64,000 nucleotides of DNA from assembly GCA_030159075.1 (NCBI GenBank), contig BROG01000246.1, forward strand, positions 810,001 through 874,000, read 5' to 3'. Source of the stretch: Atrina japonica. Lineage: Eukaryota; Mollusca; Bivalvia; Pterioida; Pinnidae. Shown in pieces: positions 1 through 64,000 of this stretch; position 1 is the first letter of the stretch, and each line of letters starts with the position of its first letter. The translations under genes were made by a program, and so were the position numbers. The notes under the pieces are model-generated. The model saw only the letters and a program-made list of their open reading frames with translations. It was not told where the DNA came from and ran no database searches.

Positions 1-309
1 TATATCAAGTTGACAAAAATATTTACGCTGGAATTGAAGGGAAAAGGTAATGAATAAAAATTAGGTTATTGTACATCCTAAGAGAGGTTATAATATCCTA
101 ATCTATCAGAGGAAGGCCCTGAATTAATCTTCTCACATGACTGAAACCAGATAATAATATCATTACAAGTAGGAAAAGAAATCTATGTAATGTAACCATA
201 CCTGAAACTGTGATTCATGACCGTCTTCAGTCAGTTCTGAAAAGAAGAAAAATTGTTACAATGCTACTGAGTAACGGTAACGCCCATAAAATTATGGCGA
301 AGCTCTCTC

Positions 310-312
<3 letters not shown>

Positions 313-403
<91 letters not shown>
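313..403. repeat. (AT)n microsatellite
   Basis: About 90 bp of uninterrupted AT dinucleotides. Both strands read as Tyr-Ile repeats, which is a by-product of the repeat and not a gene. Confidence 0.97.
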
Positions 404-408
<5 letters not shown>

Positions 409-1029
409 AATGCGAATATACGAGCGTGACATTAGAAAAAAAAGTCGTTAACATATGTTAACGTGACAAGAGCTGAAAATGGTCATCTCTGTGTATTATG
501 TTTAACTGAGAACCGTCGTCAATGTGACATCTATTGAAAACGTTGAAAATATTAAATTTGATAAGAACAGTTATCGATATAATATTAGAAAAGAAAAGTC
601 ATTAATAAAGCATCGACTATGAACAATCATTTAATATAATTTAATTATACAATATATTTTATATTCTATCACATATATCAACGTTCCGCAAACTTTAACG
701 GTCGGTATAATAGTCTTGTTTGCGACTACTCTGTTTCACTAAGTGAAATGTTGAGTTGCCTTTTCGTTGGCGGTTGTTGAGACGTCTGTACCATTTGTGA
801 CGAGGATACACTCCTCACGTGTTTCATTGGACTTGACTGTGGACTCACGGCGGGTGTGACCGGTCGACAGGGGATGCTTACTCCTCCATGGCACCTGATC
901 CCACCTCTTGGTTTCCAGAGGTCCGTGTTTGTCCATTTTTACCGGATTTGTATCTATGTCCTGGACATTCTATTGATTTATACTTTGGTATCTGAGATTT
1001 TTAATAATTTGAAATGATTGTGAGACTTT

Positions 1030-1275
1030 GCCTTGCCTTTAATGAACTTGATCCACCCGACATATTCCTGTGGATGGTCAGTAACAAACCTAATAATTGT
1101 TTTATTTTGTCGAGGACCATATTTTCATTTAAATGTCTTCAGTTGCCACTTTACACAGAATTATGGCGTCTTTGCCATCTATTGTCTGCTACTGACCGCC
1201 CATAGAACAATGGGAGGCAGTCACGTGACTTTATACCCAATGGAATGACGACATTTCAGTTCGAAGCAAAACAAT
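1030..1275. repeat. Dispersed repeat, copy 1
   Basis: Shares long stretches with 25,970-26,350: CGACATATTCC-type core, GGTCAGTAACAAA, TTTTATTTTGTC, ATGTCTTCAGTTGCCACT and GCAGTCACGTGACT. Two diverged copies in different contexts mark it as a dispersed element. The class is not known to me. Confidence 0.6.
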
Positions 1276-1295
1276 GATAGTTTAAATTGACTTAC

Positions 1296-4676
<3,381 letters not shown>

Positions 4677-5469
4677 GGTTCGATATGTACAAGACTCTAA
4701 CTAGAATATAAAATGAAAATTTTAAAGGATGGAAATCTAGTTGGATCGGAGATATATAGTATGGGGATGCCTATATGCGATACACAACATAATTACATGT
4801 ATATAATAGAATGGAAATGACGTCTACGTATCAAAATCGCATAACATTTCGAAAAGAGTGAAAACTCAAGTAATAAAACTAGCGAATACTACAGCTTTTA
4901 GATTTATAAATCGCTGGTAAAAAAATTTACACAAACCGTATTAAAATGAACCCAGTCGAGCTTGTCAATCAGATAGCTAGAGTAGTAAAACTGTAGACTG
5001 CATCTCTCTCCATATAAATATGTTAACATTGTAAGTTGTAAAATTGTCGACTATTTCAACTACGTATTTTTCATAGTAATTAACGTGTAGTGACCGAGAT
5101 AAGCAATTCTATACATTATCTAACGACAATCCACCTTATATCATGGGTAAATTTTTAGTAGAGTCTCAAGCCACCGATATGCTTCTAACTCCGACTTTAT
5201 ACAGATCTATCGCCGCGCAAACCAAACAAAATGACAACGACTCTTATGATTTCTATGTGAAGTGCACGTTTTATAAATGTCACACTATGTTATATGTGCT
5301 CAAGACACTCTTCAAAACTATTTATAAATTCTTCAAGCGAAGATCATTAATATCAGATACATATATAACCTAACAGGTCAGTTACATCCAAATGAACATG
5401 CTACAGAACAATATTGATAGAAATCAAATATATAAATACATTTGTGCAATAAAATATATGTTTACTCAC

Positions 5470-5560
5470 TTCTTGTTATCTTTTCCGAGCTGAAAATACT
5501 CAGTACCCGGCCGCTCAAAGCATTCCTCGACCTTATTTAGATTACTTCGTGTATCTGTCC
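5470..5560 (-). other. Candidate non-coding first exon of the SDR gene
   Basis: On the minus strand a good donor (CAAGAA|GTGAGTAAA, GT at 5469-5468) lies upstream of the acceptor at 4701-4702, which precedes the SDR start codon. This fits a 5' UTR exon with a roughly 770-bp intron. The 5' end is a guess, and no promoter motif was recognised. Confidence 0.3.
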
Positions 5561-5680
5561 AGTACAGGTCAATATATGGGAGTACATGTTCTTAACTTGT
5601 TACTAAAAATAGCATACAGGCAAAACGAAATATGACAGAAACGGGTTCTACGCATGCACAGTATATAAAGGTTAACAATG

Positions 5681-5957
<277 letters not shown>

Positions 5958-6023
5958 ATATATATATATATATATATAAACAATATACATAAACAAAAAA
6001 ATATATAAACAATATACATAAGC

Positions 6024-6025
<2 letters not shown>

Positions 6026-6101
<76 letters not shown>
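6026..6101. repeat. (TA)n-(TG)n microsatellite
   Basis: A short TA tract followed by about 65 bp of TG dinucleotides. Confidence 0.95.
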
Positions 6102-6102
<1 letters not shown>

Positions 6103-6399
6103 ACACCTGTTGCAGTGTTTACCATATTTTACTTGCATAAAATTTCCCCGTCTCAGCAAAGCTCGTTCTATGGCGTTAGGTACGTAAACACTTCCATAAA
6201 AGAACAGTCAGCCAGCTACTACATGATGGCGAATTCAAAAGTCCGATCAGCGCCACTGCTAGCTTTTTAGCTTTTGAATGAAGTCTGCTCCTTGTGTGAA
6301 TAAAGGAACAGGTCAGACTGTAGAGTGGCAAAATGGGAATGCCCACAGCTTGCTGAGAGACCACTAAGCATTAGAAATATATGTCTATTACAAATTCCA

Positions 6400-9300
6400 C
6401 CATCTCTATTTTATACCAATTTCATTGTATTTATGAACTGAAATCGAGTGGTGTTGGACGAAATAAGAATCATAATAGTCAATTACTATAGGTATTTAAA
6501 TTTAGGGTTATCGATCACCTTTAGTGAAAAAATCAGTTGTCGGTGATGTCTAAACGTCTCTCTTTTAATTTTCCATGCGGAAAGAGTAGAAAAGTCGTAT
6601 GTTTTGATACCGTAAATTTAAGAAAAATTGTCCGTTTTCATTTTTTTTTTCAAAGCTGTTTTAAATGTTAAACTAAAGCATCCACATCTGTATTGCTGAA
6701 GTTTCTCCTTAACGGCTGTCAGTATTTTGGTGAGAAATAAAGATAAAGGTTTGTTAGACCATTTGCTGGACCCTGCTGTGTACCTCTATTTATATGAGGT
6801 TCTGTGAAGTTTAGGCATCTGATATAAATATGGTCGCTCAAAATCAGCATCAGTTGTAGACTCATCAATAGGGCGTAACACTGACAAACGATTTTGAAGG
6901 ATTTCATAATCTGAAAGTGAGCTACGTGTGTATGTGGGATTACTAGAATTCGTATTAAACCTTACTTCTAATAATCATTTAAAGTAATGTGTCTTACAAA
7001 TAAAACTATTAGCTTTATATATCGCTGGTGTAATCTATCCTGCCCGTTATCAGAGTCACAGAACAAAGAAGGCTAATATGTTTTCATACTTCCTTTAAGT
7101 TTAAGAATTCTAGATTTGATAAACAATAGTACAGCGTTTAGCCATTCAGATAAAGTGTCTAGTTCTGCGTCTTCATGTTTGGACCATCGTCTAGCATAAT
7201 CCTAGATAGAATTCATATATGAACTGAAATTCTGTCGTCTATTTAAAGGAACGGGCTTCGCGGTATTGAGGACCTCTTAAAAATTAGGTTTTAGCCTTTC
7301 ATTTTCAACATTAGAAACATTGCTGATGTTTAAACTGTCAATACACTTGTTTGTAAATTTCAGTTTTCGGAAAAGACGCTTCTGTTCGACACATTTATCG
7401 TCTGTAAAACGTGCAGGTTTGAACAGTGTGTAATAACCGGTCCATTATAACGGAGTTCAGTGTGTATTCAGAATAACTTTGAAAAATTGGTGTAGGTTCA
7501 TTCTTGCTTCCTGAAAAAGTTCAACTTCTTCTATGACTGCGTTTTATACACATGTATTGTTTTCTTTTTTATTTAAATATTTGCTTTATCTATTTTTCTT
7601 TTTAGTTATTAATAAGTTAAGGTCGAGAATGTCACATCCATTCACACATGGGATCCTCTTAAATCCTTTAACATTTTGTACCTTTGTTGAATATAACAGT
7701 TGATGTAATTTACTCGGGATTAAAATATTTCCCGAAACTGGTCCTGACCTTTTCATCACTTGCATCCTGCCTTTTTATTTTGACCAAGTAGTCATCCTGG
7801 ACTTTTTTCATCATAAACTATGTTCCTGCCTTTTCATTTCAAATTGAATACTAGTCCCCCAAATCAAATGATTGCCCCCTGATTCCCCTGTCACACATTG
7901 AGGATTTAGCCAGTGTATGATAAATTTTGTTAATAAGCTGGCATATATCCATTGTAAGTTCGTTTTGTATAAGTTGATAATGCGCTGGTAATGCTGGCAT
8001 AAGTTGAAGTACGCCAAGATCAACCAAAACTTGTATGCTTTGCATACGCCGGATTAAGTTGTAAGTACGCCATACGATCGTTAACACACGTTAAGTTACG
8101 TATGCCGACATTTAATGAATTTTTGATAATTTTTTCATAGGTCGGCATAAGTTAAACAAATTGTTAATATGTGACAGGCCTACAGCGAAAGTACTACGTA
8201 TGCCAACGATTTATAAATTGTTCATACGGGCCTTAAATGAGGAATAAATTAATCCTCATCACTACTCAACAGCACTCAACAATCGCTACCAAACAGGTAA
8301 TTCAACATTTCATTCACAAAATTATCAATATTTCAATAATTAACTGAAAAACATCATTCATTGCATCATTTCAACAGTTGTATCACCAATTTAGACGCAT
8401 AGGGACAACAAAGAGCTATACCGTCCGAGAAATTTAAAGATTTTTATATGAACTAAGGTATATAAACCCCAGTCAAAAGTTAAATGATTGGCTTTTCTAA
8501 GCAATCTATATTGTTTTAAGGTCATGTAACTGACCTTACGTGAAACCCCAACATGACACATTTTCCCAGACATTTCAATTATGACCTAAGAATTAAATGG
8601 TCTGTCAAACATTTGTGTGATAATGTCACAGTAGAATGGACGTAAAAAATATATGGCACATGGAAAGCAACATGTCAGACATAAATTTGGCGATAGGTCA
8701 GTTATGTTATACTAATCAAGTAATTGCTAAAATCATAAGTTTCTGTGGAAATAAAACGTTGAAACTACACAGAACTGTAAGTGAAGAATCAGCTTTGAAA
8801 TATAACTCAATAAAAACATTGTACTAGGTGTGAATTTATTGCAATATAATCATCTTGTTGATTACAAGAGTATGTGAAAGCACTGTTAGTGTGTAACCAT
8901 AGTAACCCATTCACTATATAATGATAAATGTTTATACATATTCATTTATATATTCATTGAGAATTTCATGCTTGTTGAGTGTATAATGATGTCCATACAA
9001 AATACTGTTGTCACTTTGTCTAACACATGTAAACATATCAATAATATTATATGATCTGTAAATGAACCCTGTGACATGTTTACACAAAATTAAGACGGAC
9101 CTTGTGTAAACATGCCACATGCAATGGCTACTCAACAGCGTACATTACAAATAACATTTACACTACATGTTTGTCATATGAATATGGTGCATAAAACACT
9201 GAAAATTAAGTACATGTGTACCGATACTATATATGTCAAGGAACATAAGTTACAACAATAATGTATAAAAACATCAACACTTTCCACATGTTCACATGTA
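6400..9300. other. Gene-free AT-rich interval
   Basis: I see no conserved protein segment, no exon with matching splice sites, and no RNA gene. Short ORFs here are spurious. The stretch 7,790-8,260 has several GTACGCCA/CATACG-type words in both orientations, but I could not define a repeat unit. Confidence 0.5.
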
Positions 9301-9364
9301 ACATCAGCATTGTTCACATGTACACATGAAACATTCATGACAGCAACACTGTTCTTTTACACAA

Positions 9365-10170
9365 ACATCACATCAACATTATTTAGACATACATATGTCA
9401 TATCAACATTGTTTAGACATACACAAGTCACATCAACATTATTCAGACATTTACAAGTCACATCAACATTGTTTAGACATACACAAGTCACATCAACATT
9501 GTTTAGACATACACAAGTCACATCAACAGTGTTCAGACATACACAAGTCACATCAACATTATTTAGACATACATATGTCATATCAACATAGTTTAGACAT
9601 ACATATGTCAAATCTACATTGTTTAGACATACACAAGTCACATCAACATTGTTTAGACATCCACAAGTCACATCAACATTGTTTAGACATACACAAGTCA
9701 CATTAACATTGTTTAGACATACACAAGTCACATCAACATTGTTTAGACATACACAAGTCACATCAACACTGTTCAGACATACACAAGTCACTTCAACATT
9801 ATTCAGACATACACAAGTCACATCAACATTATTCAGACATACATATGTCATATCAACATAGTTTAGACATACATATGTCAAATCTACATTGTTTAGACAT
9901 ACACAAGTCACATCAACATTGTTTAGACATCCACAAGTCACATCAACATTGTTTAGACATACACAAGTCACATTAACATTGTTTAGACATACACAAGTCA
10001 CATCAACATTGTTTAGACATACACAAGTCACATCAACACTGTTCAGACATACACAAGTCACTTCAACATTATTCAGACATACACAAGTCACATCAACATT
10101 ATTCAGACATATACAAGTCACATTGACATTGTTTAGACATACACAAGTCACATCAACATATGTTGATGTG
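9365..10170. repeat. 30-bp minisatellite with 270-bp higher-order repeat
   Basis: About 27 tandem copies of a 30-bp unit resembling ACACAAGTCACATCAACATT plus GTTTAGACAT. A marker pair of variant monomers (ACATATGTCATATCAACATA then a TCAAATCTACATT monomer) occurs at 9,571 and again at 9,841. So a block of nine monomers (270 bp) was duplicated as a unit. The period is divisible by three, so both strands stay open; the 279-residue minus-strand frame repeats NNVDVTCVCL. The right edge is a perfect palindrome at 10,147-10,172. Confidence 0.95.
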
Positions 10171-10172
10171 AC
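10147..10172. repeat. 26-bp perfect palindrome at the array end
   Basis: GTCACATCAACAT followed directly by its reverse complement ATGTTGATGTGAC, with no loop. The left half is array sequence and the right half is the same sequence inverted, so the array ends in an inversion. Confidence 0.9.
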
Positions 10173-10639
10173 ATGTGTTACATCACAATTGTTCACATGT
10201 TACACCACAATTGTTCACATGTACAGTTTTCCCACTGGAACTGTGCACATGTTATGTACTCAATTTACATCAGTAATTCACACACATAATACACAGGATA
10301 CATCAATGGACACTTATGCTCCATTTACATCAACAGTATGAACGTGTCATCTTCAAAAATAACATCATTGTTGTAAAAAAACAAAACTATGCACATCACA
10401 GGTAGACAGACACTTCGCTGTACTTTTCACTGTATATTTCACTTTACATTGTGTATTACTAGAATCTCATCACTGTACATGGTTAATTAACCATACACAC
10501 CTATTTGTATTACAAAAGCTGGAGTGTTATGGAGAAATAAATCATAAAATCAATTTATGTCTTCTGAAAATTTTGTTCTGGTAAAGTGAACATTGACATA
10601 GGAACGGGAGTTTTAGATCATTGATGTAAAATTCATATA

Positions 10640-11930
10640 AGTCTAAGAATGTTTTGAGATCCAGTTTTCAGATCACTTATGTACTTATGCGCATGTTTTA
10701 ATAGATCATTGATGTACCTAGATGTACTTTTTCCCTATAGATCACTGATGTGCCTACAGGTATCTTTCTATAGATCACACTGACTGATGTACCATCATGT
10801 ATCTCTTTATATATCACTAATGTACTTATATGTATTTATCTATAGATCACTGCTGAACTACATGTATGTTTAAGTAAATCACTGCAGACCCGCATGTATG
10901 TTGCAGTAGATCACTGCTGATCTACATGTATGTTTAAGTAAATCACTGCTGACCTACATGTATGTTTCTTTAGATCACTGCTGACCTACATGTATGTTTC
11001 TGTAGATTACTGCTGACCAACATGTTTCAGTAGATCACTGCTGACCTAGGTTTGTTTATGTAGATTACTGCTGACCTACATGTAATCTGTCTATAGATCA
11101 CTGCTGACCTACATGTAATCTGTCTATAGATCACTGATGACCTAGATGTTATCTGTCTATAGATCACTGATGACCTACATGTAATCTGTCTATAGATCAC
11201 TGATGACCTAGATGTTATCTGTCTATAGATCACTGCTGACCTACATGCAATCTGTCTATAGATCACTGATGACCTAGATGTAATCTGTCTATAGATCACT
11301 GATGACCTAGATGTTATCTGTCTATAGATCACTGCTGACCTACATGTAATCTGTCTATAGATCACTGATGACCTAGATGTAATCTGTCTATAGATCACTG
11401 ATGACCTAGATGTTATCTGTCTATAGATCACTGCTGACCTACATGTAATCTGTCTATAGATCACTGATGACCTAGATGTTATCTGTCTATAGATCACTGC
11501 TGACCTACATGTAATCTGTCTATAGATCACTGCTGACCTACATGTAATCTGTCTATAGATCACTGATGACCTAGATGTTATCTGTCTATAGATCACTGAT
11601 GACCTAGATGTTATCTGTCTATAGATCACTGCTGACCTACATGTAATCTGTCTATAGATCACTGCTGACCTACATGTAATCTGTCTATAAATCACTGCTG
11701 ACCTACATGTAATCTGTCTATAGATCACTGCTGACCTACATGTAATCTGTCTATAGATCACTGCTGACCTACATGTAATCTGTCTATAGATCACTGCTGA
11801 CCTACATGTAATCTGTCTATAGATCACTGCTGACCTACATGTAATCTGTCTATAGATCACTGCTCACCTACATGTAATCTGTCTATATATCACTGATGAC
11901 CTAGATGTATGTCACTGTAGATTAACGTTG
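10640..11930. repeat. 33-bp minisatellite, degenerate left, homogeneous right
   Basis: From about 11,060 to 11,890 near-identical 33-bp units read ATAGATCACTGCTGACCTAC + ATGTAATCTGTCT. To the left (10,640-11,060) the same unit is present but eroded and variable in length. Two main variants are interspersed: CTGCTGACCTACATGTAATC and CTGATGACCTAGATGTTATC. The 33-bp period keeps frames open; the minus strand reads VIYRQITCRSA repeats for 277 codons. I regard this as non-coding. Confidence 0.95.
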
Positions 11931-13516
11931 TAATATGACAACAGATCACTGATCTACATGCTTATATTTCTCTGTAGATCATCACCATCGAGGTATTTAC
12001 ATGTATTTTTCCTGACATTACCATAATTAAGATATCATAATTATAACGTTCTACAGGCTGTAAATAAATATACACTCAAACAGCAAACCCTCCCCATAAA
12101 TTGTGTATCTGACACATTATCATGTAAACAACCAGTATTTACAACAAGATATTTTCTAAACAGAATCGATACATTTGATGAGAAAATAATTAGGAAAATA
12201 AAAATCACCACAGTATGACTGGACTTAAAAGCAAAGTATATGATATTTAATAAAATGTATCCCTAAACACATTTCCCTGATTAAGAAAATAATGAAAATG
12301 GCACAGACGAGAAATTCAACATTTTTTTTAGATTTCAAAAGGGACTGCAAGTTTAAATAGCACTTTGCACTATTTGATTTGCCAAAGAGAAAACCTGTTA
12401 CACCAAGTCTACATATAAAAACATAATATCAACAAGACGTTTATCATAGGAAACACATGTGTTATGTAATGACCTTGACCTTAATAACGATGTGACCTTT
12501 ATCACTCTCTGGCACTCCATCTAACTGTGGTGAATATTTCCATGACATGTCATGTGTATATACAAATGTAAATTCCAGTTTGAAAGATATATAGACAAAA
12601 AAAAAAAAGATGGCCGATTAAATAAGTTTTCACCGTACAATGCTGAAAATGTAACAAACATCTGTTTATCATAAATTAAAACTGAAAATACAGTGAAACC
12701 TGTCTTGAGAGACCACCCCTCACTGGTGACCACTTGTCTTATGAAAGCACCGTGAAAACACAATTTTGTTAAAAAAATGTCCTTAAAATAAAACCTCTTC
12801 TGAGAAGGCATATTTAAAATGAAAGTAAAATTTTTGAGCCAAGTACTAGAAGCGTGAACATACATGACATACATGAGACTATGGTGATTAAGATCGATTT
12901 TAAGATGGCGTGAATAGGTTTTCTGTCGTAAAAGTGTGATGGTAACCAGGGGAAAAATCCTGAGTATCTCTCAGTCACAAGGTTTGGTGAAGAAACTAAC
13001 TCCATTAATCCATTAAAGGTATACTTTCACAAAAAATTTATGAAGTTCTGTTCTCCATTTTCTGTATCAGGAAATGTTTCCTTTTAAATGAAAAAAGGAC
13101 AGTTAATCGCACAGTTTCTAAAGTTGCATCCTGAGTTAAGTTGCATTGGCATAAAATACAATTTACCATCTGATTTTGTTTCCCTTTTTAAACTTCAGTG
13201 GCACCTCCCCTAAAGATCATGTCGTTTAAAAGGCCATCCCAATATTTAAGTCCATACATGTTCAGTCTCTTAAACTTTTCTTTATAAACACTTAGTAGCC
13301 TTCTTGCAAATCAGACCAATTTCAGTCACTCAGTTAGGTGGTCTTAAAAGCATGGGTCCACAGTATACAAATCCCATACAAAAATGAAGAATTTTGGGCA
13401 TTTTGTGTTATATATATGGTTTTAGGCAATGTAATTAGTTCTACTGATCAAATCATTACCAAAAACATGTGTTTACAACAAAATACGATTTTGACCATAC
13501 ACATTCTACAATCTGC

Positions 13517-13611
13517 AAAAGGGTACCTTCGACCACTGAAAAACAATGGACTGTTCTGTAAATCAATGACTTAGACCAGTCCAACTGTGTCTTTAGGGGT
13601 GAATGAGTTAA
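13517..13611. mobile_element. Short TTAA-flanked MITE (TTAACTCATTCACCCC family)
   Basis: Ends in AGGGGTGAATGAGTTAA and contains TGGACTGTTCTGTAAATCAATGACTTAGACCAGTCC. Relatives occur at 1,623-1,710, 45,888-45,970, 55,938-56,005, 56,985-57,065 and 61,639-61,730. Confidence 0.6.
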
Positions 13612-14469
13612 GGATTCTTTTCTCAATACCAACTAAGACACGTTTTATATTTCGTCAAAATTATAATTCTATAATCAACAAAGTGCTGCTACAAAACAAC
13701 TGAGGACTTACTTACACAAAAAATGAATTGACAAAAAAAAAAATAAACCCGAAACCATAAAATAGACATGATATAATTTACATCATGGACTAATATCAAA
13801 TTATAATACCGAGAACTATAAATGAACGGCATATCTGTAGTCGTGGAGACAGTTACCTTATATACATGAGATAAAACATGTTTATTTTATCAAAATTTTT
13901 GTATCCCCCCCCAACCATTATGAGGATGTCACCAGGTGAAGATCTGTAATGTTTTAACAATGCGTAATAAGATCTATCTCAATACAGTTAAAGTGGTAAT
14001 AACAGAACCACTGGGCCATCTTATGCAGTTTCCTGTATCAGATGAAAACCTCTTGATAATGACAATTAACACACAACAGCCGTTGCTTTTTTGTTTTTTG
14101 CATGTTTTGTGACTTTAATACAAAAAGGTTCTGTTTGTGATGCAGATCAAGGTGACTAGTAAAACACAGTTCTGCAATTTCAAGAGATTTTTATGTGGTT
14201 TATCGAATTTTCATTTTCTAAAACAGTTTCTATATTATAGGCCACTGATATATTCTATCAAAAGGCCCCCCCCCCTTACCTTACCACCCTCTCATTTAAT
14301 TCACTATGTACAATAAAATGGAACTTGGTTATTTTATTTAACGCAACTGTTACAGAGTATGTAAAAATTTTAGACAATGATCGAAATCGTCTCAGTAGAA
14401 TTTATAACAAAACAACAATGGCAGTAATTGAACATATCCCTAATAACGCTATGAATATTATATTTGTAA

Positions 14470-14660
14470 GTAGTCAGTCTTCACTGGCTGGTTCCCAAGT
14501 CTTTTTATTGACACCCATCAGTCACTAACTGGTTCCCTTGTCAGCATGATATTGACACACCTATCACTCAATGACTGGATCCCATGTCAGCATGATATTG
14601 ATACACCTATCACTCAATGACTGGTTCCCTTGTCAAAATGATATCGACACATGTATACAT
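14470..14660. repeat. 46-bp tandem repeat, about four copies
   Basis: ACTGGTTCCCTTGTCAGCAT plus ATTGACACACCTATCACTCA recurs at 46-bp spacing (14,527, 14,573, 14,619), with an eroded copy to the left. It lies in the presumed 3' UTR or downstream flank of TBC1D9; a minus-strand AATAAA falls inside it at 14,504-14,509. Confidence 0.75.
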
Positions 14661-15439
14661 CCATCAATTACTGACAGCTTCGTATATATCATATCTGTGC
14701 TCTCTATCTGTACAGGCATGTATAAATACTGACATAATATTGATGTTATTCATTACCAAGTCACATAATAACATATTGAAGTTTCATTTATCCCTTGGTA
14801 GCACAAACATGTTGTCACAATGATCATACTGTTGTGTCTAATTTGGAATTTTTAACTTTCTGACAACTTTTTCAAACAAAACCTGTGAGCATTTAATAAA
14901 ACATGAGTAACTTTGTTTGTTATTGATCTTCAAATGAAAGCGACTGTATTGTGTCAAAATATAAATATCTAGAGTGCACATGTCAACTCCTCACAAAATA
15001 CTAAAAATTAAACAACAAATTAACTTGAAATTGAGAGGCCTATAGCACAGGAATCCTATATCCCTTACAGGGTAGATATGCTAAAAAATAAATCCCAATC
15101 CCACTACTGTTTGCTATGATCCTAAATCCCACAGAGGATTCAAGTATGTCGGGAATACATGCATGAGAGTATACTGAAATAGAAAATTGCACTTTAAACA
15201 AAATCATGTTTTTTCCAACAAGTTACAACAAAAAAGAATACTAAAAAAAGGTTTTAAAATCATTTGTACAAATAAAAATATTCAGCAAGAAAAAAATAAA
15301 TGAAATAAAAAATTATGACAGATCGATCCTATCACACCTGAGATGCAAGTGTTGCTTATTTTATGCTACACTGATCTGTAATTATCTTGCTGGTTTAAGG
15401 TCAAAGGTCAATTTCTCCTGATACGTGACCAATCATATC

Positions 15440-16096
15440 TCACTTTTTTTTGTCTTCAATTGTTTGACTTAACTGTTTTGTGATCAACCGCCTGTTTCTC
15501 ATCTTGGCTACGGCTTCTGTAATATCAACTTGTCTCTCAAAATAACTGACCAATGGCGGCTCAGTTAGAATTGATGCTATGAATTGTTCAAAACTTATTG
15601 ACCAATCAGAATCTGGCTTTGTATGAGTTCGATTAGATTCAGCCAATAAGAGTGGTGCATCTGGAGAACTCCCAGAATCTACAGACACACCACTGTCAGA
15701 CTTTTCGTTACCATTTTTGTTGACATTTTCAGCAGTTTTACTTTCTTTATCATCAGAGGTTTTTTCACTTTCCTCAGAATTATCTGCATTCTTTTCTGCT
15801 TCATCTTTATTCTCCTGATCCTGAATACTGACGCCATCAATTGTCTTGACAAGAGATTCAATACCACTGCTTGTACTATCTACGCTACTAGATAGAATCT
15901 GGTCTCCCTGTGAACTCTCCGAGACAGATTTCTGTAAATAAAATCGCTTGCCAACCTCCCCGATCTCCAGCAACAATGTGCCTACAGTAGCAATTGAGTG
16001 GTACAGCTGTTGTTCATCTTGGTGATCACCAAACATGTCATACAATGTCCTCCACATGTGGTGGGGTAATACAAAAGTAAGGTCTACAATGTCCTC
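15440..16096 (-). CDS. TBC1D9: TBC1D9 terminal exon 31 (5' boundary uncertain)
   Basis: The body is clear from [20 protein letters not shown] through [12 protein letters not shown], an acidic Ser/Glu/Lys-rich stretch, and the conserved end [20 protein letters not shown] to a TGA at 15,442-15,440. The exon must open in phase 0 after exon 30. Directly before MWRT, where family members read QFIxx, this copy has TATTACCCCACCAC with no AG. The nearest in-phase acceptor without an intervening stop is CCACATTAG|GAG, which puts the exon start at 16,096 and adds [13 protein letters not shown]. That replaces the conserved QFI block. Alternatives are use of one of the upstream 56-bp copies as a separate mini-exon. 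The first minus-strand AATAAA downstream is at 14,504-14,509, about 930 nt past the stop. Confidence 0.85.
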   Translation of the reverse strand, partial: EDIVDLTFVLPHHMWRTLYDMFGDHQDEQQLYHSIATVGTLLLEIGEVGKRFYLQKSVSESSQGDQILSSSVDSTSSGIESLVKTIDGVSIQDQENKDEAEKNADNSEESEKTSDDKESKTAENVNKNGNEKSDSGVSVDSGSSPDAPLLLAESNRTHTKPDSDWSISFEQFIASILTEPPLVSYFERQVDITEAVAKMRNRRLITKQLSQTIEDKKK

Positions 16097-19000
16097 CTAA
16101 TGTGGATAAACTGAAAAGTAAGGATATACCAAACATATCATACAAACATGTGTCATACTGAAATGTGTCCTCCACATGTGTGAATAAACTGAAAAAGGAT
16201 ATTAACATTTCATACAATGTACACATGTGAAAACATGTATACCAAACATGTCATACAATGTCCTCCACATGTGTGAAATAAACCTGTCATACAATGTCCT
16301 CCTAATGTGGATAAACTGAAAAGTAAGGATATACCAAACATATCATACAATGTCCTCCACATGTGAATAAACTGAAATGTAAGGATATACCAAACATGTG
16401 AAATGTCCACATGGATAAACTGAAATGTTCCAAACATTTCATACAATGTCCTCCACATGATAAACTGAAAAGGATACCAAACATGAAATGTCCTCCACAT
16501 GTGGATAAACTGAAATGTAAGGATATACCAAACATATCATACAATGTCCTCCACATGTGGATAAACTGAAATGTAAGGATATACCAAACATGTCATACAA
16601 TGTCCTCCACATGTGAATAAACTGAAATGTAAGGATATTCCAAACATGTCATACAATGTCCTCCACATGTGGATAAACTGAAATGTAAGGATATACCAAA
16701 CATGTCATACAATGTCCTCCACATGTGAATCTGTTATACAGGAAAGTAAGGATATACCAAATATGTACATGTGAATAAATTGAGAATCTGTAATACAAAA
16801 AGTAAGGATATAACAAATACTGTAATATGAACTAAGGCAATGCTTTGAAAGTGAGTGCAGCTCATTGTTTTACAAATGCAAAAAGGCATTCTTCAAGAGT
16901 AGGTCTGATCTCAGAAGGGTAACAGTTTTCCGTTGGAAGACGTCAGAGTCTAATTAACAATGATTAAATATTTAGAACACTCATCTGGTAGTTCCAGTAA
17001 AAATTTGTTTCCATAAACTTAGTCTTGACAAGGTTTGCTAGAACAGACGTTTAGTACCTAATTAGGGAGTCCACTCAAATTTTGTATTGTATTAAAAGCT
17101 TTTCTTTTCAGTGTAGTTTACAGGAGCTTGAGGAGATGAAGAAAATAAAAAAAAAAATTTGAAAATCCATTCACATTTGAAAAAGTTATGATCAAATGTG
17201 TAACGAAAAAAAGGGGCGTTATTCAGAATTTTTTGACAGTTTGTTCAGAAATGTTATGAAAAGCAGTTTTAATGGGTTAATAAAAAAATAAATATTTAAT
17301 TTCTGTGTCTAAAACTTATGAAATTGGGTCTCAGTGGACAGTTCATCACAAAAAAGTGACAGGTGAAAAAGTTTGGTCTGAAATTTAAAAATAAATTAGC
17401 TGTAAACTTGAGAAATTCATCATTGGACTTAAAAAATTTACAGCGGTACAAGCAAATTTAATGAAAGTGTTATAATAACCATATATTAAATGCTCATATT
17501 TTCAAAACTAAGAGGAATAAAAAGGTTTGTACAAATTCACCATAAATACTAAGGATAGTCCTTTCAATAAATTGGAAATTTTTTTAAAAAAATCTTTATT
17601 TTGTACAAATGCATGTGCAAACATGCATGAAAATATGAGTGCACTCGCAATTATTAGTAAAATGGGCATAATTCTGCTGAAAATGGACCAATTTTCAGAT
17701 TTTTTTGTATTTAATTATTTTTTATTTAAACAGAACAAACTGAACTAGAAAAAGAAGTTAATTAAAAATTTTCCGAAGTATCTATTTTTAGAATGTACAA
17801 AATTACACTTTAGATTCTATTTCATCTTAAAATATGCTTGTATTATCTGATGTATTAATTCTATTTTATTCAGAAAAAGGGACTCAGAACTAAGCATTCT
17901 TCCCTGAAATGATTTGAAATCCATATCACATCAATGAAATAAAAATTATAAATCAAAATTCTCTCTAAAATTCCCAAATTTCAAGCGTTGAAATATTATT
18001 TTTTTCGTCACGTAATATTTCCCTGTATGAGGCCCCATGATTTCTGAACGACAGTACAAGTTATTTTCATGATTATTTCTAGGATAAAAAAAACACTCTC
18101 TTGTAATCTTAGCGTAAGAATAAGTTGTAAATAATTCTAGCAGCTTAAAATGATAAATAATACAACTAAATGTCGGTAAAATAATTATGAATATTGTTAT
18201 AGCGATAGTAAGAGTTGATCGACAATGTCAATGCGTAACCCCTTGTGAACCTCACGCTAGTCGCCTTTCCCTGCGTTCAGTGTGTTGGCGGTTGAAGGCG
18301 CGTTGACTCGTGCGTTTTAATTACTAATTACGCCTTGAGCTGATTGGATTTTTTAAATCTTCAAGTTCAAATTGGGAAGACAAATGTCTGAAAATTGTCC
18401 AACAGTATGCGTCAGTCATTCATACTCGTATTTTCTTATTTTTTATCTCCCAGGAAAACTTCACATGGTAATTTGCATACGAAGGGGGTTACCCAGCGGA
18501 AGGACTCTTATATCATCGTAAACCTCATTTCATTGGCTATTCGACCACATCCGTTTCAAAATACAAATCCCATTGGCTCATGTTGTACTTTCGTTTTACA
18601 ATGGCCTAGTGTTGTGATTATGCCGGTCCGCCATTACGCAATGAAACGAAAATGCCGCGACCAACGATTTTCGCGAGCGTATAACAAAAATAATTCACGT
18701 AAACAAACAAGGAAAAACACGTAAATCCTTTGAGAAATAATTAATCAACAAGTAAGTGAAATTAAACATTTTAAAATGCAATATTCTTTCTGTAATCAGT
18801 CATCAACTACAACGGTTCAGTAGATGTGATAGACAATTTCGTGACGTTCTCGCTACAACGAGTGGACTCCCTAACCTAATTTCCAATGCTTTTTTAAGTA
18901 ATGACTTTTACACCATTTATAGAGAAAGTAAATGAGATGATAGTATAGTTTTGCATTTTGGGTATTCTTTAAACATTAAGTTTGCTTTGCACAAACAGGC

Positions 19001-22000
19001 CTTCAATTTGACATATCCTCTCGGGGCATTTTTGTCCAGGTTGAGCTAATGAAATAAAATTAATAAAATTACCTGATTTAGTCTGGGAACATTTTTCAGG
19101 TCTGATTTACTGTCAAATTTATTCAGCTCCTTCTTCTTTGATAGCATTTTTCGTAGACTTTCATTAATATCTGGCTCTGAAAAGAAAAGATACTTTGAAA
19201 ATGAAAGTGACAAGCTGTTCAATGACCAAAGAAGCATGTGATAACTTATATGCTATTTTCTGATGAATGTAAAACCATAAAATCCAATGATAGTTAAATT
19301 AATCTAATCCAAATAATGTATGCTAAGAAATTTGGCCTTCATTTAATTTTCACCTTTTTCGCCCTGAAATGTTGATGCAAATTTAAAATGAAAGATAGGA
19401 GGGGTACTTCTTGGCCCAAGCTTATAACTATGAAGGCTGTCACCACTATTCAGCTTGGGTCTGTGCATGCTGGAACTTGAGTTTATTGCATGAGAAAGTT
19501 TGCCAGTTTACTTGTGGAAGACCAATAAATACTGGCCACCACCATACAACTGGAAAATTATTGAGTGTGGTATAATACACCAATTAGACTGTTTATTATA
19601 CACAGTAATAATCAATTTCTTTGTGTTTGTTTGTTTGTTTGGTTGTTGTTTTACATCCTGTCAAGAATTTTTCACTTATATTGAGATGTAACCAGTTTTA
19701 GGTAAAACTCTACAAATTCTGACGTGTGCTATGGACTGACGCCAATGCAGTGAGGGTTCTTTTATGTGCTACGCTTTCCGCGACACGGGACCTCAGTTTT
19801 ATGTCGCATCTTAAAGACTCGTGACTTTCACTCGTGACTCGTGCTGAGCGCTTGGCGACGGAACAGTCACTATTATTTTTAAAGTCAGTCTGGGAATCAA
19901 ATCCAGAACCTTCCACTTGTGAGTCGAATGCGCAAACGGTCAAATCTTTGTGAAACCACAATTTATTGTTGGTTGTATTGTTGTTTAACGTCCCATTCAA
20001 GAATCTTTCACTCATATGGAGATGTCACCAAATGCTGGTGAAGGGCTTCAAATTTTGGCCTATGCTCAGCACTTACGGCCATTGAGCAGTGAGGGTTCTT
20101 CAATGTGCCGACACCTACTGTGACACGGGACCTCAAAATCACTGTCTCGTCCGAAGGACGGGAAGCCAACCTGCCACTGGCTGGACTCAAACTCACAACC
20201 TCACGATCAAGAGTCAAGTGCACTACCGACTGAGTCAGGCCGGCTTCCACATTTTGTCAAAGATCATATCTACATGATGATGTGATATTTCATGTTGACA
20301 AGTGCCACCGCATTCATGTGAAAATGTTTTGCACAAAATCATGTAAATTTTGTATAAAAGATATGAAAAAAAAAAGAAGTTTAGCACATTTTTAAGTGTT
20401 TAAATAAACAAAGATCTACAAGATCCAATACTGGTACTGTAAAGAAGTAGTAAAATGATTCTTAAGTCTGTAAGATCCAATAATAGTACTGCAAAAAGGT
20501 AGAAAAATGACAACTGAAGAGTCCATGCATCTGTAATTGCAGAAAATTGGTTTACAATATAGATATAACTCTATAATAACCAGTACTGGCACTGCATGAA
20601 GATAGCAAAATGATAACCAAGGGGGCACCTGCATCTGCAGTCTTAGAAGCTGTTGAAAGTTAGGTCATGATAAAGGCATAACTCTGCAAGAAACAGTAAA
20701 AATTGGTACTGCAAAAATAGAACAAAATAAAAACCAAAGGGGCACCTGCATCTGAAGTCTTAGAACCTGTTGATAAAGGCATAATTCTGCAAGAAATGGT
20801 AAATATTGGTACTGCAAAAATAGAACAAAATAAAAACCAAAGGGGCACCTGCATCTGAAGTCTTAGAACCTGTTGATAAAGGCATAACTCTGCAAGAAAT
20901 GGTAAATATTGGTACTGCAAAAATAGAGCAAAATAAAAACCAAAGGGGCACCTGCATCTGAAGTCTTAGAACCTGTTGATAAACTCATAACTCTGCAAGA
21001 AATGGTAAATATTGGTACTGTAAAAATAGAACAAAATAAAAACCAAAGGGGCACCTGCATCTGAAGTCTTAGAACCTGTTGAAAGTTGGGTCATGATAAA
21101 GGTATAACTCTGCAAGAAACGGTAAATATTGGTACTGCAAAAATAGAGCAAAATAAAAACAAAAGGGGCACCTGCATCTGAAGTCTTAGAACCTATTGAT
21201 AAAGGTATAACTCTGCAAGAAACGGTAAATATTGGTACTGCAAAAATAGAGCAAAATAAAAACCAAAGGGGCACCTGCATCTGAAGTCTTAGAACCTGTT
21301 GAAAGTTGGGTCATGATAAAGGTATAACTCTGCTAGAGATGGTAAATATTGGTACTGCAAAAATAGAGCAAAATAAAAACCAAAGGGGCACCTGCATCTG
21401 AAGTCTTAGAACCTGTTGAAAGTTATTTTATGGTAAAGGTATAACTCTACAAACACCAATACTGGTACTACAAAAGATAGTAAAATGAAAACCAAAGGGC
21501 ACATGCATCTGTGGTCAGTCATAGAACATGTTGAAAGTGGTTTTACAACTCTCCAAGAATCAGTACTGGTCCGGCAAAGAGTAATAAAAATGAAAATCAC
21601 AGGACACCACCTACATCTGTAATATGGAATCTGTTGAAAGTTGGTTCGGAAGAAAAGGAAACCAATATCTAAAGAGAAACATTTGTACAAATATTCAGTA
21701 TATATTACAAGATTCATACCTTGGCACGTGATACTGCTTTGTGAGCTGTCAGTGGGGCTTTGGTCACTAGGGGTATGAACAGTTCCCACCCCGGGGACTA
21801 TATCACCGGGGGACAAATCCTCAGTTTTTTGTGTATCTTTTGTTTCCTGGTGTTCCTTATTAGTGGCAGCATCCTCTGTGGTAGTTTTTTGGTCCTCATT
21901 TTCATAATCCTCTGGAACCACTATATCACCTGGTAGCACTATATCTGAAATTGTTCCACAAACACAAGTGAATAAAGATTTAGATGATCTGAATGATAAT

Positions 22001-25000
22001 TTCAAGGTCAGAATGATGATATGAAAATTTTCAAATCAATTACATCAACAAACAAAACTAACATGTGTTTTAGAAACACTATGCCCCCTCCTCCCCAAAA
22101 GGTTAGTCATTCACAAAGATTTTAAAGTCCCATAACTCAGGCAATTATTGCTGACTGTTGGTTATAATGGAATTTGTCCTAAGTTTTATTGATATAAAGG
22201 AACATACTGAATTTGATTAAAATCTTAGGAAAGTTATTTAACAGATACAATACAACAATACAGACAAACAGAAGGACAAAAAACATAATAACACCACCAC
22301 CCCCCTATGATCTCTTTGGGACATGAATATTACAAGCAATATTAACTCTTATGAACATCTCAAATGAAGTACAATGGAACTAGACTAAAGAAAACCATCC
22401 ATTCTGTCAATCAATATTAACACTTATGAACATCTCAAATGAAGTACAATGGAACCAGACTAAAGAAAACCATCCATTCTGTCACTAATATGTGGTCTTT
22501 CATTAAAAAAAGGGAGAGGGGGGTTTCTGACATGTCTAAAAACATGTTTTATTTCTAGAGGAAAAATATCTTTCTATGAGCGCAAAACAATTATTTCAGT
22601 CGGACTGATTTTTCTTAACTGGTTGGCATAAGTAAAAAAAAAACCTTTCATTTAACTTTTATTTAATTAACTTTAATCTAATTTAATTTAGATATATATA
22701 ATGATCCATTAATGAAGTTATAACCCACCATCTTGAAGTGGTGATGAATCTTCATCAAAAAAGTTGGTGGCTTCAACAGCACTTTCTGTCATGTCTGTAA
22801 ATTATAAATATAAATATTGAAGAAAGTCTCATTGACAAAGTGATTAGTGAAAAAACAAAATATCAAGCTGATGACGCTTAAAAAAAACTTCTACAAATAA
22901 ATGCTAAGCAATTTATTGTATCATGCAAACATTCACCTGACTTTGGATTTACGATAAAAAAAATAAAGTATTTTAGCAACATCTTGAAGCGTTTGCTCAA
23001 ACAGGAGTTATAGATCTTCATTGATATATTTAACTGACAATGGCTGAGAGAGGATGAGAGATAGTTTACTACTGCATTTTGAGAAATTTCTTATTTATAA
23101 ATTTGTTTTGAGTGAAATGAGCCTATGGTGTGTTCTGAAATTGCAATCTCGCTTATGCACCACCATTTTTTTATCCATAAGTTTGCTTTGTGTGAGCTGA
23201 GCCAATTACTTGTTCTCAAACTGTGCTCGCTAAAATGCATCATCATTTCTTTTCAAAAAGTCTGCTCTACATGAGCGGAGCCACTGACCTGTTCTCACAC
23301 TGCGATCTCTATCATGGACAGCCAATTTTTTTCAATAAGTTTGCACTACATGTGTGGAAACCATTGGCCTGTTTTCATGTTGCGATCTCTATTGTGCAAA
23401 CACTCACCTGACTTGGGAGATTTTGGAGAATTTTCTTCCTCCAATTCCAGAGCTGGCAGTTGATGTAACTGATATATTAACTTAAGTTTGTGGGTTATAT
23501 CAGCCTTACATATAATTCCCAACACATATACAAATTCTTTGAAATTGATCATGTTGTCACAGTTGTCATCTAAATACTGAAATATAGGAAGAATCATAGT
23601 ATTATCAACACTGACAAAAAAATCTCTGTACTTCACCATCAAAAAAATATGAATGCATAACATGATTTTAGACACTGCATATAGATATGTATATGGTGAA
23701 CATCATTTAATGCTGAAATGATTAACAAAATTATTTTTCGAATATTTGTCACGAAAATGCTATTTGTATTTGAGTATTTGTCTTTTTTTACATATTTGTT
23801 CCCACTAATCCCTTACCATCAGTAAGTCTTAAAACCCGGAAATAAATTGATATACAATGTACGTGTATGTCAATAACTGTCAAGTGAGGTATCAAGTATG
23901 AAGATTCTTAAATATCAAAGATCTATTGATTATTTTTAAAAGATAGGTTCATACAAAGATAAAAATACTATATGACAAGTAATTCATTAAGATTTTAAAG
24001 TCCCATACTCTGGTAATATGACTCAATGTTGGTCAAAATGGAATTAAAATAGCAATCTAAAACTAGTTATAACTTAAAAGGCATAAATAGTTACTACTTG
24101 TTAAGAAGCTTGGGTCTGACATAACCTCCTTTTGACTGTAAGACCTCCAACTATCATAGCCAAAAGTCATTGACATCATGTATGGTATATTAGTGTATCA
24201 AATAATACATGTAGACTCAATGTTTTAGGCATATTTTGCGGCTATTCAGTAAAATTCTGACACTGCAGCACTTACTTTGAATGCCATCAAGGCAAGATTG
24301 GACCCATGGTTTCCTCCAGCCCAGGGAGACAACGACAAGAACATGGTACGGAACTGATCAAAGTCCACTTTGTAGATCTCGTAGTAAGGTCTGGAGGGGT
24401 CAAACTTCTCGTTCATGTCCACTGGTTGTTGACTCGTTCTCCAGTAGCAAGAGGTCAGGTACTCCTCCTACATTAGAAAATCAAATAGATAAATCTTTAC
24501 TATAAATATGAAACCAATAGCCATTTACAAAAATCAATCAAAACCATACAGTAGACTTTTATCATCCAAAAGGTCTGAAGAAAAATTGCAAAATTATTAC
24601 GATACTGATCAACTAACGTAATAATCAATGAGACCCAAAATTTCTGAATTATTAAAGGAGCATTAGTTGTGGTGGTTTTTTTTAATAAAAACTCTCCCCT
24701 TTTTACTTCTTGAATTGATGTACAATAATAAAAAAAGAGATATACACAGGCATAAAATTCTTAAATTCCTATATATTTTGTGAAAATTGCTTGAGAAACT
24801 CAGGTCTGGCACTTATTCAATTGCAGTTCATTAACTCAACCTTACTATTTGTATATGAATACCACACTGGTCCTGACCTTATTTTCACAAAATATATATA
24901 AATATAAGATTTTTATGCCAGTGTTTAGCTTTTATTTGTTATTGTACATCAAGCGCAAGTAGTAAAAGTAGAAAAAATGAAATAATTTTTGGGTAAACAC

Positions 25001-28000
25001 AGCTAATGCCCAAGGGTTCTAATTTTGTAACCTAGGTAAAAAGACTGATTTTCTTTTGGTCAGTCCTTCTAATTCATTATAACAATAGGTAAAATAATAC
25101 TTATATTTATAACATTCAATGAAATTTGATATATTATCCAATTACTTGAAAAAATTTAAATAATTTACCATTTAAATAAACTTTTACACAGCAAATTACA
25201 ACTATTGAATCCATCGATAGTCTAGCTCACTATTGGGAGTGTCTATTGAATTTCCAGTTCACTTTTTCAATAGTACTAGTAGATACACTATACTATTGTG
25301 ACGGATTAGCAGGTCAATGTATTGTCACACCCCTAATCAAAACATGTACTATCAAAATTTGAAGATAACTGCTGCATTGACATTTCATTGACCCTTATCA
25401 TAAGGATGCAGTCTATCGCTTATACAACTGGTGACTCTATTACCGTAAACTTGTTAAAGTGTGTTCAGGAAGGTCGGTAAAGTCACAACAAGTGTTCAGG
25501 AATACCCTCAACACAGATTAATCAACCAACTGCTTGTTCCAGTCACAGATACTACAACTATTTCTGGTCATCTTTCTAGACACCACATGTGCCATCATCC
25601 ATCATCTTACACAATAATCACTGTTCATGCCACCATCTCGGACATTATCAACAATAAACATGTTATCATAGCAAATACCATCGTCTGTCAAAATAACCAC
25701 TTATCATATAGCCAATCAAAAAACACTACAACTTGATATCAACTTACCTTGAACAGTGTGTATAAATCGTCCAGTTCTCTCCCTTGGAATAACGTATGCG
25801 ACGTCACACTTCTTAGAACATTTCTTTTTGTGCTGTCCTCAATGTTCTACAGAACAGAATTAGTAAACATTAAGATACACGTTCAAGTATAACGACTATG
25901 GTAATATGCATTAGACAAACATAACCACTTATTTCTACACATAATCCATATCTTTACATAGCAAAACAAAGTATTGATCTTTACCCAACATAGAGCTAAT
26001 AACCACGAACTGACAAGTACAATATTAGTTATTAGGCTTGTTCCTGACGGTCCCCAGGAATATGTCGGGTTGATCAAGTCCATGGATGGTAAGGTGAAGC
26101 TAAGCTTTCCATGGACTTGTTCGACCGGATATAATATTCCCATGGACTGCCAGTAACAAAACAAATTACTTTTTTATTTTGTCAAGACAATATTTATGAA
26201 ATGTCTTCAATTGCCACTGAACGCAGAATAGTGTATCGAATCATCCGTAATTGTCGTCTAATTTTTCATAATGACCATCCATAGATCCATGGAAAGCAGT
26301 CACGTGACTCTTTATACCCAATAAAATGATGACATTTTAGTCCAAGGCAAAATAAAAGTTAATATCCGCCTAATGAGCACAAAAGTAAAAATTGATATCT
26401 ACTCACTTTAACCATATACTGGTATATGCTTACCTGCACAACTTGAAGTCTGAACTTTAATCTAAGTTTATCTATATCTTGATTTGAAATATGTCCAAAT
26501 TTTCTGTAACTGTCATCAATTAGGTCACATACATCCACCGATGGCTAAAATTTCAAAATAAAATGGATGTGTAAACAAATAGTTAAAATAATTAAACAAA
26601 CGAAATATACATCATTGATCATTAATCAATCATTTCTTCGTTGAAATGTTGTTCTTTACGCCACACTCAACAATTTCTCAGTTATATGGTGCTAACCAGG
26701 TTTTCATGGTGAAGGAGAGAACCCAGTTACAATATACCCAGAAAGAACCCACTCGCCTTCCAGAAGTAAGGTAACAAACTTTCTCATAAAATTAATCTAG
26801 GTTCAAGTGGGACTCAAACCAGCGCTGACTAGAGGAGAGAGACTTCATGGTTTAACCCTTTCAACTCTACATATCATAATAGAGTGGTCTTTAACAAAAG
26901 AAATGAGCATACCACTCAGATATTCAGGGGTGAAAGGGTTAAAGTTGATACTCAAATCACGTAGCTCACGCCCCATTGAGAGTTTCTAACAATAAACAAC
27001 AAATATCATTGTTCTCTCCATTTTGAATAACTGAATAAGAAAAATAAATGAATAAACCTACACAAGATTAATCAAACTTTACCTTCACAACAAGATATTT
27101 AAAAGCAAAGATTCAAGTTTTATACTGCATTTTTGTATGTGATAAAATTTTCACCTGTTTTTCTTTATTTAGACCACTACACATCATGTTGGTGTGAACT
27201 ATATGCGGCATTGTTGAATCCCGATTGGTTATATTTTCTAGATATGCACCAAATATAGTCATGGCTTCCCCGTCGTCTTTTGCGGCCAGGAGTTCCTCTT
27301 TCTTGTTATCAAGTATTGTCAGAGCTACTTGGAATATGACCTGAAAACAGGAAAAGCGTAAGTAAAGATTCCACAACAAGTGTTAGTTGATTATCGTGTT
27401 TACCTAACTCGAGTTAGTTGTTTATCAAAATTTGAAAAGATACAAGGCTTACCGAGTGTCTTTTCAAATTTTGAAAATTAACTAGCGAGAGTTAGATATA
27501 CATGAAAATCAGCTTACACGACACGAGTTGTTGAATCTGTTTCTACCATAACTGAAAACTGCTGATTGGTTGTAGCTTATGAATTATTAGCCTACATGAC
27601 GTCTAGACACTATCGGCTTTGGACTCTCATGATCGCATCAAACTTGTATGTCACTTCAATCTCTTCATTCATCTGAAGGTTGGCGATGAGGTCATTTAGC
27701 GTTTGTGATGTCGCTTAAACAGCCCTGTTGGTTATTTGTAAATGTTAACTAACTGCAGCTTCGTTTATAACACCGCTTGAGAGTGGTATAACAACACAAG
27801 TTATGGTAGAAATAGATTTCATCATCTATAGAATATTCATCTACAATCAACAGTAAAACATATAGACATTTTTTTTTTACACCACTCATTGTCAGCCTTC
27901 TGTAAATAAACTGACAAACTTCCTGATAAAATCAACTGAGGTCCCTATTAGGCTAGAACCTTTTCCTACAAGAGGTGAGAGGCATCATATTAATGTGTGT

Positions 28001-31000
28001 TTCTCTAACCACTTAGCCAAAGAAATACCGGCTAAATTTTCAAAAAATTTGAATAAAGGGAAAATAAAAAATTGAAATCTTTTGGCTGAAGAAAAAAATT
28101 ATAATTTTGTTCTTTAATTGAAATTCCATTAATTTTTTTAAAAGATATTAAACAGAGAGTGTTACTTACCCTTGCCCCATCATAAAAGAAACAGTCCAGA
28201 ATATTGACAGCACAATTGAAAGGCATGACACTGAAATGTAATAAAAACAGAAGATAGAACCATACATGTTACAGATAAGCCTTTTCCTCACAAAGAAAGT
28301 CAAAAAAACATACTAAATAGAAATTAGGATCAGGAAAACAGAATATTCTTGAATTTGATCAAGATCAGTTGTAATTTGGAAAATGGGACGACAATTCATA
28401 ATGATTCAACTAAATCTGAAATGGATTGCATCTATGATGCGTAATACTACTGCAACATTTATATACATTTCAAGAACTTTTTTTACCCGGTTTAGTAGCA
28501 TTTTATTGCATAGTAAACCCCATAGTCATGATAGTGGGCCTGGTACAATTAAAATAAGTTTACCTGAGAAATATAGTCAGAAACCAGGATAGAGATATCA
28601 TACTAAGCAATCCTAGAGTGTCAAGCTTCAGGTACAGATTCGGAAGATTTTCTTTTATAAGTTCTTCAAAAACACCTGCAAAATGATTGATGAAATTGAA
28701 TTAAAATGTTTAGGTTCAAAACACTGGAAGGCAAAACAGACAGCAGAAGCTGTGAATACAATAAATTTATTGTACACTAAAATCTATAGGTGACTGTAGG
28801 TATTTGGAGGTTATGCCCTATGTTGCTTAATCAAGAAGATACTGCAGTGGAACCTGTCTTGACAGACCACCTTTTCTGCCACTGAAATGTGGTCTCTCAA
28901 GACAGGTGGTCTCCCAAAAGAGGTTTTATGTAAATGACTATTTAACCAATTGGTTTTCAGAATGTGGTCTTAAAAGACAGGTGGTCTTTCTTGAGAGTGG
29001 TCTTTCAAGACAGGTTCCAGTGTAGTGTGTTTGAGCAAATCTGGAAAATGGTTTTTCATAAATATTTTGATGTAGCATGGGAACAACATCCATGCAATCA
29101 TTAAATATTACCATAGAAGATTACAATCCAACCTACAGTAAATCTCACTGATGATCATAAATCGTTAAATTAGGGTTTAGTCGAGCTGTCTGACTGACGG
29201 GAGTATGTCAAATGACCATGACCTTCTGACCCATTCAGTATCATTCTTGTGGCACATGCATCCTTTAGTGTGACTTTTTATTACTCTACTCTGAAAGTCT
29301 CTCTCAAGTGCAACCTAGAAACAATATTTTTACTGTCATATGTGACCTTGACCTCTGGACTTTTGAGCTCAAAACAATTAAGAATAGTACGTAAATGATG
29401 GCCATCTTCTGTATGAATTGAAATCACTCTGGACATAAACTGCTTTGGCTATCTTCAGAGTACACTTCGTCTACGAATTAACTAAACAGCAAGACAGACA
29501 CGGATATATCAGCATACCACCATACAAGTTCAACAGAAGAGACATCATAACATAACAGTTGTTATTGTATATAACTGAGTATGTATATATTGGAGTATTC
29601 GCATTTCTAACAGATAAATAAAAGCAAGCTAAGGAGCAATCATGTCATATCCATTTGTCTTTGATAATCTACCAAGAATTCAGGACGTGTGAAAGTTTTC
29701 TGTCGCAAAATGGGTGAAAATAAGAAAGGGTGAAAACTTTCAGGTATAGTGCATGTGCCGTTCCTACAAACAAATTATGTACTAAGTACATCCCGTACAT
29801 CCGACATTAACATAGGTTTATTATGTATCTTATACATTTCCGTATAGACTAACCGTACTTAGGACTCATATAAATTGGTCATATGACTTACTTTGGTCAA
29901 TAAGAGCACCAACAACCTTAGTGTTGTAATAATCAGGTAATAACCTCTCACAGATGGCGGTCAGCAGCCAGAAGGCTTCCTCCTCACTAGTGTATAATAG
30001 CAGAACGCTTGTGACTATGTTCATAGCTTGACAGTAACCTAGGAAACAAAAATGACTGACAATTAATATAGGTTTAGTAATACAATGAAGAGTATAGATG
30101 ATACACAAATGTTATTTACCATAGATAACACAGGGTGACAAGGAGTTATCATAGACCTGAGCCCCTGCCATATATACAAAGTTGCTGACCCTATTAACAG
30201 TTTAAAAATAATATTTCTTTTTAATTAGTGATACTATAGATGAAACATACTTCTTCTTATTTTTTATTGAAATGTATGGATAAAGAACTATAGTTACCTA
30301 GCAACTATACCTCTCAGTTATAATCATAGCAACTCCCCCACCTTTTTTTTTTAAATGTATCACATAAAATATAAGGAAGACGTAAATATATAGTTTGATG
30401 TTCACAGAATATGTTATCACAAATTGCATTTCTACTAACATATACCAAGTCAAAATGAACATTGAATATTGCATATCAGTATGCAACATATCACCTGAGT
30501 GACTGACAGCAAGTTAATAGAAAAACTTTTCAATAAACATGTTTTAGTATCTTTTTATTGATGTAAAAAAAAATTACGTGGAGTTTCCTTTTACCTATAG
30601 TGGGATTTCTCCAAGCATAAGCAGTAAGAACTCGTCTAAGAGCACCAATACCTAAGTCAGACTGAAATGCTGGATGTTCAGGTAAAGATCTACAAAAATA
30701 CATATCAAAATGACAAACTAAAATCAGTTTCATATTCCAAAAAATTAAATGTTCAGTTTTCTTCAGTAAATACAGAAATAGTTTAAAATGACATAAAAGA
30801 TTGTTTTGTTGTATGTATGATGCTGATGATGATTCAGTTTACAGCATCTATCTTGCTGTATGTGGTAGGTTAAAATCATCATCAAAAAGGTAAATGGAAA
30901 AACAGGCAGTGAAATTTATATACCCCTCTGTACAATCATTTTGTTTGTTTGGTGTTTTTCTCTCGTTTGTAAGATTGTGTTGCTTTTTTTTAATCCACAT

Positions 31001-34000
31001 TTCTTTAAAAAAAAAAGCTATAACATACTTGAAGACAAAATGAAAACTATTCCAACAAACAATATCTATAAGTCTTACACTTATTTTATCACCTGTACTC
31101 ACCTGTGTAAATCTCTTTCTATTTCATCTGTGGCTATTGTATACTTCCCTAGACTCTGTTCCACTAATTTTCTGTAATAGCCTTGATTGGATACCATCTA
31201 AAAATAGAGATGATGAATATATATCATGTATATAGTGTTACCATAGTGACATGATAAGAGATGATGAATATGTATCATGTATACTGTGTTACCATAGAGA
31301 CATGATAAGAGATGATGAATATGTATCATGTATACTGTGTTACCATAGTGACATGATAAGAGATGAGGAATATATATCATGTATACAGTGTTATCATAGT
31401 GACATGATCAGATATAATGAATATATATCATGTATACTGTGTTACCATAGTGACATGATAAGAGATGATGAATATGTATCATGTATACAGTGTTACCATA
31501 GTGACATGACAAAAGACGTTGAATCACAAACAAACAGATAAAAAAAACAATATCCCCGACCATCCTAGAGTTTAACCTATTTCTGCAACACTTAGATAGA
31601 ATTTCCTTATATCTCACTGCAAGGTATAAAAAAATCTTATAATCAATGATAAATCATTTTGTATAATTTTTCTAATTCACTTAACATTTTTTTTAATTAC
31701 CTCATTTATCGCTCCAGAAAACAACATCCAGATTTCACCCCTGTACTTCTCGGGTAAACCCTTCAGGATCAAATCCTGAGTCTTATGTGTTCTGTACATA
31801 CAAACACCTCTGAAATGCAATACAAGTAGTCAGAAATGCTTACATATAAGATTTAGTGTTAAAATTTTTGCATTTGTCATTTTAACAAATGTCACAATTT
31901 TGTTAAGCCAGTGGTTTTTCAGTTATACACCCCTGAAAAGCAATAGAATCTACTTGATATCTATAACAAAGATCAGTCTAATTGTGCTTTAAGGGGAGAC
32001 AGGGCTAATATGTGATCATCAGAATTTTTCATGTTTTTCATGTTATACTTTAAAACGGAAACTTAACTATCTATCATTGGGCACTCTTTGGTTAGACGTC
32101 CACTTCTACATGTTGTAGTCAGTATACAAGCCCCACTGGAACCTAAAGATGGTTTCATGAGGAAGTTTGCAGATTTACTTGCAGAAGGCCAGTGGTTACT
32201 TCCTGGGTACATTGTAACCAAGGTCTCTTCTCCACCAGGGAGAAAAAAGGGGCTGCCACTACATAACTGAAAGATTGTTGAATGTTGCATAAAACACTAT
32301 TTAAAGAAATAACACTCTTTCAATACTTGGTGTTTTATATTAAACTATTTCAAAAGTATCATGAGAAGGTATTTGTCCGAAAACATTTTGCTGTGTTGAT
32401 TTAAGCAAAGCATGTATTCTCTCAGTCTGTTACTGAGAAACAAGAATCTCATTTTTTTTTTCAAGTCTATTGATAATCAAGATGACCTTGACCTTCCTGT
32501 ACTATAAGTTTCTTATTACCTTCCATACTCCGAGAAATGGACATTCCATAGATGTTCCTTGACAGTTTCCCTTGATGACAGTTCGTCCGAGTCTCTTCTG
32601 TTGAACAGAGAAACAAGTGCTGGCTGGAATTCTAGTTCATCGGTAGATTCTGTAATTTGAACATGATTTAAAATGTGAAATAATAAACACACTATATCAG
32701 TATATATTGAAATTAATATTGAACATAGGAATTTGAATAGTGCCACATTAAAAATGTTTCAGTCATATGGTGGCGACCAGTTTTCAGTGGTGGAGGAGAG
32801 AATTCATTTACTATGTACCCAGGAAGAGACCACCGGCCTCCGCAAGAAAACTGGCAAACTTTCTCACAAAAGTCAGCTTAGGTTCCAGTGGCACTCAAAC
32901 CAGCACTGACTAGAGGTGAGAGACTTTTATGTGTCCAGGTCATTATTTTTTTTACTGGGTGAGGGTAGGAGTTTTGTTATTTTACCTGGTAAATAACATG
33001 AATAAATAAATGATACAGTAAGCCTGTCTTAAGCAGGAAAATAGAAATGTATGAGGATGTGAATCTGGCCTAACCCTTTCACCACCAAGAAACTTAACTA
33101 CCATGCACTTTTCTATTGTACTGGACCAGTCTATTATGATGGGGTTGAAAGGGTTAACCTGGTATCTCACTAAACAATACTACAAGTCTATAAAAATCAG
33201 GTAAATATAATAAGATAATGGTACAAATATGTCTTAATCAGGTAAATAACTATAAAACAATACTAAAAGTCTGTCTTAAACATGTTAAACCAGGTCAATA
33301 TAATTAGGTATGGGTACAAATATGTCTTCACCAGGTAACCATCTAAACAATACTACAAGCCTGTCTTAAACCAGGTCAATATAATTACATATGGGTAGAA
33401 ATATGTCTTCACCAGGTAAACAACTAAACAATACTACAAGCCTGTCTTAAACCAGGTAAATATATTTAGATATGGGTACAAATATGTCTTCACCAGGTAA
33501 CCAACTAAACATTACTACAAGCCTGTCTTAAACCAGGTAAATATAATTAGATATGGGTACAAATATGTCTTCACCAGGTAAATAACTAAACAATACTACA
33601 AGCCTGTCTTAAACAAGGTCAATATAATTAGATATGGGTACAAATTTGTCTTCACCAGGTAAATAACTAAACAATACCACAAGCCTGTCTTAAACCAGGT
33701 ATATATAATTAGATATGGGAACAAGTATGTCTTAATCTGGTAAATAACTAAACAATACTACAGGTCTGTCAAAAATCAGGTAAATATAATTAGATATGGG
33801 TACAAATGTCTTAATCTGCTAAATTACTAAATGACCATTGTATTTATGTGTACCTATTTACAGGTTTCAGACTTTTTCATTTGATGAGAGAAATGTTATG
33901 GCAAATTAATGTATTTTACTCGGTCTAGACCATATAGACTGCCACCATTATTTAAATGGCAGAGTCGCTATAAATTGAAAGACTTGAACTTCACAACACA

Positions 34001-34158
34001 ATCACATACCTTTAGAGTTAGAAGATGAGCTCTCTGATTTTGACTCTTTTCTTGTCATAGAATATCTGAAACAAATTAAGATGAAATGTTCTTATGAAGG
34101 AGAATACTTGTTACGACTGAAAGTTTGCACAATAACACAGGATTTGATATTTATGTAT

Positions 34159-34189
<31 letters not shown>

Positions 34190-37100
34190 ATAATAATATT
34201 TTAAGAAATATTTTATGACATGGTAGTCCTACAAAATGATTTGTTATTTATTTGTTATTTGTTACATTATACATTTTTGAATTGCAACATAATTGGACAT
34301 CATCATCATTATCTTATTAACCCTATCACCACCAACAATACTTTACATGTATTTAACTTGACCTCAATCAATGATATCTGAACTCTGTATGAACCAATCA
34401 ATGCAAAGTATCTGTACAACAGTATAATATATAATAAAGAGAACTGTATGAACCATTCAATACAAAGACATCTATACCAGCATCTGTACAACAGTATAAT
34501 ATATAATAAAAAAAGAGAACTCCAATGATATATGACCGGTATTAAAAACCAAACTTACAATGAATCTTGTTGAGTTGATAAAAAATCGGATATCTTCTCC
34601 AAAATGAAGTCTCGTTCTGCTAACTGGGCAAACATGAAATTTGTCTGTAAAATGAACAATCAAATTCAATTACAGCTACTTGCTAATCTACATGATCCAC
34701 ATTAAATATTTTTGAATTTGTAACATTTGGCCAGATAGTGAAGTAAATACTGGTCCATAAAACCGATTACATATTTTCCATTACGATAAGAGACGATTTA
34801 ACGTGTGTAGTGATTATTCAGAGCCCTTAATTGCCACACGCCGGCTCTAGCCCTGTAGCTCTGGAGTGGTCTTGTGTTTAACGTACAACCAAGATGGAAT
34901 TTATAACAAGTGTATACATCCTTCCAAGAGTTTTTCACTTACGTGGAAATGGCACCATCCTTTGGTGAAGTGCCACAAATTTTGCCTGTGCTATGGACTG
35001 ATGCCAATGCAGAGAGGATTCTAGTCATACCTGTCATGACATGGGACCCGAGTCTATGAAAGTTTCTTTATTATTATGAGTATGAATGAATTAGCAAAAT
35101 TATCAGATATCCAAAATTGTCATTGCACAGTTACACTGACCATTTTTAATACGCTAAACTTTCAACGTCATGCTAACATAGTTATAAGTTGCAATAAATA
35201 TCCTTTACAAAATATTCATTTATTTGTCACGTGCACATTTCTGAACACATACTTTTCCTTTTGTGGTAATAACAAGTCCATTGTTATTCATTTCTCCCCC
35301 GGATGTATTGTCCATTTTCTCTACAAGTTGAATCTCCCGAGAAGGAATGACCACAGTTAATAAATCTCGTACCTGCGAATGACAAATAAAAGTATGATAA
35401 GGATGAATTGCCATGGTGATCAAATCAAGTGTACCTGTAACATGTATAAACAACCAATCAATGTTTCACTTATATGGAGATATCACCAGCTTTAGGTGAG
35501 GTGCTACAAATTTTGCCTGTGCTATGGTCTAACGCCAATGCAGTGAGGGGTCTTTTACAAGCCATACCTTCTGCAACACAGGACTTGGTTTTAAGTCTCA
35601 TCCGAAAGACCTACGACTTTCACTTTGTATGCCGGGCGATTGGCGAAGGAACACTCACTTCACATTTTCAAAGTCTCTAGTATGACCGTGCCCAGGAATC
35701 AAACCAGAGACCTTCCACTTGCGAGTCGATTGCTTTACCACTAAACCAATGCAAGCAGTTAAACAACCAATCAAAGCCTCAAATGGAGGCCACATCAATA
35801 ACTGTAAATTAAATGTACCTATAAATAACCTATCAGGGATCCAATATGGAGGAATGTACCTATAAATAATCTATCAGGGATCCAATATGGAGGAATGTAC
35901 CTATAAATAATCTATCAGGGATCCAATATGGAGGAATGTACCTATAAATAATCTATCAGGGATCCAATATGTAGGAATGTACCTATAAATAATCTATCAG
36001 GGATCCAATATGAAATAACCTATCAGGGATCCAATATGAAGGAATGATCCAGGGGTTTTCCCTCCTCCTAAATTCTAGGTCCTGGGTCCAAAAAATTGGG
36101 TGAATATACAATGTTTAAACTAAAACAGAAAAAACGTAATTTGAGAGACGTGTCTGAATATACTTAATTCTTTTTTTGAAACTCCAAAAAGGGGATTTTT
36201 GTATATTTTGGGGGAAATACAAGCCATTTTTGCATTGGGAATGGATACTGTAACCAGATCCCAAAACAGCCTAGGCAAATTCCTGATGGCCATAGTGATT
36301 AAATCTATCAATGGCTGATATGAAAGGATGACAACATTGATGAAAATCTGGCTACAATGTACCGAGAGAATATCTCCAACCTTCAACAGGTTTAACTGGC
36401 AAAATTGCCCAATAAATCAGCTCAGGTTTAGCTGAGGTTCCAAAAGGGCTTAAACTTTTTGGATTACAGTGTGATGCTCGAGTCACTTGGCATGAATGCC
36501 CAAATATGGTTATTGAATACCAGTATATGCAAATTTTGATGCTTTTTTGTCATACTTATTTTCTTTTTTTTCTTTTGATCCATTCAAACAAAACATCTTT
36601 CTTGCTCAAGGAAATGATAAAAATATCAAACATGATGTTGAACATGTTCAAATCTTATATCAACATATATAATTTAAAAGTTATCACCTGCTTTTTCATT
36701 GGCTGAAATTATGTAGGGAATATGTATCTCGGCCAGTGAGATTTCTACATAGTATGAACCAATGAAAATGGCTACTTTTTTAATTTTGTAGTATCCACCA
36801 TCATTTAACATGTTAAAACTTAGGCCAATCAATAATGAATGTTTCAGTGATATTTACACCAGTTTTGAAAAAGTATTTTTTTTTAAACTACATATAATCA
36901 ACCTACCCTACTACCAAAGCATATATAATTGTGAGACAAGTATAGTCTGCCCCAGTTGTGGTGCTTGTTGAAAGGTGTCCATAGAACACACTCAGTATCT
37001 CCATCTAGTTTTTCCTGGAGCGGAAGCCGGAATGTTGATCTGGAAAATATGTACATGTGCATAATGTACAAATGAAAAAACAACTGTTATTATACACTGA

Positions 37101-40100
37101 CAAAAAGAGAATCTATATTTCTTCAACAATTTACAGGTACTAGGCTGAATGAGTCAAACATTGCTTTTTTCCACACTGTTGATATACAGGATAGATATAA
37201 TGCAAACACCCTGTACACATAACCCCCAACTTTCCACTGACTCTTTCCAGGCCAAATTGCGATGTTTGAATATGTAATACACATCTTATTCAGAAATTTT
37301 TGCATCTGTATGTGTATTCAAATTGGGAGGCCATGATGCAAATAAATGCTTGCGTATTCAGTAACTAGTCACCGATGTTAAAAATTTAAACTGAACAAAA
37401 CTGTCAGAGCTCTATATTTAATACACTGACTACATAAGTTCAATACATGCAGTTCTACAGTCAGACAGAACTGTATTCCCGATAATTCCTCGCCCCCCTC
37501 CCCCACGACGGAAAAACATAATCACCCTTCTTGAATTCACCCTGAATCAACATAGACCTTGCTTCAGTGATTTAACTTGAATTTGCCTTCATTTTTAAGT
37601 TTGCCCTCTCATCTTAAGGCAAAAATGGCAAAAAAATTAAAAGGAAAATTCCAGGTCTACAGTATTTTTATGAGAAAATTTTGTAAGAGACATATTTGAA
37701 TGTTAATAATAAACACGGAAGATAACAATAACAGAATTATTGGATAAAAATTACCTAAACACATCACTTCTAGCTCTGGCATCAAGATCTCTTTTGATGG
37801 AAGACATCTTCTTTGGAGTTCTCTTCCTGCAGTAAACAGTGATTAATAATAAACAATTTTCTTATTCAGTTTAGATACAACAATGTGAAATACACTGTTA
37901 CATGGAGTTTGTTTTACTTGACTCAAGCTTTGTTTTCATATCAATACTAAATTACCTCAGAAAGTTTTAAATATTTTCTGTTGGAGTAATTTGTAATTCA
38001 TGATACCCAATTATAACTATTTCTTGCGAATTCCTCATAATAAATGGGTGAAAATAATACAAAATTTTATTCAGGAACCAGATATCATTGTGATATGTTC
38101 CATGTGTTAAAGCATTCTCATTGGTCAATCTTCATTGAAATACACCAATCCAACTAATCACCTTCATCCATACATCATATATACTATATGTATCCATACA
38201 TCATATATACTATATGTATCCATACATCATATCATATGTATCCATACATCATATATACTATATGTATCCATACATCATATATACTATATGTATAAACTGT
38301 GTAAAATATGAAGAGGCTTAGCTGGGAACCATTCATTTAAATTAAATTGTGAGAATTTTTGTAAGAAATGTTTTTATATGTTTTAACTACAGTAGAATCT
38401 GCCCACTGAAATCTTGTCTTTCAAAAGAATTTTTTTTTTTAAGATGATCCACTTTTTGATTACATCATAGATACACTAGGGGAGATAACTCTTGAAGTCA
38501 TTTAACCAAGTTGTTTTCAAACTGTGGTAACAGAAGACAGGTGGTCTTTCATGACAGTGATCTCTCAAGACAGTGCATTTCCATTTACTAATTATTCTGA
38601 AATTTTATTGTCAGTGGATGCACCATATGTGCTAAATGAGTAAATTATTTTTCATTTTTTGATATAAACTTCTGCATTGTCTGTCCCTCTCTAATATACA
38701 ATTCACATGTGGTTTTTTTTATTTTTAACTCACTTTGTTCTATCTACGATTGACTTATCCTCTTCAAATCCTCCCTCCTGCATCAATCTGAAATGAAAGA
38801 AGTTCCCAATGATTCCACCACGTATTAACATAATTGTTCAAACATTCAAATGATCAAGATTAACTTCTACAGTTCTTCTTTATAGATGCTTTCTTATGAT
38901 AATTATTGCCACTGGAACTTTATGTACTGATTGAATTAATTTCTAACGACAATTTTGCATAAATTTTATACACAGACACAAATTATTCCTTTCACTGAAT
39001 CAAGATTTCACAACTTACTGTTTCATGGCCATATTAGCTAACTGTTCCATGAGACGAAATGTTTCTTCACTGTGTAATAGCATCGAAAAATAATACTGAA
39101 AATAGACAACGATATCATGAATATCAGAGGTCTTAATACATCTCAGATCTGCAAATCTGAAACACATATATTTTGTGTACTGAAAAAGAAACAATAGAGA
39201 AAAGACCACTGTTTTGATTTTCAATTTGGAAAAAATATAACATTTTTTTTATCCAAAGTGGTCCCTAAAACGCAGGTGTCCTTTATACAGAAAGTGTAAT
39301 CAAAATGTGTTTAACTCTGAATATATCTAATATTAACATGATTAACTACTGTGCAGATAAATAAACTTGATAATGACATAGGTACATGAAAATAATTACC
39401 AACAACAGATAGTAGGGTACATCAACATAATGATACATGATCAGGGGTTCAAAATTCCTCAAGTCCGGGACTTGGTTAGTTTCGGATTCAGACTTGGCAT
39501 TTAGAAATACCTGACGTCCAAGGGATTTGCCTCATCTGCATTCTTTTATAATTTTACTGTATTACTTATTAACAAAATTCACTTTGGACTTTGAAATTTC
39601 TTAGTTGGACTTGTCAGAAATTTACTCTCCAAGTCCTGGACTTAAGTATCTAAAAAATAATTTTGAACCCCTGCATGACTAACAATGTCGATTATACAGA
39701 TAACTGAAGTTGATATTGAAGTACATACAGTAACTGCATATTGGTGAGTGATGGAGTAACAAACTTGACAACAACTAAAGGTCTTTCAAAACACTTTGGG
39801 GCCTCCATGGTCGAGTGGTAAGAGCATCTCTCTTTGAACCATGAAGTCTCTCACTTCTGGCCAGTGCAGGTCTGAGTCTTGCTGAAACCTAAGCTGATTT
39901 TTGTGAGAAAGTTTGCCAGTTTACTTGCTGAAGGGTGGTGGTTTCTTCCTGGTTACCTTGTAACCCGGTTCTCTCTTCCACCAATAAAAACCAATCACCA
40001 CCATATAACTGAGAAATTGCTGAGTGTGACATAAAAAACTATTCAAAATTAAAAAAAATTCAAATTCAAAACAATTCTCTCTGCAAGAAATTTAGTCAAC

Positions 40101-43100
40101 TGAAGATTTCATTTCACTTGCACATTTTTTCATAAGCACATTTTATAATGTATAAATATTTTAGCATTTCGATCACCCCCCCCCCCACCCCCCCAGTATC
40201 TAAATGGTACATATTTTTCTATAGTTTAGACCTATCTACTTTGGTCTGTAAGGTTGAGTAAGCTTAAATTTATTCAAATGAAAACATTGAAAGTTGAATC
40301 ACACAAACCTCTCCCTCTCTTGTGGTGACCTTGACACTGTCTGGGAATAGTACATTGTTTCCTTTCTCCAGTTTCTAAAAATAGAATAATATATATAGCT
40401 ACATAATACCATATTTTACAGCAATTTTTATATCAAAAGTTGAAAAAAAATCGGTTTTAAAAATTCCTTTTCTAAGTACTTGTAAACAATGTTGGCAATT
40501 TGTTTATACACCTCTGTATTACATGGTTTTGTACGTGAAGCCATCATGAATAAAGTTAATTCATGAAAAACTGCGGAACTGAAAGTCCTTTGACAAACAT
40601 ACATGCTATCCTGTTATACCCCAAACTTTACATATTCATGAAGGAATATCAATGAACACAGATTGTGCCAAAATCCATGGATAGAAATTTGAAGTTATGA
40701 AAAGCAAATTTATCAATATTTGTATACAAAAATAAAACATTTATTATAACAGGTTACCTCTACTGATGGTATATCATTTGGCTCACAAGATGGAGGCCTC
40801 ATATACAGGTCAGACCTATGATTTTTTTAGTACAGCTTGAGACTGTTTCTATGTCAGTACAGCTTGAGACTGTTCCTATGTCAGTACAGCTTGAGACTGT
40901 TTCTATGTCAGTACAGCTTGAGACTGTTCCTATGTCAGTACAGCTTGAGACTCTTCCTATGTCAGTACAGCTTGAGACTGTTTCTATGTCAGTACAGCTT
41001 GAGACTGTTCCTATGTCAGTACAGCTTGAGACTGTTCCTATGTCAGTACAGCTTGAGACTGTTCCTATGTCAGTACAGCTTGAGACTGTTCCTATGTCAG
41101 TACAGCTTGAGACTGTTCCTATGTCAGTACAGCTTGAGACTGTTCCTATGTCAGTACAGCTTGAGACTGTTCCTTTGTCAGTACAGCTTGAGACTGTTCC
41201 TATGTCAGTACAGCTTGAGACTGTTCCTATGTCAGTACAGCTTGAGACTGTTCCTATGTCAGTACAGCTTGAGACTGTTCCTATGTGCAAGAAGCTTAAG
41301 TCATAAAGCTTTCAGATAAGAGTAAAAATCAAGACCCTGTATCACAGTAAGCATGGCATATTAAAAAACCTTCATTTCATTAGCATCAGTCCATAGTAGA
41401 AGTCAATGACACGTCAACTACAGATGGTGACATCTTGATATCAGTGAAAATTAATGTTGGACTGAGAAATGACATAAAACAAACAGACATTTAACTAATT
41501 GATTCCTGTACATGCTGTAGTTGCATTAATTTAAACTGACGCATTTCAAAGAATGGTAAAGTCCACTCAAAGAATTTAAGAGTGTTTGATTAAGCATCCA
41601 AATTTGACAATAATTTGAAATTAATAATCCATTATTAACTTTTCCATTTCTGATTCATGACAGTAGGCCATACTTTTTGTTGATTTGGGTGAGTCTAAAT
41701 CTGACCATATGGTCATCGGTGGATAAGTTAAAACTGATGACAGACAGTTCAGATGTCATAAGAAGAATCAGCTGTTTTTTTATTGTTATTTCACATCCAG
41801 CCAAGAATTTTTCACTTATATGGAGATGATACCAGCTTTAGCTGAAGTGCGACAAATTTTGACTTGTGCTATGGAATGATACAAATGCATTGAGGGCTCT
41901 CTTTTGTACTTTGCTGATCATGATTTAGGACGACTGTTTTTAGACTCACCGATTGACTCATGGCTTAATTTTCACTGCATATGTCAAGTGCTTGGCAAAG
42001 GAAAGGTCGGTACCATTTTTGAAAGACTTTGGTTTGAACCCAGGACCTCCTGTCTGCGAGGTCGAAGCTCCACCACTAGACCACCGCAAGTGGTGGGAAT
42101 CAATTGTGTAAGAGATACTTACTGTAATATCTGTCCATCTAATAATGACTTTAGCTTCTCTGCCCATCAGAAATGAATAAAAGCACATGTGATTGATACT
42201 GAGGTACATCCAGCCTTGTCGGGGGACCTTGTTCTTCCAGAAACTGCATGAGTAATCTGTAATCACAAAAATATTATATTGCCGGACTCAATACAAACTT
42301 ACAAAAATTATATCTCACAAGAAAGCTTTCAAGCTACACAAAATGACAAATCATTCGTGTCAATTTTTTTTCACTTTACATTTTTTCACACAAAATTTTT
42401 TTTTGTTTATAGCAATGGTCAGATTATTCAACTTTATTGTAATGGAAATTTATGTATTGTTTTTTGTGTGCAGATTTTGAAATGCCAATCAATAAAGCAA
42501 ATTCAAACATTTTGTAACGATTGCAGATGATTAAAAGGATGTTACCAACTGTCTGGTAAACACAGTCTTATACATAGATATAATTCCATGTAAAGTAATC
42601 AAATTGAAATAGAATTACTGAAACTTGCATGTTTTATCATATATAGCCTACAATAATGTTTTTTTTTGCATTCTGCATATTTCATCATCTGGCAATAAGC
42701 AAGTTTGGTATAAAGGATGGATAGGTCAAGGAAGATTTGTATATAATGAAGTCATTGCCGTTTGACAGTTTCTTTTAATATGCCTACAGTAGAACCTGTC
42801 TTGACTGACCACCCCATCTGCCACCAAAATGTGGTTTCAAAATACAGGTGATCTTTCAACAGAGGTTTTATTTAAAGGATTATCTAGTGCAGTGGTTTTC
42901 AGAATGTGGTCTCACATGACAGGTGCTCTTTTTTAGAAGAGTGGTCTCTCAAGACAGGTGCTCTTTTTTATAAGAGTGGTCTCTCAAGACAGGTGCTCTT
43001 TTTTATAAGAGTGGTCTCTCAAGACAGGTGCTCTTTTTTATAAGAGTGGTCTCTCAAGACAGGTGCTCTTTTTTATAAGAGTGGTCTCTCAAGACAGGTG

Positions 43101-46100
43101 CTCTTTTTAGACCAGAGTGGTCTCTCAAAAACAGGTGCTCTTTTTTATAAAGAGTGGTCTCTCAAGACAGGTGCTCTCTTTTTTAGAAGAGTGGTCTCTC
43201 AAGACAGGTGCTCTTTTTTATAAGAGTGGTCTCTCAAGACAGGTGCTCTTTTTTATAAGAGTGGTCTCTCAAGACAGGTGCTCTTTTTTAGAAGAGTGGT
43301 CTCTCAAAACAGGTGCTCTTTTTTATAAGTAAAAAAAAATAAAAAAAAAAAAAAAAAAAAAGTGGTCTCTCAAGACAGGTGCTCTTTTTTATAAGAGTGG
43401 TCTCTCAAGACAGGTGCTCTTTTTTATAAGAGTGGTCTCTCAAGACAGGTTCCTCTGTATTATGTCTAAATATAGATCAGCATTGTGAAATGACTTACTA
43501 TTAACAAGCTTCTCTTCTTTCGGCATATTGAAAAGCTTCATGAATTTTCGAGATGTTGTTTTATATCGTTCTGTTTCCTCATCAACTGCAAAAAACAAAA
43601 AATAGAAAAAAAATTTAAACACAATCTATCATCATTAGTGCTTGCATTTTATTTTAAACTAAAAGAGATAGGAAAACGTTCTAATGGGGGAATATTTATA
43701 TTCACAGTGTTACTGACCTTCTAAATGCTTGGTCTCGTTCGCTATCAAACTTTCAATTTTACACTTGACAAATTCTGTGGCATCATCTTCATTTTCAAAG
43801 GCACCTGTTGGTACAAAACAAAAAATAATACACAACTAATAAAATGACTACAATTACATTTTCAAAAGAAAAAAACCGCTAAAGCCTGTATGGCATAATT
43901 GTATAGCAATACATAATTGGTCTTGAAAAAAACTCAGTGCAATGGATAAGAGCAAAGAATATTTTTCCTCTCGAAAAAATAACCAGCGAAAATGAGATAG
44001 TAGAAAGGTAATTTTACTGAACATTGCTGAATATCCCATAATAGGCCTATACCACCATGACTATAAAATTACGCTGAAACAGCTGTTGCACTACTTTATA
44101 TATCCTTCCACAAGATATCAATACTTTGAATCTTCGTATCCATTTAGGTGTTGAAAGTAAATTATCATGTCATTATCTGTGTGCAAATGCATAGTAGTGT
44201 AAAGATGGCTTTGATTTTCTAGTTTAATTTTTTCCTGCTGGCTTGATTATTATCACAATGGAAGTAATATCAAGTGAATGAAAAGAAAGAAAATACATAT
44301 GAAATCTCATTAACCCTTTAACTTCTAAGTAACTAAATGGTATGTTCTTTTCTATTGTTTTAGACCAGTCTATTTTGGTCTGTAGGGTTAGAAATCCTTA
44401 GCTTTAGTGTACTACATTGTTTCAAAACTGTAGAAATGATGAGGCGTCAAAATCGGCACGATCACTATAAGAATATTGAGCTAATACTCATCTCAGGTTA
44501 TAATGTTTTATTGCCGATACATACCTAGTGTTTCCATCAAATTCTGTTCAAGCCATTCCCAGTTTTTGTGAATATCTTTCTTGTTGTTTGCTACTGCCAA
44601 ATCTTAAAAAGAAAACAAACCATTTAGACAAATCAAATTTAAAGATCATATATTAAATTGTATAAAAATACTTCACCATCTAATGAAAACACTTTGAAAT
44701 TTCCTTAATATGTAAAATGTTCAATACCTATGTAGGAAAAATGAAACGTCAAATTTTAAGCTTTTTATACGGTCAATCTTGTCTATTAAGGCCACTTAAG
44801 GGAACAGGAAAAAGTAGCCATAATAGCCAGGTGGTCATTATAAAGAGGTTTGTACATTGTAAGAATAGTTATCAAAGTTTATGTGCCAGTTATACAAATG
44901 TGGCCTTTATTGCCAGTTTGACTGTATTAGTGAATTTTTCATTTTAAGTTGATGTAGTTATGATCAATCCATCAAGTAAAAATCAATAACATATTAAGTT
45001 TAATTCAAAATAAATTTTTGACCAGACACACAACAATTTGTCAAAAAGCATCATTAAATATAAAAATATATTGTCAAATATGCTCAAATACAACAAGAGA
45101 ATAGAAAAAAATATATCATGGCTCATTCATTACGTTTTCAAAATTATAACATTTTAAGCCAGTCAAAAGCCAGGTGTACATCTCCCCAGATGTGCCTCTA
45201 TTTGGTATAAAATAACGTACATATACACATGATATAGTTCATTACATACTCACTGTAGCTGACCTCAGAACCAAGCGTCTGGTGTAAAATTGATATAGTT
45301 CATTATATACTCACTGTAGCTGACCTCAGAACCAAGCATCTGATGTAAAATTGATATAGTTCATTATATACTCACTGTAGCTGACCTCAGAACCAAGCGT
45401 CTGGTGTAAAATTCTATAGGGAGGAGTCTGTAAAACAAGACATGAATGTGAAGTGCCTCATTTACATGTATAAAAAGACTGCTTTTAATCACAAATTGAC
45501 AAAACAATTGGTTTTTTATTTTTAAAAGAAATCTAATCTAAGGTTCTTGAGAAGAAATTTTAAAGCAAGAGAGAGAAAGAGAGAGTCAGAAAATGAGGTT
45601 GGAACTTTGCATATATACTTTGTTGTCCAACACTGTGTCCAGCGTTCCCACAAGCAGTCCAGTAAGTCCGCCTCCACCATATCCCTTTCTTCTCTGTAAA
45701 GTGAAAAATGGATTGGCACGCTCTGTCACCCTAAATGGAAAGATATACAAACAAATTACATGAGTACATGTGTATAGATTAGAGAGGCATTTAGTGGCAA
45801 GAAGGAATTAGTGGTAAGAATCCAGATATCTCAAGGTAAAGTACTGATAGTGATAATTTCTTCTGTTAAAGACAGATTTTTTGTTATTAACTCATTCACC
45901 CCTAAAGAAACATTTGGACTGGTCTAAGTCATTGATTTACAGAAGAGTCCATTGTTTTTCAAGGGTTGATGATTTTTTTTTTTTTTCGTTTTTTAAAGGA
46001 AGGTGTGGGGGGTATCTATCAATTGATTTTTTTTTTATTTTTGTTGGTCCTTTTTATATTACTATTTTTTGTTCATTTTGTTTATCTAATATATCTTTTT

Positions 46101-49100
46101 TGTTTGTTCATTATTATCTTATGTAAAAATTTATTCATTTCATTACTTTTATTCAGTCAATGAATTGTATCTGTATCTGTATACTATACATGTAGGGTAT
46201 GTTGAAAACCAATTCTATTTAAACATCCATCAGGGTTACCTCGAGGGCATCACACCATACCGTCCAGATGTTGACCATGCTCACTGTTGCTTAACTTCAA
46301 CACATGAATACTAACACCAACCGTCCAGCCACAAAAGCTAGCTATTGGACTAGACAGTTATTCTGCCTATATCAATGATGCCCTCCTACCGACAAGCTTC
46401 ATCCAGAAGTGTCATGGGTTCAACCTGAAATCCTCAGCTGACTTACAGGTACACAGGACCCTCTAGCTGTCCAGGATTTCAGGCTCACTTGCTGCCATCA
46501 ATTGTAATGTGCATAGGGGTTACACCCAGCACATCACATGGTCACCCATCCAAATGCTGACCATGCTCTCTGTTGCTTAACTTCAGTACATGAATTAAAA
46601 ACACCAACCATCCAGCAATAAATGCTAGCCTATTGGACTAGAGATCTTACATGTATAGAGTTGTGATCTGTCTGTGATTCAGTCACAATACATGTATATT
46701 CCCACAGAACCTGTTCATGTCATTTCAGGCACTGGATGGCACCATGTATCTTAAAATTAATGATCTAACTCATAGGGTATGAGTAAGCCAAAACCATTGG
46801 TATGAGTAAGCCAATAAACTTGGGTATGAGTTTCAAACACAGTTGGGTATGAGTTGGCCAATAAACTTGGGTATGAGTTAGCTGATAAACTTAGGTATGA
46901 GTTTGCCAATAATCTTGGGTATGAGTTGACCAATAAACTTAGCCAATAAACTACTAATATAATCTGCTCACATCGGGAATTTGTGTGAGGCATTAACAAA
47001 CTGTCGGAACTACAGCAACTTCATCCTGACACTTGACCAGTAATTCCTTTTCATCAACATATTCAAATCAAATGTTTTGGAGATATATTTTCCGGAAGTA
47101 TTAATGTTTTAAATATTTTATGTCATAACTTAATTTTGACATCATTTTGTGGGAAAGGTGTTGTTTTTGTGAGATTGGATAGATTCTCTCCCCATATTTT
47201 TAAAGCCACATTCTGGGGTAGTTATTGTAACATTTGATATTTCTTTGATTCTCCTAACAGAAGGAAATGACATTTTTTTTAACAAAATCATCATATTAAT
47301 GGAGTTATTAACAAAATTCCATTGGAAATCTCTAAATTTACTTCGGTGAAATGTGTGACATTCCATATAAGGAATCCTTACAACGCCTTAAATATGATTG
47401 GCTGACAATCTGAAAAGTAGTAGGCACGATCCTTACATGGTACATGTATGTCAAATGCCTTAATCGCTTTATCGTCAGCCAATCAGTAAGAATATCAGGA
47501 ATACGTAATGGAGTCCGGGTGATACATGAACATGAAAGTGAGTACTGTTACCCAGAATTCATATCTCAAATAGTTGCAATTAAGTTGTGACACAACTCTA
47601 TGCTGATGGATTAACGAAAATAATAGATCAGATAAGCAACTGACCAAATTTCCAATGGCAGTGATGAGAAATATTTAGTTAAACAGATCAATATGCTGTG
47701 TCACTACATGGCCAGTCTTGCTACGAAGAACGAAGTACGAAGTACGAAGAAGCCGACTGACTTTACCAAACAAACAAAATAACTTAAATTGGGGACAAAA
47801 TTTCCACCAAATGTATGTCCTGTTCAACAAAGTTTATTCAAAGCAAGATAGGCTAATGTAAGATTTATATAGATCTGTACATGATGTGCTGATTCTAGCA
47901 TAGGCTATTTATCATGGACAGTCTGTTTTTGTTCCCATGCCTCGTTTTCGATATCTCCTCATTTCCATCCTATTTTAAGAGGTTATTATAAAATCTGTAC
48001 ACTGGGTGTTTCCCTGTGATTAGCTAGCTAATTAATTAGTTTATACCTTTAAAAATATGATGAAAAAGTATGCGAATAAACATTAAGTGCGTACAAAAAA
48101 GTTTATTTCTGAACATTTCTCCCTGGAATGTGACTTTAAAATAGTACAGTGGAACCTGTTTTGAGAGACCACCCAATCTGTCACTGAAAAGTGATATTTA
48201 ACTGAGTGATTTTAAATGTGGTCTCTCAAGACAGGTGGTCTCTCATGACAGTGGTCTCTCAAGATAGGTTCTACTGTACCTGCATAGTGCATTTACTTTC
48301 AAAGCATTGTCATAGTTCATATCATTATTTATTTAAAGCAATGGAACATTTACATGTTAAAAACAACATGTGAAACTGCTGACGAATATTTTTGCCCTCT
48401 ACATAGGTATTCCTATGTACATGTCTTATTACAGGGCAAAGCTCTCATATTTGTAGAGAAGCTATCAATTTTCCTACTATATCTGGGTACCCGTACTACT
48501 AATAGTAAAAAATCTGCTCACATTGGGAATTTGCACGACATTAACAAAATGAAGTAATGCTTGCATCAATTCTTGTCAAAATTCACATATTTATAAAAAA
48601 GTCTATTCATTATGATTATCATCTGATATTAGTTTAAAACTCCTTTCAAACTTTATTTTTTAGAAGCAACATTTTTTCCTTTGCAGTAAGTATTAAAAAC
48701 TGTTCTATTGGCACCACTTACTATGAAAAAAGAAGGAAATGACGCTGTAAATTTTGCTTGTGACATACAAAATCTTGCAGTTTTCATGAAAAGAAACTAA
48801 CACATTCCAAACCAATTTTGAAAGATACTCCATAGACTTCAACACAAAACTGACAAAAGTGCAAAAGGTCATAAGATTTCATTGAAAACATAAGTCAGGC
48901 CAGTGTTTTTTTTCTTCTAAAAAGTGGATTTAGCTTAGAAAGCTATGGTAAATGATTTTAGATGACTCACTTTTGGCATGGGACTTTTATACTTATGTCT
49001 CATCATTAACGGTGCATATAAATACCGAAATTACCACTATTTACTGAATAAATTGCCGAATTACCAGAAATGTTACCGAAATTACCACTAAAATGATAGA

Positions 49101-49933
49101 TAATAATGTTATTTATCCAAAAAAAAAATGATTTATTTTATAATATTTTACTTTTAATATAATTATTTTAAAGTAAGAGAGTCATGTCAATTGAATCTTT
49201 TTAGTGATATTAGTTGGCTTTCTCATTTGATGATTTTGCAAAGAGATCAGATATTTTTTAGATTGGAAAGCCATTTAACTCGATTTAAGGTAATGATATA
49301 TGTGTGCATCTTTTTAAAGTTTCGTGTTCAGTTTCATATGTAAATCTTCAAAATTCTATAAATAAACAAAATTCAGATTTGTACATCACTAATGTCTAAT
49401 CCATGAATATCACTAAATACATCTTTTATTTTAGCATAATGACATTAAAAGTAAAATATTATAAAATAAATAATTGCTTTTCTGACAAACAACATCATCA
49501 TCTATCATTTTAGTGGTAATTTCAGTAACATTTCTGACAATTTCGGCAACTTATTTGATAATTTCGGCAAATTGTGGTAATTTCGGTATTTATAGGCTAT
49601 GCACCCCATCATCATTTATATTTATAAAACAAAGGGGGAAGGAAACCCCAGCTGAGTTATTGTGTTGACAACTCTTTTCCTGGATAAATGACACCTTAAC
49701 CACTCACTTGATATAGGTAAGGGTTGTTTCACTCATGACGTAGTACATTATGTAAATCAACAATAACGAGTCAACAACTTTAGTCAGGCTTAGCCCTTAT
49801 CGTGGCTTTACTGCTTGAAGCCTTGAGTCAAGTTGATTTCGCCCCCTCCCCCATCATTTTTAAATGATACTATATTTCGCATATATTACCATAAAGCGTT
49901 TGCGATGAGAACTTCCTCGGGTTTAACCCACAT
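15440..49933 (-). CDS. TBC1D9: TBC1D9-type Rab GTPase-activating protein, 31 coding exons
   Basis: Joined exons (each listed separately) total 3,816 nt, giving 1,271 aa plus stop; vertebrate TBC1D9 is of similar size. Every junction is GT-AG and the phases agree throughout. Domain order: conserved N-terminal segment (residues 1-125), GRAM 1 (about 140-235), GRAM 2 (about 285-395), TBC domain (about 470-720), helical linker, EF-hand (loop 868-879), divergent acidic/Ser-rich region, conserved C-terminal segment. TBC domains stimulate GTP hydrolysis by Rabs with two fingers, both intact: IERDLHR (Arg531) and YCQ (Gln566). GRAM domains probably bind phosphoinositide membranes and the EF-hand Ca2+; the Rab partner cannot be read from sequence. 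It appears to be the single invertebrate co-orthologue of TBC1D9/TBC1D9B, since exon 1 ([15 protein letters not shown]) fits both. The 5' boundary of the last exon is uncertain. The gene lies head to head with the glutaredoxin gene. Confidence 0.93.
16033..16850. repeat. 56-bp minisatellite made of the terminal-exon acceptor and 5' exon end
   Basis: About a dozen units, exact 56-bp spacing in the cleanest part (ACAATGTCCT at 16,541, 16,597, 16,653, 16,709). Read on the minus strand, each good unit contains CCTTACATTTCAG, then TTTATCCACATGTGGAGGAC and ATTGTATGACATGTTTG, then GTATATCC. So each has a pyrimidine-rich acceptor, a copy of the exon start reading [12 protein letters not shown], and a donor-like GTATAT. 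One example is 16,565 down to 16,529 (37 nt). Units differ by small deletions (for example 16,390-16,500), and 56 is not a multiple of three, so there is no continuous frame. Confidence 0.92.
19073..19176 (-). CDS. TBC1D9: TBC1D9 exon 30
   Basis: Residues 1019-1053: [20 protein letters not shown] then [14 protein letters not shown]. The final PRLNQ corresponds to the vertebrate LPKLNQ that precedes a QFIxL...YxMF block. Donor CAG|GTAATT, phase 0. Confidence 0.93.
19637..19945 (-). repeat. tRNA-derived SINE-like repeat
   Basis: Shares TTTTTCACTTATA..GGAGAT, GTGCTATGGACTGACGCCAA and TGCAGTGAGGGTTCTTTTA with copies at 35,462, 41,780, 34,875 and 19,968. The right end, on the minus strand, looks like a tRNA head. 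The TTGTTGTTTTAC end fits a SINE tail. Confidence 0.75.
19968..20250 (-). repeat. tRNA-derived SINE-like repeat with clear tRNA head
   Basis: On the minus strand the head near 20,250 reads GCCGGCCTGACTCAGTCGGT then AGTGCACTTGACTC and GTTGTGAGTTTGAGTCC, with A-box- and B-box-like words. The tail is GGGACGTTAAACAACAATAC. A copy of the tail side begins at 63,940 and runs off the right edge. Confidence 0.8.
20590..21480. repeat. 103-bp minisatellite (intron 29)
   Basis: About eight units at 103-bp spacing (GCACCTGCATCTG at 20,742, 20,845 and onwards): AAAACCAAAGGGGCACCTGC, ATCTGAAGTCTTAGAACCTG, AACTCTGCAAGAAATGGTAA. Some units carry an insertion GAAAGTTGGGTCATGA. Eroded copies extend to about 20,420 and 21,640. 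Confidence 0.93.
21720..21944 (-). CDS. TBC1D9: TBC1D9 exon 29, divergent acidic region
   Basis: Residues 944-1018. It has an internal near-repeat ([10 protein letters not shown] and [10 protein letters not shown]) and a Lys/Glu/Thr-rich stretch between. Not conserved with vertebrates, but open, in phase and flanked by good splice sites. Likely disordered. Confidence 0.9.
22337..22482. repeat. Direct tandem duplication, about 71 bp x 2 (intron 28)
   Basis: CAATATTAACTCTTATGAAC through ACCATCCATTCTGTCA is repeated almost exactly, once. Confidence 0.85.
22729..22794 (-). CDS. TBC1D9: TBC1D9 exon 28
   Basis: Residues 922-943, [21 protein letters not shown]; the SAxEATxxFxED block is conserved with vertebrate TBC1D9. 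Acceptor ATTTACAG, donor GAT G|GTGGGT. Confidence 0.93.
22920..23405. repeat. Degenerate ~80-bp repeats carrying a relic of the exon 27 donor
   Basis: Units around 23,130, 23,215, 23,300 and 23,385 share CAAACTGTGCTCGC/ACACTGCGATCTC and TTTGCTCTACATGAGCGGAG-like words. The rightmost unit runs into exon 27. At the left edge ATGCAAACATTCACCTGACT mirrors the true exon 27 end and donor TGCAAACACTCACCTGACTT at about 23,396-23,415. Confidence 0.65.
23408..23576 (-). CDS. TBC1D9: TBC1D9 exon 27, EF-hand
   Basis: Residues 866-921. The loop [12 protein letters not shown] (868-879) has Asp/Asn/Asp at loop positions 1, 3 and 5, Ile at 8 and Glu at 12, so it should be able to bind Ca2+. It continues [20 protein letters not shown]. 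Donor TCA G|GTGAGT. A diverged copy of the exon end and donor lies in intron 27 near 22,926-22,950. Confidence 0.95.
24276..24467 (-). CDS. TBC1D9: TBC1D9 exon 26
   Basis: Residues 802-865, including [30 protein letters not shown] and [20 protein letters not shown]. It contains the DFDQF and SPWA landmarks of TBC1D9. Acceptor AATGTAG, donor AAA|GTAAGT. Confidence 0.95.
25748..25846 (-). CDS. TBC1D9: TBC1D9 exon 25
   Basis: Residues 769-801: [20 protein letters not shown] then [13 protein letters not shown], a helical region leading to the EF-hand. Donor AAG|GTAAGT. Confidence 0.94.
25970..26350. repeat. Dispersed repeat, copy 2 (TBC1D9 intron 24)
   Basis: Second copy of the element at 1,030-1,275, in the intron between TBC1D9 exons 24 and 25. 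It also contains a short inverted pair around AAGTCCATGGA / TCCATGGACTT (about 26,078-26,118). Confidence 0.6.
26434..26544 (-). CDS. TBC1D9: TBC1D9 exon 24
   Basis: Residues 732-768: [20 protein letters not shown] then [17 protein letters not shown], matching the LIxxSYEKFGxI block after the TBC domain. Confidence 0.94.
26690..26835 (-). repeat. SINE family 2 fragment (intron 23)
   Basis: Minus strand matches the body of 39,797-40,035, including CTAGTCAGCGCTGGTTTGAG and the ACCTAGATTAATTTTATGAG segment. Confidence 0.65.
26852..26942. mobile_element. TTAACCCTTT-end MITE (piggyBac-like target)
   Basis: TTAACCCTTTCAACTC at the left and AGGGGTGAAAGGGTTAA at the right, an inverted pair bounded by TTAA. 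TTAA target sites are characteristic of piggyBac-type transposons, so this is probably a non-autonomous relative. It is inserted beside a SINE fragment in TBC1D9 intron 23. Confidence 0.65.
27155..27340 (-). CDS. TBC1D9: TBC1D9 exon 23
   Basis: Residues 670-731: [40 protein letters not shown], then [10 protein letters not shown]... to KEKQ. End of the TBC domain and start of the linker. Acceptor TTTTCAG, donor CAG|GTGAAA. Confidence 0.95.
27880..28035 (-). repeat. SINE family 2 copy with tRNA-like head (intron 22)
   Basis: Minus strand head GCCGGTATTTCTTTGGCTAA then GTGGTTAGAG, followed by the shared body AAGTTTGTCAGTTTATTTAC. Confidence 0.65.
28170..28230 (-). CDS. TBC1D9: TBC1D9 exon 22
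   Basis: Residues 649-669, [20 protein letters not shown], a conserved TBC domain block. Phase 0 at its end. Confidence 0.95.
28564..28675 (-). CDS. TBC1D9: TBC1D9 exon 21
   Basis: Residues 612-648: [20 protein letters not shown] then [19 protein letters not shown] domain helices. Acceptor TTTTGCAG, donor CTC AG|GTAAAC. Confidence 0.95.
28845..29022. mobile_element. pogo-like MITE (intron 20)
   Basis: CAGTGGAACCTGTCTTGACA at the left; at the right CTTTCAAGACAGGTTCCAGTG, its inverted copy. Same family as 48,147, 42,787 and 56,013. Confidence 0.7.
29892..30038 (-). CDS. TBC1D9: TBC1D9 exon 20, glutamine finger
   Basis: Residues 563-611: [20 protein letters not shown] then [20 protein letters not shown] and [12 protein letters not shown] provides the second catalytic residue of TBC GAPs. 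Donor CAA A|GTAAGT. Confidence 0.97.
30595..30689 (-). CDS. TBC1D9: TBC1D9 exon 19
   Basis: Residues 531-562: [20 protein letters not shown] then [14 protein letters not shown] domain. It completes Arg531 and runs up to the YCQ motif. Confidence 0.96.
31103..31197 (-). CDS. TBC1D9: TBC1D9 exon 18, arginine finger
   Basis: Residues 500-531: [20 protein letters not shown] then [11 protein letters not shown] and the first two bases of Arg531. IERDLHR is the IxxDxxR motif that supplies the catalytic arginine. The acceptor lies about 10 bp from a 51-bp tandem array in the intron. Confidence 0.95.
31208..31510. repeat. 51-bp minisatellite beside exon 18
   Basis: Six units (GACATGATAAGAGATGATGA, ATATGTATCATGTATACTGT, GTTACCATAGT) at exact 51-bp spacing (31,248; 31,299; ...). 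The first unit supplies the CTCATC-rich tract immediately before the exon 18 acceptor on the minus strand. Confidence 0.93.
31701..31809 (-). CDS. TBC1D9: TBC1D9 exon 17, TBC domain start
   Basis: Residues 463-499: [20 protein letters not shown] then [27 protein letters not shown] is the R/W-containing motif that opens TBC domains. Confidence 0.95.
32140..32300 (+). repeat. SINE family 2 fragment (intron 16)
   Basis: AACCTAAAGATGGTTTCATG then GAAGTTTGCAGATTTACTTG and GGTTACTTCCTGGGTACATT; head missing. Confidence 0.65.
32520..32649 (-). CDS. TBC1D9: TBC1D9 exon 16
   Basis: Residues 420-463, ending [17 protein letters not shown], which matches the KExxWxxHFxEYG block just before the TBC domain. 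Acceptor AATTACAG, donor GGA AG|GTAATA. Confidence 0.94.
32765..32930 (-). repeat. SINE family 2 fragment (intron 15)
   Basis: Contains, in the plus orientation, CTATGTACCCAGGAAGAGAC then AAACTGGCAAACTTTCTCAC and CACTCAAACCAGCACTGACT, the reverse complement of the family body. Confidence 0.65.
33071..33157. mobile_element. TTAACCCTTT-end MITE
   Basis: TAACCCTTTCACCACC ... GGGGTTGAAAGGGTTAA, with the shared core TTTTCTATTGTACTGGACCAGTCTATTATGATGG. Same family as 26,852, 44,310 and 60,231. Confidence 0.65.
33170..33830. repeat. 81-bp minisatellite (intron 15)
   Basis: About eight units: CACCAGGTAAATAACTAAAC, AATACTACAAGCCTGTCTTA, AACCAGGTAAATATAATTAG. CACCAGG recurs at 33,329, 33,410 and 33,491. 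Many AGGTAA words resemble plus-strand donors but lie on the non-coding strand. Confidence 0.92.
34010..34065 (-). CDS. TBC1D9: TBC1D9 exon 15
   Basis: Residues 401-419, [18 protein letters not shown], a Ser-rich linker between GRAM 2 and the TBC domain. A small exon in an unconserved region, supported mainly by phase agreement on both sides. Confidence 0.85.
34160..34190. repeat. (CAT)n microsatellite
   Basis: TTCATCATCATCATCATCAT, about ten triplets. Confidence 0.9.
34559..34644 (-). CDS. TBC1D9: TBC1D9 exon 14
   Basis: Residues 373-401: [20 protein letters not shown] then FLSTQQDS, the terminal helix of GRAM 2. Donor TCA TT|GTAAGT. Confidence 0.93.
34875..35060 (-). repeat. SINE-like repeat, tail-side fragment
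   Basis: Contains GTGTTTAACGTACAACC, GAGTTTTTCACTTACGTGGA and GTGCTATGGACTGATGCCAA; the tRNA-like head is missing. Confidence 0.65.
35253..35372 (-). CDS. TBC1D9: TBC1D9 exon 13, GRAM 2
   Basis: Residues 333-372: [20 protein letters not shown] then [20 protein letters not shown]. IPxREIxxVEK is a typical GRAM 2 strand. Acceptor TTCGCAG, donor AAA|GTATGT. Confidence 0.93.
35462..35765 (-). repeat. tRNA-derived SINE-like repeat (intron 12)
   Basis: Same body as 19,637; the head side reads, on the minus strand, TTGGTTTAGTGGTAAAGCAA then GGAAGGTCTCTGGTTTGATTCC, with A- and B-box-like words. Confidence 0.75.
35816..36045. repeat. 41-bp minisatellite (intron 12)
   Basis: CTATAAATAATCTATCAGGG then ATCCAATATGGAGGAATGTA, about five and a half copies at exact 41-bp spacing. 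Confidence 0.92.
36907..37039 (-). CDS. TBC1D9: TBC1D9 exon 12, GRAM 2
   Basis: Residues 288-332: [20 protein letters not shown] then [20 protein letters not shown] and FGSR. Second GRAM domain. Donor AGG|GTAGGT, phase 0. Confidence 0.95.
37755..37826 (-). CDS. TBC1D9: TBC1D9 exon 11
   Basis: Residues 264-288, [20 protein letters not shown] then DVF. The basic segment and [14 protein letters not shown] helix precede GRAM 2 as in vertebrates. Confidence 0.93.
38165..38292. repeat. 26-bp minisatellite (intron 10)
   Basis: CCATACATCATATATACTAT then ATGTAT, about five copies; one unit has a 10-bp deletion. Confidence 0.9.
38734..38787 (-). CDS. TBC1D9: TBC1D9 exon 10
   Basis: Residues 246-264, [17 protein letters not shown], the inter-GRAM linker. 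Acceptor ATTTCAG, donor ACA AA|GTGAGT. Confidence 0.9.
39019..39095 (-). CDS. TBC1D9: TBC1D9 exon 9
   Basis: Residues 221-246, [20 protein letters not shown] then NMAMKQ, the C-terminal helix of GRAM 1. Acceptor ATTTTCAG, donor AAA CA|GTAAGT, phase 2. Confidence 0.94.
39442..39673. mobile_element. hAT-like MITE (intron 8)
   Basis: Terminal inverted repeats CAGGGGTTCAAAATT and AATTTTGAACCCCTG enclose 230 bp; secondary inverted words (CAAGTCCGGGACTT / AAGTCCTGGACTT) lie inside. CAGGGG termini are common in hAT elements. I could not define a clean 8-bp target duplication. Confidence 0.65.
39797..40035 (+). repeat. Second tRNA-derived SINE family, fullest copy
   Basis: The head GGGCCTCCATGGTCGAGTGG then TAAGAGCATC resembles a tRNA A-box region, and CAGGTCTGAGTCTTGC resembles a B box. 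The body CTAAGCTGATTTTTGTGAGA then AAGTTTGCCAGTTTACTTGC recurs at 19,490-19,600, 32,140-32,300 (plus) and 26,690-26,835, 27,880-28,035, 32,765-32,930 (minus). It ends in an A-rich tail. Confidence 0.75.
40309..40374 (-). CDS. TBC1D9: TBC1D9 exon 8
   Basis: Residues 199-220, [22 protein letters not shown] (GRAM 1 continuation, matching DITQLEK... of vertebrates). Acceptor TTTTTAG, donor GAG|GTTTGT. Confidence 0.92.
40836..41288. repeat. 27-bp minisatellite (intron 7)
   Basis: Seventeen copies of CAGCTTGAGACTGTTCCTAT plus GTCAGTA, with few substitutions (TTTCTATG, CTCTTCC). The period of nine codons leaves several frames open on both strands. It lies between TBC1D9 exons 7 and 8. Confidence 0.96.
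41780..42095 (-). repeat. tRNA-derived SINE-like repeat (intron 7)
   Basis: Same body; minus-strand head CCACTTGCGGTGGTCTAGTG then GTGGAGC and GTCCTGGGTTCAAAC. It ends only about 30 bp from TBC1D9 exon 7. Confidence 0.75.
42123..42256 (-). CDS. TBC1D9: TBC1D9 exon 7, GRAM 1 core
   Basis: Residues 154-198: [20 protein letters not shown] then [20 protein letters not shown] and TDIT. This is the beta-sheet core of GRAM 1 and is nearly identical to vertebrate TBC1D9. Donor ACA|GTAAGT, phase 0. Confidence 0.96.
42787..43457. mobile_element. pogo-like MITE with an internally amplified terminal repeat (intron 6)
   Basis: Left end TA-CAGTAGAACCTGTCTTGAC...GACCACC; right end GTGGTCTCTCAAGACAGG...CTG-TA, an inverted pair. 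Between about 42,900 and 43,450 the right terminal segment plus a linker (GTGGTCTCTCAAGACAGGTG, CTCTTTTTTATAAGA) is repeated about 15 times at 35-bp spacing, interrupted by a poly(A) stretch at 43,330-43,361. Confidence 0.8.
43499..43585 (-). CDS. TBC1D9: TBC1D9 exon 6, start of GRAM 1
   Basis: Residues 125-153, ending [15 protein letters not shown], the beginning of the first GRAM domain. Acceptor TTTGCAG, donor AAT A|GTAAGT. A 35-bp array begins about 45 bp inside the following intron. Confidence 0.94.
43718..43804 (-). CDS. TBC1D9: TBC1D9 exon 5
   Basis: Residues 96-124, including [20 protein letters not shown], the segment preceding GRAM 1. Acceptor CCAACAG, donor GAA G|GTCAGT, phase 1. 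Confidence 0.93.
44310..44395. mobile_element. TTAACCCTTT-end MITE
   Basis: TTAACCCTTTAACTTC at the left; the core GGTATGTTCTTTTCTATTGTTTTAGACCAGTCTATTTTGG; the right end GTAGGGTTA is truncated. Confidence 0.55.
44525..44602 (-). CDS. TBC1D9: TBC1D9 exon 4
   Basis: Residues 70-95, [20 protein letters not shown] then LMETL. The NWEWLEQNL core is strongly conserved in the family. Acceptor TTTAAG, donor CTA G|GTATGT, phase 1. Confidence 0.93.
45240..45427. repeat. 61-bp tandem triplication of the exon 3 end and splice donor
   Basis: Three copies at a 61-bp period (ACTCACTGTAGCTGACCTCA followed by GAACCAAGCGTCTGGTGTAA) start at 45,249, 45,310 and 45,371. The right-hand copy is the true exon 3 end; the other two lie in intron 3. 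Each copy keeps the minus-strand donor CTACA|GTGAGT, and each intronic copy also has TTTTACACCAG, which resembles an acceptor, just upstream. A 25-nt micro-exon could therefore be defined in each. Confidence 0.9.
45376..45427 (-). CDS. TBC1D9: TBC1D9 exon 3
   Basis: Residues 53-69, [17 protein letters not shown], corresponding to the PYRILYQT block of vertebrate TBC1D9. Donor TAC A|GTGAGT, phase 1. The 3' half of this exon with its donor is repeated twice more just downstream (see the 61-bp array). Confidence 0.92.
45619..45730 (-). CDS. TBC1D9: TBC1D9 exon 2
   Basis: Acceptor ATTTAG; residues 15-52. Contains [20 protein letters not shown] and [16 protein letters not shown], the most conserved N-terminal block of the family. 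Donor AAA|GTATAT, phase 0. Confidence 0.95.
46231..46600 (-). repeat. Two 5S rRNA-derived segments in tandem (intron 1)
   Basis: On the minus strand 46,515-46,590 reads CTGAAGTTAAGCAAC, then GGTCAGCATTTGGATGGGTG ACC, then GTGCTGGGTGTAACC. These correspond in order and spacing to the A-box/intermediate part, the GGUUAGUACUUGGAUGGGUGACC part and the 3' end of 5S rRNA. A more diverged copy lies 286 bp away (46,231-46,315). The parts between are changed and the 5' third is missing, so this is a 5S-derived SINE (SINE3 type) or 5S pseudogene pair, not a working gene. Confidence 0.65.
46780..46965. repeat. ~24-bp minisatellite (intron 1)
   Basis: TTGGGTATGAGTTAGCCAAT AAAC, about seven imperfect copies. 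Confidence 0.88.
48147..48276. mobile_element. pogo-like MITE, cleanest copy (intron 1)
   Basis: 130 bp, TA on both sides; CAGTGGAACCTGTTTTGAGA and the inverted TCTCAAGATAGGTTCTACTG. CAGT-GAACCT termini with a TA target are typical of pogo/Tigger-type elements in the Tc1/mariner group. Confidence 0.75.
49008..49607. mobile_element. ~600-bp MITE with ~150-bp terminal inverted repeats (intron 1)
   Basis: The left arm GGTGCATATAAATACCGAAA, TTACCACTATTT... ACTAAAATGATAGATAATAA, TTATTTTATAATATTTTACT is mirrored by 49,440-49,607. Both arms carry short direct repeats of ACCGAAATTACCA. The interior (49,150-49,440) has no coding frame. The insertion lies 280 bp inside intron 1 from exon 1. Confidence 0.8.
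49890..49933 (-). CDS. TBC1D9: TBC1D9 exon 1 (start codon)
   Basis: ATG at 49,933-49,931. Encodes [14 protein letters not shown] and two bases of Trp15; donor TTA TG|GTAATA. The peptide matches the start of vertebrate TBC1D9/9B almost residue for residue, which fixes the start. Position -3 is G. Intron 1 is about 4.2 kb and contains the large-TIR MITE, 5S-derived repeats and a pogo-like MITE. Confidence 0.93.
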
Positions 49934-50317
49934 GTCGATGTCTTATTTACAGCAATTCAACCTGTCAAAATGCATGGAAAACTTAATTGTTCAGACGACA
50001 CACGACAGCAATTTTCGTCAGCTGACTGCCATGTTTGTTTACGTTTTTTCAAGGTCTCGTTATTGGGAGATTTCTTAGTCAGGATAAGTTCTCTTTTTCA
50101 ATTATTTGGTAATGTAAATATACAAATAAGTTGATTTTTACTTTCTACCGAAATATCATTCATATATTTACTTTATTTATATATGCGTATTTTTATTACA
50201 GAACTTTTCCGTTCTCGGCTATTTCCGGAAGATGTTCGAGATTTTCCAGGATTTATATTTCATTTATCGAACAACTCCGAGTGTTACGAGTAAAGTGAAA
50301 GTAAGACAGAGGATTGC
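49934..50317. promoter_or_regulatory. Putative bidirectional promoter, TBC1D9 / glutaredoxin
   Basis: Only 384 bp separate the two divergent start codons, so both transcription starts and 5' UTRs must lie here or in unseen upstream exons. TTCCGGAAG at 50,223-50,231 is an ETS-type site, common in bidirectional housekeeping promoters. CAGCTGAC (E-box-like) lies near 50,019. I see no convincing TATA box placed for either gene. Function is inferred from layout. Confidence 0.6.
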
Positions 50318-50338
50318 ATGTCGAGGTCGTTGGGAAAG
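50318..50338 (+). CDS. GLRX2: GLRX2 exon 1 (coding part)
   Basis: ATG TCG AGG TCG TTG GGA AAG|GTAAAATT: MSRSLGK, phase 0. The basic heptapeptide suits a presequence start. The context is weak (T at -3, T at +4). Chosen because it is the only ATG in this stretch that joins in frame to exon 2 through a proper donor; transcript data would settle it. Confidence 0.7.
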
Positions 50339-51271
50339 GTAAAATTAACAAGATCTATAATCTTTCGAAGGAAATTAGGCAGTTTAAAGGTCTTAAGTCA
50401 ATGAACAATTTATTTTCGTGATTAACTGCAAAACTTTCATTTGTTCAGCTTGTTCTGATGCTTTATCCCGTCAGCAAGATTCTTAACTTCGATAGATTTA
50501 TGGCAACTCAAGTTGAAATGGCAAAGGCTAGGAAGGGGTCAATTTATGTAACATATTGGTCTATGGTACATCAGAGACGTATACAACACACGTATGTGGG
50601 TATATGTATCTAGCTGATTAACTGATTTAAACAGTAGTATGACTTATTTCCAATTAGGTCTTTGTTTTACATTAAACATGTTAAAACAGTCTTACAAATT
50701 TGATTTATAATTGTAAAAATGTGCACCTTTAGACAAATTCTATAATAGTAATTTCGGCATCAAGTATTTTCGGCACCAAGTAATTTCGGCACTTGTATAA
50801 GTAACATTTTCAGCACCAGGTATTTTCGGTACATGAACAGGCAATATCAGCAGCAAATATTGATTAAGATAAATAAATTAATACCTCATCAGACTCATGT
50901 TGAATGTTAATTCCTAAAAATAAAGTTTTAATGCATGTTTTTGGAAGTGACGAAAATAATTGCTTATATATATGCCGAAGTTGCTCGATGCCAAAATTAC
51001 CTGATACCCTTTAAACAGTACATGACCACACATGCATTTGTAGATCACAGGAATCTGAAATTCTGTCCATATATTGATATCATTTACATAGCATGGCCTC
51101 TGCAATGAGGTTATTACCTCCTCATTACAGAGGACAGGCTATGTAAATTATTTGTATATCAATATACGGACAGAATTTCAGATTCCTGTGTTGAATAGAT
51201 CTGCATATAGTTGCCATAAATTCAGCCACAGGAATCTGAAATTCTGTCCGTATATTGATAAACAAGTCATT

Positions 51272-51318
<47 letters not shown>

Positions 51319-54300
51319 ATATATATATAATCTGTCCCCTGTAATAATGGGAGAAACAAGAGGCCCATGGCCACATCGCTCACCTGAACTGTGTTGGTAT
51401 CTTTGTCCCCTGTAATAATGGGAGAAACAAGGGGCCCATGGGCCACATCGCTCACCTGAACTGTGTAGGTATCTTACAAACATGGGAATCTCAATTTACA
51501 AATTATTATAACACTCCTTCAATTCCTTGTCAGTGGAGGAGACTTAAAGGTGATTGAAAATGACAAAGCCAGAAAAGAAGCGTTTCCACTTTATTCCAAA
51601 AACAGGAAATTGAATCATGCATCTATGTAAATAACTCAGATGCAATTGGTTTTTCAATCCATGCAGCAGTTCTGGAGAAGATTTTCAAAGAGGGATATCC
51701 CCTGAGGCCTCTTTTGCCCCACCCTGGATCCACCTTTGGGTCAATCTGGCCAAAATGAAAAAACTTGATAGTGGACCTTCAGTACTTGCTCCCAAGGAAG
51801 ATTCATCAAAATCCCTTCAGCGGTTTTGAAGAAAATGCTGATAGAGTGAAAATTACCACCACCACAACCCCCCTCTTCATTTTTGCAACCTTAATATATT
51901 AATAACAAGTTCAAAATATGAAATTTCAGCAAAATTCTTTCAGGAAAACCTTAATCTAGCAAAACACAGATAAAACACATTAAATGAATGCATCATAATG
52001 AATAAAAGGGGAGAAAATAAAAGAAATCATACAACAAGAGGCCCACAAGAGCCTGTATAGCTCACCTGGCTGTTATCTAGAATAGGACCTGGACCTGCCA
52101 GAAACATGTTTTAAACATGTTCATCCAAACAACCATTGTGACAAAGTTTGATTCTTATTGGGATAGTAGTTCCAGAGAAAATAAATGAAAATTTGTTTTC
52201 CCATGGGTCAAATGTTAAATTATATTCCCTGTTGGCAGCCATTTTGGATGAGGTGTGAACCTGAAAAACACATTTTATACAGGGGACCACCCAAAGACTA
52301 TTGTGACCAAGTTTGGTTCCAATTGGCTCAGTAGTTTTAGAGAAGAAGATCTTTGAAAGTGTTCCCATATGGTCCAATGTTAATCTATGTTTCCTGCTGG
52401 CGGCTATCTTGGATAGGACCATTATGACTAAGTTTGGTTTCAATTGGGATAGCAGTTCCAGAGAAAAAGATCTGTAAATGTGTTTTCCCCACAGGGTCCA
52501 ATGTTAAATTATGTTCCGTGTTGGCAGTCATCTTGGATGAGGTGCAATCCTGAAAACCACCTTTTTCTTTACAGGGGACCACCCAATGACTATTGTGATT
52601 AAGTTTGGTTCCAGTTGGCCTAGTGGTTTCAGAGGAGATCTTTGAAAGTGTTCCCATATGCTCAAATTTTAATCTTTGTTTCCTGCTAGTGGCCATCTTG
52701 GATAGTACCTGGACCTGCCAGAAACATTTTTAAATGGGTCCATCAAAGGTCCATTATGACCAAGTTTGGTTTCAACTGGGATAGTAGTTCCAGAGAAAAA
52801 GATCTGTAATTGTGTTTTCCCATAGGGTCCAATGTTAAATTATGTTCCCTGCTGGCAGCCATCTTGGATGAGGTGCCAATCTGAAAAACACATTTTTCAC
52901 AGGGAACCTTCCAAAGACTATTGTGACCAAGTTTGGTTCTAATTGGCTCAGTAGTTTCAGAGAAGATCTTTGAAAGTATTCCCATATAGTCCAATGTTAA
53001 TCTATGTTTCCTGCTGGCAGCCATCTTAGATAGCACCTGGACATGCCAGAAACATTTTTTAAATGGGTCCATCCAAGGACCATTATGAACAAGTTTGGTT
53101 TCAATTGGGATAGTAGTTCCAGAGAAAAAATTCTGTAAGTCTGTTTTCCCATAGGGTTCAATGTTAAATTATGTTCCTTGCTGACGGCCTTCTTGGATGA
53201 GGTGCAAACCTGAATAACACCTTTTTTTACAGGGGACCACCCAATTGTGGTTCCAATGGGCTAAGTAGTTTTAGAGGAGAAGATCTGTGAAAGAAAGTTT
53301 ATGCCGGACGGATGGACAACGGATGCAAAGTGATGGCCAAAGCTCACCCTGGCTTTAGCTACAATTGAATGAAATTTACAAGGTCTAAAAAGAAAAAAAT
53401 TATTTTCCGATTTATATGGAATAAACAAACTTGAATTATACATCTATGTAGATATAATTAGTTTTTCAATCCATGCAGAAGTGGTGGAGATAACATTTTT
53501 TTAAACAGGAGTACCACCTGGGTGCCTCTTTTGCCCCACCGTGGATCCAGGCCTGGGCTGATCTGGCCGAAATAATAAAACTTGGTAGAGGACCTTAAGT
53601 AATTGCATTCCATATAGTTTCATCAAAATCCTTCTCAGCATTTTTGAAAAAGAAGCTGACAGTGTGAAAAATTAAACACACTCCCCTTCATTTCTGCATC
53701 CTTAAAAAATTCATAAAAAATTCTAAAACTTAAATTTCAGCAAAATTCTTTCAGGAAAGCATTAATCTACAAAATATTTATTTTCCGATTTCTCCGAAAT
53801 TAACAAACTCGAATTATACATCTATGTAGATCTCTCAGATATAATTGGTTTTTTCAATAGATGCAGCGGTTCTGGAGGAGATTTTTTAAACAGAGGTACC
53901 CCTGGGGGACTCTTTTGCCACACTCTGGATCCACCCCTGGGCCGATCGGGATGAAATGAACAAACTTGCTTCCTATAAAGTTTCATCAAAATCCCTTCAG
54001 CGGTTTTAGAGAAGAGGTCGAAAATGTCAAAAGTTTACAGACAGACAGACATACAGAATGACCTACGACGGACAACAGGCGATCAGAAAAGCTCACTTGA
54101 ACCTTCAGTTCAGTCGAGCTAAAAAAGGAAAAGGGAAGGAGTGCAACATTGTTTTTGGGTCACAGCAGACTCTGGCTGTAGTTTGTCATTTTATCTATGC
54201 ATTTTCACCAAATGAACAGTTAGTACAGCTTGCAAAATGATTATTCTAAGTATACAGTCTTTTTGCAATTTTTAATCAAGTACCACCTTCAGTCTTTCCG

Positions 54301-56348
54301 TTTTTCTCTGAGCTTGACAGAGCTTGACATACATCTGCACTCCTGATATGTTTTACTTTCAGTCTAGCGAAAAGAGATTTTTTCACAGTTGACAGAATTC
54401 CTATTGCTGCACTAAAGTGCTGTTTACTAAATATCAGTAACTTTGTATATCACAATTTTTGTACCCAGATTTTTTTTGTGATCCAGGTCCAGCAACCAAT
54501 CTGACTTTATTTACTTGTTTCTTTAAAATATTGTTCACTCGCTTGAATCCCAAACTTGAAGCTCCTTCCTAGACCAGGTGAGCTCTTAATATGTACATGT
54601 ATACACATATCAATCTTTCTTGACATTAGCTGTATATGCCAGAATTTACAGATTTTAAAATTGTATAATCTAGAATGAGGCATTTGTTACAGCATACCTT
54701 TCTTGCTTTGTTTGATTTCCTTTTCTTGAAAAAAAAATAATAATTTGCCCATCTACCTACCCACACCTGGAAGGCATGGATAGGCAACATCAAACAAACA
54801 ACTTTTTAACAGTTGCCTAAAGATGTCTAAAATATTCCTATTACTGTACTCATATGTTTATGACGTTGCTAAATTCTTGAATCTTTGTTATTTCAGGTGG
54901 GTCTTCTTTGGAGGCTAGGTGGGTTTTGCCCTGTACGACCAGTGCTTGCCAAGTGCAGTTTTAGGACAGGAGACGGCATCATGGGAGTCAGTTCTTCTCG
55001 TACCCTCTCATCGTCAAATTTGAACTCGCCTCATGCCAAGTTTATACAGAAGTCTATAGCTGATAGTTGTGTAGTTATATTTTCAAAGACAACCTGTCCG
55101 TACTGCACACAAGTTAAACAACTTTTCCGTGATATAAATATACCTTACACTTCCATAGAATTAAATCAACACCCGGAGGGCCAAGAGCTACAAAGTACAC
55201 TTCAGCAAATGACCAATGCGAAAACGGTAAGCTTTGATTTTACGTTAGCCTCACTTTGGGAAGACATACAGTAAAACCTGGTTTAGCTACCACCTGTATA
55301 TAAAGACCACCTGGGCCCGAAGTCACCAAATTTACTCAATACTCAAGCTCAACTTTTATTTCATTATTTTGATGATACAATCATTTGTTAAACCTTGATC
55401 TTTGAGTTATTAGGAAATATATTTTAATTTTCATCATTCACATATAAATATTTGTGTTACACTTATCATTTTCCTGTAAAAAATGAATAAATATGCCAAG
55501 TATGGTACTCAAAATTTGAGTACGTACTCAAACAATATTTTAATATTTCTGAAGTTTTTCTTCAAATGAGCAATAATTATGATCATTATATTTACTTGTA
55601 TGTCATCAGTATATAAACATGTCTGGTTAAAGAATAAATTTTGTGTATTTTTTACTTTTAAATCATGAAAAGTTAATTGAGCTTGAGTGCCGAGTAAATT
55701 CGATGACTTCGGGTCCTGGTCTCAAAGACAGTTTTTTGCTGTCCCCAACAATACCATTTGTGTACAAATCAATCTCTATATAAAGACCATCTCCTTATAA
55801 AGACCGGTTTTCTTGTATCCCTCAGGAGGTCATTATATACAAGTTTCACTGTATTATTTTTCGACATAACCCTCAGCTCTCAGTGTCTTTTCCTAGACAC
55901 TTTTTTCTAGCAATGATTAAGGACCTCAATACCTTTTTAACTCATTCACCCCTAAAGACACATTTGGACTGACCTAAATCATTGATTTACAGAAAAGTCT
56001 ACACCGTATGTACAGTGGAACCTATCTTGAGAGACCAACTGCCTTGTAAGATCACATTTTGAAAATTAATCCATTGACCACATCTATAAATAAATAAAAC
56101 CTCATTTTTGAGACCACTTTTCTTGAGATACCACATTTCAGTTGCTGAAATGGTGTTGGCTGAAGACAGGTTTCACTGTATTTATGTTTGTACAACATAA
56201 AAGTAATTGCTAACATCATTTTCAATTTATATTCTAGGTACCGCGAGTGTTTATCAACGGCCAGTGTGTAGGTGGAGCATCTGAAACCAAGGCATTAAAT
56301 AAAACAGGCCAGTTAACAGAACTTCTACAGAAGTGCAACATGCCATAA
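50318..56348 (+). CDS. GLRX2: Glutaredoxin-2-type thiol-disulfide oxidoreductase, 3 exons
   Basis: Exons 50,318-50,338, 54,897-55,226 and 56,238-56,348 join in phase 0 to give 153 aa. Glutaredoxins reduce protein-glutathione mixed disulfides using GSH; Grx2-type proteins act mainly in mitochondria and in alternative forms in cytosol or nucleus. Visible landmarks: VVIFSKTTCPYC with the dithiol active site CPYC (residues 74-77), the cis-proline TVPRVF (117-122), and GG (129-130) followed by SETKAL in the GSH-binding region. The N-terminal 35 residues are Arg/Lys- and hydrophobic-rich with no acid until Asp33, consistent with a mitochondrial presequence. Met36 starts MGVSSSRT in a better initiation context and may give a second form. 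Vertebrate GLRX2 has CSYC; CPYC here is the classical dithiol form. An AATAAA follows at 56,402. Head to head with TBC1D9. Confidence 0.93.
50740..51006. repeat. Inverted TTTCGGCACCAAGTA words
   Basis: At 50,745-50,835 several copies of (T)TTTCGGCACCAAGTA in plus orientation; at 50,970-51,006 the reverse (GCCGAAGTTGCTCGATGCCA). Probably a decayed TIR element related in style to 49,008-49,607. In GLRX2 intron 1. Confidence 0.55.
51036..51262. mobile_element. Foldback element with an extra arm copy
   Basis: CACAGGAATCTGAAATTCTG, TCCATATATTGATAT at 51,048-51,083 is mirrored by ATATCAATATACGGACAGAA, TTTCAGATTCCTGTG at 51,158-51,192. The centre pairs GGCCTCTGCAATGAGG with CCTCATTACAGAGG. A third arm, in the left orientation, follows at 51,227-51,262 and runs into a TA tract. 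Confidence 0.7.
51276..51330. repeat. (AT)n microsatellite
   Basis: About 55 bp of AT dinucleotides with one TTT break. Confidence 0.93.
51340..54130. repeat. Composite dispersed repeat region in GLRX2 intron 1
   Basis: Begins with two ~68-bp copies of AATGGGAGAAACAAGAGGCC / CACATCGCTCACCTGAACTG (51,344; 51,411). Two longer related blocks (51,540-51,990; 53,370-54,120) share TTTTTCAATCCATGCAG, CTCTTTTGCCCCACC, GGATCCA and TCATCAAAATCCCTTCAGCG. The second ends ACGGACAACAGGCGATCAGA, AAAGCTCACTTGAACCTTCA and TTCAGTCGAGCTAAAAA. Between them (52,033-53,360) lies a ~330-bp tandem repeat made of two half-units around CCAAGTTTGGTTCCAATTGG and GGCAGCCATCTTGGATGAGG. No transposase or RT frame. Confidence 0.75.
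54897..55226 (+). CDS. GLRX2: GLRX2 exon 2, active site
   Basis: Acceptor GTTATTTCAG, donor ACG|GTAAGC; 110 codons. Contains the leader VGLLWRLGGFCPVRPVLAKC, internal Met36 at 54,981, and IADSCVVIFSKTTCPYC to QQMTNAKT. The reading frame runs on past the donor into the intron, but splicing at this GT restores TVPRVF. Confidence 0.93.
55269..55851. mobile_element. Larger pogo-like element, ~580 bp (GLRX2 intron 2)
   Basis: CAGTAAAACCTGGTTTAGCT and the subterminal TATATAAAGACCACC at the left; at the right GTCATTATATACAAGTTTCACTG, with TA on both sides. Inverted ATAAAGACC words repeat inside. No transposase frame. It begins about 40 bp after the exon 2 donor. Confidence 0.65.
56013..56178. mobile_element. 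pogo-like MITE (GLRX2 intron 2)
   Basis: CAGTGGAACCTATCTTGAGA at the left and GAAGACAGGTTTCACTG at the right, TA on both sides. It abuts a truncated TTAACTC-type MITE (55,938). Confidence 0.7.
56238..56348 (+). CDS. GLRX2: GLRX2 exon 3
   Basis: Acceptor ATTCTAG. VPRVFINGQCVGGASETKAL then NKTGQLTELLQKCNMP and TAA. Carries the cis-proline and the GSH-binding GG motif and ends at the usual length for the family. Confidence 0.95.
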   Translation, partial: VPRVFINGQCVGGASETKALNKTGQLTELLQKCNMP

Positions 56349-56401
56349 TATCAATATTATCATCCCGAATTTATTTTGCTTCTGACTGAAAAGAGAAGAA
56401 C

Positions 56402-56407
56402 AATAAA
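56402..56407 (+). terminator. GLRX2: GLRX2 poly(A) signal
   Basis: AATAAA 54 nt after the stop codon, the first canonical hexamer downstream. A very short 3' UTR is implied. Confidence 0.7.
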
Positions 56408-57749
56408 CCTCACTCCATTTTTAAAATTTGTCAATATTGCATAAGTCTGAATGACTTTCATCTTGATTGGTGAATTGTGGACGATTCTGTTATTTGATTG
56501 ATTTATTTAAATGTTATTTAATTGTTCAACAAGACAATGGATCATTTCACCTGTATGTTTAATTTAAATGATTAAATTATTTGACAATGTGTTGAAAGAA
56601 TTTCATAAATTGGAAGCTGGCAGTAGAGTAAAATAGTTTGTTTTAATGATGCATATATGTAGTGAAGATGAATTAAGCATCTTGATTGGTAAAATGACTG
56701 GCAAATTCATCAATTGAATATTCAGACTGTTGTTTATCATTTATGTTTTTATCATCAGTAAATTAAGCATTCTGAGACGAATATATATCTTTCATCTAGG
56801 AAAGTGGCACATGAAGGGACATAACCCCAGTGCCTTACTCTGTATATTCAGTTATTCATAATACAGCTAGTATATATGTACCTAGAAATTTTCGCTGCAG
56901 TTCAATTTTGACCATTTTTGTCTTTAAATGAGAGTGAATTTAATATGGAAGCAAAATTTTCTCGCTTAATATTTAAAGCACGGCATCTCAGCTCATCAAC
57001 CCCTGAAAAAATGGGCTCTTCTGTAAATGGCTTAGACAAGTCCAAATGTGTCTTTAGGGGTGAAAGGGCAAAAATGTCCAGGTATACATTAGGCCTAATG
57101 TACATAATTCAGTACTCCAGCTAACTTTCAGAGCACTTGGGTACAATACCCACCACTTCTGAAGTTCTGTATGCAGTGCGTAGCCTATTTGTACCCACAA
57201 AATTTCTGTCAAGTGGGTATTTTTTTCCATTCTTTCTGAATGTCCATCCTTTAAATCTTAATACATGTACAAATGTATATGTTTAATTAGAAATTTTCAA
57301 TAAAATTTTTAGCCAACAATATGAATATACATGTAGTCTGTGGTGCAAAGATGTCTAAGATTGAGAACACACTCCAACTGGATCTTTTGTCTTTTATCAA
57401 GGAAAATAATTTGCAGCTAGAGAAATTACCATAATGATCAGATCAAGTGTGGCCTGTATAAATTTATACTTCAGATTTAAACTGCTCTTGGTATCTTGTG
57501 TATGGATTTTAGTTTGTTTGTGTAATTATCCATTGATTTCTTGTGTGCAAAATATACAAACACTTAACATAAAAATTGATAATCTGAGAAAGGAGGTGTA
57601 TGTGTGTTTTTCTAATTAGGCTAATTATAACTGTTTAATCAGTCAAATTGGAAACTGTGGTGAGGTGCTTCACTGGAAAGTTCTTTGACAAAGATAAAAA
57701 ACAATATGCCCCACTGATGGAAATGACATTATTAACTGAATGTCTAATT

Positions 57750-57975
57750 GAACTCACCAACCCCTGAAGTCACATTTGGACCTGCCCATTAAGGCATTTC
57801 AAAGAATGGTTAAGTCCACTGTCAGAATTCGGGGGTGTATGACTCGGAATAAAAAAAAAAAATCAATAATTTTACATGCAATATTGACTTGTTCACTCCG
57901 GAGTTATGACAGTAGACCATACTATTTATTGATCTGGGTGAGTCTAAATGTGACCACAGGGGGTGACGAGTTAAT
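57750..57975. mobile_element. ~225-bp TIR element (ACTCACCAACCCCT type)
   Basis: Left AACTCACCAACCCCTGAAGT and right AGGGGGTGACGAGTTAA are inverted. The interior TTTCAAAGAATGGTTAAGTC and GATCTGGGTGAGTCTAAATG is shared with 41,530-41,735, a second copy in TBC1D9 intron 7 with eroded ends. Confidence 0.6.
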
Positions 57976-60230
57976 CAGGTTAATTGTTACAATTATCCAT
58001 AGATAAAAACTGAATATATAAAGTTAAAATGATAAATCAGGGGACAGTGACAAAGAGGTGCTACAGTCCCATCAGTTACTGATTTCCTGCTCTGTTTACT
58101 AAACCTCTAACCTAGAGGGAATTTTTTCATCTTTTTCTTATGCTGCATACTAAGTTAGAAAATAACTAGATGTTTTCACAACTGAAATATATCTCCCCTT
58201 CTGTCCATGGGTTGACTGCAGCTGTGACCTTGACATTTAAAATATGACCCAGTGTTAAGGTCATGGCACACTTTTTAAAAGATCATGACTAATAAATATT
58301 TAAAGTTAGAATGGATTTCAAACAAGGATTGGAATGTTATAACCCAGACAAGGTTTTGTCCATGGTTACAGTTTGACTTCGAAGATATGACCAAGGGTCA
58401 AATTCATGGCAGACCATGAAGGGATGACCAGTAACATATAAGTTTAAATGCATTCCAAGTCAAGGTCAGAAAGTGATAGCCTGGAAAAGATTTATGACAG
58501 ATGGACGGACAACCATGGCAAAACCAAGATGTCTCCCCGTCCCATTGGTGGGAGAAACATAATTTCTTCATCAACTTTTTCTTAGAATGTTTAAAATTGA
58601 TGCACAAGGCATACTCTCAGTACATGCAGTATGCTTTAGATCTGTCAAGAATATTTTCACTTAGGTGACCTAAAAATTCTCTGCAGGACATAAGGTTACC
58701 TGAACACAAGCAAACAAAGTGGACAATTTGTTCAGTTTTGTAGAACACACATGTTGTCAAGGTCAAGGCCAAAGACAAAACATCAAGAACGTTATAAATT
58801 GTAACGATTTATTGTCAAACAATGTCATCTACTTCAATAAAAATAATCATGAAATATGCAATTCATAACATGTGGAATATGGAACAGCAATTGGATCAAA
58901 TAAACAAATAATAAATATAGATATTCATATATATGTATATATAGCATGTATAGTAAATAAAAATAGTTGTAGATCAATAACTACATGTAAGTATGTATCT
59001 GTAAAATGGGGGGAAAATACACAAAACTTGAAAAATTACATTAACATATATGTTTAATATTTCTCTTCCAAAAATATATATATGAACTATATGTACTTGT
59101 CACCAGACATGACTTTATTTTCAATCTCTAAACTAATTAAATTTATGGCATAAAATCGGCACTACCACAAAATGATATGCATAAAAAAAGAAATAAAACT
59201 TCAATGTGGAATGTTTGTGTAATTGTACAGGGAACCAGGTTAATCACAACATTTAACTGTAACAGAGCCAGTTTAATTGGAACAGGGATAAAAATCTAAA
59301 ATTGAAATGTACAAGAAATCAAGATTACAATTTGATTTCTACTTGACTAACAAGTATCCAGATTACTTTACAGTGAAATTCAAAATTGTAACAAGCATGA
59401 AGATTGATATGCAATTTATTTGTTAAGGGATCCAGACTAGTTTAGAGTGTAATTGAAGCAGGGAACCAGATTGATTTGCTGTTTAACTGTAACAAGGGTA
59501 ACTTGAATAATTCAGTCATTATATTCCGTTTACTACGAGCACTGCATTAACGCATGAATGCATTTACACTCGAAACAAATCAGACCGGAAATTTCTTCAT
59601 GTTGCATTGTGGGATTTGTATACAGTATTACAGCTGGTGGGAGAAATAAGATGATTTCAAAGTAAATGCAAATAGAGCTGTCCTACTTTTGAAATAATGC
59701 GATATAAAATGTTAACCCAATTGTAAGCATCGTCAACATCTATTTGATGCTAACAACCCGAAGACAGAGCGAATACAAATGACTTCCAAAGTTTTAATTT
59801 TCACCGGATATACCTATTGCGTATACCCAAAGGAATATGACGCTGTGATTGGTTCCCTCTCACAGGGAACAGTTAACTGACGCATTTTTATAGTATAGAG
59901 ACTTCAAGCCCTTGTAGTATGGAGAAAATCTGAAACGGAGCAGGCTTGAATTATTTGAGTTATAACAAGGGGTGCTAACCAATGGTAAGAGTTAGACACC
60001 TTTTCACGATAACTGCGTTCCTACTAACTGCACTGGCGCACAAACACTTCCAAGTGGTATCAAGACGTTTTGTACCCAATACAAATCATACCCAATAAAA
60101 TACAAGTGGTACATCGGGAACAATTTGTCTTACTTTGGGTACTATTTGTCATGCACTGGCACTCATCAGTCTGTTCCTACTAATGGTAAAATCCCCTTGG
60201 ATTCAGATTAATTCTGATGCTTAAACCTAT

Positions 60231-60309
60231 CAACCCTTTAGACGATTATAGACTGGCCTAACAATAAAAAAGAAAATTCCATTTACATAGGTAGGGGGTG
60301 AAGGGTTAA
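60231..60309. mobile_element. TTAACCCTTT-end MITE
   Basis: CAACCCTTTAGACG at the left and GGGGGTGAAGGGTTAA at the right, with the reversed core (ACTGGCCTAACAATAAAAAAGAAAA). Confidence 0.6.
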
Positions 60310-60528
60310 CTGTATTAGGGATCCAGATTGAACATATTTTGTAAATACAGAAAAATAAATTCTATAGATTTTACTTCATAAAAATTGTCTCATTATTTTA
60401 CCCATGCTTCTACAAAAATTATAGCACACGTTTGTTCTCAATACATACGTGTACATTTATAATTCTATTTTCATGTTTGTGACAAAATATGGTCTCGATG
60501 TCGTCAGTTTCCTAATCTTAATCAATTA

Positions 60529-60698
60529 CAGTTGAACCCACTTATACTGAACCCTATTACATTGAAATCCTGCTTCATTTGAAATGAATTTGATTCTCCA
60601 GCAAAATTTCTTCATTTTAACCCAGTTATTCTAGAAAACCCTATTTATTTGAAAGAAAAATTCATTCCCCTCGATTTCGATATATCTGGGTTCAACTG
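60529..60698. mobile_element. pogo-like MITE, CAGTTGAACCC subtype
   Basis: CAGTTGAACCCACTTATACT at the left and ATATATCTGGGTTCAACTG at the right, TA on both sides; 170 bp. Confidence 0.7.
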
Positions 60699-61194
60699 TA
60701 TATTCTATGTTTAACATGATTTACAAATACATGTGTATTTACAAATATTTAAATGACAAAATTACAAACCAAAGTTCTGCTATAGAAATGTTGGGTTGTT
60801 TTAATTAGTGATTCATACCACACTTAAATTAAGTTCCAGGGTTTGAAATAACCACCAGTCCTATTGCCGTACCGGGTCAGAACTGGCTCAGACAAGTTGA
60901 TTTCTAAATGTACTTGTCCCCTGGACAAGTCCTTTTGCCACCATGTTTGTTATTGTAATTTTCAGTCTTTCAATGGCTGTCAGTTTCATACAACCATACA
61001 TATGAAAAAAGATGTAAACTTTGTTTACAATAGATCAAGGCTATATACCAGTTTATTAACTGTTATTTTCTTTATTGATTTGTATCAATTTTTCCTTTGT
61101 GGGGAACAAGTGAAATCAGTTGGGGACAACAAAATTTCTCAAATGAGTTGCCCCTCGGACAAATGTGTTTTGAATTCCTATTTCATAACCTATT

Positions 61195-61262
61195 AACAGG
61201 TGAAATACTCCATGGGTCTTTAAAGCATGATGCTCTAACCACCCAGCCACAGAAGCCCCTGC
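61195..61262 (-). repeat. tRNA-like SINE head fragment
   Basis: Minus strand reads GGGGCTTCTGTGGCTGGGTG then GTTAGAGCATCATGC, similar to the SINE heads above. It is not a functional tRNA: no matching acceptor stem was found. Confidence 0.5.
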
Positions 61263-61638
61263 TATAGATATGAAAGACTCTAGTTGTGATATACATGTAA
61301 CTTGCAGCATATATCACTTGTGTAGGTAAATCAGCCAGTATGGTTTATAAAATTTTGAAGCATTATTAGCATACTTAGATAGGAACTACACTCTTACTGT
61401 TAATTGCAACAAGCCCTAACTGATTTTATTTATGCTCACACTAAATTTGTCAAAATTAGGGTGTCACAAACATAATTCTAATGAGCAGAACAAAGTTTAT
61501 ATATCTTATGCTGTATACATGTAATTATAAACAATCTGACACTGCCTCAGATCTTAAAAGTGTACCTTACAAGTCCTATTGATGTACATGTACAGTGTTT
61601 CTTTGTCATCTTTAAATTCACCATTTTAATAAGGTATC

Positions 61639-61730
61639 TTAACTCATACACCCCTAAAGACACATTTGGACTGTTCTAAATCATTGATTGACAGTAGAGT
61701 CCATTGTTTTATAAGAGTTGATGAGTTATG
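61639..61730. mobile_element. Short TTAA-flanked MITE (TTAACTCATTCACCCC family)
   Basis: TTAACTCATACACCCCTAAAGACAC at the left; TTGATGAGTTA at the right; the core TGGACTGTTCTAAATCATTGATTGACAG matches the other copies. Confidence 0.6.
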
Positions 61731-62230
61731 TAATGTTTTAATATGCTTAAAGACTATTACAAATATAAAATTAGAGTCTTCATGCATGATTATCACATTT
61801 CCCATAAAAACTACATTAATCAATTTCAACAGCAATATACAAAGATAAAATATTAATGATTTCAATATCCTTTTTTATATTGCAAAATAAATAAAATCTC
61901 TCTCTCTCCTTCTCTCCTTGAACAGGCATAACACTTAAGGATTGTTTTTCATTTTTTGGAAAAACATGGAATGTACAAGCACATGATGCAGTGCACGTGG
62001 CTCATGGAAAAAAATCTGTTCAGCACGTTTTTTCCATGAGTCATTGCATGTACATTATGTAAATACATGTATATTGGAATTGCAATAGTATTAATAAAGC
62101 TGAAATAAATACAACATGGAATATCAAAACTCGGCATCCCATTATTTGTACCTACTTTAAATATTTGAACTTTTTACCATTATTGATTATTTGAATGTTG
62201 ATTTTATACTGAATATTTGCTGTTTACTAT

Positions 62231-62458
62231 TACTGTACATGTATAGTTGTTTAATTTCACGGGAAGAAATTTTCGTGTTTTTCTGAAAGGCACTTGTTCA
62301 CGGGTATTAAATTTAGCGTAAGATTAATTGCGAACTGTCTTTCTGATACTTCACAAGTTTAAAGTATTATATTCACGGGTATTTATCTTCGCGATTTTTC
62401 ACTGACCGCGAATATAGCGAAATTAAATCCCCCCGTGAATAAAAGCAACGATACAGTA
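62231..62458. mobile_element. 228-bp MITE with TACTGTA termini and CGCGAA subrepeats
   Basis: TACTGTACATG at the left and CGATACAGTA at the right; subterminal TTTAATTTCACGGGAAGAAA mirrors GCGAAATTAAATCCCCCCGTG. The interior holds ATTCACGGGTATTTATCTTC GCG. No coding capacity. Confidence 0.65.
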
Positions 62459-62649
62459 TTCATTCATGAATATTCATGATATTTTGAACATTCTTTTCAG
62501 CTTTAAATTGCAAATTGTTAGATAGACATTTCTATTATAACAAAGTATGTACAATTAATTGTATGTCATTAACACAAAATCTTATTTACATATAAATAAA
62601 ATAATTGACACACTGTTGAAAATGTACAATAATATTGCACTTAAAAATG

Positions 62650-62810
62650 AGATAAGGGGGCACAAACTGTCTGATCTGGAAGGGGGGTCACAAACTGTTT
62701 GACTTGGAAAGGGGGGGGCACAAACTGTCTGATTTAAAAAGGGGGAAAAACTGTTTGATGGAAGAAACAAACTGTCTGATAGGGGAGGGGCACACAGTCT
62801 GATGGATAGT
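62650..62810. repeat. ~30-bp G-run repeat
   Basis: GGGGGCACAAACTGTCTGAT followed by a G run, about five irregular copies, with runs of up to eight G at 62,710-62,718. Confidence 0.8.
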
Positions 62811-63701
62811 GAAGGATATGCACAAACAATTTCGATGACAATACAAACTGCCTGCCCACATGATAATAAATATACATGTAAAATGGATGGATAAATAAAT
62901 AAAAGTCTGTACATTTTAAAACAATGCAAGGGGGCACAAATTAAATTCACAATTAGTATACAATATATATTTTACAGGATCATATAATATATACTAAACT
63001 TTTGCTCCATTTCAACTAAAAACTAAAACACAAATTTCAAACGTAATGAGAATAAGAGTTGATTTTATATTGCACTTGAGGATATGTTTCAATAAAAAAA
63101 ACAAGATGGCCGAATTTCTTAAAAAGTTTTTTTCGTAGACAACTGGATGGTGCAAAACTCTCATGTGACACAAAACAGTATTCGCAAAGGTTATGAATAT
63201 ATTGATTTGATTAGTTCTGTGGTAGCAGACGAATAAAATAAAATTTTCACTGCGTTGTTTAACTAACCCAACTCGGGCACACAGAACATTGCTCTTATAA
63301 ACAGTATTTCATTTTGTACTTTTTCCATTTATCTGATATTTTTCTCATATTGCATTATTTCCAACTTTATCAATATTTTTTATTCATGTTCTATATATGG
63401 ATTTGAGGATTAATCCAAATATTTTTTGAATATATTAGTGTATTCTGTTCATATCGTCTGTTCACATTACTCCGTTTGCTTCATAAAGTCTTTTTTCCGA
63501 TGACGTTGTTATGCCTTTTTATCATACTGAAGATTCACAAATTTTAAACTGTTCCTGAGATACACTAAATATTAGAATATTCCAAATAACAGAAGTCCAT
63601 TTTCCATATATATGGACTAATCTATTATCATTTTGTAGGGAGGACAGGGTTACAGAGTACCTGCTACAGAATAGTATTAATAGACAAACAATGTTGTCAT
63701 G

Positions 63702-63786
63702 TCAACTGCAGCAACCTTTCTTTTTGTCTTTATCTTCAAGATGCAAAGCCTTATCAATCTCCATATCTTCTTTTTCTTTGAGTAAA
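63702..63786 (-). CDS. Last coding exon of an unidentified gene, Lys-rich Cys-Cys tail
   Basis: Acceptor TTTTTGCAG (AG at 63,788-63,787), then one base completing a codon and LLKEKEDMEIDKALHLEDKD followed by KKKGCCS and TGA at 63,704-63,702. The preceding exon lies beyond base 64,000, so the family cannot be stated. A charged helical stretch ending in a polybasic run and adjacent cysteines resembles membrane-anchored C-termini (palmitoylation or Rab-type prenylation). GCCS is not a canonical CaaX box. It could also be a chance frame, since only 28 codons are visible. Confidence 0.45.
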
Positions 63787-63939
63787 CTGCAAAAACAATT
63801 AGAACTGCATGATTAGAATTGTATAAAATATTAACAATAACAAGAAACAGCAAATGATGATATGGGAAAATTGTGAGGAATTGTATTTCAAAGGTCAAGG
63901 TCATATTCAACTAATTTCATCACGTTCTATGATCATGTG

Positions 63940-64000
63940 TTGTAATTGTTGTATTGTTGTTTAACGTCCCACTCAAGAATCTTTCACTCATATGGAGACA
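63940..64000 (-). repeat. SINE-like repeat, cut by the window edge
   Basis: TTGTTGTTTAACGTCCCACT followed by CAAGAATCTTTCACTCATAT, almost identical to 19,980-20,020. Confidence 0.7.

What the first reader, a model, noticed from the sequence alone, without database searches (positions are those of the whole stretch)
16033..16850. Splice acceptor and start of TBC1D9 terminal exon amplified into a 56-bp minisatellite
About a dozen 56-bp units upstream of the last exon each contain, on the coding strand, a pyrimidine-rich acceptor ending CAG, a copy of the exon start reading [12 protein letters not shown], and a donor-like G|GTATAT. The array is thus a ladder of potential 37-nt mini-exons in front of the real exon. 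37 nt is 3n+1, so each inclusion would shift phase, and pairs or triplets would behave differently. Intronic minisatellites are common; one that carries a coding splice junction repeatedly is unusual. It may create alternative C-termini, act as an acceptor decoy, or vary in copy number between individuals.
Basis: partly seen in the sequence, partly recalled or inferred. Interest (0 to 1): 0.85.

Follow-up and report, generated by a model that had tools for sequence, protein, structure and literature searches.

The report
Exon-edge minisatellite in bivalve TBC1D9 gene
A short stretch spanning the start of a gene's last exon was copied many times in a row beside it, a kind of repeat already known from lancelets and humans; here the copy still attached to the exon seems to have lost its own splice signal while the spare copies keep theirs.

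Summary
On the minus strand, upstream of the last TBC1D9 exon of a bivalve-like genome, a ~56-bp array (15 segments, 16840-16066) repeats the intron/exon junction. Ten copies carry TTTCAG|TTTAT, four encode CAG+[12 protein letters not shown] in full, three also have G|GTATAT.

The "ladder of 37-nt mini-exons" is not supported: neighbouring mini-exons would be 19 nt apart (smallest of 24 mapped introns: 132 nt), donors are weak, and 14 of 15 positive-scoring array acceptors lead directly to a stop.

New: (i) the unit attached to the real exon lacks the acceptor and first codons seen in relatives. The only direct splices that keep [10 protein letters not shown] and the tail start at 16096 (TAG|GAG) or 16093. 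(ii) Exon 3 has a 61-bp x3 array repeating its donor; the EF-hand exon has a possible decayed donor copy. Arrays hit exon edges less often than random placement predicts.

This is the known "mirage" kind (lancelet genes; human ABCA7 and F7 repeats include donors), most likely a by-product of tandem duplication. No RNA or second haplotype was available; an assembly fault at the exon-attached unit is not excluded.

The parts
15443..16060 (-). Terminal TBC1D9 exon, coding part shared with homologues ([14 protein letters not shown]... to the stop)
   Evidence: tblastn E 2.6e-48 to Mytilus P0001 (HSP 16096-15467) and 4.7e-46 to Saccostrea P0031 (HSP 16057-15446); ORF
16030..16084 (-). Exon-attached repeat copy; lacks the inferred ancestral ACAG acceptor and the IQFI codons (TATTAC-CCCAC-CACATG)
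   Evidence: the string TACCCCACC occurs once in the window
16085..16110 (-). Neighbouring unit with CAG|TTT at 16110 (score 7.9, gives [12 protein letters not shown]) and TAG|GAG at 16096 (score 3.9, keeps the reading frame into the tail)
16066..16840 (-). 56-bp array, 15 segments counting a partial outermost one
16510..16738 (-). Most regular part of the array
16739..16840 (-). Diverged outer units; with the unit starting at 16738 they keep an older-looking acceptor form (GTATTACAG|ATTCT at 16787, GTATAACAG|ATTCAC at 16730)
19073..19176 (-). Penultimate coding exon ([11 protein letters not shown] end), donor at 19073, phase 0
45230..45413 (-). Second boundary-spanning array: 61-bp x3, repeats the 3' part of exon 3 and its donor CAGCTACA|GTGAGTAT (last exon bases 45376, 45315, 45254)
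22919..22957 (-). Possible detached, decayed copy of the EF-hand exon's 3' end and donor, beyond the ~80-bp array 23155-23392
   Evidence: score 22 equals the maximum of 312 shuffled controls
31206..31524 (-). 51-bp array that stops 9 bp short of the exon starting at 31197; repeats intronic sequence only

Best explanation
A boundary-spanning minisatellite ('mirage' type). A segment running from the last ~20 nt of the intron to TTTGGT in the exon was tandemly duplicated, with short homology at the joint (exon TTTGGTGAT, array TTTGGTATAT), and then expanded; a central block stayed near-identical while other units diverged. It is a by-product of tandem duplication in a repeat-dense gene, not an evolved mini-exon cassette. 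In the sequenced allele the exon-attached copy has lost its acceptor and first codons by a net 9-nt loss (14 to 5 nt in my hand alignment; inferred). Splicing would then either use TAG|GAG (exon start 16096), keeping the ~200-residue tail with about eight extra residues, or a stronger upstream CAG and truncate the protein, or a site inside the exon. Shown: the repeats, the missing AG, the frames. Inferred: the ancestral acceptor, the order of events, which acceptor is used.
For: Repeat anatomy. Gene model from homologues: 24 of 25 introns attempted were placed, plus the last two. In 115 of the 120 listed homologues the motif reads Q-x-[QH]F[IV] (108 QFI, 6 HFI, 1 QFV); 5 differ or were not matched. 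Of the 73 shorter hits, 29 contain xQFI; in all 29 the residue before it is Q; in 19 of these (my sorting by eye) the upstream residues do not look like the preceding exon, as expected where an ORF reads through an acceptor CAG|xxxCAGTTT in phase 0 (two of the 19 have only 2-3 residues upstream). Outer units still show ACAG|ATT. 12 array AGs score 7 or more. A second clear donor-edge array lies in the same gene. Array coverage alone predicts more edge hits (mean 6.8) than the 2 observed.
Against: No RNA was available, so splicing is untested. The array has the highest indel percentage of the 52 TRF rows (11%), so the irregular part could be mis-assembled and the true allele may keep a normal acceptor. 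CAG at 16110 scores higher (7.9) than TAG at 16096 (3.9), which favours truncation over rescue. Twelve AGs inside the exon (16006 to 15811) also keep the C-terminal end; one, 15820, scores 6.1 but drops about 80 residues.
Confidence: 0.75

Rival explanations
1. Assembly or consensus fault in the exon-proximal part (16030-16509): the real allele is a clean boundary-spanning array whose last unit has a normal acceptor, and transcripts are ordinary. (This can be true together with the mirage reading.)
For: Highest indel share of the 52 TRF rows; the C-terminal tail is an intact, conserved ORF of about 200 codons, so the gene is probably functional; PMC3087553 reports a lancelet mirage aberrantly assembled in a genome draft (passages).
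Against: The odd string TACCCCACC at the exon-attached unit occurs nowhere else in the window, so it is not a collage of repeat pieces; several other arrays have 0% indels, though one has 10%.
Confidence: 0.35
2. The array works as an acceptor decoy or poison-exon region that lowers full-length TBC1D9 output in a copy-number-dependent way.
For: 12 AGs scoring 7 or more in 0.8 kb against 3 in the other 2.2 kb of the intron; 14 of 15 direct uses give a stop. Precedent: ABCA7 intron 18 VNTR, whose length goes with lower expression and more exon 19 skipping (PMC5954066, passages).
Against: RT-PCR in lancelet globins and Adh3 data suggested no interference with regular splicing (PMC3087553, passages). 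No RNA here.
Confidence: 0.3
3. A functional mini-exon cassette that makes alternative C-termini.
For: Three units have acceptor, coding copy and donor-like site together; with at most one mini-exon 28 of 252 enumerated paths (two of the 28 without any mini-exon) keep the tail, with at most two 157 of 1616.
Against: 19-nt gaps between neighbouring mini-exons; donors score 2.5; 224 of 252 paths lose the tail; none of the 28 printed gives IQFIHMW...GDHQ.
Confidence: 0.05

Closest known systems
Lancelet 'mirages' (Adh3, globins BflGb6/BflGb9, PGBD5, troponin C)
   Same: Minisatellite-like tandem duplications of an intron/exon boundary; BflGb6 repeats the intron 3' end plus exon 5' part, with 6 and 3 units in two haplotypes (PMC3087553 and PMC3902484, passages read).
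   Different: Here a mollusc-like genome; 56-bp and 61-bp units; the exon-attached copy lacks the acceptor in this assembly. RT-PCR, haplotypes and somatic instability were studied there, not here.
Human ABCA7 intron 18 VNTR
   Same: The VNTR includes an exon's splice site; use of a site one unit on retains 25 bp and shifts the frame (PMC5954066, passages).
   Different: Donor, not acceptor; the VNTR starts at the GT, so by the passages read it repeats no exon sequence.
Human F7 intron 7 37-bp repeats
   Same: [quoted passage not shown] only the most upstream donor is normally used (review PMC6627357, passages).
   Different: Donor type; oriented scanning is described for 5' sites. It fits the exon 3 array here better than the terminal-exon array.
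Intron gain or boundary shift by tandem duplication
   Same: Duplication carrying splice signals is proposed to create new introns (PMC3087553 passages; PMC4974935, potato gene, search listing and start of abstract only).
   Different: No new intron is shown here; only a candidate acceptor shift.

Membership tests
Mirage (boundary-spanning minisatellite) | Tandem repeats whose unit spans an exon-intron boundary (the definition in PMC3087553, passage) | tested here: met
   Unit holds intron end plus exon start; exon 3 array holds exon end plus donor
Mirage (boundary-spanning minisatellite) | Reported property, not part of the definition: central units homogenised, cluster-edge units left out | tested here: inconclusive
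   Units at 16677/16621/16565 are near identical and outer units diverged, but many exon-side units are irregular too; no tree was made
Mirage (boundary-spanning minisatellite) | Reported property, not part of the definition: the authentic boundary remains and regular splicing continues | tested here: inconclusive
   Terminal exon: no AG at the expected place in this assembly, no RNA. Exon 3: the authentic donor is intact
Mirage (boundary-spanning minisatellite) | Length polymorphism or instability | not testable with these tools
   One assembly only
Functional mini-exon cassette | Spliceable introns between neighbouring mini-exons | tested here: not met
   19-nt gaps against a 132-nt smallest mapped intron
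Functional mini-exon cassette | Junction reads into units | not testable with these tools
   No RNA data
TBC1D9 / TBC1D8-9 gene | GRAM and TBC domains and homology along the gene | tested here: met
   Of 5 exon pieces scanned, one hits GRAM and one RabGAP-TBC; 3 hit no Pfam family; many of the 120 listed homologues are named TBC1 domain family member 9 or 9-like; exon-by-exon match

The most novel reading that the evidence does not exclude
The array has become the host exon's source of splice sites. After the authentic acceptor was lost, the boundary moved into the neighbouring repeat unit (TAG|GAG, made by a TGTGG-to-TTAGG change shared by two units), adding about eight residues to TBC1D9: a splice boundary caught while sliding into its own minisatellite, in a genome where exon-edge minisatellites recur.
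Probability: 0.2. Interest if true: 0.6.

Novelty: new member of a known kind. Interest (0 to 1): 0.4.

Why it matters
Boundary-spanning minisatellites have been proposed as a source of new introns (PMC3087553, passages). A mollusc-like gene with one acceptor-edge and one donor-edge array, and with a candidate boundary shift, offers a concrete locus to test whether such arrays are neutral, harmful through decoy sites, or able to donate the working splice site.

Tried and rejected
RNA structure: the stretch 16733-16510 folds better than dinucleotide shuffles (z -4.3, 0 of 200 as good). Against repeats of a shuffled unit, which keep the tandem arrangement, it is only marginal (16 of 300 and 10 of 300 as good for 2 and 4 units; 124 of 300 for one unit), so I make no structural claim.

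Enrichment of arrays at exon edges: rejected. Of 52 mapped edges, 2 lie inside arrays of 100 bp or more, 3 within 10 bp and 5 within 20 bp, against 6.8, 7.1 and 7.4 expected under random placement. There I entered 12 arrays with overlapping rows merged and the terminal array at hand-extended limits (16033-16831); with TRF's own limits 1 edge lies inside (6.3 expected) and 4 within 20 bp (6.9 expected). The 52 edges include a placeholder acceptor at 16060 and leave out the intron before the exon at 32647 (not placed) and a likely exon near 21948-21730, so the 'intron' 23408-19176 is probably two or more.

Edge-copy scan: five of 52 edges exceed the 99th percentile (17) of 312 shuffled controls (maximum 22): 45376 (56), 16060 (38), 23408 (22), 31197 (21, intron part only, does not span the edge), 38734 (19, not pursued). 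Only the first two exceed every control.

Rfam: no match in the window at the gathering threshold. Proteins of this species: no near-identical hit. Best-scoring hits are 57% identical over 96% of the last two exons (P0121) and 45% over the C-terminal region (P0001; 120 of 136 hits listed). Higher identities occur only over short parts, e.g. 78% over 23% (P0186) and 64% over 34% (P0180, Tegillarca granosa). The search passes over proteins outside 0.55-1.75 of the query's length, so short fragments could be missed.

Print searches for a mollusc precedent: bivalve, minisatellite, intron, splice, tandem repeat: 1 paper, listing only, unrelated by title; mollus, minisatellite, exon-intron, splice: 1 paper, an abalone intron 3 minisatellite not described as boundary-spanning in the passages read. 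The library lacks most subscription papers. PMC1557585 (Borensztajn 2006) and PMC117041 (Canestro 2002) are not held and were not read.

Full report
What is there. The window carries most of a TBC1D9-family gene on the minus strand (exons from about 49.9 kb down to 15.44 kb). The name rests on Pfam GRAM and RabGAP-TBC hits in 2 of 5 exon pieces scanned, on homologues named TBC1 domain family member 9 or 9-like and on exon-by-exon tblastn matches to Mytilus and Saccostrea proteins. The best-scoring named homologues are bivalve proteins (Mytilus first: 45% over the C-terminal region; 57% over the last two exons). No near-identical protein of this species was seen. Introns were placed by joining GT..AG pairs to fit a homologue (24 of 25 attempted), plus the last two introns.

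The array. Between 16840 and 16066 lie 15 segments of a 56-bp unit, counting a partial outermost one cut by my choice of start, upstream of the copy attached to the terminal exon (TRF core 16280-16727, 8.5 copies). The 30-base exon core occurs five times exactly, all on the minus strand. Ten copies have TTTCAG|TTTAT, seven TTTG|GTATAT, four encode CAG+[12 protein letters not shown], and three units have all of these. Four of the 15 segments are exactly 56 bp.

The true exon start. In 115 of 120 listed homologues the junction reads Q-x-[QH]F[IV] (108 QFI); 2 lack the Q and 3 were not matched. Of 73 shorter hits, 29 contain xQFI and all 29 have Q before it; 19 of these have upstream residues unlike the preceding exon (sorted by eye; two have only 2-3 residues). 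I read these as ORFs running through an acceptor CAG|xxxCAGTTT in phase 0, which matches the phase-0 donor at 19073. Outer units of the array keep such an acceptor (GTATTACAG|ATTCTCAATTTATTCACATG and GTATAACAG|ATTCACATG). The central units have lost that AG, so their CAG is the former Gln codon. The exon-attached copy reads GTATTAC-CCCAC-CACATGTGG and lacks both. This order is inference; the ancestral string was my construction, and the printed alignment splits the net 9-nt loss into gaps of 3 and 6, whereas by hand I read 14 nt replaced by 5.

Splice potential. With matrices from the gene's own 25 acceptors and 26 donors, 12 array AGs score 7.0 or more (own leave-one-out median 7.3), against 3 in the remaining 2.2 kb of the intron. 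G|GTATAT scores 2.5, below 25 of the 26 own donors. The matrices are small and not a validated predictor. Of 15 positive-scoring AGs in the array, 14 lead directly to a stop (4-99 codons); one, TAG|GAG at 16096 (3.9), reaches the tail. Among all 56 AGs between 16850 and 15800, 14 keep the C-terminal end: 16096, 16093 (-1.7) and 12 inside the exon that drop [10 protein letters not shown], of which only 15820 (6.1) scores above zero. The CAG 14 nt upstream of the TAG (16110, 7.9) gives [12 protein letters not shown]. Allowing one mini-exon, 28 of 252 paths reach the tail, two of them without a mini-exon; allowing two, 157 of 1616. None of the 28 printed restores IQFIHMW before GDHQ. Adjacent mini-exons would need 19-nt introns; the smallest of 24 mapped introns is 132 nt.

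Surroundings. Exon 3 (45427-45376) is followed by two further copies of its 3' part and donor in a 61-bp x3 array; all three donors score 9.0, and the extra lengths of 61 and 122 nt shift the frame. The EF-hand exon (donor 23408; name recalled from the family) may have a decayed copy of exon end plus donor at 22957-22919, beyond an ~80-bp array; its similarity only equals the best of 312 shuffled controls. A 51-bp array stops 9 bp before the exon at 31197 and repeats intron only. Arrays of 100 bp or more cover about 4.8 kb of the 34.5-kb gene span; random placement would put 6.8 of the 52 edges inside arrays, and 2 are observed (1 with TRF's own limits). Edge capture is not enriched here.

Comparison. 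Tandem repeats spanning an intron/exon boundary are published as 'mirages' in lancelet Adh3 and globin genes, including an acceptor-edge case with 6 and 3 units in two haplotypes and RT-PCR suggesting regular splicing (PMC3087553, passages), and in PGBD5, with Adh and troponin C cited (PMC3902484, passage). In humans the ABCA7 intron 18 VNTR includes the exon 18 donor, and its length goes with lower expression and more exon 19 skipping (PMC5954066, passages); the F7 intron 7 donor lies in the first of several 37-bp repeats (PMC6627357, passages). I found no mollusc case in the library, a weak negative.

Verdict. A new member of a known kind, most likely a by-product of tandem duplication. The point worth a bench check is that, in this assembly, the exon-attached unit lacks an acceptor while the array keeps many. 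Either the assembly is faulty there, or the allele truncates or shortens TBC1D9, or the splice boundary has moved into the array. No RNA, reads or second haplotype were available, and the genome search did not complete (8 of 8 calls busy), so these cannot be separated here.

Noticed in passing
45230-45427 (minus strand): 61-bp x3 array repeating the 3' part and donor of exon 3; the second unit also carries an acceptor-like TTTTACATCAG (45339, score 5.6).
   Followed up: partly
22919-23408 (minus strand): EF-hand exon donor followed by an ~80-bp array and a possible detached partial copy of the exon end plus donor.
   Followed up: partly
31197-31524: 51-bp array ending 9 bp before an exon; only intronic sequence is repeated.
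   Followed up: partly
unit consensus, e.g. 16677-16622: Units with CCACATGTGG hold a perfect 10-bp palindrome at the exon start, which might contribute to instability; not tested.
   Followed up: no
40829-41286, 42906-43450, 9368-10164, 10735-11910: Other long minisatellites (27, 35, 30 and 33 bp); arrays of period 10 or more cover about 15% of the gene span.
   Followed up: no
54873-55271 (plus strand): ORF with a glutaredoxin-like CPYC stretch (KTTCPYCTQVKQLF), recognised by eye only.
   Followed up: no
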